Positions 1 through 45,954 of a stretch of DNA of 45,954 nt are shown in pieces. The notes below the pieces were generated by a model. It was not told where the DNA came from, ran no database searches, and saw nothing but the letters and a program-made list of their open reading frames with translations. This DNA comes from a virus, in the IMG/VR virus record IMGVR_UViG_3300024288_000003, positions 1 through 45,954 of that record. One strand, given 5' to 3'. The translations under genes were made by a program, and so were the position numbers. The first letter of the stretch is position 1. Every line of letters starts with the position of its first letter.

Positions 1-141
1 GTCAGGGGCTGCATGGAGATTCCTGTTACGGTCCGCGATGTATTTGGAACTCATAGAACATTCACAGTCCCAGCAGCGCTTAAACTAGGTAAGGGCAGTG
101 GGACAGATTTTAAACCAGCCAAATATTGGAGTGAAACAGAA
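1..141. repeat. Left copy of 141-bp terminal repeat
   Basis: Bases 1-141 are repeated at 45814-45954 with a single difference (C at 120, T at 45933, a synonymous Ala codon change in the polymerase). The repeat lies inside the polymerase coding sequence and joins it in frame, so it marks the point where a circular map was opened. It may be an assembly overlap or a terminal redundancy; the sequence alone cannot separate these. Confidence 0.95.
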
Positions 142-144
142 TGA
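1..144 (+). CDS. DNA polymerase I family, C-terminal end (continues from 43591)
   Basis: This is the last 47 codons of the polymerase that begins at 43591 and crosses the junction. Frame 1 is open from base 1 and stops with TGA at 142-144. The stop overlaps the ATG of the next gene at 141 (ATGA), the arrangement of translationally coupled neighbours. Bases 1-141 duplicate the right end of the window, so this is not a second polymerase gene. It contains no catalytic motif; motif C lies upstream at 45760. Confidence 0.93.
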   Translation, partial: VRGCMEIPVTVRDVFGTHRTFTVPAALKLGKGSGTDFKPAKYWSETE

Positions 145-392
145 CTCTTGAAATCAAATCAACCAACACAGCTATCAAAGTAGATCAGCGATCCTTTGAA
201 TATCACATCATCATCCCAAATGAGATCATGCCTCAGTTCAAAGCTCTGATTGCACGAGCTCTAAATACTTTCGATACAGCACACCCAGCATTGAAAGAAC
301 TTGGAGATGTTCTATATCATGGACAGCCTCTCCAAGATTACTACGCTCAACGATCTGATCGTCCTTTAAGGTCAGAATCGCGTAAAGAATAA
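141..392 (+). CDS. Small hypothetical protein downstream of DNA polymerase
   Basis: An 83-residue protein that I do not recognise. Its ATG overlaps the polymerase stop (ATGA) and has GGAG nine bases upstream, so it is probably co-translated with the polymerase. The N-terminal half looks beta-rich (FEYHIIIPNEIM), followed by a helical stretch and a charged, Arg/Ser-rich tail. No cysteines, membrane segment or known motif are seen. Its position between polymerase and helicase suggests a small replication accessory role, which is inference only. Confidence 0.75.
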   Translation: MTLEIKSTNTAIKVDQRSFEYHIIIPNEIMPQFKALIARALNTFDTAHPALKELGDVLYHGQPLQDYYAQRSDRPLRSESRKE

Positions 393-431
393 ATCTCAGG
401 GAATCTTAGAATACAAGAACTGTTGGAGTAT

Positions 432-1751
432 ATGGGTCCACCACTCACATTAGTGAGCCTTCCTCCTGTGCCAGAACCAAGAGATGATTTCTTCTCTTCG
501 TATCTGACATACTCAGCTAACAATGAAGTACCTACGAACTTCCATCGATGGAGTATGATTACTTCGCTCGGTGCTTTTCTTGGTAGGCAATTCTATTTTG
601 AGCATGGTAATTTCAATATCAATCCCAACATCTATGCAATGCTGATAGGCTCTTCAGGTACAAAAAAATCTACATCGATTAAGCTAGCAAAAACAATCAT
701 TAAAGCTGCAGGTTACGATACCATAGCAGCAGAGAAGACATCTAAAGAAAAGTTCCTGATGGATATCTCAGGTGAAGAAGATACACCAGACGCGGCCACC
801 AAAGCATCTAACTTTCTCGACACAAATCTTTGGGGCGATGGAGATAACAACCTCGAATCTTCCCCAGACAAAGAGTGTTTTGTAATGGCAGATGAGTTCA
901 ATGATTTCATGGGCCATGGGAATTTAGAATTCGTATCTCTGCTCGGATCACTTTGGGATTACACAGGCATATACAAGAATCGAATCAAGACAGGTAAATC
1001 GATAGCGATTAAGAATCCTACCATTTCGATTCTCGGAGGTAATACACCTACAGGATTCTCGATGGCATTTCCATCAGATATTCTAGGTCAAGGTTTCTTT
1101 TCTAGACTCTTACTTATTTATGGAGAACCAAGTGGCAAACGAATTGCATTTCCAGAGAGAGCGAGTGAAAGTACAACTGCAGACATTGTTAGACATTTCA
1201 TTAAAATTAAAACAACCGTACACGGGAGGGCCACCGCGACAACAACTGGACGCGCTCTCCTTGAAAGAATTTATAACAGCGACACACGAATTGATGATGT
1301 CAGATTTGAATCGTATTCGAATAGACGATTTACTCATCTCATCAAACTCTGCCTCATCGTTGCAGCAGCTCGTCTCTCAGTTGAAATTGATGAACGAGAT
1401 GTTATCTACGCAAATACTATACTTACGCATGCGGAATATTCAATGCCGCGGGCCTTAGGAGAGTTTGGGAAAAGTAAACATGCAGATGTATCACATAAAA
1501 TTGTACAGCTTTCTCAATCTCATGTAGGTATCCTGACATTTAAAATGATCTGGGCACACATCAGTGCTGATCTCGAAAAAATGTCTGATCTATCTACACT
1601 ACTACAGAATCTAATCATGGCTGAGAAATTACAAGCCGTGCCGAATGGTGGTTTCCTTCCGAAAAAGAAAGTGGCTAACTATGTAGATAACACCACAATC
1701 GATTTCGATCTTTTAACTCTTGATGAACGAAAACTAATTGGAGTATCCTGA
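432..1751 (+). CDS. DUF3987-like P-loop helicase/primase-type ATPase
   Basis: A protein of about 439 residues resembling the phage DUF3987 group, usually regarded as replicative helicase or primase-helicase-like ATPases. Visible motifs are a Walker A variant GSSGTKKST (residues 73-81) and a Walker B-like strand CFVMADEF (about 149-156), followed by SILGGNTPTGF, resembling sensor/motif C of such ATPases. An upstream in-frame TTG at 423 is possible, but its GGAG is internal to that extension and sits just before the ATG at 432, so 432 is preferred. No separate DnaB- or T7 gp4-type helicase is seen in the genome, so this is the best replicative helicase candidate. The exact activity is not proven by sequence. 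Confidence 0.75.
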   Translation: MGPPLTLVSLPPVPEPRDDFFSSYLTYSANNEVPTNFHRWSMITSLGAFLGRQFYFEHGNFNINPNIYAMLIGSSGTKKSTSIKLAKTIIKAAGYDTIAAEKTSKEKFLMDISGEEDTPDAATKASNFLDTNLWGDGDNNLESSPDKECFVMADEFNDFMGHGNLEFVSLLGSLWDYTGIYKNRIKTGKSIAIKNPTISILGGNTPTGFSMAFPSDILGQGFFSRLLLIYGEPSGKRIAFPERASESTTADIVRHFIKIKTTVHGRATATTTGRALLERIYNSDTRIDDVRFESYSNRRFTHLIKLCLIVAAARLSVEIDERDVIYANTILTHAEYSMPRALGEFGKSKHADVSHKIVQLSQSHVGILTFKMIWAHISADLEKMSDLSTLLQNLIMAEKLQAVPNGGFLPKKKVANYVDNTTIDFDLLTLDERKLIGVS

Positions 1752-1752
1752 A

Positions 1753-1989
1753 ATGATTCTATATATCTACGGTCCTCAAGGTTGTGGAAAGACTTCCAAT
1801 GCTAAACGATTTCAACGACATTACATGATGCCGGTGTATGAAGAAGCAAAGTTTTTCGATGACACAACTAAACAATTAAGTAGAGTAATTATTCTCGGAG
1901 GTGAGAAACCGATCGAAGATGAAACCAAACAGATCTTGAGCATTACAAATATTTCTTTTGAACAAGCAATGAAAGAGAGTGCAGAATGA
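1753..1989 (+). CDS. Mini P-loop NTPase-like protein
   Basis: A 78-residue protein that opens almost directly with a classical Walker A motif, GPQGCGKT (residues 6-13), after a hydrophobic beta strand ILYIY. The later strand RVIILGGE could serve as the Walker B position although it lacks the usual acidic pair. It is far shorter than a normal P-loop NTPase. ATG 1753 is preferred over the TTG at 1738 because GGAG at 1740-1743 has ideal spacing. It starts two bases after the helicase stop and overlaps the next gene by ATGA. It could help the helicase as a subunit, or be a reduced nucleotide-binding domain. Confidence 0.7.
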   Translation: MILYIYGPQGCGKTSNAKRFQRHYMMPVYEEAKFFDDTTKQLSRVIILGGEKPIEDETKQILSITNISFEQAMKESAE

Positions 1990-2387
1990 TTCCTCATGCA
2001 TATGTGAATATCTATATCAATGATCCGACCGGAAATCTTCCTCCCTCGACTGAAGTAGTTCGATACGATGATTTCGTTCGTGGACTCATCAAACCGCAGA
2101 CTGAACAGTTGATGAAACTTCATTGTGCTCTAGGTGTGGCAGGTGAGGCAGGCGAACTCGCAGATAACATCAAGCGAGAATGTATCTACGGTAAAGCTCC
2201 CGACCGTGCCAATGTGATTGAAGAGCTCGGAGATATCATGTGGTATGTCCAAGCAACTATGAATCTCTATGGAATCCTTCCTGGTGAAGTGTTCCAAGGG
2301 AATGCAGATAAGCTCTCTAAGCGATATGTAGAACTCAAGTACTCAGACAAAGCTGCGATTGAGCGAGCAGATAAGAAGCTTGGATGA
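1986..2387 (+). CDS. MazG-like nucleotide pyrophosphohydrolase
   Basis: A 133-residue all-alpha protein with the MazG/dUTPase-2 metal-binding signature: EAGEL in the first helix pair and EELGDIMWY about 30 residues later (E-x-x-E plus E-x-x-D pattern). Such enzymes cleave NTPs or dNTPs to monophosphates and pyrophosphate; in phages they are thought to shape nucleotide pools or to lower host alarmone signalling. Its start overlaps the preceding stop (ATGA). A second MazG-like gene lies at 38727, so this phage carries two. Confidence 0.85.
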   Translation: MIPHAYVNIYINDPTGNLPPSTEVVRYDDFVRGLIKPQTEQLMKLHCALGVAGEAGELADNIKRECIYGKAPDRANVIEELGDIMWYVQATMNLYGILPGEVFQGNADKLSKRYVELKYSDKAAIERADKKLG

Positions 2388-2390
2388 TCT

Positions 2391-2729
2391 ATGTCAATCA
2401 ATGTCACAGCTGTCATCAAACTCTGTGAACTACTCAATGATTCAGAGTACTCTCAAGATCAACTTCAAGAATTGATTGGTCTTCATCCACAATCTATGGG
2501 CAGGTGGATGAAAAGATTGAGAGATAAGAAACTTATTCATATCATTGATTGGGAACGCAGAGGTAAGATCTGGGTGGCCATCTGGACTTGGGGATACATG
2601 ATGGAAGATAAGATGAAACCCAAGCCAATGTCATCTGCAGAATATAATCTAAGAGCAAGAGCGAAAAAGAAACTCCTCGGGCTCCAATCATCAACTGTTC
2701 GTTTCAGTGAGAGAAAATTACATGCATAA
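2391..2729 (+). CDS. Winged-helix DNA-binding protein
   Basis: A 112-residue basic protein. Residues about 20-50 (YSQDQLQELIGLHPQSMGRW) read as a helix-turn-helix, followed by a two-stranded wing (IHIIDWERR, KIWVAIWTWG). That fold is common in phage regulators and replication proteins. The C-terminal tail is rich in Arg and Lys. It starts four bases after the MazG stop and overlaps the following DHH gene by 8 bp. Its target is not visible; action on this operon or on the replication origin is inference. Confidence 0.7.
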   Translation: MSINVTAVIKLCELLNDSEYSQDQLQELIGLHPQSMGRWMKRLRDKKLIHIIDWERRGKIWVAIWTWGYMMEDKMKPKPMSSAEYNLRARAKKKLLGLQSSTVRFSERKLHA

Positions 2730-3693
2730 CCCTACATCTGATCGTGCGATTGTAATCTACCATGACAACTGCATGGATGGATTCGCATCTGCTTGGGCAT
2801 TCCACACACTGATGGAGAGTGGTTATGCCGGCGGCGTACAATATCTCCCTTACAAATATGGGATGGATCCAATCGCTTCAATGAATTTCATAGAACATGA
2901 TGTATTCATTCTCGACTTCTCGTTCCCTAGAGATGCTCTTGAATACATCTGCAACACAGCCAATCATGTAACTCTCCTAGATCACCATAAAACCGCAGCA
3001 GCTGATCTTGCAGATACAATCAATTGGGAAACTAAGCCTGCAAATCTCACCATTGTTTTCGACATGGCTCGATCTGGTGCAGGGATCACTTGGGATTATT
3101 TCTATGAATCTCGCAATGGTCCAACGTATGGAGAAACAAATCGTCCGAAACTTATCTCCTATGTCGAGGATCGAGATCTCTGGCTCTTTGTCTGGCATGC
3201 ATCGAAAGCTGTAAATGCTGTAGTTGCAATCACACCCAGGAATTTCAAATCATATACTCGGCTGGCGGCCCAGATTGAGGAATCGATTGAGAATATCATC
3301 AACATTGGTGAGCATCTAGATTACCAACACAAGCAGATTGCATCTGAGATTGTGAAAGAATGTAGGGAGATCACAATCTTTGAACCAATCACTGACGATT
3401 TCGAAGTTGACAAAGAGTTCAAAGGTCTCGCATCCAACTGTTCTCCTCAATTCAGTTCCGAGGTAGGTAACATTCTCGCTCTCAACTCTGGAACTTTCGG
3501 AGCAACTTATTGGGCAGATCATACAGGTGCAATCCTTTGGTCTCTTCGATCAGTTGGTGATTACGATGTATCTGCAATCGCAAAAATCTTTGGTGGAGGT
3601 GGACATAAGAATGCTGCAGGATTTAAAGTTTTCCAGAATCTTGGCCCAGGCATTGATCCTGCAAAGATTGAACTGAGAGTTTTGGAGGAATAG
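2722..3693 (+). CDS. DHH/DHHA1 family phosphoesterase
   Basis: A 323-residue protein with the DHH phosphoesterase pattern: DNCMDGFASAW near the N-terminus (residues 15-25), FILDFSF (D65), LLDHHK (D87-H89) and EDRDLW, then a C-terminal DHHA1 signature GGGGHKNAAGF. These residues bind two metal ions (usually Mn) and cleave phosphodiester bonds in short RNAs, pAp or cyclic dinucleotides. The substrate here is unknown. ATG 2722 is chosen over GTG 2707; GAGAGA lies upstream. With nearby MazG and Tad2-like genes, either nucleotide recycling or removal of a defence signal nucleotide is conceivable; both are inference. Confidence 0.88.
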   Translation: MHNPTSDRAIVIYHDNCMDGFASAWAFHTLMESGYAGGVQYLPYKYGMDPIASMNFIEHDVFILDFSFPRDALEYICNTANHVTLLDHHKTAAADLADTINWETKPANLTIVFDMARSGAGITWDYFYESRNGPTYGETNRPKLISYVEDRDLWLFVWHASKAVNAVVAITPRNFKSYTRLAAQIEESIENIINIGEHLDYQHKQIASEIVKECREITIFEPITDDFEVDKEFKGLASNCSPQFSSEVGNILALNSGTFGATYWADHTGAILWSLRSVGDYDVSAIAKIFGGGGHKNAAGFKVFQNLGPGIDPAKIELRVLEE

Positions 3694-3695
3694 AT

Positions 3696-3968
3696 ATGCC
3701 AACGATCATTGAATTCTTCCCAGAAGGATACATTGCTCTGAATAAAGAGCTCGCCACAGGTCTGCATCCTGCACTTGAGAAACGATTGAGTGCTTACCCT
3801 GCAGATGAAATCGATCTCAAGCTCGCAGCGATTGCACACTATTGCTCCATCCTTCTCGATGGCACTTATACCATAGAAGCACGAGAGAAATTATGTTTCA
3901 TTCTTGCAGGTAGATTGGAGGTGTTGAGAGAGATACCGATTGCTCAGAAGATTCTCCCATTACACTAG
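3696..3968 (+). CDS. Small helical hypothetical protein
   Basis: A 90-residue protein preceded by a strong GGAGG and starting three bases after the DHH gene. It is predicted mostly helical after a short beta start (TIIEFFPEG), with one segment LKLAAIAHYCSILLDG that is hydrophobic but too polar for a clear membrane helix. I do not recognise the family. Its stop overlaps the ribosome binding site (AGGAG) of the Tad2-like gene, so the two are probably co-translated. Confidence 0.7.
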   Translation: MPTIIEFFPEGYIALNKELATGLHPALEKRLSAYPADEIDLKLAAIAHYCSILLDGTYTIEAREKLCFILAGRLEVLREIPIAQKILPLH

Positions 3969-3978
3969 GAGTACCTAT

Positions 3979-4245
3979 ATGTTCACATTCTCTATTGCAC
4001 TTGAACGATTGAAAAATGGAGATAAGCTCTCCAGGGCTGGATGGAATGGAAAAGGAATGTTCATCTTCCTGGTTCCAGGCTCACAATTTGATGTGAATTA
4101 TCCTCCACTTCTTGGAATCTTTCCAGAAGGAACTGACATTACATATCGAGCTCATATCGATATCAAGAATGTCGATGGAACAATTGCAGTCTGGGCCCCG
4201 AGTCAGACAGATATGATGGCAGATGATTGGGGAGTTGTGCAATGA
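3979..4245 (+). CDS. Tad2-like protein (DUF2829), candidate anti-Thoeris factor
   Basis: An 88-residue protein with the DUF2829 layout: FSIALERLKNGDKLSRAGWNGKGMFIF at residues 4-30 (quoted in parts: SIALERLKNG, RAGWNGKG), LVPGS, then a His-containing YRAHIDIKNVDGTIAVW segment and SQTDMMADDW at the C-terminus. Tad2 proteins of this family bind the cyclic ADP-ribose isomer made by Thoeris and so block the defence; other members bind other signal nucleotides. AGGAG precedes ATG 3979; the longer reading from 3940 lacks support. The gene sits at the end of the rightward block, overlapping the next gene by ATGA. Family assignment is strong; anti-Thoeris activity is inference. Confidence 0.88.
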   Translation: MFTFSIALERLKNGDKLSRAGWNGKGMFIFLVPGSQFDVNYPPLLGIFPEGTDITYRAHIDIKNVDGTIAVWAPSQTDMMADDWGVVQ

Positions 4246-4496
4246 GTGCACCTGAAATGACAATTTCTGGAACAGAAGCAGATATTATCAAACTCATCAA
4301 GAGTGGATTAGAGAAAGATATTGCAGATCAAGTGTCTAAACAATTGATGGAGATTTCTAAAGCAGAGATTGAACAGCATATTAAGAAACATGTTGCTGCA
4401 GTTGTTAAACAATATGTCTCCTCTGTCGTAGCAATTCAACGATCTCCAGTTGATCAAGAAGTTCATGTTCATGTAGAACTACGAACAGGTCGATGA
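4242..4496 (+). CDS. Small amphipathic helical protein, last gene of the rightward block
   Basis: An 84-residue protein starting at ATG 4242 in an ATGA overlap with the Tad2-like gene, with GGGAG eight bases upstream. The central part (about residues 10-65) has heptad-like spacing of Ile, Leu and Val with many Lys and Glu, consistent with a coiled coil or a long amphipathic helix. The end is a beta-like EVHVHVELR. No family recognised. It is the last gene before the convergent terminator. Confidence 0.7.
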   Translation: MSAPEMTISGTEADIIKLIKSGLEKDIADQVSKQLMEISKAEIEQHIKKHVAAVVKQYVSSVVAIQRSPVDQEVHVHVELRTGR

Positions 4497-4513
4497 CATA
4501 AAAATTCAAAACG

Positions 4514-4553
4514 AAAAAATGCCCACCCTGGAGAGATTCTCGGTGGGCTTTAA
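4514..4553. terminator. Bidirectional intrinsic terminator between converging blocks
   Basis: A perfect 7-bp stem GCCCACC (4521-4527) / GGTGGGC (4542-4548) with a 14-nt loop. An A-tract lies to the left (giving a T-tract for leftward transcripts) and CTTTAAAA to the right. It sits in the only gap between the rightward block ending at 4496 and the leftward block ending at 4603, where a two-way stop is expected. The rest of 4497-4602 holds no gene I can support. Confidence 0.88.
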
Positions 4554-4602
4554 AACGTTCTGTACTTGTCGAAGGTACGAACGGCTACTGCACCTTTGTT
4601 CT

Positions 4603-5043
4603 TTACGCGATCACCTCCAATCCAGCTGAGAGAGAATATGTAAAACTTGTGCCAGCTGAGTGAACTACAACCAATCTCCAAATCGGTGGCAAGAACATGT
4701 TCACTGCAACGATATTTACAGCTGCAGCGATCGGTGCAATCCCGGGGCCAATAATCATCTTTACCAGACCTGTAGCTACTTGAGCAAGAGTTGCCGCACC
4801 AGCCACATCAAACCAACTCTGGCTCACGATCTCAAACTCCTGCAATTTGAGCAATACTGTATCTGCTCCAGGAACTACAGTGAGATTGAGATATGCTTGG
4901 AGTACATCATATGGCAATGGTTGATTAACCATTGCAGGGGCGCCATAAAGTTGGTTAATCTGTTGTTCATCAGTTGGATCTGCATTCGTAGTTCCCACTC
5001 GAACTGCAAGTGGAAGAAGCGTCATTAGTGTAGCAGGTGCCAT
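4603..5043 (-). CDS. Hypothetical protein, last gene of the virion block
   Basis: A 146-residue protein rich in Ala, Val, Leu and Pro. Two hydrophobic stretches (about ATLAQVATGLVKMIIGPGIAP and IAAAVNIVAVNMF) could be membrane-associated or part of a beta-rich virion protein. AAAGGA lies eight bases upstream of ATG 5043, which is preferred to the in-frame ATG at 5052. It follows the giant internal virion protein by 19 bases, so a minor virion role is likely. Not recognised. Confidence 0.72.
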   Translation of the reverse strand: MAPATLMTLLPLAVRVGTTNADPTDEQQINQLYGAPAMVNQPLPYDVLQAYLNLTVVPGADTVLLKLQEFEIVSQSWFDVAGAATLAQVATGLVKMIIGPGIAPIAAAVNIVAVNMFLPPIWRLVVVHSAGTSFTYSLSAGLEVIA

Positions 5044-5062
5044 GATAATCATCCTTTGTTTG

Positions 5063-8000
5063 TTAATCCAGAGTCTGTTGTAAAGTACCTAGCGGTGTGA
5101 CATCTGATCCGCCGCCCATGAGAATCTGCATCTTCTGAGCGAATGGATTCTGGAGTTGAGAAACAATCTTATTCGCTTGGGAGGTATTCGCAGTCTTGAA
5201 TTGATTCATCATCCATTTGTTGAAATTGGCTTGCTTGCCTCCAGTCTCTGCATAAGATTTAGCGAACTGTATCATCTGATCTTGATCAGCAGTTTGTCCT
5301 TGAATCACAGATGTGCGGACAGATTCTGCCAATGTATTCATTCTCATCTGATCATATCGTTGGTACGATTGAATCCGAAACACTCCATCATTCACGATCG
5401 CTTCATCTAATGGCCTGCCACCTGCCAATCGAGTAGCAGTTGCCCAAGAGAGAAGATCATTAGATGCTAAGATACTTCCCTTATTTGTGGTTGAGAATAC
5501 TTGACCTGATCCAGTTGTGGATTGAAGAGTCTGAGCCAATCCGGCAAGCGGCCTAGATAATCCATTATGTTCGAGTCCTTGCAAAAGAGATTCCCAAACA
5601 TTGGCGCCCCCTGTCATCTTACCAACTGTATCTTTCACTGAGCCAAGGAACTTACCAAATGCTCCGACAAATGGAACCTCAGGCAGAGAAGTTGGCAAAA
5701 TCGTCACTTGTCTAGGATTGATGTCTCCTCTGGAATATATGTTCGCTTGGAGAAGATTCGATGGCAATCCATACAGAGCTAGATCTCCCAGCTGTTTGCC
5801 TAACACACCATATGTCGAATCATAGATATCCACATGTTTCTGATTCCCAGACAGTGTCCCTACAATGTGTTGATTTATGAATTGAAAAGCGGGCAACCCT
5901 TGAATTCCGTAGAACGTTCCTTGCAAGCCAAGTAACATGGCAGAATCTTTAGCTGTTCCTTCTGCAACATATCTAAACATCTGCTGCATAAGATTGAACT
6001 GATAAGACTGAAAAAGTCCGATTGCTTGGCCAATGGGACCTTGGAACATAAGTGGCCTCTGCGACGCAATTACATTTCCTTCTACTCGATTGACGAATGT
6101 ATTGATATATGCACTCTGTTCTGCAGGAGTAATGAGTTTCTTAGCTACTCCGAGATCAGTTAGTTGCCTCATCACATCTGCGCTGATGAAACGATTCAAC
6201 TGTTCAGCCAGAGAGTTCCCAGTATATTTCTCCCCAATCAGTGAAAGTTCTTGAGCTTTCTTGAAAGCACGATTTAGACGAGAATTAAGATCCTCAACAG
6301 TCTCAGTGCCGCGGAGAGTGAAATCATCGAGAATATTTTTAAACTGAGTGGTCGCATCTTTGACAACTCCGAGTGATTGATAATGGGCCAGAAGTTTTCC
6401 ATCGTCTTGGAAATAGTTTCTGATCGCATTGCCAACCAATCTCGAGGGTGTCGTTATTGTATCGCTGACTCCAGGAAGTTGCACCTGAGTGAGTTTCCCA
6501 AGCTGTCCTGCAAGTTCAGTATCTCCGGATCGGATCGCATCAGTGATCTGTTTGAGTTCCGTGGATCGCAGGATATTTGCACCCACGAAATTATTCACTG
6601 CATTGAGAGGATCCAAACCAAGAGTGAACTTAGAGAGAATCGCATTGGCCCCTCGAATGAACTTACTCAACTCACCTTTGGGAGCTTGATGATTCGCCAA
6701 GAGATCAGTAGCTGCATCTCTGTAACCTGTATTCATCCCATATTTATCGAGCAGAGAGTTGATTCGATCGAGATCAGCAGGAGATTTCGCTGTATCAAAA
6801 ACAGATTTCACTCCACCTACAGCTTTAGAAACCGCGGTGTCAAGGAAAGTATTGAAACCTTTAAGCAGTGGATGCTCAGAGATTTTAGAGATATCCAGAG
6901 AAGTTTTAATGTAATCCAGGTATGGATTCTTCCCAGCTGCTTCCAGACGATCAGAATAGGATCCGAACTTAGATGCTTCGATTTTAGTATATGCATTCCC
7001 CTGATCTTCTAGAAATCTGAAAGCATTGTCATTCTTTGCCCGCATGAGTTCGATCGCAAGAATATCATCTTCTCGCAGATGTTGTTGGATGATATCGTTT
7101 ACAATCTTCTGGGGATCAGTCTTGGAGAAGAAATTACTGAACACACCATTGTTCTTGAGATTCGAATCGATCATCGATTCATTTAGAGTTCTCTCATACT
7201 CATACTCATTACGAGCACGGAAGAAATCCTCAGTATCTCTCTTGGTGAGTACTTGATATTGAGTCGGTACTTTGTCAATCAGCTCCTTGAGTTCTTTCTC
7301 AGAAGCTGCATGGATCATTGTAGTGTGCCCTTGCGCTGTGACTGATGGATCTTTCACGAAAGCGAAATAGGGATAATCAGCTGCAGATGGTCGAATGGGT
7401 CTGAAGACGTTTGGATTCTTCCCATCTTCCAATCCTTGGGCGGCCCGAAGTTCTTTGTATGTACCAGTGCGGAATCCAGTTCGCTGGATACTGGTTTCAA
7501 TCGCATCGTGAGTTTCCTTATTCACAATCGGAATCACAACATCTTCAATATTCTCAGTGAGTTCTTTGCCAGCATTGAGGAGATCATTTGCATCCGCACG
7601 AATGAGAGCATACGCTTCGCCTGAATGTCTTTCAGTGTCGAGAACCCATTGAGCAGCTGAGCGAGAAACTTTCTGATTGATAGTTTCAAACTCAATCGCA
7701 GCTTCTTGTTTAGTCCCCAAGTTAACCAGCGGACCTTGGAGGATATCAGATGTCGCTTGGCGATACTGAGTCTTTAGTTGTTTAGTAACTGATCCGAGTT
7801 GCTGAGCAGTGGATTCCAAAGAGCCATATCCACCATTCGCGAAAGAGAACAACCCTGCACCTGAACCGTATCGATTCGAATTCATCAGAGCAGATTGAGT
7901 GATCTCTGGAACGAATTGATTCAACTGACCAGTTGCTTTGGCAAATACATTATCAACTGCGGATTTGAGGAGAGATTGCTGTTGCTTGATCCAAGTGAGA

Positions 8001-9880
8001 CCATCAACTACATGGCCATTGGAATCTACAACATCAGTCGCACGCTTGGAAATCTTCGCATAAGTAGGCAGGAATCTCACATCTCCGGATGGAGTCGCAG
8101 GAGTAGCTAGACCTTTGGATGTGAGGTAGGATCGATAATCCTGGTTCGCTGATTGCCAAGCGAAATAATCATTTGCAGGGTTCCCTGATCCAGTTCCTTC
8201 GAGCTGTCCAAGTTTGGTATTAACAACCTTGGAGATTGCTTGGGTACCTTGTTCGACTGGGATGGATCCTTCAAGAACTTGTTTGCGAAGGAGTTCATTA
8301 GCAACCGTCTCTTTCGTACTGATCAGATAATTGTAGAGATCTGTCTTGGAGGAGAATCCATTCTGTACCACGCCGCCAGCAGAATCTACCAGCTTCACAT
8401 CAATCTTTCCATCCTTGAGTGCTCTCTCCAGCACAGGGATATCATACTGACTGACTCTAAGATCTTTAGGAAGTTCTTTGAGAATCTTGTCTGCCCAGAT
8501 GTATCGAGCTTCGGCTGAGTAATGTCCTGTCACTCCAGAAACATCGAGAGCAGACCACTGCTTATCGGTTTTGAACTTATAACCTCTCACATCCTGGAGT
8601 ACTGCATCTTCCGTAGATTGTCCGGCCCGCATCTTTACAACATCTGAGATATTAGAAATCACAGGAGCATCTGAGAGAACTGTACCAGCTTCTTCCCCAG
8701 TGAGTTTCACATAAGCAGTTTGGAGCTCTGGTGTAGGAATCCCTTCCTTGGCAAGTTTGTTCGCCTCAGATTCAATCCTCGACACCTTCCCAATCCGTCC
8801 GAGTTCCTCAGCATGGAGAAGATTATTCAGAACTGTACTATGATCCGTGCCATAGAGAGTGTCAGCCACCATATTGCCAAGTTCAGAATCAGAACCAGCA
8901 ACCATGGCATGCGTTTCAGTTCGGATATCGTTATCAATCCGACGAATCTTATCCGCATATAGACGAGACGCAGTAGCTTCATTAGTTGATCCAGGCAAAG
9001 GAACTGCAGAGAAATCTCTATCTTCTGCCATGAGGATAATCTTATTCGCAGGCGAGATGTTAGCATCTGGGATAGCCCGCGCCGAGAAAGGTTTCAATGC
9101 AGATTCTTCTGCACTCACCAATTTCTTGATTGCACCCAAAGAAGTAGCTGCAGAGAATGCTCCACCGATGACACCACCAATTGCTCCACCAATCGCAACA
9201 TTCTTTACAATGTCCCATCCATCTTGTGAATTCAAAATGGGAGATTTAAACATTGTAGCTTGAACTGCAATCTCAAATGCTGCTCCTTCAAGGACATTCT
9301 GATACACACCAGAAGCCAGAGCTTTAATTCCATTTGCATTGATTGCAGAGAATGTAGCAGTTGCCTGATTGATATCCGCCGCTGCAAGCTTAATAAATTT
9401 CTCTGTCTGAGGAACTAACAGACCAGTTGCTTTGGAGAGATTCTCACCAATCAAACCTGTGCGAGTTGCAGCTTTCAAAGCGATCTGTCCTGCATTGAGG
9501 ATCTTAACTCCGCCCAATCCTGGAATCAAAGAACCTGCGATGAATCCAACCAGATCGGCCGCCTCTCGATTTTTGGCATAATATGCTCCAAGATCAGAAT
9601 CTATTCCACTGATCCAATCTTTTGTATCGTTCTGTTCCTGCTCAGCACCGAACCAATTACCAACTGTGATCGCAGTGTTATAAAAACTATTCGCACCTGA
9701 GAGCATTCCAGTTGCAATCAGCTTCCCGCCATTGCCAAGTTTCTCTTCCCAAGTGTCAGGATCGAACCAAGATCCACCTTTGGTATTCCCAATGGTATGG
9801 TTATCTGCAGCCAGAAGATACCCTGGAACAGAAGATGTATCGACTGGAGTATCTGGATCAGCTGAGAGGAAACTAGGCAT
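5063..9880 (-). CDS. Giant internal virion / DNA-ejection protein (1605 aa)
   Basis: The largest gene in the genome. It encodes a long, mostly helical soluble protein with scattered hydrophobic, Gly/Ala-rich stretches (for example near residues 110-125 and 225-245) that resemble membrane-interacting segments of phage ejection proteins such as T7 gp16 or the large inner-core proteins of other podoviruses. I see no lysozyme, transglycosylase, protease or RNA polymerase motif. AAGGA precedes the ATG. It lies directly downstream of two other internal-type proteins, matching the order of an ejectosome module. Role by size, composition and position; sequence homology could not be tested here. Confidence 0.72.
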   Translation of the reverse strand: MPSFLSADPDTPVDTSSVPGYLLAADNHTIGNTKGGSWFDPDTWEEKLGNGGKLIATGMLSGANSFYNTAITVGNWFGAEQEQNDTKDWISGIDSDLGAYYAKNREAADLVGFIAGSLIPGLGGVKILNAGQIALKAATRTGLIGENLSKATGLLVPQTEKFIKLAAADINQATATFSAINANGIKALASGVYQNVLEGAAFEIAVQATMFKSPILNSQDGWDIVKNVAIGGAIGGVIGGAFSAATSLGAIKKLVSAEESALKPFSARAIPDANISPANKIILMAEDRDFSAVPLPGSTNEATASRLYADKIRRIDNDIRTETHAMVAGSDSELGNMVADTLYGTDHSTVLNNLLHAEELGRIGKVSRIESEANKLAKEGIPTPELQTAYVKLTGEEAGTVLSDAPVISNISDVVKMRAGQSTEDAVLQDVRGYKFKTDKQWSALDVSGVTGHYSAEARYIWADKILKELPKDLRVSQYDIPVLERALKDGKIDVKLVDSAGGVVQNGFSSKTDLYNYLISTKETVANELLRKQVLEGSIPVEQGTQAISKVVNTKLGQLEGTGSGNPANDYFAWQSANQDYRSYLTSKGLATPATPSGDVRFLPTYAKISKRATDVVDSNGHVVDGLTWIKQQQSLLKSAVDNVFAKATGQLNQFVPEITQSALMNSNRYGSGAGLFSFANGGYGSLESTAQQLGSVTKQLKTQYRQATSDILQGPLVNLGTKQEAAIEFETINQKVSRSAAQWVLDTERHSGEAYALIRADANDLLNAGKELTENIEDVVIPIVNKETHDAIETSIQRTGFRTGTYKELRAAQGLEDGKNPNVFRPIRPSAADYPYFAFVKDPSVTAQGHTTMIHAASEKELKELIDKVPTQYQVLTKRDTEDFFRARNEYEYERTLNESMIDSNLKNNGVFSNFFSKTDPQKIVNDIIQQHLREDDILAIELMRAKNDNAFRFLEDQGNAYTKIEASKFGSYSDRLEAAGKNPYLDYIKTSLDISKISEHPLLKGFNTFLDTAVSKAVGGVKSVFDTAKSPADLDRINSLLDKYGMNTGYRDAATDLLANHQAPKGELSKFIRGANAILSKFTLGLDPLNAVNNFVGANILRSTELKQITDAIRSGDTELAGQLGKLTQVQLPGVSDTITTPSRLVGNAIRNYFQDDGKLLAHYQSLGVVKDATTQFKNILDDFTLRGTETVEDLNSRLNRAFKKAQELSLIGEKYTGNSLAEQLNRFISADVMRQLTDLGVAKKLITPAEQSAYINTFVNRVEGNVIASQRPLMFQGPIGQAIGLFQSYQFNLMQQMFRYVAEGTAKDSAMLLGLQGTFYGIQGLPAFQFINQHIVGTLSGNQKHVDIYDSTYGVLGKQLGDLALYGLPSNLLQANIYSRGDINPRQVTILPTSLPEVPFVGAFGKFLGSVKDTVGKMTGGANVWESLLQGLEHNGLSRPLAGLAQTLQSTTGSGQVFSTTNKGSILASNDLLSWATATRLAGGRPLDEAIVNDGVFRIQSYQRYDQMRMNTLAESVRTSVIQGQTADQDQMIQFAKSYAETGGKQANFNKWMMNQFKTANTSQANKIVSQLQNPFAQKMQILMGGGSDVTPLGTLQQTLD

Positions 9881-9891
9881 GGGAGATTTCC

Positions 9892-11592
9892 TTACCTGGG
9901 GATGATTGCATTGTTATTCGCAAATGGATTATTACTAGTCGACATCCATTTATTTAAAGCTCTGCCAACTTGATCTGGTTTGGTAAGATCGATGATTGAT
10001 TTCCCACTGAACATTGTAGATGTCGTATCAGTAGTGATCGGCACATTATAGGAATAGATAGATGGATCAGTTGGTGTGCGAGGATTCAGATTCAGACCAA
10101 GAGATTGTAATTGCCGTGCTTCTATGTTTACTTTCGCACCACGAGCATAAACAGATGTAAGTTCTAGAGCTTCAGAGTACGAGAGTTTCTTCTGATTCAA
10201 AGCCGCCGCCACAATATTGAATGTCTTATCTGGATCAGTTAGATCAACACCTGCAGCGATGGCGGGCGCGATCACTTTTGCAACCACTGGAAGCTTTTGC
10301 ATCTCAGGAGAAGCATTGATCAGAGCCGCTAGCGGAGGAATGTTGAATACATTAGTCTGATCTCCAGGGATGACTTTTTTCGCCTGGGCCGCCAACAGAG
10401 CAGTAGCTGTGTCATCAATCGCTTTGTTTCTGGATGCAGGATTTTTTAGATCAATCGTAGACCCAGGAGTTGCAGCTGCCTGAGCTACCAATTGAGTTGC
10501 ATTGGTGAGTAAATCTTTTACTGCCAACTGAGGCCCAGAAAGTTTAATACCTGGGACAGAGTTAAGGAGCTCGACGGCACGAGCAGGAGAAGGAGCAAGA
10601 ATAGTAGCCCCGCCAGCGAGTTCAGAATCGTTCGCAATCTGGAATGCTTCGGCATAGAGTTTACCAGAAGGTGAATTAGTTTTCAACAGTTGTAGGATCG
10701 ATCCAGCTCTAGGAGAGTTCTGAGGAATCGGTGCCATCCCCATCCGTTGCAAACCATTGTTCACTCGATCCATCACATATTGATCGGTGTCAGTTTCTTT
10801 TCCTCTGGTTGCATTGATGATATCCGCTTGAGCTTTCCTGAAATCGAATTCTTGTCGGCTCAATTCGAGATGGCTCAAAGCGACTCCAATCTGTGTCTGA
10901 GCATTCTGAGCTTGGACACCATTGAATTCCATGGCGAGAGTTTCTTTGGTGGATTGCAATGCTTCAGTGATACCTTTCGCATTGTAGCCAAGAGCTTCTC
11001 GATAAGATTTGTTCGCAAGAGTTTGAGCTTGCAAACGAGTATTGTCTGCTGATGCTGCCATCCCAGCTTCTGTAATTGACTCAGTAAGCATCCCCTGAGT
11101 TGTGACAGTCGCTTGCGAGAGCTGATTCAGAGTTTGTACAGCAGATGTCTTAGCTGTGTACTCTTCATTCAATGCATTGTATTTTGCGATGTCATCTGGG
11201 AGAGTGATTGCATTCGCAATGAATTGGAGAGGATCATCAAAGAGTCCAACAGATTGCTTAGCAGAGACAACTTTGAGTGCTGCATCTTTGCGAGAGATCA
11301 GATCGAGAATAGAGTCTGAGAGTCCAGTGAGAACTTCCCCTTGAGCTTTCAGATTCGTACCTAGAGCAGTAGCTCCTTTAATCTTCGCATTCTGTGTTTG
11401 GAATTCTGCTGTCTGTTTAGCAGAATCGATTACCTGATTATTCACTCCGGCCGCCAATGCAGCTTGTGAATCATCCGAAGCAGTAACTGCTGCCTCTGCA
11501 GAAAGATCAAATAATTGCTTACCAGCTTGCTGTGCTTGTCCAGCAAATTGGTTTACTTGATCAAGAATTCCTGAGAGATCGAGTTGAGGCAT
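9892..11592 (-). CDS. Internal virion protein (ejectosome candidate)
   Basis: A 566-residue Ala/Gln/Leu-rich helical protein. The N-terminal 150 residues carry heptad-like patterns and amidated residues (QVNQFAGQAQQAGKQLFDLS) typical of long coiled coils in phage inner-core proteins. ATG 11592 has GGAG at ideal spacing; the TTG at 11604 does not. It lies between the 234-residue and the 1605-residue virion proteins, a trio of rising size reminiscent of T7 gp14, gp15 and gp16. No catalytic motif seen. Assignment is by position and composition. Confidence 0.68.
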   Translation of the reverse strand: MPQLDLSGILDQVNQFAGQAQQAGKQLFDLSAEAAVTASDDSQAALAAGVNNQVIDSAKQTAEFQTQNAKIKGATALGTNLKAQGEVLTGLSDSILDLISRKDAALKVVSAKQSVGLFDDPLQFIANAITLPDDIAKYNALNEEYTAKTSAVQTLNQLSQATVTTQGMLTESITEAGMAASADNTRLQAQTLANKSYREALGYNAKGITEALQSTKETLAMEFNGVQAQNAQTQIGVALSHLELSRQEFDFRKAQADIINATRGKETDTDQYVMDRVNNGLQRMGMAPIPQNSPRAGSILQLLKTNSPSGKLYAEAFQIANDSELAGGATILAPSPARAVELLNSVPGIKLSGPQLAVKDLLTNATQLVAQAAATPGSTIDLKNPASRNKAIDDTATALLAAQAKKVIPGDQTNVFNIPPLAALINASPEMQKLPVVAKVIAPAIAAGVDLTDPDKTFNIVAAALNQKKLSYSEALELTSVYARGAKVNIEARQLQSLGLNLNPRTPTDPSIYSYNVPITTDTTSTMFSGKSIIDLTKPDQVGRALNKWMSTSNNPFANNNAIIPR

Positions 11593-11604
11593 CAGTCTCT
11601 CCAA

Positions 11605-12309
11605 TTAACCAAACAGACTTGCAAAGAAATCACCAGAAGTATCAGCTGCTGTATCCGTGGCTGCATTTGCTGCAACATCTGCTGCGGCCGAATCAGCTGC
11701 ACTAGAAAACAAACCTGCAGGATCAATCCCAGAACCACTCGCATCTACAAACAGATCAGATCCAAGAGAAGTACCTAGATCTGCCAGAGCTCCAGTAACT
11801 CCTGAGCCCATCGGGATATCTGAATAACCTGCAACATCTGAAGATGCAGCCGCCGGTCCAAGTCCTAGAGATTGAGCAAACTTATCTCCAAGATTATTTA
11901 CACCATATTTCTTAACTGCTCCAGAGATAGCAGGACCAAGAAGAGATTTCCCAGCAGTGAGACCTAGAACAGTAAGGATATCAGATCCACCAACTTTTGC
12001 AGGAGCAGATCGAGTGGTTGTAGTTCCAGCTTGGCGGGCGGCCAATTCTCCAGCAGTTCGAGTCACCAAATCATTTGTCAGGAGCTGTTGAGTTGAGGAG
12101 TTATACAATCCTGCACTCTTCGCTCCACCAGCAACAGAAGCTAAACCACTAGATGATCCAAGAATCTGCTGAAGGAGAGAATTCATCCCAGTAGCTGAGA
12201 TGTTCGATCCAGTAGTAGTTGTCTCTTTGGATCCTTTAAGGAGACCCAAAAGATTAGTAATCTGGTCGATCGAAGAATTAGATGAAGAAAGATTTCCAGC
12301 TGCAGGCAT
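11605..12309 (-). CDS. Ala/Ser/Gly-rich small internal virion protein
   Basis: A 234-residue low-complexity protein. Residues about 95-150 include a Gly/Leu-rich segment (ILTVLGLTAGKSLLGPAIS) that could insert into a membrane, and the C-terminal 50 residues are almost all Ala, Asp, Ser and Thr, ending in FFASLFG. That composition suits a small ejectosome or core protein. AAAGGA precedes the ATG. It precedes the two larger internal proteins in transcription order. No homologue recognised by eye. Confidence 0.62.
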   Translation of the reverse strand: MPAAGNLSSSNSSIDQITNLLGLLKGSKETTTTGSNISATGMNSLLQQILGSSSGLASVAGGAKSAGLYNSSTQQLLTNDLVTRTAGELAARQAGTTTTRSAPAKVGGSDILTVLGLTAGKSLLGPAISGAVKKYGVNNLGDKFAQSLGLGPAAASSDVAGYSDIPMGSGVTGALADLGTSLGSDLFVDASGSGIDPAGLFSSAADSAAADVAANAATDTAADTSGDFFASLFG

Positions 12310-12311
12310 GA

Positions 12312-13106
12312 TTAGTTTCCTTTCTTGGCAGCAACCTGGGCTGCTTTAGCACGTTTCTCAGCTTCGATTTCAAATGGTGTTTTCGTGAGGAGAATATCTT
12401 CGAAGAAATTTCTCCCCAGCATATCTACAATTTTCGTAGGGATGACAACTTCGCCGCCGGTGACTTGGATAGTTTTGTTATCGGATCCAAGGAGATCATG
12501 TCCTGGGACAAAGCCACCATCTGCGTATGCACCGCCGCCAGAATCTCCTGGGCCACCTGAATCTCCTGCACCTCCAGCTCCGGATGCAGCACCTGAGGCA
12601 CCTCCATCTCCACCAGAATCTCCGCCAGTATCCCCAACTGAACCATTTGCATCTGGATTAGAATCAGATTGAGAGGCGGCCGAAGCAGCTGCAGCAGTAT
12701 CAGAATCTACATCAGATGGGCCAACTGCATTTGCAATCGACATTGCTTCATTGATTGCACTAATTACAGATGAAATAGTTGGTGCAGTATTGGGAGAGAG
12801 TGCATTGATTGCAGTTGTGATTCCTGGAACTGGAGAAGTAATAGAACTCATTGCAAGACCGATAGCTTGGCCGATTGCATTTACTGCAGCAATACCTCCA
12901 GGAGTTGCAGAATTTCCTGCCCCTACTCCGGCGTCAGTTCCTGGACCGCCCCCAGGACTTGCAAGGAAATTTGCAAGTTGTGCAGTTGCTGAGGAGCCAT
13001 GAACTTCTGGCTGGCCAAAGAGAGTGTTGAAATCTAAAACTCCTCCAGCCGGCCCACCGTAGAGAGTTTTTCGAATCAACTCAAGAGTAGATGCATCGGT
13101 TGTCAT
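12312..13106 (-). CDS. Gly-rich virion protein with tape-measure-like C-terminal motif
   Basis: A 264-residue protein with a Gly/Ser/Asp/Ala spacer (about residues 130-195) followed by YADGGFVPG, a spacer, and IQVTGGEVVIPTKIVDMLG. The combination ADGG-x-V-PG followed by a GGEVVIP-type segment is common near the C-terminus of tape measure and minor tail proteins of longer-tailed phages. Here it sits on a short protein in a genome without a tape measure gene. GGAG lies upstream; its ATG overlaps the holin stop (TAATG). The role is probably structural. Confidence 0.65.
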   Translation of the reverse strand: MTTDASTLELIRKTLYGGPAGGVLDFNTLFGQPEVHGSSATAQLANFLASPGGGPGTDAGVGAGNSATPGGIAAVNAIGQAIGLAMSSITSPVPGITTAINALSPNTAPTISSVISAINEAMSIANAVGPSDVDSDTAAAASAASQSDSNPDANGSVGDTGGDSGGDGGASGAASGAGGAGDSGGPGDSGGGAYADGGFVPGHDLLGSDNKTIQVTGGEVVIPTKIVDMLGRNFFEDILLTKTPFEIEAEKRAKAAQVAAKKGN

Positions 13107-13558
13107 TACTTAACTCCAGGTGCTGACTTCTTCTTAGTTTCCCAAGATTTGGCACCAGTGTAGCCAAGATAACCTACACCAAAGAGAGTGTAGAGAGAAT
13201 CTGGAATAGCTTGTAGATATGTTGTCATACCATGTGCAATGGCAGAAGCTATCTCAGGTTTAAAGGCAGATAGAATACCCATTGGGATTGAGAAAAGAAT
13301 CAAGAGGTAGATAACATACATGAAACTTGGCCGCGCTCTAGATGTCCAAGGATCTGTAGATTGTGCCTCGGCTAGAATCGCACTCAATGATGCTTGCATC
13401 GCTCTGATATCTCCATCCTGAGTGAGCTTAGCAATCTCGAATTCCGCCCGCGCTCTCTCAGCTGCTTGAGTAACTTTGTCTGGAAACAATCTATCTACAA
13501 GCTTAGATCCTACTCCATTGACAAGATCAACTACTGCACTAAATGGATCGAGTGACAT
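13106..13558 (-). CDS. 3TM-type holin
   Basis: A 150-residue protein matching the holin family described for gene-transfer-agent release: an N-terminal amphipathic region with FPD, a charged helix, the signature DPWTSRARPSFMYVIY, a membrane segment (about residues 79-99) and further hydrophobic segments (about 113-135) before a Lys-rich tail. It would form the lesion that lets the M15 peptidase reach the cell wall. The lysis genes are embedded within the leftward virion operon and so are likely expressed late. Confidence 0.85.
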   Translation of the reverse strand: MSLDPFSAVVDLVNGVGSKLVDRLFPDKVTQAAERARAEFEIAKLTQDGDIRAMQASLSAILAEAQSTDPWTSRARPSFMYVIYLLILFSIPMGILSAFKPEIASAIAHGMTTYLQAIPDSLYTLFGVGYLGYTGAKSWETKKKSAPGVK

Positions 13559-13564
13559 GATTGA

Positions 13565-13897
13565 TTATCCAGGAAAGATTTGTTTATGGAAAGCTTGAAA
13601 CAATGCAAAGAGTACAAGTGCGACTGCCCAAACTCCTATACCTCGATTGATCCACTGATCTACTTTTCTCTCCAATTGGTAATGTTCCAATCGAGAATTC
13701 GAAACTGTAACTTTGAGCTCAGAGAAATCTTTATCTAGATTCATGTGATTAGATGACAGAACTGCAACCATTTGCATGTTATCAATCAGCTTATCTACTT
13801 TCCTCTCAAGACGAATGAAATCTTCTGAATTCACAACTCTAGCTCTCCGGCCTTGTAGTGGTCCAAACTCTGAGTCTTGAGCGGATGAATCTGTCAT
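13565..13897 (-). CDS. Single-TM lysis-associated protein (hemolysin-XhlA/spanin-like position)
   Basis: A 110-residue protein with a soluble N-terminal region, two heptad-rich stretches both containing LERKVD (about residues 29-38 and 75-82), then one C-terminal membrane helix (about 87-104) and a short tail FHKQIFPG. This C-tail-anchored coiled-coil shape resembles XhlA-type or accessory lysis proteins. It lies between endolysin and holin with a 4-bp overlap with the former. GGAG precedes the ATG. The exact lysis role is inference. Confidence 0.68.
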   Translation of the reverse strand: MTDSSAQDSEFGPLQGRRARVVNSEDFIRLERKVDKLIDNMQMVAVLSSNHMNLDKDFSELKVTVSNSRLEHYQLERKVDQWINRGIGVWAVALVLFALFQAFHKQIFPG

Positions 13898-14364
13898 AGT
13901 GGCGCTCCAAATTTATCTGTGAGGCCAGATGCATAATGTCCCGATGTTAGTAAGGATAGAACTTGCATCTTGTTCTTTCTATCGGGGACTGCAGAGAAAG
14001 ATATGTGAACCCAAGTGTGTTCGAGAATTAATTGATCGAAAGGAACCAGCTCAGGGAAGTGGATGATCTGTTTACATACTTCCAATGGAGTTCCAAAAGA
14101 TGGAGCAATGAAATCTACAGCTTCTCCAGTGAGATGCTGTGAGGAAGTTACTCCTCCCACAGCACGATTCACAGACTCAGATCTATACCAGGAATTCACT
14201 AAAACACTCACTCCTAAGAGAGCTCGAACTCTTTCCATATTCCGTGCTGTCTTCTTCATCACCTCTATAATTGCAGGAGATGGAGTGTTATCCATTCGAT
14301 TCCGCGAGGCCGCCTGAGAGATGATCGCTTCTTCTAGAGTGAAATGGTCTGAGAGAGGAGTCAT
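13894..14364 (-). CDS. Peptidase M15 family endolysin (D-Ala-D-Ala carboxypeptidase-like)
   Basis: A 156-residue enzyme with the M15A pattern: SDHFTLEEAIIS at the N-terminus, VNSWYRSESVNRAVGG, SSQHLTGEAVDF (zinc ligands H77 and D84) and WVHISF (H120), with a probable catalytic acid in the LILEHT segment. Such domains cut peptide crosslinks in peptidoglycan. The ORF can be extended to a TTG at 14379, but ATG 14364 is the natural start. No signal peptide or SAR segment, so it needs the holin encoded just downstream. Confidence 0.88.
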   Translation of the reverse strand: MTPLSDHFTLEEAIISQAASRNRMDNTPSPAIIEVMKKTARNMERVRALLGVSVLVNSWYRSESVNRAVGGVTSSQHLTGEAVDFIAPSFGTPLEVCKQIIHFPELVPFDQLILEHTWVHISFSAVPDRKNKMQVLSLLTSGHYASGLTDKFGAPL

Positions 14365-14368
14365 GGAA

Positions 14369-15100
14369 TTATTGTCCAAAATTCTTCAATGTAAACATTG
14401 GGCGATAGACAGCGTCATTTTGTATGGTATAAGATCCAGCATTAGATTTATACCCCGGAACCACTGTCATATTTCCTGCTGAAAGATCTCCAGCAGTGGC
14501 AGTCCTTATATATCGTACTTGATGCATCCAAGCTTGTGTGTTGGCATTTACAACAAATGCTGCCAAAGCTCTCCAACCTGTGTCGACAGTATTGATGTAG
14601 AATCCATAGTCAACATAAGAGTTTGGAGATGCAAGAACTGATACGAGAAGAGCATTGAATTCAATCTCAATCCTATCACCGACTACAGCTGGGATGGTTA
14701 GTGTGAATGCGCCAATAGGAACAAAAACTCCACTACCTGTATTGATGTTTGCGAAAGTTCCATCGCCGTCTTGGAATCTGAAAGGTACACTACCAGATGG
14801 ACCCCAGATTGGCTCTACGCCAACTCCTTGAGCAGTCAATACTTTCCCAGACGTTGGAGCAGATGAAACAGTTTTTACCTGTCCTAGACCATCTAATCCA
14901 ACAACTGGCTGATTAACTGCCAGAGGTGCAGGCCAGGATACTATATTCCCACCAAATCCACTGATCCCATCAATTGCACCTTGGAGAACTCTGAAAGCAT
15001 TTCTGATACGAACTAGTTCGGCATAGATCTGTGGATCTCTGGATTGATCATACTCAGGTAATGCACTAAGTGAAGTGTTGGTAGAGAAACCAGTAGCCAT
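14369..15100 (-). CDS. Fibre-like or receptor-binding virion protein
   Basis: A 243-residue protein. The N-terminus (LSALPEYDQSRDPQIYAELVRIRNAF) is helical and could attach it to the tail; after a spacer the C-terminal 140 residues are beta-rich (FRFQDGDGTFANINTGSGVF onwards), a jelly-roll or C1q-like pattern typical of phage fibre tips. It lies between tail hub and endolysin. Specific family not recognised. Confidence 0.65.
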   Translation of the reverse strand: MATGFSTNTSLSALPEYDQSRDPQIYAELVRIRNAFRVLQGAIDGISGFGGNIVSWPAPLAVNQPVVGLDGLGQVKTVSSAPTSGKVLTAQGVGVEPIWGPSGSVPFRFQDGDGTFANINTGSGVFVPIGAFTLTIPAVVGDRIEIEFNALLVSVLASPNSYVDYGFYINTVDTGWRALAAFVVNANTQAWMHQVRYIRTATAGDLSAGNMTVVPGYKSNAGSYTIQNDAVYRPMFTLKNFGQ

Positions 15101-15102
15101 CT

Positions 15103-16647
15103 CTATCTCTTTCCGTGCGGATTAAATGTAAGAACCAGAGAACAAACTTCGAATGCACCCTTGAACAGAAGAGAGTGATTGAGACCTACGATACGACATT
15201 TGTATCTACGAAACAATCCACTAGATAGATTCAATGTAGGTGTGGCATATAGATATGTTTTCCCATCGAGAGTATACATATCCGTAAGTGAGAATGTAAA
15301 TCCAGCTCGTACATTCTCAAGAGCAATCTCATCGAGTTGTAGAACTCGAGGCCGCACGAATTGATATTTTCCAAATATTGCAACACCAGAACTAGTAGCG
15401 AGAGATACACTGAAATCTACAACACTAATTGATCCATCTGCTTTCAGAATCCCAATGGATTGGCGCGGAGTCTCTGTGATGGCAACACTTGGAATCTGAT
15501 ACTCGAAAATCACAGTATGTGGGATCTTAAGTTTCCCATAGCGTTTCTCGATCAGATCATATACAATACAATGGGTGAAAGAATTCACACCATATGAGAT
15601 ACACATGTATCGATCAGAGACAACTGCTACTCGTTTCAACATTGTTCCAGTGAGAACCACAGTGCTAAATGTATTCGTTATCTCATCGAAATCTTCAAAG
15701 AGTTTTCCGGCAATGAAATCAGTGAGATCTGGATAAGCAGTTTGAGATTGGGATGTTGAAATTAGCTGGAAACCTGAAGTTGTATATGCATAGTGATTGC
15801 CAGAATTAGCATCATAAGCAATCAGATCTGCGGAAGATACGCCGCCGGAAGCAACAATCTCCCGGAAATTGAATGGGAATCGAGTGTTTCCAGAAAATAA
15901 TGATGCCACAGCATTGGCTGCAGTATATACAATGAAACCGAGTAAGTGAGGAACACAGAGAGTGATAGATCCTTTAGCTCCTTCTACAGAACCTCCACCA
16001 GCTCCAGTCACCAAAGATGGGACAAAATCTGTAGGATCAATCGTAGAACTCCAAGCGACTGCAGTATTGTTCCAGGCGACTAGATATCCTGCAGAGGGGC
16101 AGATACCGATGATTGCTCCAGGCCCCGTAATCACCAAACCTAAAAATGATAGAGTTCCAGCGTTACCTCCAGGAATAAATGCTTGAGTTCCAAAATCGTA
16201 TTTGATACATCCATAGTTTTGGATATATATGTATGTCGTACCAGAAACAAAAGCAGTAGTTACAAGATTGTTGGCCGCCTGGGGATAGTTTCCTTTGAAT
16301 ACCCAAGGCCCGCCGCTGGAAACATATGTATTTCCTGAGGCATCTAGAATCAAATATACTTTGTTATCTCCGGAATCTCTCAATGTGAAGATCCGATTAA
16401 TCGCTGCCAAACCTCCAGACAAAATAGGAGTGTATCCAACACTCTGCATACCTTGCGGATGTGGCATAACATTGTGACAGTAATATAACTGTGGAATGCC
16501 TACATCTTTATCTACATCATCTGGAGATGTCAGCTGGCGATTGAAGTTATTATCATACTGTGGAACAATGATTGAGCGGCCAAAGTTCTCCGAAATGAAC
16601 GGAAAGGCTTTAGCACTTAGATTCGCACGATATGTAATTTGACTCAT
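15103..16647 (-). CDS. Tail hub / tail tubular protein B-like
   Basis: A 514-residue beta-rich protein with repeated short blades (for example GNTYVSSGGPWVFKG and NHYAYTTSGFQLIS), the sort of beta-propeller-containing architecture seen in podovirus tail nozzle or hub proteins (T7 gp12 or P22 gp10 type). Nearby genes encode the adaptor and tailspike. The start lacks a strong ribosome binding site. The sequence GRSIIVPQYDNNFNRQL near the N-terminus is rich in Asn and Arg, as in proteins that dock on an adaptor ring. Identification is by fold impression and position. Confidence 0.65.
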   Translation of the reverse strand: MSQITYRANLSAKAFPFISENFGRSIIVPQYDNNFNRQLTSPDDVDKDVGIPQLYYCHNVMPHPQGMQSVGYTPILSGGLAAINRIFTLRDSGDNKVYLILDASGNTYVSSGGPWVFKGNYPQAANNLVTTAFVSGTTYIYIQNYGCIKYDFGTQAFIPGGNAGTLSFLGLVITGPGAIIGICPSAGYLVAWNNTAVAWSSTIDPTDFVPSLVTGAGGGSVEGAKGSITLCVPHLLGFIVYTAANAVASLFSGNTRFPFNFREIVASGGVSSADLIAYDANSGNHYAYTTSGFQLISTSQSQTAYPDLTDFIAGKLFEDFDEITNTFSTVVLTGTMLKRVAVVSDRYMCISYGVNSFTHCIVYDLIEKRYGKLKIPHTVIFEYQIPSVAITETPRQSIGILKADGSISVVDFSVSLATSSGVAIFGKYQFVRPRVLQLDEIALENVRAGFTFSLTDMYTLDGKTYLYATPTLNLSSGLFRRYKCRIVGLNHSLLFKGAFEVCSLVLTFNPHGKR

Positions 16648-16674
16648 GATCTTATGGTCTCAGGCTCTCATTGA

Positions 16675-17379
16675 TCACTGCTTGATTACTTTTGCAACAA
16701 TTTGGCCCGCACCAAGATCAAGAGCTCCACCAGTTTCATTCTGAAATCTCAACGATACAGTGTTTGCAGAAGAGACATATGCAGTCATCATCACACCTTG
16801 GAGATCGAGAGAGAATGATGCAACTGCAATGTCTCCAAGTACTGCACCATTCACAGTAATCGTAGTTGTAGTTCCTGCACCATCTGCAAGATTAGGAGGA
16901 TCATAAGCGACGGTATTAGATAGATCAATACCAACTACATTACCATCTGTATCAGCAGTTGGAGCAACTGCATTCACCTTGATTCGGAGCCGATTCTTGG
17001 CATCATACCAGAAATGTGCCTGGGAGCCAAGAATCAAATGAGTTGTATTCCATCCACCGCCGAGTCCTAGAGTGTTTGTGAATTGTATATTTCCATCTAC
17101 ATTTCCTCCAGATCCCACACCTGCACGAAACAGAAGTGATCCGCCCGCAGCAGCTAAGAGAGCTGTGGCATTCTGTCCAGAGACAGTGAAATTAGCTGGT
17201 GTAACTCCAGTCAACGGAGCTGGATTTATTGGAGCAGAGTATCCTGGACCATATGCCCATGCATTCTTTACAGTGTAATCATTCAATGTATCAGTAACTT
17301 GCACACCTACAGCTACGCCACTCACATTCACATAAGGTGAAGCAACTGGAAGTGTAATGCCTTTATCTCTGGTAGTCAT
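16675..17379 (-). CDS. Beta-rich virion protein with common C-terminal fibre domain
   Basis: A 234-residue protein. The last 60 residues (VLGDIAVASFSLDLQGVM, AYVSSANTVSLRFQNETGG, then a Gly/Leu end) match a pattern I know from many phage virion proteins, where a small beta-sandwich ends the chain. The first half is Gly/Asn/Thr-rich. AAAGGA precedes the ATG. It lies between tailspike and tail hub and is probably a tail or fibre component. Confidence 0.62.
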   Translation of the reverse strand: MTTRDKGITLPVASPYVNVSGVAVGVQVTDTLNDYTVKNAWAYGPGYSAPINPAPLTGVTPANFTVSGQNATALLAAAGGSLLFRAGVGSGGNVDGNIQFTNTLGLGGGWNTTHLILGSQAHFWYDAKNRLRIKVNAVAPTADTDGNVVGIDLSNTVAYDPPNLADGAGTTTTITVNGAVLGDIAVASFSLDLQGVMMTAYVSSANTVSLRFQNETGGALDLGAGQIVAKVIKQ

Positions 17380-17390
17380 TTCCAGTTCCT

Positions 17391-19301
17391 TTAATTAGCT
17401 GCCATGATTTGCCAATTAGCTCCATCGCTTCTCAGAGATGCATATCTTCCTGCAACACCTGCAAGAATTGCTGTTCCTGCAGCGCCGCCAGCTAATGGAA
17501 TTACATTCGCAGAATTCGATACCACTGTGTTTGCAGTAATTGTACGAACCTGGATTTGACGACCTATAGCTGTCGCAGCTGGAGGAAGTGTAAGAGTAAC
17601 TATACCTGCTCGATTTGCAATGATTGATTCTTCTACAAGATCAATACTATAAGCAGCGGCAGTCACTGTCACCAAGGCAGCACTACCAATCCCGCCAACT
17701 GGAACATTTCCAGACATTGTAATTCTAGTAGTTTTTCCTGCTAATAGAATATCACTGGTATTATTATACTGACAAATGTTCCCAGTTAGATTAGTTACTC
17801 CGGTACTTCCACCATTATCAGTGAGACTTGCATAGATGCCATAATCTTGGAACCCACCACCAACTTGACTGCAGATGTTACCAATGATGTTTACAAGTGC
17901 AAATCCAATGGTGTTCTCTGAATGGATACCTGCATCAGCTGCAACACCAGTTCCATTTGCATAGCATTCATTTGCAGCCAAGGTTATCTGATCATTGCCT
18001 GCTTCATAAATACCATAACGACGATTGGAGTTGCATTGATTTCCAGTTGCAGAAACTCCAGTGGATCCTGAAATGTTGATACCATCCAAGAAGGATGTAA
18101 GTTCACAAGCGGAAAGTATGATTCCAGAGCAACCTTGAACTTGAATACCAACACCAGTAGTACTTGGTCCGCCGCCGAGTCTACCAATGAATCCTGTTAC
18201 AGTTACATTAGTGCAACCATTCATATACAAACCAGCTGCTGTAAGTGCAGTTGTATTGTTATGTCCGGCAGAGCAGTTAGAAACATTGATGTTGGAAGAT
18301 GCAGTAAAGAAGAATCCAGCTGAGGTACAGGCTAGTGTACGTACATTTGAGAGACTAATAGTACCATCAAGGAAAGGTACTGTCGGAATTGCAACTCCAA
18401 GGAAGCAGTGATAAATGATACAATTAGCGACAGTGACATCAGGACTGATGATTGATACACCAGTACCTCCAGCCACTGTTTCTTCAACTGCACTCCATTC
18501 CAGAAAGTTATCTGTCTGTCCGAGAACTACATTAGTCTTAAAAGCACTTACCCAGAGACCTCGGAGAAAGACACCATTCGCTACAGAGTAGATACCTACA
18601 CTTGCAACTCCAGCTCCTCCAAGTTGGCCACTGACTGCAAGATTTTCAATTGTAGTGGGAGGACCGCCTACACCATTGCAACGAATCAAACCTGTAGCAT
18701 TGTTAAATGCGGCCGGTGCCACAAGAATGCTACAGTAATTTCCTGCTCCACGAATTGTGAAATCAGATGGAACAGTAATTTGTCCTGTCAGTAGATATAC
18801 TCCAGCTGGTACAAATAGTACACCACCTGCACCAAGAGCATTGATTGCTGCCTGGAACATTGGAGTATTATTGGTGCCAGCGCCAGTATTTAAATTCCCA
18901 TCTGCGACTGCACCGAAATCTTTAACTGATACTACTTCATCTAGTTTTCTTTGAACAGTTGAAGCAGATGCTCCTGCTACAGATCTTTGAGTGTATGTCT
19001 GAGTGGATGCATCTGCAGAAGAGAGAGCTACCTGAGGGAATCCAATGATATCTACAAAATCTCCAGCAACTACACCTTCAAAGAGAGTGAAAGATGACAA
19101 AGAAGTTTCACTGAAATCTCTTCCTGAAATCTGTCTTTGCCCATTAATGAATACAAGTAGAGAGTTCGTATTAACAGTGTAAGTGAAATTTGTAATTGCA
19201 AAGAGTGTCTGTCCTGCAGATCCAATAAATGATTGAGAAACTAAAGATCCCTGAACATTTACATTGATTGTTCCGCCGGTCCCAAAGAGAGAAGCACTCA
19301 T
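17391..19301 (-). CDS. Tailspike with pectate-lyase-like beta helix
   Basis: A 636-residue protein in three parts. Residues 1-115 form a beta-rich particle-binding domain (TLFAITNFTYTVNTNSLLVF, NGQRQISGRDFSET). Around 127-140 comes VVSVKDFGAVADGN, the usual opening of pectate-lyase-3/glycosyl-hydrolase-28-like beta helices, followed by LFVPAGVYLL. A long parallel helix follows with repeated N-x-C/G turns (ANCIIYHC, NVSNCSAGHNN, TGNQCNSN). The C-terminal about 90 residues look like a trimerisation cap. Tailspikes bind and often cut host surface polysaccharide; the sugar is not predictable here. Confidence 0.87.
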   Translation of the reverse strand: MSASLFGTGGTINVNVQGSLVSQSFIGSAGQTLFAITNFTYTVNTNSLLVFINGQRQISGRDFSETSLSSFTLFEGVVAGDFVDIIGFPQVALSSADASTQTYTQRSVAGASASTVQRKLDEVVSVKDFGAVADGNLNTGAGTNNTPMFQAAINALGAGGVLFVPAGVYLLTGQITVPSDFTIRGAGNYCSILVAPAAFNNATGLIRCNGVGGPPTTIENLAVSGQLGGAGVASVGIYSVANGVFLRGLWVSAFKTNVVLGQTDNFLEWSAVEETVAGGTGVSIISPDVTVANCIIYHCFLGVAIPTVPFLDGTISLSNVRTLACTSAGFFFTASSNINVSNCSAGHNNTTALTAAGLYMNGCTNVTVTGFIGRLGGGPSTTGVGIQVQGCSGIILSACELTSFLDGINISGSTGVSATGNQCNSNRRYGIYEAGNDQITLAANECYANGTGVAADAGIHSENTIGFALVNIIGNICSQVGGGFQDYGIYASLTDNGGSTGVTNLTGNICQYNNTSDILLAGKTTRITMSGNVPVGGIGSAALVTVTAAAYSIDLVEESIIANRAGIVTLTLPPAATAIGRQIQVRTITANTVVSNSANVIPLAGGAAGTAILAGVAGRYASLRSDGANWQIMAAN

Positions 19302-19302
19302 G

Positions 19303-19893
19303 TTAGAATCCGTTCACAAGAATGTTTGCAGTCTTCAGCATAGTTAGCTGTTCCGCAACCAGTTGGCGATATGTAGTTGCTTCATCATCTTTCCCGATTG
19401 CCTTGAATACTGTAGCCGTCGCATCGAAGATAATGAAGTAAGGATGATCTAAAGCAACCCAAGATGAATATCCTACAGTAGTGAGGATCGGATTTAGGTA
19501 TGCACCAAGAAGATAGTATTGTTCTTCTGTGGAAGAATTGATCTGGATGAATGCACCGGCGCCGTAACAGATATCTGTACGCTGCATCTTATAATCATTC
19601 AGTACATTTTCAGGTACGATGATATCGAGAAGGCGGCCAGGAACATTGTTTGTGAAATCGAACTTACGAAGGTATTTGAGAGCTCTCCAATTCGCTATGA
19701 GAGCTCTATAATCCAGATTCTGAATGAATTCTGCTGTGCTAAAAGCAATTCCAGATTCGAATAGATCTTTGAAATAGTAATCACTCTGATGTGCTTTTAG
19801 CGTAGCAGCCTTGATTGCCGAACTCGTCTCAGAAACTAAATCTGGACGAGCTGTCAGAGTATAGACTTCTTGGATGAGTTCGGCGAGAGTCAT
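19303..19893 (-). CDS. Head-tail adaptor (T7 gp11-like tail tubular protein A)
   Basis: A 196-residue protein opening MTLAELIQEVYTLTARPDLV, the typical helical start of phage head-tail connector adaptors, with a WRALKYLRKF segment and the C-terminal helix AEQLTMLKTANIL. The centre has aromatic-rich strands (YYLLGAYLNPIL). AAGGA lies upstream of the ATG. It lies between capsid genes and tail proteins. Assignment rests on sequence style and position. Confidence 0.72.
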   Translation of the reverse strand: MTLAELIQEVYTLTARPDLVSETSSAIKAATLKAHQSDYYFKDLFESGIAFSTAEFIQNLDYRALIANWRALKYLRKFDFTNNVPGRLLDIIVPENVLNDYKMQRTDICYGAGAFIQINSSTEEQYYLLGAYLNPILTTVGYSSWVALDHPYFIIFDATATVFKAIGKDDEATTYRQLVAEQLTMLKTANILVNGF

Positions 19894-19896
19894 GGA

Positions 19897-20412
19897 TCAG
19901 TTTCCTTGTGCCGGGCCAGAAACATTGGTTACTGAAGTGCCAGAAGCTACAGTTCCAGTACCTCCTTGAATTGCAGGAACTGGAGCAGTCAAAGTTCCAC
20001 CAGACTTGTTTGCAGTGAGTGCCATCAATCGTGCAGCAAGAGGAATTCCAGATCCACCAGCTGCAGCATCTGCAATGTCTTTGGAAGTTGAGACATTGAG
20101 GCGAGTATTCTGATCCGAAGTTCCCATATTACGATTCGGATCACCAGCTGCAACTTCTTGTGATGCCTTATATTCTTCAATGATCTTGTGACGCAAAGCA
20201 GCCATCGGATCTACTAGAGTAGAATCAACCTCTACTTCATTCGGATCAATGAAAATGTGCGGATGGCCTGCTTTCACTTCTGAATCTAGAGTACCAATCT
20301 CCATCGGATTGTCGGTACGATAGTAACCGTTCACAAAAATACAAGGTTTGCCATTCGCGAGAATTACACTCATCGAAGGCATCGTAGATTTATACACTCG
20401 GAGCATGGTCAT
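19897..20412 (-). CDS. Hypothetical virion-module protein
   Basis: A 171-residue protein. The first 60 residues are beta-like (MSVILANGKPCIFVNGYYRT); next come LRHKIIEEYKAS and a disordered Gly/Thr/Ser-rich tail. It resembles small capsid-vertex or completion proteins found after the capsid gene, but I cannot name the family. AGGA precedes ATG 20412. Upstream lies a 113-bp gap that holds two copies of GGAGGATAG on the + strand (20500-20518 region) and no gene that I can support. Confidence 0.6.
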   Translation of the reverse strand: MTMLRVYKSTMPSMSVILANGKPCIFVNGYYRTDNPMEIGTLDSEVKAGHPHIFIDPNEVEVDSTLVDPMAALRHKIIEEYKASQEVAAGDPNRNMGTSDQNTRLNVSTSKDIADAAAGGSGIPLAARLMALTANKSGGTLTAPVPAIQGGTGTVASGTSVTNVSGPAQGN

Positions 20413-20525
20413 AATTGTTTCCTAGAGAGTTAGAACAGAGGGAGATAGGGGAGAAATGATGGAAATTTTTGTTAACTCAGAACTTCCAAACTGCGCCCTA
20501 GGAGGATAGGGAGGATAGCCTTGCG

Positions 20526-20756
20526 CTACCCGTGAACAAGTTTGATAACTTGTCCTGAATTCTGCCCACCACAACCTTGGCCGCCTGCGAAGCGAGTTGC
20601 AGCCAGAGCAGAGATTGCATTGCCAGTTTCACCAATCTGGTTATTCCCGTCTGGTACATAAACAACTGTACCACCTGCACTACGGAAACTGATCGAGGAA
20701 ATGTATCCCTCATCAGTAGCGAGCATACCAACTGGGTTAAGTTGAAGAGTTGCCAT
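20526..20756 (-). CDS. Small protein following the major capsid gene
   Basis: A 76-residue, Gly-rich, beta-like protein (GYISSISFRSAGGTVVYVPDG). A strong AAGGAG is placed ideally before the ATG, 12 bases after the capsid stop. Small beta proteins in this position often decorate the capsid, but that is inference. The C-terminus carries GGQGCGGQNSG, a flexible Cys-containing segment. Confidence 0.68.
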   Translation of the reverse strand: MATLQLNPVGMLATDEGYISSISFRSAGGTVVYVPDGNNQIGETGNAISALAATRFAGGQGCGGQNSGQVIKLVHG

Positions 20757-20767
20757 TGGCGCTCTCC

Positions 20768-21991
20768 TTAACCTGCAGCTGCTGCGGTGAGGTTATATAC
20801 GATCGAATTGGCAGGAGGATTCTTGACAACACAAGTAACTTCAGTCGTCAAAGTACCACCAACTGCATCGATACCATTGTCTGCCACATCATCAGGATTT
20901 GCATTGAACTCACGATTCTGAGTCTTCCGATCTCCAAGATATGCAAGACGGAAAGTGGAGAGATCAACTGCAACTGCCATCTTGCTCCACGATTGGTTCG
21001 AATTGAATAGAGGATGCTCAATCATTCGGAACGTACCACGAGCAGTCTTGAAAGTGGAGAATTGCAGACCATAGGAAGTCTGACCATCAACAATGTAGTA
21101 CGTACCATTCAAGCGACCAATGTTGTTGACCACTCGCTTAGCTTGTCCACCAACGAAAAGAACACGCTCATTTGCAACTTTCGGATCAGTTGCTTGGTTG
21201 AACACTGGATCCAGGAAACCTTCCAGCTGAGTGTAATTCGTGGTTGCCAATGCAGTGTTGATATTCGCAGCTGCGTAGTACGAAGGATAGTAGGACAGAT
21301 TACCTACAATGTTGATCAAACCATCCATAGTGCGGAAGGGTTGACCATTTCGTGAACCTTGAGACTTCTGACCAAAGAACAATGCTTTCTCAATGTCAGC
21401 TGCATGGAACGCTGCACAATCTTGACGAGATTCAGCAACATTGGTGTCACCTGCAATCATCATCGTTGCACGAACGGTGTCAGAAATCGCCCAAGTATTC
21501 CGGAAAATCTGGGTGAAATTGGTGACACGAACCGGATTGATAATCAGCGATTGCGGACGGAGAGATGCTTCTTCAAAAGCATTACCGACTTGGTAAAGAT
21601 TGATAGAAGCTGCAATTGCTTGAGCTGCAACCGATCCAATCGCACGCTGGACAGATACTTGGGTACCGGAAATTACACCATTGATGATGATGTTTTCACC
21701 AGTCGTATCCACCCGCATAATCATGCCAGGAAGAATGTTCGTAGTAGACAGAACAGTGAAAGTTGTATCTGCTGCAGTTTGTCCAGCTGCCGACAGAGTA
21801 AGTTGGGGAAAGAGCATAGTCTTTGTGAAGAAGCCATGCTCAACTTGCATTGCCGTATCAGAGGCAAGCATCGAGGTCATACCAAACAAAGGCGCTGTAC
21901 CATTTGGCATCAGCCGCGTGATCAGCGCAGCAAATGATTTCTTGGCAAGGTCTTGGGTGATTTGACCAGTGGTAAAGATACCAGTACTCAT
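20768..21991 (-). CDS. Major capsid protein (SU10/DUF5309-type HK97 fold)
   Basis: A 407-residue protein that fits the SU10-like major capsid family: an N-terminal helix SFAALITRLMPNGTAPLFG, an early beta region TFTVLSTTNILPGMIMRVD, the central FRNTWAISDTVRATMM helix and ALFFGQKSQG, and a basic C-terminal domain with FRMIEHPLF. It is preceded by scaffold and decoration genes and has AAGGA before ATG 21991. No N-terminal delta domain longer than a few tens of residues is present, consistent with a separate scaffold. Confidence 0.85.
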   Translation of the reverse strand: MSTGIFTTGQITQDLAKKSFAALITRLMPNGTAPLFGMTSMLASDTAMQVEHGFFTKTMLFPQLTLSAAGQTAADTTFTVLSTTNILPGMIMRVDTTGENIIINGVISGTQVSVQRAIGSVAAQAIAASINLYQVGNAFEEASLRPQSLIINPVRVTNFTQIFRNTWAISDTVRATMMIAGDTNVAESRQDCAAFHAADIEKALFFGQKSQGSRNGQPFRTMDGLINIVGNLSYYPSYYAAANINTALATTNYTQLEGFLDPVFNQATDPKVANERVLFVGGQAKRVVNNIGRLNGTYYIVDGQTSYGLQFSTFKTARGTFRMIEHPLFNSNQSWSKMAVAVDLSTFRLAYLGDRKTQNREFNANPDDVADNGIDAVGGTLTTEVTCVVKNPPANSIVYNLTAAAAG

Positions 21992-22017
21992 GTCAGTTTT
22001 CCTTAGTTATGTGAGAT

Positions 22018-22698
22018 TTAGAGAAGACCTTGCCCGAGGCCAGTGATCGTAACAGTAGGCGAGAATGTCAGCGCATTCAGATTCAGCGTTGCAGTTGCAT
22101 TCGCAGAAAGAGTGACACCAACACCAACTTGCACAGAAAGTACCGTAGTACCACCTGGAATATTGGTACCAGTAACAAGCATACCAGGAGCAAGTTGCGA
22201 AGTTTGGAACTGTGTCAATCCAGTGATTACTGCGGAACCGTTAACTTGGTTCGCTGCGAATACTTGAGTCGGCATACCATTCGTAACCGTGACAAGATAT
22301 TCTTTTACCGATGATGCATTCACAGTACCGTTGACGAGAGTAACACCAGTACCGGCTGCCATCGTATTAGCGAATGCAACTGTATTGATGAAACGGAATC
22401 GGAAAGTCAAACCATTTGGTACTGCATAACCAGAACTCAAACCTGCAGTTGCAGATTGTTGATATGAATAATTCGCTGCAAGGGCTGCAACAATATTCGC
22501 TGCAGTATCTGTAGTATCAATATAACCAGCACCTGGGCCGGTACGATTGAGAATACCACCAATGAGAAGTGCTGCAGTTAGTACACCAGCACCAGCAGTT
22601 GCAAGTGCATTGATAACTTCACCAGCTCCAATCACATCTCCAGGCAAGGCTTGCCGTTGCAGCCCACCATCAAAAATACTTGCTTTCACAACACTCAT
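22018..22698 (-). CDS. Capsid decoration/head fibre-like protein
   Basis: A 226-residue protein rich in Ala, Gly, Thr and Val with few charged residues, placed between scaffold and capsid genes, where head decoration proteins usually lie. Segments LTAALLIGGILNRTGP and TTDTAANIVAAL, then repeated beta strands such as GMLVTGTNIPGGTTVLSVQ, suggest an all-beta surface protein. GAGGA precedes the ATG. Confidence 0.7.
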   Translation of the reverse strand: MSVVKASIFDGGLQRQALPGDVIGAGEVINALATAGAGVLTAALLIGGILNRTGPGAGYIDTTDTAANIVAALAANYSYQQSATAGLSSGYAVPNGLTFRFRFINTVAFANTMAAGTGVTLVNGTVNASSVKEYLVTVTNGMPTQVFAANQVNGSAVITGLTQFQTSQLAPGMLVTGTNIPGGTTVLSVQVGVGVTLSANATATLNLNALTFSPTVTITGLGQGLL

Positions 22699-22733
22699 GA
22701 TTTTTCCTCTAAAAGGTTAATAGATCAAACAAC

Positions 22734-23531
22734 TTATTGGAGAAAAAGATTCCAATCAGTCTCACCTCGGGTTGAGGCATTTTTAACAGGATCTGGTTTG
22801 GCTGCGAAGGCATTTCCAAGAGCAAGGAAATAACCATTGACCTTTGATTCGATTTCAGCCTGAGTTGCCCCAGGATTTTTACGACTCAATTGTTCAGTCA
22901 ATGCACCAACCAAAGGTTGAACTGCGGGATTTGAAAGGAGGGGGTTGTCGGCCAGAAGATTCTCGTTTGCAGAGAATTTCCGAACCATTGCAGGGAGGTT
23001 TGCGTTGTACCGTTCTGCTTGCTTCTCCAGTGCTTGTTCCACAATTTTGGTAGTGGCAACTGCATTTTGAGCATAGACAGTTTGTGCAACTGTATTCATA
23101 GCGGTAGCAAAGGCTTTAGCAGCTCCTTCTCCTCCACCGACAATTGCTGTCAAAGCTTCAGGAGTGATTGCTTTCGAAAAGTCTACTTGCCTAGCCGATT
23201 CCAGAACTTTTTTCGGATCGAGACCAGAAAAGATTGGTTTCGTGTTCGGATCATCAGCTGCTGGGATAGGAGTATTCCAAATGTCCTTAAAAGGTTCGAA
23301 CGGGGACGGCGGAGTTTCTTGTCCAGGAGCTAGTTGTTGGGGTGCATTTGGATCAGGAACTAATCCATTTGGAGCAGTCACATTAGATGAATGAGTTCCT
23401 GGGAGTGGAGCTCCTGGATTCATAACTTGCGAAGGATTCCCACCCATTCCCGGAGTTCCAGGAGGAACGGGAGGTTGAGGATGAGTTGCGGCACCGCCGA
23501 ACAGAGATTGGATTGCGTTAAGTACAGACAT
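22734..23531 (-). CDS. Capsid scaffolding protein
   Basis: A 265-residue protein with a Pro/Gly-rich N-terminal third (PQPPVPPGTPGMGG), then helical, charged segments (KIVEQALEKQAERYNANLP, LVGALTEQLSRKNPG) and a C-terminal tail ending TDWNLFLQ. Helical, highly charged proteins between portal and capsid genes are scaffolds in many podoviruses. AGGAG precedes ATG 23531. No protease motif, so self-cleavage is not suggested. Confidence 0.75.
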   Translation of the reverse strand: MSVLNAIQSLFGGAATHPQPPVPPGTPGMGGNPSQVMNPGAPLPGTHSSNVTAPNGLVPDPNAPQQLAPGQETPPSPFEPFKDIWNTPIPAADDPNTKPIFSGLDPKKVLESARQVDFSKAITPEALTAIVGGGEGAAKAFATAMNTVAQTVYAQNAVATTKIVEQALEKQAERYNANLPAMVRKFSANENLLADNPLLSNPAVQPLVGALTEQLSRKNPGATQAEIESKVNGYFLALGNAFAAKPDPVKNASTRGETDWNLFLQ

Positions 23532-23555
23532 TTTAAATACTCCTAGAGAAGGGGA

Positions 23556-23843
23556 TTAGTTAGGGGAATGTTGAAAATCGGGAGAAGCGATGGTTTTAGT
23601 AACCTGTGCATCAAGTTCGATAAGATATCGATACACAGATAGTTGTCCCTTGAGATAGGCATCACGCTGGACAAATTCATGAGGCTTTGAAGAATCGAAT
23701 TCGAGAGCAAGAATCTGCTCTGCGATGTCAGCAAGTTCTGTTTGATAGAGTTGTTTCTGTGTGATTGTTAATTGACCTCCAGCAAGTTTTTCCAGATCAT
23801 TGAGTGTATAACGGGTAAATGTTGAGGATGCAAGAGTTGCCAT
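23556..23843 (-). CDS. Small helical protein between portal and scaffold
   Basis: A 95-residue helical protein (LNDLEKLAGGQLTITQKQLY) with many Gln and Glu. Its ATG overlaps the portal stop in TAATG, with AGGAG seven bases upstream, so it is probably coupled to portal translation. Not recognised; a head assembly role is suggested by position only. Confidence 0.68.
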   Translation of the reverse strand: MATLASSTFTRYTLNDLEKLAGGQLTITQKQLYQTELADIAEQILALEFDSSKPHEFVQRDAYLKGQLSVYRYLIELDAQVTKTIASPDFQHSPN

Positions 23844-25873
23844 TACTGAACTCCTGTAGATACGGAAGGGGAATTGACTGCTTGAACATTTATACCTGGA
23901 CCTGTGGATGCACCAGTCTGTCCAGTTGGTCCAGGAGTGTATCCATAGTCTGCAGGTTTTGGTTGCGGAGGAGGTTGGCCATTTGCTTTAGCAATCTCAA
24001 CAACTACTTGTTGCCATGCAGACATAGCTTGTTCGAATGCAACTTGTGCAGGAGATTTCTCAAAAGGTGTGAAATCAACATTCCGAGTTTTCATCAGATA
24101 ACTGAAAGCCGGTGCGAGATTGTAGGCGGCGCCAAGTTGTGGGGAAGTTGCCATCATCTGGATTGCCGCCGCGAACTCATCTCCAGAAATAGCTTTCTCA
24201 GTTGGTGTGAGACCATCTGTGATCTTATATTTCGTGGCAGTTTTACGAAGTTCTACAGGATCGATCTCAACTGAACGCTGGAGAGAAGGAGAGAAGATTG
24301 TAACACCAGCTTGGTATTGGAGAGTATTGAGCTCCAAGATCTGTTTCATTGGAGTAAATACTTGTGCCTCCAAAAGCATGGCAGTCATCTGATCTCTACC
24401 ATTCGCATGAGACATCACATCTGAATACTCGTGGAGAGTTTTATTCCCTTTAACAAACTGTCCTTGCTTGGCTTGGTTCTGTCCATTGACCATATTAGCC
24501 ATTTGCATGATCTGTGGAAGTTCTTGGAAAGCAACTACAGACTGATCATCTTTGAATGGGATGGAATAGTAAGCTTCATTGATCGGCTTACCATAACCTG
24601 CAGGACGCAGAGGAATCTTCGCATTGGGAGATTCAGAGTTTATGTGAGCTTCTGAGATGCGGGATGGATCATAGATTCCTCTATCTGAGATGGCTCGCCG
24701 GCGCGCTGCAATTGCAGAATTCACCAATGCAGTTGCAACATCTTGGAATGGTTTGGCATTCTCTGCAAGACTCTTGGTCTGGTAACCTAAACCATCTTCA
24801 TTTGGTTGACACATCAGAACTGGGAGGAAACCATGTGCATTAGTTTGACGCTCAGCGTAAATGAGAACCTGATGATTTACAATAATGAATTTCCAGATCT
24901 GAGGAGTGTTGCGAGATGGTACATTGAGGTTGAAATCTGAAGGAAGGATACGAGCATACATCGTAGTCACTTCGTAGAGATTCTGATAATTGATTGTGTT
25001 GGAGGAATTAGTCTGGAAAATCCCTGCCCACGCCAACCAATCAGTTGAGAGGAAAGGAGAACCTCCACGGATTAGAGCATTTGGATTGATCTGAGGAACA
25101 TAGTAAGATTCGATTCCCCCAATCCATCCACCAGTTGCACCAAAGAGTCCTGATTCGAATGCAGGAACCACATTCGCAACCATCTTATCTGGGAGCTCAT
25201 TGATGAATTTTTTGAGATGGATCCGAGACATGAGTTCAGTTTGTCCGATGAACTCACCATGTTTGTATACATCTGTTGGCTTGTAGCGAGTGTCCCAAAA
25301 AGTATTGTATGGATCCCAACGACGGACACAATTACCTTGCCAGATGACTTCCTTGGGTTTGCCTTCTTTACCACCCGCGAAAGATAGATCAGTTTCGATG
25401 GCTGCTGTAACTGAGCGACCCCAATCAGTTTCAACGATTCCAAGATTATATTTAAAACCATCTCTGAACATCATCATCAATTGTTGGATCCAACCTCCTC
25501 GGATTGAATTCTCTTCAATGATTGCCTGATATTGGAGAGCTGCAGATTCATCTTGTGGGGCCGCCACCCAACCAAAGATTGGTACACCTGTGAGGAAAAC
25601 AGATGATTGATAAGTTACAGCTGACTCTACTTGTGGCATCACAACTGGAACTGTAACGTTTTGGTACTTGCGAGAATCGCCATATGCATTGGCAACTCGA
25701 GCTTTAATGTTCTCAGCTGTCCAATCATTCTCTCGAATGTATGCGAGATCGATTTGTCGCATCTGCTCACGAGTGTTCCATTGCTGATTCAGCATCTGAT
25801 AACATTGGCGATGGAATTGAATGATCGCTTCTTGTGATTTTGTAGGGATGAGGATTGGAGTATTGCCAGCCAT
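23843..25873 (-). CDS. Portal protein
   Basis: A 676-residue protein with the P22-like portal style: an N-terminal helix-rich region with NTREQMRQIDLAYIREND, wing-domain residues with FKYNLGIVETDWGRSV, RRWDPYNTFWDTR, a stem/clip region, then the crown-type NGQNQAKQGQFVKG and SDVMSHANGRDQM segment (residues about 450-500), which in such portals follows helix alpha-10. The C-terminal tail is Pro/Gln/Gly-rich. It lies between terminase and scaffold genes. It forms the dodecameric channel for DNA packaging. Confidence 0.85.
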   Translation of the reverse strand: MAGNTPILIPTKSQEAIIQFHRQCYQMLNQQWNTREQMRQIDLAYIRENDWTAENIKARVANAYGDSRKYQNVTVPVVMPQVESAVTYQSSVFLTGVPIFGWVAAPQDESAALQYQAIIEENSIRGGWIQQLMMMFRDGFKYNLGIVETDWGRSVTAAIETDLSFAGGKEGKPKEVIWQGNCVRRWDPYNTFWDTRYKPTDVYKHGEFIGQTELMSRIHLKKFINELPDKMVANVVPAFESGLFGATGGWIGGIESYYVPQINPNALIRGGSPFLSTDWLAWAGIFQTNSSNTINYQNLYEVTTMYARILPSDFNLNVPSRNTPQIWKFIIVNHQVLIYAERQTNAHGFLPVLMCQPNEDGLGYQTKSLAENAKPFQDVATALVNSAIAARRRAISDRGIYDPSRISEAHINSESPNAKIPLRPAGYGKPINEAYYSIPFKDDQSVVAFQELPQIMQMANMVNGQNQAKQGQFVKGNKTLHEYSDVMSHANGRDQMTAMLLEAQVFTPMKQILELNTLQYQAGVTIFSPSLQRSVEIDPVELRKTATKYKITDGLTPTEKAISGDEFAAAIQMMATSPQLGAAYNLAPAFSYLMKTRNVDFTPFEKSPAQVAFEQAMSAWQQVVVEIAKANGQPPPQPKPADYGYTPGPTGQTGASTGPGINVQAVNSPSVSTGVQ

Positions 25874-25883
25874 GATTGGTACC

Positions 25884-27044
25884 TTAGAATCCGGTGTATT
25901 GTTTGATCAAAGATTTAAGAACAGGATCTGTATCTACAGGAGCCATCTGAGCAGGATCAGATTTCGAGATGATATTCTCTTCCCCGCCCGCTTGTTGAAT
26001 TGCAAGAGTTCGAGGATTAGTCTCTGGACGGTTTTTAACTCGTTGGTATTGAACGATCTGTGCTTCAAGTTCTCCACCAATGTTGAGATATTTCTGGTAA
26101 GCTTGATCGAATACATCATCGAGTTTCTTAACTGTAGCAGTATCTCCTGCTTTCTGAGCTGCATCTTTTGCAAGTCTCATGGCATTCTGATTTTCAAGAA
26201 ACATGCCTGCATTTCCACCACCTTCGAAACCTGCTTTGTTTTGGATCGCATGTTGAGTTTCATGGAGGAGAACAGACATCATTCCTTCATCTGTGGAAGT
26301 TGCTCCAAGAGAGATTGTATTGGATCCACGATCATATCCACCACCAGTTTCCTGAGCACGAACTCTAACATCTTTGAGAGATGGCATTGCTTTAAATAAT
26401 TCTGGATGGTCTAATACATCTGGGAGATATCCTTCGAAACCAGCTGGGATCTTAGTTTGTGCTTGTCCGCCTACAGATGTCCAACCAGATCCAGAAGTAG
26501 CAGATGTACGGATAGCTCCACCAACAGATTGGAGACGAGCCGATGTATCTGGGAGAACTGCTTTCAGAGGTGCAGAAGCTTCGAGACCAGGAAACACTCC
26601 AGTTGCATTGAAAACTTTCTCTGGAGATGCGCCACGAGATAGGAATCTTTGAGCAATGGAAGTTACTTCCTCACCTTTTACCAAAGCTGCAGGAAGGATT
26701 ACAGCTCCTAGAGGTTTTAGAAGTGCGCCTGCTTTAATTGCAGTCATCGTATTTTTGACTGGAGAAACTAGGCCACCCACAAATTGAGTTGCTGTATCAA
26801 CTGGACCTGTAGACTCTCCAAGACCGAATTTAGAATTGATCCACTTAGATCCACCGAGAGGATTCTCATCGAGTTCAGGGAGGTTTTCTGCTTTAGAGAT
26901 CAATCCTGTCTCTCTACCAGTTATCCCGATGCCTGCACGAACAATGTTAAGTACAGAATTTGCAAGATCTACTGGACCTCCCAGAGCATTCCCAGGAAGC
27001 TTTTCTACACCAGAAACGAGTTGTTCAAGCACTGATTTCGCCAT
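25884..27044 (-). CDS. Zincin-like (HExxH) polyvalent-type protein, LPD23-like domain
   Basis: A 386-residue protein lying between large terminase and portal. Residues 259-280 read LLHETQHAIQNKAG followed by FEGGGN: H261, E262 and H265 form a zincin motif, and a later GGELEAQ could give the third metal ligand. The stretch matches the large polyvalent protein associated domain group (LPD23-like) that I know from phage polyproteins. The first 200 residues are unrelated, with Gly/Ala hydrophobic segments. Possible roles are maturation protease, injected effector, or an inactive relic domain; a head-localised role fits the position. Confidence 0.75.
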   Translation of the reverse strand: MAKSVLEQLVSGVEKLPGNALGGPVDLANSVLNIVRAGIGITGRETGLISKAENLPELDENPLGGSKWINSKFGLGESTGPVDTATQFVGGLVSPVKNTMTAIKAGALLKPLGAVILPAALVKGEEVTSIAQRFLSRGASPEKVFNATGVFPGLEASAPLKAVLPDTSARLQSVGGAIRTSATSGSGWTSVGGQAQTKIPAGFEGYLPDVLDHPELFKAMPSLKDVRVRAQETGGGYDRGSNTISLGATSTDEGMMSVLLHETQHAIQNKAGFEGGGNAGMFLENQNAMRLAKDAAQKAGDTATVKKLDDVFDQAYQKYLNIGGELEAQIVQYQRVKNRPETNPRTLAIQQAGGEENIISKSDPAQMAPVDTDPVLKSLIKQYTGF

Positions 27045-27056
27045 GGTAGGATATCC

Positions 27057-28622
27057 TTAGAATGGTGAACAGTCGGCCGCAGATCTTATAGGAATCGATG
27101 CATTCATTTGCATCTCAATCACATCTTGAGCAAGGAGAAGATGTCCATAAAGTTCAATCACTTTAGGTGCATATGTAAGACAATCGAGGAGACCATCTGT
27201 GTTATCTCGACGGAGAGGATTGAATTGAGAGACTTGAAGATTTACTTCTGCTTGGCAAGACGGATGTACATAGATTTCACCCGCAAGAAGCTGTTTAAAC
27301 ATTGTGAGGATTCTGGATCCTTTGGAGTAAGAGCCAGAATACACCTCTACTGCATCAATTCCTTGGATCCCACGCTGAAGGCAGATATAATTGAACCAGT
27401 ATTGGAGTGTGTATTGGTACGCTGTAGATTCAATTGCAACAATTGAGCAGTTGTGAACTAAAGCCATTGTGAGCGCTTCAGCAATTGTGTCACCAGGAGA
27501 CAGTCGTTTCTCGACTAATTTCTTACATACAGGATATGCATTGTGGATCTCAAAATACATGATAGAGACAAAATCTGAGTTCGCCTTATCTGTAGATGGA
27601 TCGATGATGATAAATTTCCCTGCACAGGGTTCATTATCTTGGAATGGATATGGTGGGAGTTTAGAGAGATTGAGAAGATTATTTACTGATGCATGTTCAT
27701 CGTTGAGAACTTCTGCATAGAAAACTTCAGGACGACCCATCGAGAGATCATTCTCATATTCTTTAATGAGCTGCTCGATTGGTTGGAGTTCTTCCCAGAG
27801 TGAAGTTCCATCAGCGAGAATTCCACCGGCGATGAATTTTGTCCATAGAGGATTCTTTTTCAGTTTCCGAAGGAGAGAGTGCTTGGTTGGGTACATATTT
27901 GCAATGAAGATGAATAGACACCCATGAGGTGACTTCGCTTTCATTGCGGTACCAATCATCCATTCTTCTAGATTATTCGATACTACTTCCGAATCTGCAT
28001 CTCGACGAGTTTGCACATCATCGAAGATCATTACATCGGGCCGCTCATTATCTAGAGTGATACCTCGAACATCACCATCAGCACCGAATCCCATGAGGAT
28101 GATGTTTCTACCTCGAAATCCAAATCGCTTAAGCTCTTGTCGATCAGTGATTACACCTGTTTTCCAATTTCCGAAAGTTTGTACAATATTTCTCTCAGAG
28201 AGCATCGACATCACATCGGAGATGATATTGATTGACTTACCAACTGTGCCACAATTTACGAGGATGAACTTACGTTTGGTGAAGAGGATACAATAGAGGA
28301 TGAAGATTTTAATGAGCATAGTTTTTCCGAAACCGCGCGGCAAGCCGATTGCGAGTTGGGAAAAATCACGCACTTTATGAACATAGGAAAGTAACCACTT
28401 CCAAATTCCAAGGAACACAGGTGGAAAGAAATACTTAAAAACTGTAGGCATGGCCATAGCTGCTAGGAAATCAAGCGATTCCTTAGCATACTGTTCCATC
28501 TGTTCTCTGTCGAATGTGGCTTCCTGAACTGTTTCAACTATTGGAACAATCGGTGCCAATCCTTGTTGTACCTCCAAACGATCCGCCCAGTTCGCGGCTC
28601 CGGTGGGTCTACCTGCTGACAT
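27057..28622 (-). CDS. Terminase large subunit
   Basis: A 521-residue motor-nuclease. ATPase part: Walker A GLPRGFGKT (residues 93-101), Walker B VMIFDDVQ (197-204) and coupling motif-like IFIANMYP (about 238-245). Nuclease part: FIIIDPSTD (D341), VAIEST (E398) and the DGLLDC segment (D476 and D480), the RNase H-like acidic set. It drives DNA packaging and cuts the concatemer. AAAGG lies ten bases before the ATG, and the start overlaps the end of the small gene at 28609-28764. Confidence 0.93.
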   Translation of the reverse strand: MSAGRPTGAANWADRLEVQQGLAPIVPIVETVQEATFDREQMEQYAKESLDFLAAMAMPTVFKYFFPPVFLGIWKWLLSYVHKVRDFSQLAIGLPRGFGKTMLIKIFILYCILFTKRKFILVNCGTVGKSINIISDVMSMLSERNIVQTFGNWKTGVITDRQELKRFGFRGRNIILMGFGADGDVRGITLDNERPDVMIFDDVQTRRDADSEVVSNNLEEWMIGTAMKAKSPHGCLFIFIANMYPTKHSLLRKLKKNPLWTKFIAGGILADGTSLWEELQPIEQLIKEYENDLSMGRPEVFYAEVLNDEHASVNNLLNLSKLPPYPFQDNEPCAGKFIIIDPSTDKANSDFVSIMYFEIHNAYPVCKKLVEKRLSPGDTIAEALTMALVHNCSIVAIESTAYQYTLQYWFNYICLQRGIQGIDAVEVYSGSYSKGSRILTMFKQLLAGEIYVHPSCQAEVNLQVSQFNPLRRDNTDGLLDCLTYAPKVIELYGHLLLAQDVIEMQMNASIPIRSAADCSPF

Positions 28623-28764
28623 TTGGTATTGGCCTTTTAGCTAGAAGAAGTTGAATGCGCAGGAGTTGTTCTCTAGCTGCAAGTTTATTGCGAGCATCTA
28701 GAGTTGCTTTAGCTTCTGCTTGCGCTAGAAGTTTCAGCTCGATTTTGGTCGGAAGATTGGACAT
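28609..28764 (-). CDS. Small gene overlapping both terminase genes (51 aa)
   Basis: A 51-residue Lys/Leu/Ala-rich helical protein (MSNLPTKIELKLLAQ at the start, LLLAKRPIPNVSR at the end). Its ATG at 28764 has AAAGGAG eight bases upstream. It overlaps the 3' end of the small terminase by 56 bp and the 5' end of the large terminase by 14 bp, closing the otherwise empty gap between them. The strong ribosome binding site and overlapping layout support a real gene; function unknown, perhaps a terminase accessory. Confidence 0.75.
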   Translation of the reverse strand: MSNLPTKIELKLLAQAEAKATLDARNKLAAREQLLRIQLLLAKRPIPNVSR

Positions 28765-29341
28765 CACTGTTACTCCTTTGTTGAGTGGATAGCATTTCGA
28801 TGGTGTCAGGGGGAGAATGAGCTAAGGGAAGTTTGGGAGAATTCGCTCGTGCGAGCAACTCATTCATTCTAACTGATTGTACTGTTACAAGTTCTTGATC
28901 TCCTGCACGAACAACTTGATTGTTTACATTCACTGAGATGTTTTGATTAAATTGTTGCATAAGGACTACAGGCATAGTGAGAGTTACAACTTCTTTGGTA
29001 CCAAGGATAGTTTCGGGCGCCGATTGTCCTCTTCGGATTGCAGCATTCACCTTAACTAGAGCGGAGAGAACTTCATGAGGCTTATACATCATTGGGAGAA
29101 GTTCTTTCATGCGTGCCAGAAGCTCATCTTCAATCTCATCATAAGCATTGTCACGCTCAGAGTGTTTGGATAGGTTGGAGAACCTAAGTTCTGAGACTTT
29201 CCGAGCGAATTCTGGATCTGAGATGAGTTGGGAGATTCGTGCAGGAGTTACTCCTAGCGCCGCCGCAACCATTTCAGATTTAATCCCTTGACCTAGGAGG
29301 ATGAGAGCTCGTTCTTCAGTCGATGTCGTGGTAGAGGACAC
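28709..29341 (-). CDS. Terminase small subunit
   Basis: A 210-residue protein with an N-terminal helix-turn-helix (about residues 20-42: IKSEMVAAALGVTPARIS), a central helical part (DEIEDELLARMKELLPMM, LSALVKVNAAIRRG) for oligomerisation, and a Ser/Gln-rich tail. It would recognise the packaging site. The frame stays open upstream to 29524, but AGGAG with 6-nt spacing marks GTG 29341 and a promoter lies inside the upstream stretch, so the long 271-residue reading is rejected. Confidence 0.82.
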   Translation of the reverse strand: MSSTTTSTEERALILLGQGIKSEMVAAALGVTPARISQLISDPEFARKVSELRFSNLSKHSERDNAYDEIEDELLARMKELLPMMYKPHEVLSALVKVNAAIRRGQSAPETILGTKEVVTLTMPVVLMQQFNQNISVNVNNQVVRAGDQELVTVQSVRMNELLARANSPKLPLAHSPPDTIEMLSTQQRSNSDVQSSDQNRAETSSASRS

Positions 29342-29375
29342 TTGTAGCTCCTGAGAATGTTTAATGTATGAGAGA

Positions 29376-29404
29376 ATTATAGTTTTCGCTGACAAAACTT
29401 TCAA
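29376..29404 (-). promoter_or_regulatory. Sigma-70-type promoter for the leftward (terminase/virion) block
   Basis: On the - strand a TTGAAA (29404-29399) is separated by exactly 17 bases from TATAAT (29381-29376). Transcription would begin near 29369, leaving a leader of about 28 bases that contains AGGAG before the GTG of the small terminase. The -10 is a perfect match to consensus and the -35 matches five of six bases. Confidence 0.85.
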
Positions 29405-29524
29405 TGGGGACAGGTCGTTTTCCTGAAAAACACCATTTTTTGATCGATTGGTGTGATATTCAATACTAAACTTATGTGTTTCTGAAAAGTTTAGTAAAAT
29501 TGAGAAGCCGTTATAGGACACCAT

Positions 29525-29889
29525 CGCAGAACAGACCCAAAAAAGGTCCTACCCCTCCCCCTAAGTTAGTTTGTACTCACATACATTGGAAGTAAGTGCT
29601 TACATTGGTGAGATTGGCCGCCGTGCTATCGCTAAGTTTGTGTGTACTCACTATCATTGCCACTGTTGAAGTGAGCATTCACATTGCATCTATGTTTCAG
29701 ATGATGAGATGACATATCTTGTGGTGAGAAGTGACGTAGATTGTCAATTTTTGACGGATCTCGATACTAAATTCCACAATATGGGATAATTTGTTGTTTT
29801 CATGGGAAATTCACTTGGCATGGAAACTGCTTATATATCTCTGTCCGATCGGATTGGCTGATCGGTTTTAACTAAGATTGGAAATGAAC
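29525..29889. promoter_or_regulatory. Divergent control region with imperfect direct repeats
   Basis: This non-coding stretch separates the two divergent blocks. Two 20-bp units beginning CTAAGTT and ending GTACTCAC (29561-29580 and 29632-29651) match at 18 of 20 positions. Each is followed by CATTG and by a partly conserved dyad: GTAAGTGCTTAC at 29592-29603 and GTGAGCATTCAC at 29671-29682, both followed by ATTG. This looks like paired operators or replication/packaging-protein sites. Weak rightward promoter-like pairs occur (TTGACG 29751 with CACAAT 29775), none convincing. Confidence 0.65.
29845..29869 (+). terminator. Leader hairpin with T-run upstream of the first rightward gene
   Basis: CCGATC (29845-29850) and GATCGG (29860-29865) are perfect complements around a 9-nt loop and are followed by TTTT. 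The element lies in the presumed leader of the gene at 29890, so it could act as a weak terminator or attenuator, or stabilise the mRNA 5' end. The stem is only 6 bp. Confidence 0.45.
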
Positions 29890-30552
29890 ATGAGTATCAG
29901 CAATCGTCACCCGGTTAATATGTTTGTAGCTGGGAAATCTGAGCCGATGTCGGATCAGCGTTTGGCCAGAGTAGGTTATAAGAGCACTACGAAGAATCCG
30001 GCGAAGTTTCCTTCTGTGTGCGCATCAGTTCCTTATATTGAGGAGTTCACTGAAGATCAGTTCAAGAGGTTGCAACCATACATTGTGCAGATGCTTGAGA
30101 ATGCACAGGATGGGATTTTTCGCTCAATGTATGAGAGCTCTGATGGCACATTGGAAGCTCTGGGAGATGATGATATCTCGGTTGATTCGTGCATTTCCTA
30201 CCTTGAGGCAGAATCTACTGGTGGGAGGCTGACGAAGGAATATCTGCAAGGTTGGTTCGATTCTCAGATGGCAGGAAATCTCACAGTTGTGATCGCAGAG
30301 AAGCTCGGATTCGGGAAGGATTCAGAGCCTAATGATGACCAGATGGTTACGATCGAGAAATATCTGTCTGGTTACCGTGGAATGGTTATCTCTCTCGCTG
30401 GTGGGAAAGCAATGTTCCAAGAACCTCAGATTCGAGGTCTCCTCAAGGCGATGGAAATCGTAAGTATCGAAGATGACACATCAGTGAAACTGGTGAATCG
30501 TTTGAAGGGTATGTTGGTGAAACCGAAGATTGAGGAACTGTTGGAACTCTGA
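29890..30552 (+). CDS. Unknown early protein, first gene of the rightward block
   Basis: A 220-residue acidic, mostly helical protein with no family that I recognise. Internal ATGs at 29884 and 29890 compete; 29890 has GGA at the better distance. Features are FTEDQFKRLQPYIVQMLENAQDG, a Glu/Asp-rich middle, and the C-terminal GYRGMVISLAGGKAMF then LLEL. It stands alone between a leader hairpin and its own terminator (30573-30602), so it is probably made as a separate strong transcript. Its general layout resembles that of the 37132 protein (see findings). Confidence 0.75.
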   Translation: MSISNRHPVNMFVAGKSEPMSDQRLARVGYKSTTKNPAKFPSVCASVPYIEEFTEDQFKRLQPYIVQMLENAQDGIFRSMYESSDGTLEALGDDDISVDSCISYLEAESTGGRLTKEYLQGWFDSQMAGNLTVVIAEKLGFGKDSEPNDDQMVTIEKYLSGYRGMVISLAGGKAMFQEPQIRGLLKAMEIVSIEDDTSVKLVNRLKGMLVKPKIEELLEL

Positions 30553-30572
30553 GATTCCCCAGGGTGTTGATA

Positions 30573-30610
30573 GGACAGATTAGAGATAGTTTCTAGTCTG
30601 TCTTGTTCAG
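30573..30610 (+). terminator. Intrinsic terminator after the first rightward gene
   Basis: An 11-bp stem, GACAGATTAGA (30574-30584) with TCTAGTCTGTC (30592-30602), containing one T-G wobble and a 7-nt loop, is followed by TTGTTC. It begins 21 bases after the stop at 30552 and sits before the next ribosome binding site, so it should end or reduce transcription into the downstream small genes. Confidence 0.75.
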
Positions 30611-30651
30611 CGATCTTGCTGATGAGAGAACAGACACATGGAGATATAGAT

Positions 30652-30942
30652 ATGTTCAAAACTGGTGATAAAGTTATTTGGGTAAATGATTCTGACGCTG
30701 ATGTATATCAACATGAGATCAAATATGGTGTGATTGCATCTCAGAAGAATCGAGATGAATGTATGCTTGTAGGAGAGAAATATCCGAGATTCAGCGCATT
30801 CCTGTATCCTGACATCCCTGAATGTGTAGAACATCTCAAGTGTGGGATTGATCTCAGAATCAAACAGAAACAAGAAATGGATCAATACATGGGAGAAACT
30901 TATCAATTGAATAATTCTCTCGTGTTGCGAGGATTGAAATAA
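30652..30942 (+). CDS. Small SH3/KOW-like beta protein
   Basis: A 96-residue protein that starts MFKTGDKVIWVND, the usual opening of small beta-barrel domains in which an early GD turn is followed by a strand. A YGVIA strand and LVGEKYPRF follow. GGAG lies eight bases before ATG 30652, so the longer frame from 30616 is rejected. Similar openings occur in the gene products at 32032, 32682 and 32909. Function unknown. Confidence 0.7.
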   Translation: MFKTGDKVIWVNDSDADVYQHEIKYGVIASQKNRDECMLVGEKYPRFSAFLYPDIPECVEHLKCGIDLRIKQKQEMDQYMGETYQLNNSLVLRGLK

Positions 30943-30979
30943 AAAACATCATAACATGACTGTGTGACTGTGTTCCTGT

Positions 30980-31020
30980 GAGACACCAGCCCCCTCCCTA
31001 GCCTGAGGGTGTCTCTCTTC
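30980..31020 (+). terminator. Hairpin, possible terminator, nested in inverted repeat
   Basis: The stem GAGACACC (30980-30987) / GGTGTCTC (31008-31015) has perfect 8-bp pairing. Inner CCCTC/GAGGG bases can extend it. It is followed by TCTTC, a poor T-run. It lies 37 bases after the stop of the 30652 gene, so it may end that transcript. Confidence 0.5.
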
Positions 31021-31064
31021 AATCTCTCCTACACACAGTTATGTTATGTACATCTGTAAATGTT

Positions 31065-31127
31065 ATACCCTCCATTAAATAATATATCTATTCTCTTATT
31101 TGTTTTTATAAATTTTAATGGGGGTAT
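31065..31127. repeat. Inverted repeat flanking an AT-rich loop
   Basis: TACCCTCCATTAAA (31066-31079) pairs with TTTAATGGGGGTA (31114-31126) with one bulged base. The 34-nt loop is almost all A and T. Such an element could be a DNA unwinding site or the apex of an RNA; no gene crosses it. Confidence 0.6.
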
Positions 31128-31340
31128 TTTATACACCGTAAGAGCGATAGCTTATCATTCTAGGAAACATATAACTTAGCAAGATACACATTAGATTAGT
31201 CCATGCAGTGAGCTTGACACATGCAGCCTGTAGGCGTACCCTGGGAGGGGTAGCCACAGTCATGCGGTCACACAGTCACCTTAGATCGTTTCTGAAACTT
31301 TCTTTGATGACATTTGCAAACTCAATTGGATTAATCTAAT

Positions 31341-31571
31341 ATGGATATATATATCTCAAACTGGTCAATCGCTCTAAATCGAATCCTCTTTCCAAGGCTT
31401 ACACGTGTGAGATTCAATGAACTCATGCATTCAGTGGTTGTGAGATTGGAGCAAGATAAATTCGATTATGATGATCAAGGAATTACACCGGATGAATTCT
31501 GCATGCTCATCAAAGAGCTTGTGAAAGAATATAATCTGCGCTGTGTCGGAGGTAATTATGGCAAACAATAA
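31341..31571 (+). CDS. Small hypothetical protein
   Basis: A 76-residue mixed alpha/beta protein, not recognised. It has ATG 31341 after a TAATCTAAT stretch without a clear ribosome binding site. The body LTRVRFNELMHSVVVRLEQ is a probable helix and the C-terminus is short and basic. It overlaps the next gene's start by 14 bp. It opens a tight run of small genes ending at the helicase. Confidence 0.62.
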   Translation: MDIYISNWSIALNRILFPRLTRVRFNELMHSVVVRLEQDKFDYDDQGITPDEFCMLIKELVKEYNLRCVGGNYGKQ

Positions 31572-31860
31572 AGGTACTAAAAAGTATCGACCATACTTCA
31601 CTCTTGAAGAACTCGAATGGATTTGTAGAGAGACATCCTCTCAAGGTATTCGCAGATATCTTACAAAATTCATCAGAGATGTCCATGAAGGATATACAAT
31701 CTCAGGAGTAATTGTAAAAGATCCTCTTGATGTATCTCTTGGGTTTAAAGAGAAACGAATAGCTGATTACGATAAGATACAGCAACAGAGATATATCAAT
31801 GATGAAATGTCTTCTGAAGAAGAGAGAGAATATGAACGATCACAAGGAGTAAAGATATGA
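31558..31860 (+). CDS. Small basic hypothetical protein
   Basis: A 100-residue protein starting at ATG 31558 (GGAGG five bases upstream; the alternative GTG/ATG-type extension to 31543 has none). Sequence is basic at the start (NNKGTKKYRPYF), helical in the middle (LEELEWICRETSSQG, IRRYLTKFIRDV), acidic at the end (SSEEEREYERSQ). The charge split suggests nucleic acid contact by the N-terminal part, as inference. Its stop overlaps the next ATG (ATGA). Confidence 0.7.
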   Translation: MANNKGTKKYRPYFTLEELEWICRETSSQGIRRYLTKFIRDVHEGYTISGVIVKDPLDVSLGFKEKRIADYDKIQQQRYINDEMSSEEEREYERSQGVKI

Positions 31861-32027
31861 ATGATAGATTCGACCCAACCAAAGAATGGAATCAAAACAT
31901 TCTTAACAATCTCAAACGAGATCATCCTTCAGCTTGTGAAGGAAAAACTGATGTTGAGATTCTTCAAGCATATGATGAATTTTCAATGTCTGATATGAGT
32001 CTCACATTTACTCAATGGATGGAGTAA
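31857..32027 (+). CDS. Short hypothetical protein (56 aa)
   Basis: A 56-residue acidic protein (MNDRFDPTKEWNQNIL at the start, LTFTQWME at the end). Its ATG overlaps the previous stop as ATGA, and its stop precedes the next gene by five bases, whose GGAG lies within this gene's last codons. The exact fit in the gene string makes it real despite its length. Function unknown. Confidence 0.72.
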   Translation: MNDRFDPTKEWNQNILNNLKRDHPSACEGKTDVEILQAYDEFSMSDMSLTFTQWME

Positions 32028-32031
32028 AGAT

Positions 32032-32235
32032 ATGATCGCTGAACCTGGTGATGTTGTAATTGTTTATTCAAACATCTATTTCATTTGTAGAGAACATCAA
32101 GGACCAATCATTGGAGTTGTGCAAAAGCGGAATGAGTATCATACAATCGAGTACATCTCAGTCAAAGTGTATGAGAATGATGCGCCACTGAGTTTCCTTC
32201 ATGCCGAAGTGTATGAAAATCTAGGAGCACTGTAA
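32032..32235 (+). CDS. Small SH3-like beta protein
   Basis: A 67-residue protein beginning MIAEPGDVVIVYSNIYFI, an SH3/KOW-like strand-turn-strand opening, followed by PIIGVVQKRNEYHTIEYISVKVY and a LGAL end. It shares its general layout (early GDVV, an IGVV strand and a terminal LGxL or IGEL) with the proteins from 32682 and 32909, suggesting a locally duplicated family. GGAG lies seven bases upstream. Confidence 0.7.
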   Translation: MIAEPGDVVIVYSNIYFICREHQGPIIGVVQKRNEYHTIEYISVKVYENDAPLSFLHAEVYENLGAL

Positions 32236-32237
32236 AG

Positions 32238-32444
32238 ATGAAATTCTCAATCACATCATTCAATCCAATTGCTTGGCTCACTAAACCTCCGATGTCTGAG
32301 AAAGAGATACGTCTTTATGATCTCACACAACATCGTAGCAATTTATATCTCCAGCTCAGGGAGATTGCACTAGAGAATATCGATATATCCCATCAATTAG
32401 AATCTGTAGCTGCTCAAATTGAGTATATAAAAGAATGTTGGTAA
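32238..32444 (+). CDS. Small helical protein with coiled-coil tendency
   Basis: A 68-residue protein. After a Pro-containing N-terminus (FNPIAWLTKPPMSEKEI) the rest is one long amphipathic helix (LTQHRSNLYLQLREIALENI, then HQLESVAAQIEYIKECW) with heptad-spaced Leu and Ile, probably a coiled coil. It may be an accessory or oligomerisation factor. GGAG lies upstream, within the previous gene. Confidence 0.68.
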   Translation: MKFSITSFNPIAWLTKPPMSEKEIRLYDLTQHRSNLYLQLREIALENIDISHQLESVAAQIEYIKECW

Positions 32445-32446
32445 TT

Positions 32447-32677
32447 ATGGAACAATCATCTGATTTCACACCATCAGGTTTCCTAGAACTCTACACAGGA
32501 CCGCGGCCGATTCTGAAACAATCCACGCTCACAATGACTAAGTTCCCACATACAATGAATCGGAAAGTATTCTCTCATCGAGCAGATGCAATTGAGTATC
32601 TAGAGACTGAGATGATTGTACCCGAAGAGATCGTAATCAATCCTGATCGATCAGTAACTATTCTATGGAGAGATTGA
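32447..32677 (+). CDS. Small hypothetical protein
   Basis: A 76-residue protein starting at ATG 32447 (an in-frame ATG at 32435, inside the preceding gene, is an alternative start). It has a beta-like pattern LELYTGPRPILKQSTLTMTKF, a short helix ADAIEYLETEMIV, and the strand pair VINPDRSVTILWRD. Not recognised. GG with TAATT spacing to the ATG repeats the local style of the 31558 gene. Confidence 0.62.
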   Translation: MEQSSDFTPSGFLELYTGPRPILKQSTLTMTKFPHTMNRKVFSHRADAIEYLETEMIVPEEIVINPDRSVTILWRD

Positions 32678-32681
32678 TACT

Positions 32682-32909
32682 ATGAACACTGAAACATCCT
32701 CATATGTTCCCAAACCAGACGATGTAATCTGTTGGAATTTCGCAGGTTACCACAACACCATTGCTCTTGTAATCCAACAATTGGCAGACCATGGTTATGT
32801 CATCCGATGTCTCCCAAATGACGATCACCGAAATAATCTAATCGACGGTGACGGTACAATGATCGTATGTGCAGATATAGGTGAAATAACATATATTGGA
32901 GAACTCTGA
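32682..32909 (+). CDS. Small SH3-like beta protein, paralogue group
   Basis: A 75-residue protein with the layout PDDVICWNFAGYHNTIALVI, Asp/Asn-rich turns, then a final strand ITYIGEL. The GEL end and spacing of strands match the protein encoded directly downstream (TVIGEL). The two lie in tandem, overlapping by one base, and look like an ancient duplication. Function unknown. Confidence 0.7.
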   Translation: MNTETSSYVPKPDDVICWNFAGYHNTIALVIQQLADHGYVIRCLPNDDHRNNLIDGDGTMIVCADIGEITYIGEL

Positions 32910-33115
32910 TGAGAGTGAAAGTTGACGATATAGTTTGTATATCAACTTATATGTATGGAGGTATGGAGGACAAAATAGGATTAGTTTTAGAGAAAATTCT
33001 TCCTTACAATGATGATAACAATATAATTCTCGTCAGAGTCGAACAAGAGTATGGACTCGCTGATCTAATTTTTATATCTACACATGACACAATCACTGTA
33101 ATTGGAGAACTTTGA
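32909..33115 (+). CDS. Small SH3-like beta protein, paralogue group
   Basis: A 68-residue protein starting MRVKVDDIVCISTYMYGG and ending TITVIGEL. Its strand pattern and end match the upstream tandem neighbour. TGATG overlap couples the two. The gene's 3' end carries GGAG that serves the GTG start of the next gene. No catalytic residues; probably a binding module. Confidence 0.7.
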   Translation: MRVKVDDIVCISTYMYGGMEDKIGLVLEKILPYNDDNNIILVRVEQEYGLADLIFISTHDTITVIGEL

Positions 33116-34114
33116 GTGAAAATCTTATGTGCATACTCATCCATTGAGTTCACATGCGATCATTTCCCTGCCTCACTGTTCTCAAGAGAAGCTTACCATC
33201 CAATCTTCAATCTACCCCAGAAGAAGCTTCTCTCATACATAGGCAAATGGTCAGCATCTGAACTCACACCGATTGATTCTTACCTACTCTTCCTTGCAAC
33301 TCTTAACTCATCTGATCTAATCGAATTCCGTGTACCTGCAATCCGCACCGATCGCACAGATTCTCTGATCGCACAAAATATGGAACCTCTGATGAAAACA
33401 ATCATCAGACTCAATACTGTAATGAATCCTGCAGTAGTGTTTCCTAGGTATGTGATCTCACCAGAGACACGAACTCTTGACAATGTTCACCATTGGATTC
33501 AAAATTGGAAAGAAGCTTACCAAGATTTCCTGGATGGTTATAAATCTGTCCATGAATCCCAAGATCTGATCCGTAGAGAGCATGCGATAGAGAGATTGAT
33601 TAAATCTCCTCACCGACCAATTGCATCCTATGCGGCATCGATTGCAGATTGGGCAGCAATTGCTGGAGAGTTTCCTGCATCTCAAACCATTTCGAGAATC
33701 ACAGGCAAACAGCTCACCATCTCAGATTACTGGAAAGAGATAATCATCCGCTGTACCAAGGAAGAACAGATCTTTTCCATCAATCGAGAAGATCTAGAAG
33801 AACTCATAGAGCATTGTGAGATCAACATCTCAGCAGGTCCAATCCTTGCTCATCATCTGTTCAAAGTTCTCCGTCATGCTAGAGAGCGACAGAAGAATTT
33901 CCTAGGTCTCGGGGATCTAGATATCAGGAGATCAACATTCCAGATATTGACATCCAGCGATAGTGTAGAGGATGCAAATCTCAGAGCATCTATCCAATCT
34001 GCTCCTCTAGATGAACCAAAAATCGAGAGTTACCCATCTAAATTCGCATACATGAAAGCGAAATTCCGCTATGATATGGCGAAAAAATACACTAAAGAAG
34101 GAGTCGATGTATGA
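33116..34114 (+). CDS. Unknown replication-block protein upstream of SF1 helicase
   Basis: A 332-residue soluble helical protein, GTG start at 33116 with GGAG 8 bases upstream. No P-loop or metal motif. Segments include CAYSSIEFTCDHFPA near the start, a Trp/Asp-rich middle (WIQNWKEAYQDFLDGY), AHHLFKVLRHARERQK and a C-terminal Lys-rich tail. Similar proteins occur just before RecD-like helicases in other phages, as far as I can recall, but I cannot give a function. It could be a helicase partner or loader (inference). Confidence 0.7.
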   Translation: MKILCAYSSIEFTCDHFPASLFSREAYHPIFNLPQKKLLSYIGKWSASELTPIDSYLLFLATLNSSDLIEFRVPAIRTDRTDSLIAQNMEPLMKTIIRLNTVMNPAVVFPRYVISPETRTLDNVHHWIQNWKEAYQDFLDGYKSVHESQDLIRREHAIERLIKSPHRPIASYAASIADWAAIAGEFPASQTISRITGKQLTISDYWKEIIIRCTKEEQIFSINREDLEELIEHCEINISAGPILAHHLFKVLRHARERQKNFLGLGDLDIRRSTFQILTSSDSVEDANLRASIQSAPLDEPKIESYPSKFAYMKAKFRYDMAKKYTKEGVDV

Positions 34115-34368
34115 GTAATGGTATAGATTATCCAGCTCAGGGACAAACAATTCCTGATCTAATCCGAGGTATCCAAGATTACAATTTCTCCCAACCATCT
34201 TGGTTCCCCAAAGATATTGATCTGATGGAATTCTTAGCTTGGGTACCAAAACACAAGGTTGGTAATTGGATGTATCTCATCGTCAAAGTACCTACATTGT
34301 ATAACCAAGATCTGGTGAGATGCGTCCATCAGAGATTCCAAGAATTCAGAGAAAGGCCAATCAAATGA
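34111..34368 (+). CDS. Small hypothetical protein coupled to helicase
   Basis: An 85-residue protein with ATGA overlaps at both ends, to the 33116 gene and to the helicase. A Trp-containing core (NFSQPSWFPKDIDLMEFL, WVPKHKVGNWMYLIV) and basic C-terminus (RCVHQRFQEFRERPIK) are seen. Not recognised. The double overlap suggests fixed stoichiometry with the helicase. Confidence 0.72.
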   Translation: MSNGIDYPAQGQTIPDLIRGIQDYNFSQPSWFPKDIDLMEFLAWVPKHKVGNWMYLIVKVPTLYNQDLVRCVHQRFQEFRERPIK

Positions 34369-36335
34369 GTGATAAACTCGCCGCTTTAACTGCTGCATTA
34401 AAAGCAAGGAATGAAGCTTCCAGGATTCTCCAAATGGCGAACGCAGAGAGCCTAGCCATAGGATCGCCGAAATCTTCTCTCTCCAATGGTATTGTGATTG
34501 ATGAATCTACGCCAATCAAACCAATCAAACCAATCAATCTCTCAGCACCTTCATGGAAAGATCAATTTCCAAGTGGTGAATCTCTAGCATCCAAAATTGC
34601 TCGACTCAGGCAATCAATGGCACGCGGCCAGGATTCCCAAATCACTGACATCGGTGTAGATGTAGAATCTCTCGCAACCAGGATAGATCCAAATGGTAAC
34701 AATCCTGACTCCGGAGCAGATATACCTCCTATCTCTCCCAACTCTGAAACAGCTGAACAGATCAATTCCGAATCATCCAAACCCACTATTCGCAATGACA
34801 TCATTACGGACAAATATGGCAACGAAATCATCTACAACTCGAAACAATCTTCCTTTATCGACATTGCTGGAACTCAGGGCAAATCTGCAGTTCTTATTGG
34901 GGCAGCAGGAACAGGTAAGACGACGTGCCAAAAAGGCGTTATCAAATCTCTCATCTCTACAGGACAAGTTGGAAAGCTTTCAGCAGATGGACATAAACAT
35001 TTGCAATCAGATACTCCAGGAATTGTCGTATGTGCATATACACGTAGAGCAGTTGCAAACATCCGTCGCAACGTGCCAGAAGAAATGCAAAACAATTGCA
35101 TCACTATCCACAAGCTCCTAGAATACCAACCTGTATATTACGAGGTGCAAGATTCAGTCAGCGGTGAGACGAAAACTAAGATGCAATTTGAGGCAACTCG
35201 ACACGCATCTCATCCATTACCTGCCTCGATCCACACTATAATTGTGGAAGAAGGATCGATGCTTGGAACTGATCTATACAAGGAGCTCTCAAATGCATGT
35301 CCACATACCCCACAGTTTATCTTTCTTGGAGATATCCAGCAGCTTCCTCCAGTGTTTGGGCCAGCAATCTTGGGATTCAAACTTCTGGAACTTCCTGTTG
35401 TTGAGCTCACCGATGTATATAGGCAGGCTTTGGAGAGTCCGATTATTTCGTTGGCACATCGTATTTTATCTGGTAAAGCTATCTCGCCAGAAGAATTCCC
35501 CAAATGGAAATTCCCAGGACAACTAACCATTCATCCTTGGAAGAAAAAGATCGATGCAACCAATGCCTTACAAACAGCAGGCATGTTTTTCACAGCAGCC
35601 TCAGATAACAATGTCTACGATCCAGCCGAGGACATGATCCTCATTCCATTCAATAAACAATTCGGTACAGATGAGCTGAATAAAATCATCGCCAATCATC
35701 TGGCTCACAAGCGAGGAGATTATGTCTATGAAATTGTTGCAGGATTCAACAAAATCTACCTCTCTCCTGGAGATAAAGTTCTCTACGATAAGGAAGATGC
35801 AACAATCCTTTCAATCGAATCGAATCCTGCATATTCCGGAGTCGATCCTGCGATGGAATCACGTACAATGGATTACTGGGGACACGATTCGAACTATGGA
35901 TCCGCACAGAATGTGGATGACGACACTGATGTCGATTTTCTCCTTTCCCAAGTAGCATCAGCTGCTTCTGGAGAAGATCGAGTTAATCAAGCATCTCATA
36001 TCATTGTACTCCGAATGAATGATTCTGATGCAACAGTAAGAATCAATTCCGCAGGTGACATAAATGCACTCCTCCTTGGTTACGCGCTCACAGTCCATAA
36101 GAGTCAAGGTTCTGAGTGGAGGAAAGTGTTCTTCGTTTGTCATCAAAGTCACGCAACAATGCTCCAAAGGGAATTACTATACACGGCTGTTACTCGGGCA
36201 AGGGAAGAGTTGTATGTTATCTGTGAGCCCGAAACTTTTGTGAAAGGAATACAGAGCCAGAGAGTTAAAGGTGACACTTTGGAAGAGAAAGCTGAAGTGT
36301 TCAAAGGTAAACTAACTGAAGGATTCAAGCTATGA
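34365..36335 (+). CDS. SF1 DNA helicase (RecD/Dda-like)
   Basis: A 656-residue protein. A variable 150-residue N-terminus (Ser/Pro/Asn-rich, probably disordered) precedes the helicase core: Walker A GAAGTGKT (179-186), motif II IIVEEGSM, motif III FLGDIQQLPP, motif V LTVHKSQGSEW, motif VI YTAVTRAREELY near the C-terminus. The KSQGSEW and TRAREELY pair is typical of RecD and T4 Dda-type 5'-3' helicases. It would act in replication or recombination with the Sak4-like protein, nuclease and polymerase. ATG 34365 is chosen because of its ATGA overlap; the open frame upstream from 34320 runs inside the previous gene. Confidence 0.9.
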   Translation: MSDKLAALTAALKARNEASRILQMANAESLAIGSPKSSLSNGIVIDESTPIKPIKPINLSAPSWKDQFPSGESLASKIARLRQSMARGQDSQITDIGVDVESLATRIDPNGNNPDSGADIPPISPNSETAEQINSESSKPTIRNDIITDKYGNEIIYNSKQSSFIDIAGTQGKSAVLIGAAGTGKTTCQKGVIKSLISTGQVGKLSADGHKHLQSDTPGIVVCAYTRRAVANIRRNVPEEMQNNCITIHKLLEYQPVYYEVQDSVSGETKTKMQFEATRHASHPLPASIHTIIVEEGSMLGTDLYKELSNACPHTPQFIFLGDIQQLPPVFGPAILGFKLLELPVVELTDVYRQALESPIISLAHRILSGKAISPEEFPKWKFPGQLTIHPWKKKIDATNALQTAGMFFTAASDNNVYDPAEDMILIPFNKQFGTDELNKIIANHLAHKRGDYVYEIVAGFNKIYLSPGDKVLYDKEDATILSIESNPAYSGVDPAMESRTMDYWGHDSNYGSAQNVDDDTDVDFLLSQVASAASGEDRVNQASHIIVLRMNDSDATVRINSAGDINALLLGYALTVHKSQGSEWRKVFFVCHQSHATMLQRELLYTAVTRAREELYVICEPETFVKGIQSQRVKGDTLEEKAEVFKGKLTEGFKL

Positions 36336-36529
36336 TTCCAATTCCAATTTCTGCTGCAGGCGATATAGCTAAGCGATATGGTTATGATCAAGTAATCATC
36401 GTTGCTCGTGCGATAGACAAAGGTGAACATGTCACCACTTATGGCAAAGACAGAGCTAATTGTGAAGTTGCTGCCAAAATAGGTGACTTCTTCAAATTCA
36501 AATTGATGGGCTGGGTTGATAAAATCTAA
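36332..36529 (+). CDS. Small conserved-type phage protein
   Basis: A 65-residue protein: IPISAAGDIAKRYGYDQVII, ARAIDKGEHVTTYGKDRANC and a C-terminal EVAAKIGDFF. The YGYDQVIIVAR plus HVTTYGK combination is one I have seen in many short phage proteins without assigned function. ATGA overlap with the helicase. Confidence 0.75.
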   Translation: MIPIPISAAGDIAKRYGYDQVIIVARAIDKGEHVTTYGKDRANCEVAAKIGDFFKFKLMGWVDKI

Positions 36530-36539
36530 AGGAGATCAC

Positions 36540-36713
36540 ATGCATTCTGTAGACACGTTTAAAATGGCGCAAGCAATTCTTAATTTTATATTCTCTCTTA
36601 AACCAACTGATGGATGTCCTTTTGATAGTGAAGTTGTAGCTATTGCTAAAAAGATTTATATTGAACAAATTGAAGAAACCAAAGAGAGAAATGCTCCCAA
36701 GGAGATCACATGA
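36540..36713 (+). CDS. Small hypothetical protein
   Basis: A 57-residue protein of mostly helical residues (MAQAILNFIFSLKPTDG, EVVAIAKKIYIEQIEE). AAGGAG lies directly upstream of ATG 36540 with the same AAGGAGATCACATG arrangement that precedes the next gene, so the starts are unambiguous. Stop overlaps the next start (ATGA). Function unknown. Confidence 0.7.
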   Translation: MHSVDTFKMAQAILNFIFSLKPTDGCPFDSEVVAIAKKIYIEQIEETKERNAPKEIT

Positions 36714-36901
36714 ATGGCCAAGAACTCTACAACATCCACTGTGAAGCCTGGGAAGAAAAGTTCCCAGAAAATATCCCAGAACCAGATTGGGTTCGACTCT
36801 CAGCAACCTACAAAGAAGTCTGGAATCTCACAGCAGAGCGAGCCACAGAATCCATATTTCTCAGTCAAACTCTCCGTTCTAAGCCTTTGGCTCCTACATA
36901 A
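36710..36901 (+). CDS. Small acidic protein (frame A of an overlapping pair)
   Basis: A 63-residue protein NGQELYNIHCEAWEEKFPEN, then DWVRLSATYKEVWNLTAERA. It has AAGGAG five bases upstream. Its style (Trp-rich, ELYxIHCxAW and YKEVW) resembles small phage proteins that I have seen next to helicase genes. It overlaps a second open frame starting four bases later at 36714 (see findings). Confidence 0.7.
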   Translation: MNGQELYNIHCEAWEEKFPENIPEPDWVRLSATYKEVWNLTAERATESIFLSQTLRSKPLAPT

Positions 36902-36989
36902 CGGTACTCCAGGACAACAACCAAAAGATACTTACTACAGTTGGTATGCGGAGTTTCTCCACAAACATGGAAAAGGATGGAATGTTTAA
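36714..36989 (+). CDS. Overlapping open frame (frame B), possible second product
   Basis: A 91-residue frame starting ATG GCC at 36714, nine bases after the same AAGGAG that serves 36710. Its first half is the shifted reading of frame A and is Lys/Ser/Thr-rich, while the second half (LSVLSLWLLHNGTPGQQ and DTYYSWYAEFLHKHG) extends beyond frame A and looks protein-like, with an aromatic cluster. Either it is a true overprinted gene, or frame A continues into it after a frameshift. Not certain. Confidence 0.4.
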   Translation: MAKNSTTSTVKPGKKSSQKISQNQIGFDSQQPTKKSGISQQSEPQNPYFSVKLSVLSLWLLHNGTPGQQPKDTYYSWYAEFLHKHGKGWNV

Positions 36990-37020
36990 AGCATACCTAA
37001 CTTAGATTGAGCGGGGCCCC

Positions 37021-37049
37021 TTGACAAACTTCTCGGCCTCCTGTATTAT
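37021..37049 (+). promoter_or_regulatory. Strong sigma-70-type promoter
   Basis: TTGACA (37021-37026), a 17-bp spacer and TATTAT (37044-37049): perfect -35 and a one-mismatch -10. It directly follows a GGGGCCCC palindrome (37012-37019) and lies about 80 bases upstream of ATG 37132. The best rightward promoter that I can find in the window. A small ATCGG/CCGAT hairpin (37057-37076 region) falls in the leader. Confidence 0.85.
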
Positions 37050-37131
37050 CCCTTCCATCGGTTAGGTTTGCCCCGATCAGAAATGCAAACCAATCCTCCA
37101 CAAACTAATCGCCGTATCCCGGCAATACACC

Positions 37132-37836
37132 ATGAACGACACTACTGCTACTGCAACTGCTGCAATCGCTGGCACTCCAGCAATCCAAGCAAATTTTGAT
37201 AAAACCGTTGATGCAACTGATTTCAAGTTCCGTTTTAAGAAAGATAAGCTCGGCAATCAGCGTGCAAACGTTGAACTCAAGGCTTATGTTCCTTCGGTTG
37301 AAGGTATCATTGCAATCCTCGAAAAGGGTGGCAAAGGTCTTGAACTTCTGAAAGATGCAATCTCTGACACGGTTCGCTCTGCAATTGCAGCTGATGTTGC
37401 CGAAGATGAGAAGTATGCTCAAGCAACTTTCGATGCAGCTACTCTCCAACTCAAGGATGAGAAGGGTGAGGTTATTGCAACTCTCCCGAAGTATTCTTGG
37501 GAAGCAATTGCCAATCAGCCTCGCGAAGATCGTCGTGCATCTACGATTGATACGGAAACTTGGGAAGCTTTTGCCAAGGATTATCAGGAAGTCATGCCTG
37601 GAGTTACTGCGAAGTCTGCAGAAGCTGTTGCCAATGCAACGATCGTTTTCCTGAAGAAGTTCTCGATTGTGAAAACCAACAAGGATGTGCTTGCGAAGCT
37701 GAAGGAACAGCTTGGTTTGTACATGGAACATTCCAAGAATGCAGAACAGTTCTCGGAAATCCTTGAACTTCTACTCAAGAAGGTTGATACGTACCTGGGC
37801 GCAGATGATGTCCAGAAATTGGTTGAGAATCTGTAA
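37132..37836 (+). CDS. Abundant-type protein of unknown function behind strong promoter
   Basis: A 234-residue protein with Thr/Ala-rich start, FKFRFKKDKLGNQRANVELKA, then helix-rich DVAEDEKYAQ, EVMPGVTAKSAEAVANA and LYMEHSKNAEQFSEILELLL. Codon choice stands apart: Arg is mostly CGT or CGC and Lys often AAG, where neighbours prefer AGA, CGA and AAA, which fits a highly translated gene. No clear ribosome binding site precedes ATG 37132. Possible roles include a DNA-binding coat or inhibitor; none can be shown. No homologous motif recognised. Confidence 0.78.
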   Translation: MNDTTATATAAIAGTPAIQANFDKTVDATDFKFRFKKDKLGNQRANVELKAYVPSVEGIIAILEKGGKGLELLKDAISDTVRSAIAADVAEDEKYAQATFDAATLQLKDEKGEVIATLPKYSWEAIANQPREDRRASTIDTETWEAFAKDYQEVMPGVTAKSAEAVANATIVFLKKFSIVKTNKDVLAKLKEQLGLYMEHSKNAEQFSEILELLLKKVDTYLGADDVQKLVENL

Positions 37837-37842
37837 AGAATT

Positions 37843-37877
37843 CGCGGGATTGACACAGTTAACGAACTAAACCCGCG
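37843..37877 (+). terminator. GC-rich stem after the 37132 gene
   Basis: CGCGGG (37843-37848) pairs with CCCGCG (37872-37877) around a 23-nt loop that contains a GTTAAC palindrome. There is no T-run downstream, so it is weak as an intrinsic terminator; it begins seven bases after the stop and could be an mRNA stabiliser or the 5' part of the structured region. Confidence 0.4.
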
Positions 37878-37910
37878 TCACATCTCCTAGGCATGAGTAT
37901 AAACTGCCTG

Positions 37911-38041
37911 CTCATACTGATGTCTATTAGATGGTAACTTTCAGAGTCCTCCCTACTAGGCGTGCCAACATCTAGTTTCTGGAAGATCTAAGCATAAAAT
38001 ACTCCAAGTTCTGGGGAGTGGCTAGTAGATATCAGTATGAG
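37911..38041. ncRNA. Candidate structured RNA: 20-bp closing helix
   Basis: Arms 37911-37930 (starts CTCATACTGAT) and 38022-38041 (ends ATCAGTATGAG) are complementary at 18 of 20 positions, and both differences are G-T/T-G, so the RNA helix would be unbroken with two wobbles. It encloses about 90 nt, with an inner ACTCC/GGAGT hairpin (38001-38019). No supportable gene lies within 37837-38192. Wobble-only differences favour RNA over DNA function. The second arm also overlaps a 62-codon spurious frame. Role and family unknown; strand could be either. Confidence 0.6.
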
Positions 38042-38192
38042 TATAGAGTATGGGAGATAGATTGATTGGTTTATATAGGTGTGCATTGGAACTCGATAAC
38101 CAATGGGTAAGAGTTAAAACGATACCAACTATAGCAGCACGTGTACAGCTGGGGTCGAATCCAGTACGGATAACTCCAAGGAAATCCGAGGA

Positions 38193-38495
38193 ATGTTTAG
38201 TTGGAATACTAGTAATCGGCCAGTGTACACCTATATGAGTCAGTATGAAGAGTCAATGTATAAGCCCTTATGGGAGAAATTAAAAGCAGATAAACGGGTA
38301 TCCGTAACTGCCAATAAAGCTCTTCACCCTAGAATTATTAAAGCAGTTAAGAAACGTAAGTGGCTCGACATAGGATTCAAGCTACAAATAGAACCTAACA
38401 GAGCTCTCCTCTCTCATGCTCGACAACATTCGATCCTCACATTTTTTCTAGAACTCAAGTCTCCTCCCAAAACATACACTGCGAAAGATTTTTGA
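38193..38495 (+). CDS. Small basic hypothetical protein
   Basis: A 100-residue protein: RPVYTYMSQYEESMYKPLWE, LKADKRVSVTANKALHPRI and IKAVKKRKWLDIGFKLQ. The basic KKRKW cluster and alternation of strand and helix suggest nucleic acid contact (inference). AAGGA precedes ATG 38193 at long spacing; a downstream ATG at 38235 is an alternative start. Not recognised. Confidence 0.68.
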   Translation: MFSWNTSNRPVYTYMSQYEESMYKPLWEKLKADKRVSVTANKALHPRIIKAVKKRKWLDIGFKLQIEPNRALLSHARQHSILTFFLELKSPPKTYTAKDF

Positions 38496-38505
38496 GGCCA
38501 TCCAC

Positions 38506-38730
38506 ATGACACGCTCTACAACTTATATCTCCATCAAAGGTACAACTCTCAGAGAAACTGAGAAAGCTGTACAATTCCGTATCATCGATGTAGGTGGAGA
38601 AGAGATCGATGCCGTTGATAAGTGGATTCCATTCTCTCAAACTGAGAAACGATTCACTGATCCTCACTCAGAGGGTGAAGATACAATGATGATCTCTGAA
38701 TGGATTGCAGATAAGTTGGGGCTCACATGA
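38506..38730 (+). CDS. Small conserved-type hypothetical protein
   Basis: A 74-residue protein: STTYISIKGTTLRETEKAVQ, KWIPFSQTEK, DTMMISEWIADKLGL. The KWIPFSQ segment followed by SEWIA is a pattern seen in short phage proteins of unknown role, in my memory. It overlaps the next gene's ATGA. Function unknown. Confidence 0.7.
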   Translation: MTRSTTYISIKGTTLRETEKAVQFRIIDVGGEEIDAVDKWIPFSQTEKRFTDPHSEGEDTMMISEWIADKLGLT

Positions 38731-39041
38731 GTGATCAGATCAATCCAATTGTGAATCCTTGGCATCCAATGTCTAATCCAGTAGATGTCAAACATCTCGG
38801 TAAGTTATTGGAAGAGCTTGGGGAACTTACAGCTGCAGTTTCCAGATGCCTCATCCAAGGTATAGATGAGTCAGAGCCAATCACAGGGAAATCAAATCGT
38901 GTGTGGCTTGAAGAAGAAATTGCAGATGTAGAAGCTTGTATAGATCTTGTGATGGAGAGATTCAATCTCAATTATCGTGATATTCTTAATCGTACAATGA
39001 AAAAGAGAGATCGTCTCAAATCTTGGCATTCAATGGCATAG
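38727..39041 (+). CDS. Second MazG-like pyrophosphohydrolase
   Basis: A 104-residue alpha protein: KHLGKLLEELGELTAAVSRC gives the E-x-x-E metal site (LEELGEL), and RVWLEEEIADVEACID gives the second (E-x-x-D), as in MazG and related all-alpha NTP pyrophosphatases. Shorter than the one at 1986 and not closely similar in sequence, so probably acquired separately. It starts in an ATGA overlap. Probable nucleotide-pool or alarmone role. Confidence 0.82.
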   Translation: MSDQINPIVNPWHPMSNPVDVKHLGKLLEELGELTAAVSRCLIQGIDESEPITGKSNRVWLEEEIADVEACIDLVMERFNLNYRDILNRTMKKRDRLKSWHSMA

Positions 39042-39050
39042 GAGAACACA

Positions 39051-39203
39051 ATGGAATTCCTCACAAAATTCATAGTTGATTCTGTCCTCACACTCACACT
39101 TCTCCCATACACTCCACCTCCCCCTACAATCTCAGACATCTCAGCTCAACTCAGGTACACTCAAGTAGAGTTCGCTGCGATCGGAACTAAGGAGTATAAG
39201 TGA
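39051..39203 (+). CDS. Short hypothetical protein (50 aa)
   Basis: A 50-residue protein with hydrophobic start (MEFLTKFIVDSVLTLTLL), a PYTPPPPT hinge and a polar tail. The first 20 residues could be a membrane anchor. AGGAG precedes the ATG at six bases. The stop is one base before the next gene's start, which uses AAGGAG in this gene's last codons. Function unknown. Confidence 0.68.
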   Translation: MEFLTKFIVDSVLTLTLLPYTPPPPTISDISAQLRYTQVEFAAIGTKEYK

Positions 39204-39204
39204 T

Positions 39205-39486
39205 ATGAGTGAAGCACCAGCCCTAGGATTTGAACTGCGCGAGAAATGTCTTGCTCTCCAGCAAACCATTCTCGATCGCCATCCTCGCCTACCAATTCTT
39301 CTCCGAGAAATCCATACAACTCTCTCCAAATATCCTGAGCAGGTAACTCTCATGACTGAGGATGAGATTGCAATAGTTGTATCTGGTCTCAAGATACAAA
39401 CTGGTGTAGAATTTGCAGCAGCTGCTACGAAATCTGCACCTACGAAAGCTTTGAAAGCGAAACTTAACTCAACGGATGCTTTTTAA
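39205..39486 (+). CDS. Hypothetical protein in recombination block
   Basis: A 93-residue helical protein (LGFELREKCLALQQTILDRHP, LPILLREIHTTLSKYPEQV) ending in a flexible Lys/Ala-rich tail. Proteins of this pattern are common beside phage recombination genes, but I cannot name the function. AAGGAG lies ten bases upstream. Confidence 0.72.
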   Translation: MSEAPALGFELREKCLALQQTILDRHPRLPILLREIHTTLSKYPEQVTLMTEDEIAIVVSGLKIQTGVEFAAAATKSAPTKALKAKLNSTDAF

Positions 39487-39488
39487 CC

Positions 39489-39644
39489 ATGCCTAATGTA
39501 CATACTCCAGAGCGCGGTCTCGATGAATCTTTCTCAGCGTATAAAAGGCGTAGGCTTGAGTCGAAAAGAATCATGCTTCGTCAAACTAATCCATCCAAGG
39601 GAATGAATCTTGATCCGATTTCCAATCATAGGCGCGGCGCATGA
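39489..39644 (+). CDS. Short basic hypothetical protein (51 aa)
   Basis: A 51-residue Arg-rich protein: MPNVHTPERGLDESFSAYKR, followed by RRLESKRIMLRQTNPS. It starts two bases after the previous stop without its own Shine-Dalgarno, so it depends on coupling. Its stop overlaps the next ATG (ATGA). The RxxRxK pattern suggests nucleic acid binding, as inference. Confidence 0.65.
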   Translation: MPNVHTPERGLDESFSAYKRRRLESKRIMLRQTNPSKGMNLDPISNHRRGA

Positions 39645-39829
39645 ATACTCCACTTGTTGAGTTATCTGATCCTCGCTATTCCTCCGCTGTGAACCAACTC
39701 TTCATCCCTGGAATCAAATTCTCTCGCGATGCCAATCCAACCAACTGGACAAACCTCAAGCGTCTTCCTATTGCAGTAATAATTATATACTCCAACTGGA
39801 ACAGCTTCAAATCAATGCCTGCTCTCTAA
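39641..39829 (+). CDS. Hypothetical protein, possibly frameshifted
   Basis: A 62-residue frame beginning in an ATGA overlap. The first 45 residues (TPLVELSDPRYSSAVNQLFI, FSRDANPTNWTNLKRLPIA) look real; the last part does not. In the -1 frame from 39775 an open, protein-like run of about 68 codons continues to the nuclease start, without any ATG. The gene may be one frameshifted or truncated unit. Function unknown. Confidence 0.6.
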   Translation: MNTPLVELSDPRYSSAVNQLFIPGIKFSRDANPTNWTNLKRLPIAVIIIYSNWNSFKSMPAL

Positions 39830-39977
39830 ATCCTCCTCTCACCAAAGAAGAAGCCTGTGTTCTACGGGCTTTTTTGTCTTCTTGGGATCGGAGAACTTTC
39901 TATCCATTCTGGCATTGGTTAGATTGTCAATCAATCGGCGGAGTACACAATGAGGTATATGATAAAGAGATCATCTT
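39775..39977 (+). pseudogene. Open frame without start codon, likely C-terminal part of the 39641 gene
   Basis: The -1 frame relative to 39641 reads YILQLEQLQINACSLNPP, LTKEEACVLRAFLSSWDRR, then FYPFWHWLDCQSIGGVHNEV before the nuclease ATG at 39978. It has no ATG upstream and looks like coding sequence (aromatic and charged residues in a believable order). A single-base indel near 39770-39790, a sequencing error or programmed frameshifting would join it to the 39641 frame. It continues open into the nuclease gene, so its true end is not clear. Confidence 0.45.
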
Positions 39978-41036
39978 ATGTCTAATACAGAATTTTCCCT
40001 CGAAGATTTCCTATCATCAAACGTTTCATATGGCGGAGATGGTATCGGAAATCCTCTCAACGATCTCGATGTCCTCGGTACTCCGAATAATGGCGTGTCT
40101 TGGAATGAGCCAGGATATACTGGATCGATTGACTATCGAGTCAGGCAACTCTCCTATTCTTCACTTCTCACCCTCCATTCGTGCCCCAGAAAGTTCGAAC
40201 TCTACCGTAGACGTACAACTTTCCGAACCGAAGAATCCATTAAATCAACAGTTACGTTCGCGTATGGCCATGTTATTGGAGAAGCGATCGCAGGAATCTT
40301 CAGAGGTGAAACTCTAGAACATATCATCTGGGAGATGTTTCTCGGATGGCACACTGATCTGAATGCATTCGATCTCAAGCTGAACAAATCTATCTGGTCT
40401 GCCATCTTTGCAATCCAGAAACTCTGGGCCATGCGAGCGGCCGGATTTCTGTCAGATTACGAATTGGTATATTACAATGGAAAACCTGCAACAGAGCTCT
40501 CCTTTGCAATTAATTTTCCAGATGGTTTCAGATTGCGAGGACACGTAGATGCTGTTCTCCAACACAGAGTTACAGGAAAAGTTATTGTCCTCGAATGTAA
40601 AACGACTGGCGCAGCTACGCTCAATCCTGCGACATTTAAAAATAGCGCGCAAGCAATTGGATATTCTATCGTCCTCGATGTGATATATCCAGAGCTCTCA
40701 TCTTACGAGGTTCTCTATCTCGTATACCAAACCAAACAACAAGAGTACGAACTCCTCCCGTTCGAGAAAACATTCCTACAGCGGGCACTATGGATTCGAG
40801 AACTCCTCCTTGATATCGAAACAATAAAATTATATGAAGAAGCGCAGGTCTATCCAATGCATGGAGAGAGTTGCTATTCTTTCTTCCGTGAGTGTGAGTA
40901 TTTTAATGTATGCACATTGAGTACTCAGTATCTCACAAAACCTTGTACAGAAGCTGAGGTAGATCACACAGTATATGACATACAAATCTCTCTTAATGAT
41001 CTGTTAGATACACAACTGAAGAAGACTACACTATGA
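39978..41036 (+). CDS. Cas4/RecB-like PD-(D/E)XK nuclease with Fe-S-type cysteines
   Basis: A 352-residue nuclease. Motifs: LSYSSLLTLHSCPRKFELY (with C69), YGHVIGEAIAG (H98), FRLRGHVDAVL (D191), VIVLECKTT (E206, K208) and QAIGYS. C69 with C299, C306 and C312 fits the four-cysteine Fe-S arrangement of Cas4/AddB-like enzymes. Such enzymes are DNA exonucleases. Followed by Sak4-like and ssDNA-binding-like genes, it probably resects DNA for annealing-based recombination. The first 55 residues are unrelated and flexible. Confidence 0.87.
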   Translation: MSNTEFSLEDFLSSNVSYGGDGIGNPLNDLDVLGTPNNGVSWNEPGYTGSIDYRVRQLSYSSLLTLHSCPRKFELYRRRTTFRTEESIKSTVTFAYGHVIGEAIAGIFRGETLEHIIWEMFLGWHTDLNAFDLKLNKSIWSAIFAIQKLWAMRAAGFLSDYELVYYNGKPATELSFAINFPDGFRLRGHVDAVLQHRVTGKVIVLECKTTGAATLNPATFKNSAQAIGYSIVLDVIYPELSSYEVLYLVYQTKQQEYELLPFEKTFLQRALWIRELLLDIETIKLYEEAQVYPMHGESCYSFFRECEYFNVCTLSTQYLTKPCTEAEVDHTVYDIQISLNDLLDTQLKKTTL

Positions 41037-41275
41037 GCACCATCACATTCAATGCAAACCATCTAGATCTCATGCTCGCACATTCACAAGCTGTGAAGAA
41101 ATACTATCTTCTCTCAGCTACGAAACAGAAGATTGCAAATGAACTAGTACAAGCAGGTATGATGAAAATAGATGAAGAACAATTTGTACATCTCTCAGAG
41201 CTAGGATATAGGATCCTTGATTTCACCATTACACAATTTAATATAGATATCCAAGCATACAGGAGTCCTGAATGA
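41033..41275 (+). CDS. Small hypothetical protein in recombination operon
   Basis: An 80-residue helical protein (FNANHLDLMLAHSQAVKKYY, TKQKIANELVQAGMM) with ATGA overlaps to nuclease and ATPase. Not recognised. Tight coupling suggests that it works with one of them. Confidence 0.72.
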   Translation: MSTITFNANHLDLMLAHSQAVKKYYLLSATKQKIANELVQAGMMKIDEEQFVHLSELGYRILDFTITQFNIDIQAYRSPE

Positions 41276-42177
41276 AACTATCTGCTCGATCTCTAAACAA
41301 GTCACATAGAGTACTTTTATTTGGTCCACCAAAATCTGGTAAAACTTTTTTGGCAGGTAAACTAGCAACAGAATTTGATTTGCTTTGGTTCGATCTCGAG
41401 AATGGTATCGATTCATTGTTTCAACTGCCAGAAGTTCAGCAAGCACGCATCGAAGTCATCTCTCTTCCAGATACAAGAGATTATCCAATCGCAATCGAGA
41501 CATGTCTCAAAATTGTCAAGGGAGGTCCAATTGATATTTGCGAAGCACATGGCAAAGTTACATGCATGGTATGTAGAAAAGACTCTGCGCCCACTGTTCA
41601 CGTACATACTTCTGCTCTCCCTCTCACTACTGTTGTTGTATTCGATTCTCTTACTCAACTCACTAATTCAGCTATTGCTTTTATTACAAAACATCAGCCG
41701 GATGATTACAAGCTAGAGTATGATGATTGGGCTAAGCTCGGTAAGTTGATGGATACATTCCTCTCCTCGATTCAACAAGCTGGCTATCATGTCATTTGTA
41801 TCTCACATGAAACAGAAGTGGAAATGGAAGATGGAAAACAAAAACTTGTCCCTACAGCAGGAACTAGAAACTTCTCTCGCAACACTGCAAAATATTTTGA
41901 CGAAGTTATATATTGCGAAGTCAAGAACAAACAGCACGTCGCCGCCTCTTCGACTTTATACAACGGAAGTATCCTTACCGGATCAAGAAGTGGTAGCAAG
42001 CTTGAGCTTCAACAAAACGCAAGCCTCATTCCTATTTTCAAAGGAGATAGTACCGCACTGACAGAAAGCAAACATGTATCATCGATAGTGAATCAAGATA
42101 CTCCAGCTCATAATGCACTCTCTGCGTTGGAGCGGATGAGAGCTAGAATGGAACTGAGCAGACAAACCAAAGGATGA
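41272..42177 (+). CDS. Sak4-like RecA-fold ATPase with zinc-finger insertion
   Basis: A 301-residue protein: Walker A GPPKSGKT (18-25), Walker B-like TTVVVFDSL (119-127), HVICISHE as sensor-like strand. An insertion at 90-101 (C90-x2-H93-x4-C98-x2-C101) forms a probable zinc-binding knuckle. This matches the Sak4 group of phage single-strand-annealing proteins. Sak4 proteins anneal ssDNA with help from a phage SSB; an SSB-like gene lies two genes downstream and a nuclease two genes upstream, so the module is complete. Confidence 0.85.
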   Translation: MKLSARSLNKSHRVLLFGPPKSGKTFLAGKLATEFDLLWFDLENGIDSLFQLPEVQQARIEVISLPDTRDYPIAIETCLKIVKGGPIDICEAHGKVTCMVCRKDSAPTVHVHTSALPLTTVVVFDSLTQLTNSAIAFITKHQPDDYKLEYDDWAKLGKLMDTFLSSIQQAGYHVICISHETEVEMEDGKQKLVPTAGTRNFSRNTAKYFDEVIYCEVKNKQHVAASSTLYNGSILTGSRSGSKLELQQNASLIPIFKGDSTALTESKHVSSIVNQDTPAHNALSALERMRARMELSRQTKG

Positions 42178-42184
42178 CATATAT

Positions 42185-42832
42185 ATGACAATCCAACTCA
42201 TTGGTATTCATGGCAAAGCGAGTGCAGGAAAAGATTCCATTGCCGCGTATATCACATCAAAATACCTAAGATGTTACACAGAATCATTTGCATCTCCACT
42301 GAAACGAGCGTGCGCCGAGGCATTTGGTATTCCTGAGGAAGATTTCTACTCAGCTATCCGAAAGGAAATGAAGAACTCGATGTGGAATATCTCGCCTCGG
42401 CAGATTGCTCAATTTGTGGGCACAGAGATGTTCAGAGATACCCTCCAGAAACTCATGCCAAATATTGGATCTGATTTCTGGATTGCTCGATTAGGTCTCC
42501 TCCTCGACGGGAAGATCCCATCTGAATCTGGTGGAATCTACGATGATGAAGATACTGTTCTCATTCCTGATGTCCGATTCCAGAACGAGTATGAATACAT
42601 CACATCTAACAAAGGTATCATTATTCACTTGACAAGACCCGGTGCTGATGGTAAAGTGGGCATCCAAAATCATATCTCAGAAGCAGACATAGATCTGAAC
42701 TGTCCACAACAAACTTATCTCATTCACAATGATTCAACAATGGAGGATCTATATGCGAAAGTAGAGAATGTAATCAACCTCTCAAAGCTCGAACTGTTCT
42801 ATACAGAAACCATTGCAAGAAACCCGTTCTAA
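42185..42832 (+). CDS. Deoxynucleoside monophosphate kinase
   Basis: A 215-residue protein. P-loop GKASAGKDSIA (residues 10-20), then the segment FASPLKRACAEAFGIPEEDFY, and IPDVRFQNEYEYI, which are the hallmarks of the T4 gp1-like and phage dNMP kinase group (adenylate-kinase fold). It would convert dNMPs to dNDPs during phage DNA synthesis. It lies between the Sak4-like and SSB-like genes. Confidence 0.85.
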   Translation: MTIQLIGIHGKASAGKDSIAAYITSKYLRCYTESFASPLKRACAEAFGIPEEDFYSAIRKEMKNSMWNISPRQIAQFVGTEMFRDTLQKLMPNIGSDFWIARLGLLLDGKIPSESGGIYDDEDTVLIPDVRFQNEYEYITSNKGIIIHLTRPGADGKVGIQNHISEADIDLNCPQQTYLIHNDSTMEDLYAKVENVINLSKLELFYTETIARNPF

Positions 42833-42859
42833 TATCTCATCAATTAATAGGAAACTATC

Positions 42860-43306
42860 ATGTCCGATTTCGATATCAACTCGCTGCTCGATGGTACTCT
42901 TGATGCACTGGCAGACATGCCTGAATTCAAGCCATTCCCTGCAGGTACTCATTCAATTCTTGGAACTCTGATTGACAAAGCATCTGATAAGAAGCTCTGG
43001 GTTAATGGCCATCCTGCCTATGAATTCAAGATGACTCTCGATGAAACTCTTGAGATGGCAGATTCCACACAACTGGCTCTCGCCAAGGGTGCAGAAACCA
43101 ATGTCCTTTATATGCTCGACAATGAGATGGGACAGGGGCAGTTTAAAAAGCTGATGACTGCATTGAGTGTGAAGTTTGGTGAGAAGACTAATCGTGAATT
43201 GATCGCTGAATGCAAGAACCTTGCGATTACCGTTGTCACGAAGCAGAGGAGCAATAAAGAGAAGACTCAGATGTACACTGATATCGTAGAACTTATGGTG
43301 ATGTAA
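42860..43306 (+). CDS. ssDNA-binding-like protein
   Basis: A 148-residue protein: DINSLLDGTLDALADMPEFK, FPAGTHSILGTLI, then YEFKMTLDETLE and a KNLAITVVTKQRSNKE strand near the end. Proteins with this LDALADMPEFKPFPAG opening accompany Sak4 genes and are taken to be their SSB partners; that identification is from memory of gene neighbourhoods, not a motif. AGGA lies upstream. Codon usage leans to AAG and CTC, as in expressed genes. Confidence 0.68.
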   Translation: MSDFDINSLLDGTLDALADMPEFKPFPAGTHSILGTLIDKASDKKLWVNGHPAYEFKMTLDETLEMADSTQLALAKGAETNVLYMLDNEMGQGQFKKLMTALSVKFGEKTNRELIAECKNLAITVVTKQRSNKEKTQMYTDIVELMVM

Positions 43307-43323
43307 AGAAGCGAGTAAACACC

Positions 43324-43359
43324 TTGGACCTTTGGAGGAGAAATCTTCTGAGGGTCCAA
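43324..43359 (+). terminator. 7-bp hairpin between SSB-like and next gene
   Basis: TTGGACC (43324-43330) and GGTCCAA (43353-43359) pair perfectly; inner bases AGGAG and CTTCT can pair further. The downstream TCGTTTATT is only partly T-rich, so it could be a terminator, an mRNA stabiliser for the ssDNA-binding gene, or a processing site. It begins 18 bases after the 43306 stop. Confidence 0.55.
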
Positions 43360-43389
43360 TCGTTTATTCTCCAGCTCAGGGAGCTAGCT

Positions 43390-43584
43390 ATGACATTGCG
43401 TAAACTTGTATACAGACCTATAGCTTATGCTTATCTTCCTGGAGACATAAAATTTATATATCTCAATCTCAACACAATTCGCAGGCGCGGCTGGGCTACA
43501 TTTCATTCTGTTCGCCATCAATTCATTCAAAATATCTCGGGTGATTGGTATTTTGCAGATGAACTCGAAGGTCTCTCAATATAA
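43390..43584 (+). CDS. Small basic hypothetical protein before polymerase
   Basis: A 64-residue protein starting at ATG 43390 (GGGAG six bases upstream; the frame to 43324 would run through the hairpin and is rejected). Tyr, Arg and aromatic residues dominate (RKLVYRPIAYAYLPG, WATFHSVRHQFIQN). Not recognised. It ends seven bases before the polymerase ATG. Confidence 0.68.
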   Translation: MTLRKLVYRPIAYAYLPGDIKFIYLNLNTIRRRGWATFHSVRHQFIQNISGDWYFADELEGLSI

Positions 43585-43590
43585 ACAACC

Positions 43591-45954
43591 ATGACACATA
43601 ATTGTCTCTTTCTCGGCACATGGGAAGATAAAGAATACGTCCCACATCTCAAAGGTATGTTCAATGGACTCAACACTTTTGTCGTCACCGAGAAAATCGA
43701 GCTACTTACGCACCTTGAAATCTATTGCAAATCCAGGCAAGTTACTTCTTGTGTCACCACAAATACCACGATACTTGGTAAACTTCTTGAACTCCAAGGA
43801 AATTCCGTATCTAGTCCATCCCTATCTAACTACGCTGGGTCCTTGTTTAGTTATCGTGGACTCGAAATTGTATTCATTGCCCCCCTCAAGCAGTTATTCA
43901 CTGTTCCCTACGGAAGTTTCATTGCTCGAAGATTTATTTCGAAAGTTACAGCTCCTCAAGCCTGGACCGAACCCACCGATTTCTCCTGGACTCTTGTAAC
44001 TGCAACTAATGTAGAGGAAATATACCATGACCTCGCCTCGTCTTATGCCATTGCAGAAGATATCGAAACGTTTAAGAATCCTCTTTCCATTCGATGCGTG
44101 GGATTTACTGGTGTATTTATTTCTGCTTCTGGACACATATCTACTCGCACTTACGTTCTTCCCCTTGATAGTTCATTTGCTCTCAGTTGGTTAAGGAAAA
44201 TCAATGAGCTCCCAATTCAGAAAATTTTCCAAAACGGAAAATACGATTGCTCCTATCTACTTTCATACAATGCACCTCCTAGAAACTGGATCTGGGACAC
44301 TGCACATTTCATGCACAGTTGGTATTCCGAACTACCAAAGGATCTTGCTTTCCTTAATGCCTTCTTTCTACGAAAGGTGGTATACTGGAAGGATCTGGCG
44401 GAAACAAATGATCTTTTTGAGTACTATAAGTACAATGGCCTCGACACCTGGGCCACAGCAAATGTCTGGATTCAACAACTCCTCCAATCTTCCGACTGGG
44501 CCAAACGGAACTATACACTAGAGTTCCCACTTGTGTTCCCGTGCTTGCTTGCAGAAATGACAGGACTGAAACGAGACACTGAGAGGATGGCAGGAGCCCG
44601 AGCTCAGGTAGACAAGCAAGAAGCTGAGATGCTCGCATCATTGCAACGTATGGTTGGTTCCTCAACTTTCAATCCTGGATCTCCCCAGCAAGTTGTAAAA
44701 CTCCTTGAGATTCTCGGATGTAAAGATATCACCTCATCTGGAGTAAACGAAGTTGCCAAAGCTAAAGTCCGCCACCCCCTCAATCATAGAATCCTCTCTC
44801 TCGTATCGAATCGAAAAGATGAGGATGCTACATCAATTCGCGGCCTGCGAAAACTTCGCTCAAACTATCTCCGCACAGAAGAAGATGCTGTCGCCTCCGG
44901 TATGCATAAAGGAGAAAAAGGAGCCAAGGAGTTTCGAGGATTCGTCCTCTATGCTCTCAATCCGCACGGAACTGACACAGGAAGATTGGCTTCTAGAGAG
45001 CACCATTTCTGGACAGGACTTCAGATTCACAACATCCCTGTCGGTGTCACTGTCAAGCAAACAATTTGTGCGGTGGAGGGATTTAACTTTGGAGAGTGCG
45101 ATCTGGAACAGGCTGAGTCAAGAGATACGGCTTATATATCTGGAGATGAAGCACTCATTGTGGCAGTTACAGGAACAAAAGATTTTCACTCTGTTAACGC
45201 TGCAGCATTCTTTGGTCGCTCTTATGATTCAATTTATGATGATGCGAAGCGAAAAACCAAAGACAAGCCACTTAGAGATCTCTCCAAACGGACAAACCAT
45301 GGAGCTAACTATAACATGGGACCAGACATGTTAGTTGAGACCATGGGTTTAGCAAACATCTGGATGGCACAACGATTGCTCAATCTCCCAACTCATTGGT
45401 CTCCTCGTCAAGTAGCTGCATATCTTCTGGATCGGTTCCATGAAACTTATCCAGGAATCAAGAAGGATTACTATGTCTCAGTCATTAATGAAGTTGGAAT
45501 ATCCCGCAAGCTCACTAGCCGTGCATATCATCACACAGAATATAATCTCAAACATTTCGATGCTAGAGAGTACATTGAGCAAGGGGACTTGACACGATAT
45601 TGCTTTGGAAAGCCAGATAAGAATAAGCTTGATCTCAATGCGTATGTCGCTCACTGCCCTCAATCACTTAATGCAAGAACACTTAATGAAGCTTGGATGA
45701 AAGTGTTTTATGAAATTGCACTACCGAATGCGGAGTGTTTCAGGCTTCATGCTCAGATTCACGATTCGATCCTCTTCTCGTATAAAGAAGGAAGATCAGA
45801 TCTTGCAGATCAAGTCAGGGGCTGCATGGAGATTCCTGTTACGGTCCGCGATGTATTTGGAACTCATAGAACATTCACAGTCCCAGCAGCGCTTAAACTA
45901 GGTAAGGGCAGTGGGACAGATTTTAAACCAGCTAAATATTGGAGTGAAACAGAA
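43591..45954 (+). CDS. Family A DNA polymerase with 3'-5' exonuclease
   Basis: 788 codons to the right edge; the stop lies at 142-144 across the junction. Exonuclease: EDIETF (D157, E159), NGKYD (N215, D219), YNGLD (Y281, D285). Polymerase: motif A CDLEQAESRD (D504, E508), motif B with R562, K566, H570, Y574, motif C IHDSI (H724, D725). At position 762 (E. coli Pol I numbering) it has His in place of Phe, and motif C has Ser after Asp instead of Glu. It is the replicative polymerase of the phage. Confidence 0.93.
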   Translation, partial: MTHNCLFLGTWEDKEYVPHLKGMFNGLNTFVVTEKIELLTHLEIYCKSRQVTSCVTTNTTILGKLLELQGNSVSSPSLSNYAGSLFSYRGLEIVFIAPLKQLFTVPYGSFIARRFISKVTAPQAWTEPTDFSWTLVTATNVEEIYHDLASSYAIAEDIETFKNPLSIRCVGFTGVFISASGHISTRTYVLPLDSSFALSWLRKINELPIQKIFQNGKYDCSYLLSYNAPPRNWIWDTAHFMHSWYSELPKDLAFLNAFFLRKVVYWKDLAETNDLFEYYKYNGLDTWATANVWIQQLLQSSDWAKRNYTLEFPLVFPCLLAEMTGLKRDTERMAGARAQVDKQEAEMLASLQRMVGSSTFNPGSPQQVVKLLEILGCKDITSSGVNEVAKAKVRHPLNHRILSLVSNRKDEDATSIRGLRKLRSNYLRTEEDAVASGMHKGEKGAKEFRGFVLYALNPHGTDTGRLASREHHFWTGLQIHNIPVGVTVKQTICAVEGFNFGECDLEQAESRDTAYISGDEALIVAVTGTKDFHSVNAAAFFGRSYDSIYDDAKRKTKDKPLRDLSKRTNHGANYNMGPDMLVETMGLANIWMAQRLLNLPTHWSPRQVAAYLLDRFHETYPGIKKDYYVSVINEVGISRKLTSRAYHHTEYNLKHFDAREYIEQGDLTRYCFGKPDKNKLDLNAYVAHCPQSLNARTLNEAWMKVFYEIALPNAECFRLHAQIHDSILFSYKEGRSDLADQVRGCMEIPVTVRDVFGTHRTFTVPAALKLGKGSGTDFKPAKYWSETE
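45814..45954. repeat. Right copy of 141-bp terminal repeat
   Basis: Same sequence as 1-141 except T at 45933 (C at 120). It ends with the A of the ATG that starts the 141-392 gene, inside the polymerase's last codons. The base difference is synonymous. Together with the left copy it shows that the map closes into a circle of about 45,813 bp. Confidence 0.95.

Follow-up and report, generated by a model that had tools for sequence, protein, structure and literature searches.

A conserved structured RNA between recognised or suspected ssDNA-binding protein genes and the next start codon in uncultured phages

The window, by which we mean the whole 45,954-nt stretch analysed here (IMG/VR virus record IMGVR_UViG_3300024288_000003), carries on its plus strand a gene for a 234-residue protein and, downstream of it, a gene for a small protein of 86 residues, with several structured elements in between:

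37021..37049, plus strand: promoter-like site TTGACA-17-TATTAT, agreeing with the consensus at 11 of 12 positions and supported by that agreement alone
37132..37836, plus strand: upstream gene; its 234-aa product belongs to a conserved family, the fold of which is unknown, with homologues in IMG/VR loci
37843..37877, plus strand: GC-rich stem-loop CGCGGG/CCCGCG after the stop codon, read from the sequence
37884..37909, plus strand: motif A, an H-type pseudoknot with stems S1 (37884-37886/37895-37897) and S2 (37889-37893/37905-37909)
37909..38043, plus strand: motif B, the main element, closed by helix P1 (37909-37930/38022-38043) and supported by folding, covariation and the covariance model R1
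37931..37995, plus strand: 3-bp helix of motif B (A37931-T37995, T37932-A37994, G37933-C37993)
37934..37937, plus strand: conserved loop strand GUAA, opposite AUCUAAG at 37986-37992 (consensus RUCWAWG)
37938..37985, plus strand: P2, a hairpin of variable length with an often C-rich apical loop, here UCCUCCC
38001..38019, plus strand: P3, the hairpin of type II copies after the AUAAA junction, taken from the fold
38065..38244, plus strand: second hairpin (type III), closed by 25 bp in the style of P1 around a different core, z −5.7
38235..38495, plus strand: downstream small gene, 86 aa, QYxPIW family, beginning within the second hairpin's 3' arm

The promoter-like site precedes the upstream gene and shares the strand of the element. 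The 234-residue protein had no Pfam, PHROG or PDB match of its own, and its AlphaFold2 model (pLDDT 75, pTM 0.48) gave no fold match; a role in ssDNA binding or recombination is suspected, inferred only from its position and from the recognised or suspected ssDNA-binding protein (SSB) genes found at the same place in other loci. The 86-residue protein is predicted to follow a helix-strand-helix-helix-strand-strand order, which is that of a winged helix, and its model (pLDDT 87) gave no significant fold match.

The initial annotation had described two 20-nt arms pairing fully as RNA, preceded by a GC-rich stem and matching no known RNA class, and all three claims held. As DNA the arms (37911-37930 and 38022-38041) are complementary at 90% of positions, and as RNA they pair throughout (18 Watson-Crick pairs and two G-U pairs); the stem is formed by 37843-37848 with 37872-37877. 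P1 extends beyond these 20 bp to 22 contiguous pairs, and the 37905-38047 fold reached −52.3 kcal/mol (z −4.27), as good a value being found in none of 200 shuffles. The whole window contained 22 helices of at least 15 bp against a mean of 7 after shuffling; in a scan of its long hairpins the 37909-38043 helix ranked second, the strongest being 38065-38244. The upstream pseudoknot, the second hairpin downstream, the conserved core within the helix and the tie to the start codon of the next gene had all been missed.

Relatives were gathered by scanning the 234-residue protein against IMG/VR, which gave 22 loci. The DNA 3' of the gene was inspected before any structure search, and the same elements were visible in many of these loci: a short pseudoknot, and a hairpin containing TGGTAAY and GCAKAAA as internal motifs. 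A pattern built on these two motifs matched 82 stretches, many of them chance matches without a closing helix. The pattern matches with a closing helix and the copies found through the protein together made up 32 distinct aligned copies; model R1 added L010, L018 and L198, and L087 carries a short-helix version, bringing the total to about 35 distinct relatives, all from uncultured phages. The window copy scored 63.5 bits against R1 (E 2.8e-14), a model that was built including it. The element occurred as one copy in each of 15 out of 24 records, the other nine having none. No element was found in cellular genomes, which were scanned with the type I pattern only, nor was a convincing match seen in the stretches examined of the closest isolated phages that encode a related helicase (Polaromonas phage Tiera, Aeromonas phage P5 and Pseudomonas phage PaMx41).

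The 32-sequence alignment shows 37909-38043 to be a conserved structured RNA in which pairing is kept while the sequence changes. The structure was kept in 94.1% of base-pair cells, with two-sided changes in 24 of 27 pairs, whereas slid controls were only 26–43% paired; the covariation score was 0.80, compared to 0.20 in shuffles and 0.07–0.15 in slid controls. The P1 percentage is partly the product of selection, because copies without the outer helix were left out, and the search pattern dictated two of the three inner pairs, which are invariant and uninformative. No such selection bears on the first inner pair or on P2: the former was C-G in 21 copies and A-U in 11, without exception among the 32, and the pairs of P2 covary and were 90% paired. 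L198 shows a further compensated change in the inner helix (AUC/GAU).

The shared architecture consists of the long P1, the 3-bp helix (CUG/CAG or AUG/CAU), the internal loop GUAA/RUCWAWG, the variable P2 and an AAA(A) junction, to which a third hairpin is often added. P1 varies freely in sequence and measures 18–26 bp (median 22). The 17 invariant columns, some of them set by the search pattern, are grouped around the internal loop and the junction; the core pairing covaries and the loop letters do not. Type I copies, with C-G as the first inner pair, have a short AAAU bulge in nearly all cases (L009 has a third hairpin), and type II copies, with A-U and including that of the window, all have a third segment after AUAAA. 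Type III retains P1 and an AAA(A)C junction around a different inner hairpin, and is represented by 38065-38244 of the window and by L066 and L198. CCTCC was present in 10 of 32 P2 segments compared to 1.5 expected, and its reverse complement in none; the apical P2 loop of the window, at 37945-37952, is C-rich in the same way as that of about a third of the copies.

The wobble pairs settle the selected molecule and strand. Across the family, the inner 10 bp of P1 contained 32 G-U, one A-C and no other mismatch, and over 18 bp of P1 there were 42 G-U against 8 A-C (p 1e-6). Neither DNA pairing nor RNA of the opposite strand, if selected, would favor G-U on the plus strand; it is therefore the plus-strand RNA on which selection acts. 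The initial annotation had argued from the two G-U pairs of this one copy that RNA pairing is selected; its argument holds family-wide, the covariation among relatives that it proposed as a check is strong, and one finding that would have refuted it, a conserved protein encoded by the region, was not made, as no recognised protein is encoded there.

With the covariance models of Rfam 15 at the gathering cut-off, no match was found in the whole window, on either strand, to any family including tRNA, tmRNA, RNase P, GOLLD, STAXI, riboswitches and ribozymes; relaxing the cut-off to E 10 gave only three chance matches, and 13 relatives gave tRNAs only. No description of the element or the pseudoknot was found in the open-access literature searched, outside of which most subscription papers lie. 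Neither RNA thus matches an Rfam family, and it is against Rfam 15 and open papers alone that they count as new. Three other readings were discarded: protein coding, as the 62-residue ORF at 38050-38238 had no family match and the pairs covary strongly; an intrinsic terminator, as no GC-rich hairpin followed by a U run was present on the plus strand in the gap; and a resemblance to the hairpin ribozyme seen by eye (GUCAA..CAGAAA, CUGGUA), as the topology differs.

In the records that bear it, the single copy adjoins a replication or recombination gene for a recognised or suspected SSB, the SSB role being partly inferred. It lies 3' of the 234-residue family even at 27–28% protein identity (L037 and L097, another small ORF intervening in L037). 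The gene before it encodes an Enc34/Gp2.5-type ssDNA-binding protein in L044 and a small protein in L064, L075, L078 and L093; in L087 it lies between the gene of a Sak4-like ATPase and that of a small protein. By our reading of the sequences, the small protein is encoded downstream of a Sak4-like ATPase in L064, L078 and L093 as well; it looks SSB-like, an inference without a family match. The next gene varies, encoding mostly the small basic QYxPIW protein but other small proteins too. A tie to the downstream gene family alone was rejected, as L003, L012, L016 and L017 have that family but lack the element, and L044, L064, L078 and L093 have the element but lack that family.

In most copies the element also reaches, or closely precedes, the start of the next gene. 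In ten copies the ATG lies within the 3' arm of P1, 3–9 nt inside it in L006, L007, L008, L011, L024, L029, L045 and L080 and likewise within it in L010 and L018. A purine run resembling a Shine-Dalgarno (SD) sequence ends the P1 arm in L064, L078 and L093. Where a further long hairpin follows the element, as in L009, L015 and the window, the ATG is instead in the 3' arm of that hairpin. Most other copies have the start 5–22 nt beyond the P1 3' arm, and in L027, L058, L076 and L097 it is 29–157 nt downstream. A trait of start-masking leaders of the T4 type, a start codon or SD sequence in the 3' arm of a stable helix, is thus present, or missed by no more than ~22 nt, in most copies and absent from a minority. 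The window P1 3' arm contains an ATG of its own at 38037, opening a frame of only seven codons (38037-38060); the working start seems to have shifted behind the second hairpin.

Directly upstream of motif B, the pseudoknot is another conserved RNA, with a wide distribution among phages. Its consensus is NNUC-CU-GAGCA-U-GANN-UAAAAC-UGCUC. A pattern of fixed length matched at least 120 stretches, and 181 instances were analysed. Stem positions that had not been selected for were paired in 179 of 181 instances (84 expected; S1 position 3) and in 155 of 181 (78 expected). Within 15 nt of a stop codon were found 49% of the pseudoknots, compared to 4% of random positions, with a commonest spacing of 8–9 nt and none below 7 nt. 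The phages carrying it infect very different hosts, and it often stands just before tRNAs. In L064, L075 and L093 GC-rich stems take its place. A role in protecting the 3' ends of messages is our guess. In 22 of 106 cases the pseudoknot was preceded by phrog_1221, a family without a function name.

The fold, the strand, the position and the start-site overlap of motif B are shown by the above. As to its function, we favor a cis-acting leader of phage replication and recombination operons that masks the start of the next gene, mainly because start sites overlap or adjoin the 3' arms of long helices; we would give this reading no better than an even chance. Repression, opening, cleavage and protection are all inferred, without transcript, probing or translation data. 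The operon transcript would run from the suspected ssDNA-binding protein gene into the small genes, and the RNA in between would form a junction with a closing helix of ~22 bp, the 3' arm of which contains or abuts the next start site. When folded, it should block ribosomes at that start, so that the upstream protein would be made in excess or earlier. The core (the CUG/CAG or AUG/CAU helix, the GUAA/RUCWAWG loop and the AAA junction) most likely binds a factor that opens, cuts or locks the element; the length of the helix would suit host RNase III, a cut by which would free the downstream message, and the pseudoknot upstream probably shields the 3' end of the upstream message. Against masking stand the starts that are 29 nt or more away, the inconsistent downstream gene family, the window's own P1, the ATG of which opens only seven codons, and the conserved core, which would be superfluous in a pure start mask.

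Among known systems, the T4 genes e, soc, 49 and I-TevI have their SD sequence or AUG hidden in a helix in long transcripts (PMC3014915), and it is this placement in the 3' arm that the present element shares. T4 gene e forms a stem-loop, with late promoters located around its 5' arm, whereas the present element has a conserved junction and core and a longer helix, and a search of the window for sigma-70-type promoters, which did not extend to phage-specific ones, found no second promoter from the P1 5' arm to the ATG. As no internal promoter was found, the trigger that would open the helix remains unidentified. Regulatory RNAs of phages are hardly known beyond a few model phages; to these is added a well-supported family that is precisely placed, with a recognised or suspected SSB gene on one side and the start codon of the next gene on the other, together with a second RNA, the pseudoknot, which is far more widespread. 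Should start masking prove true, it would show small phages setting unequal protein levels within one transcript.

The alternative that survives best is an intercistronic processing site, at which host RNase III would cut the long helix as in T7-type phages and part the upstream message from the genes that follow, with the core doing no more than shape the cut; this remains possible. P1, with a median near two helical turns and a sequence free to change, satisfies the need of an RNase III site for a regular helix of ~20 bp or more, and immediately 5' of P1 are a stem-loop and a pseudoknot, at the place where a 3' end created by the cut would have to be protected. There are no cleavage data, and RNase III sites are not known to require an invariant core of the present kind. 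The RNase III sites of T7 are likewise long intercistronic helices in a phage operon, but are not known to have a conserved three-way core.

Less likely is a protein-binding operator, in which the upstream SSB-type protein or the small downstream protein would bind the core and repress its own operon in the manner of T4 gp32, which autoregulates through a pseudoknot leader (PMC535899). For it speak the adjacency to recognised or suspected SSB genes of three unrelated protein families and a downstream protein that is small, basic and winged-helix-like in element order. Against it, the downstream family and the element each occur without the other, and the element lies 3' of the SSB-type gene and not in its leader, except in L087. 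The gene 32 operator of T4 and RB69 resembles the present arrangement as a pseudoknot and leader in a phage ssDNA-binding-protein message (PMC535899, PMC3014915), but it lies 5' of its gene, a condition not met in the window, and its sequence is unrelated.

A small-molecule switch or a self-cleaving ribozyme of a new class, with the invariant core as ligand pocket or active site, is also doubtful. The fixed loop letters amid covarying core pairs would fit it, but there is no metabolic gene partner, no known riboswitch or ribozyme in Rfam matches, and a 22-bp closing helix would keep the products of a ribozyme together. An even bolder reading, in which the core is a new class of active RNA timing the replication genes and forms with the pseudoknot a phage-wide post-stop RNA toolkit, seems improbable to us. 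There is very little to suggest that the element is the precursor of a trans-acting small RNA, the C-rich P2 loop of which would pair with SD sequences: the CCTCC excess, the lack of its complement and the single copy per record speak for it, but half of the copies have no CTCC at all, and neither a promoter nor a terminator of its own was found in the window. A hairpin of ssDNA, such as a replication or packaging signal, would suit the setting among replication and recombination genes but is practically ruled out by the G-U to A-C ratio of 32:1, which selection on DNA pairing is not expected to leave.

Two other described RNAs share features with the present ones. The STAXI motif also comprises pseudoknots near ssDNA-binding-protein genes, but as tandem repeats, often with UUCG tetraloops (PMC2864571). 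The L17 downstream element likewise follows a gene in high demand, as a structured RNA in what may be its 3' UTR (PMC2864571), but no start codon overlap has been described for it. The RNAs reported here differ from both in lacking an Rfam match.

Long hairpins were also seen elsewhere in the window. One at 31184-31346 (z −3.4) holds in its 3' arm the ATG at 31341, the start of a 76-residue ORF, so that at this gene, too, a start codon is enclosed in a helix; no relatives of the gene turned up when they were searched for. Another, at 30950-31048 (z −5.2), has a 17-bp closing helix and lies in a gap between genes.
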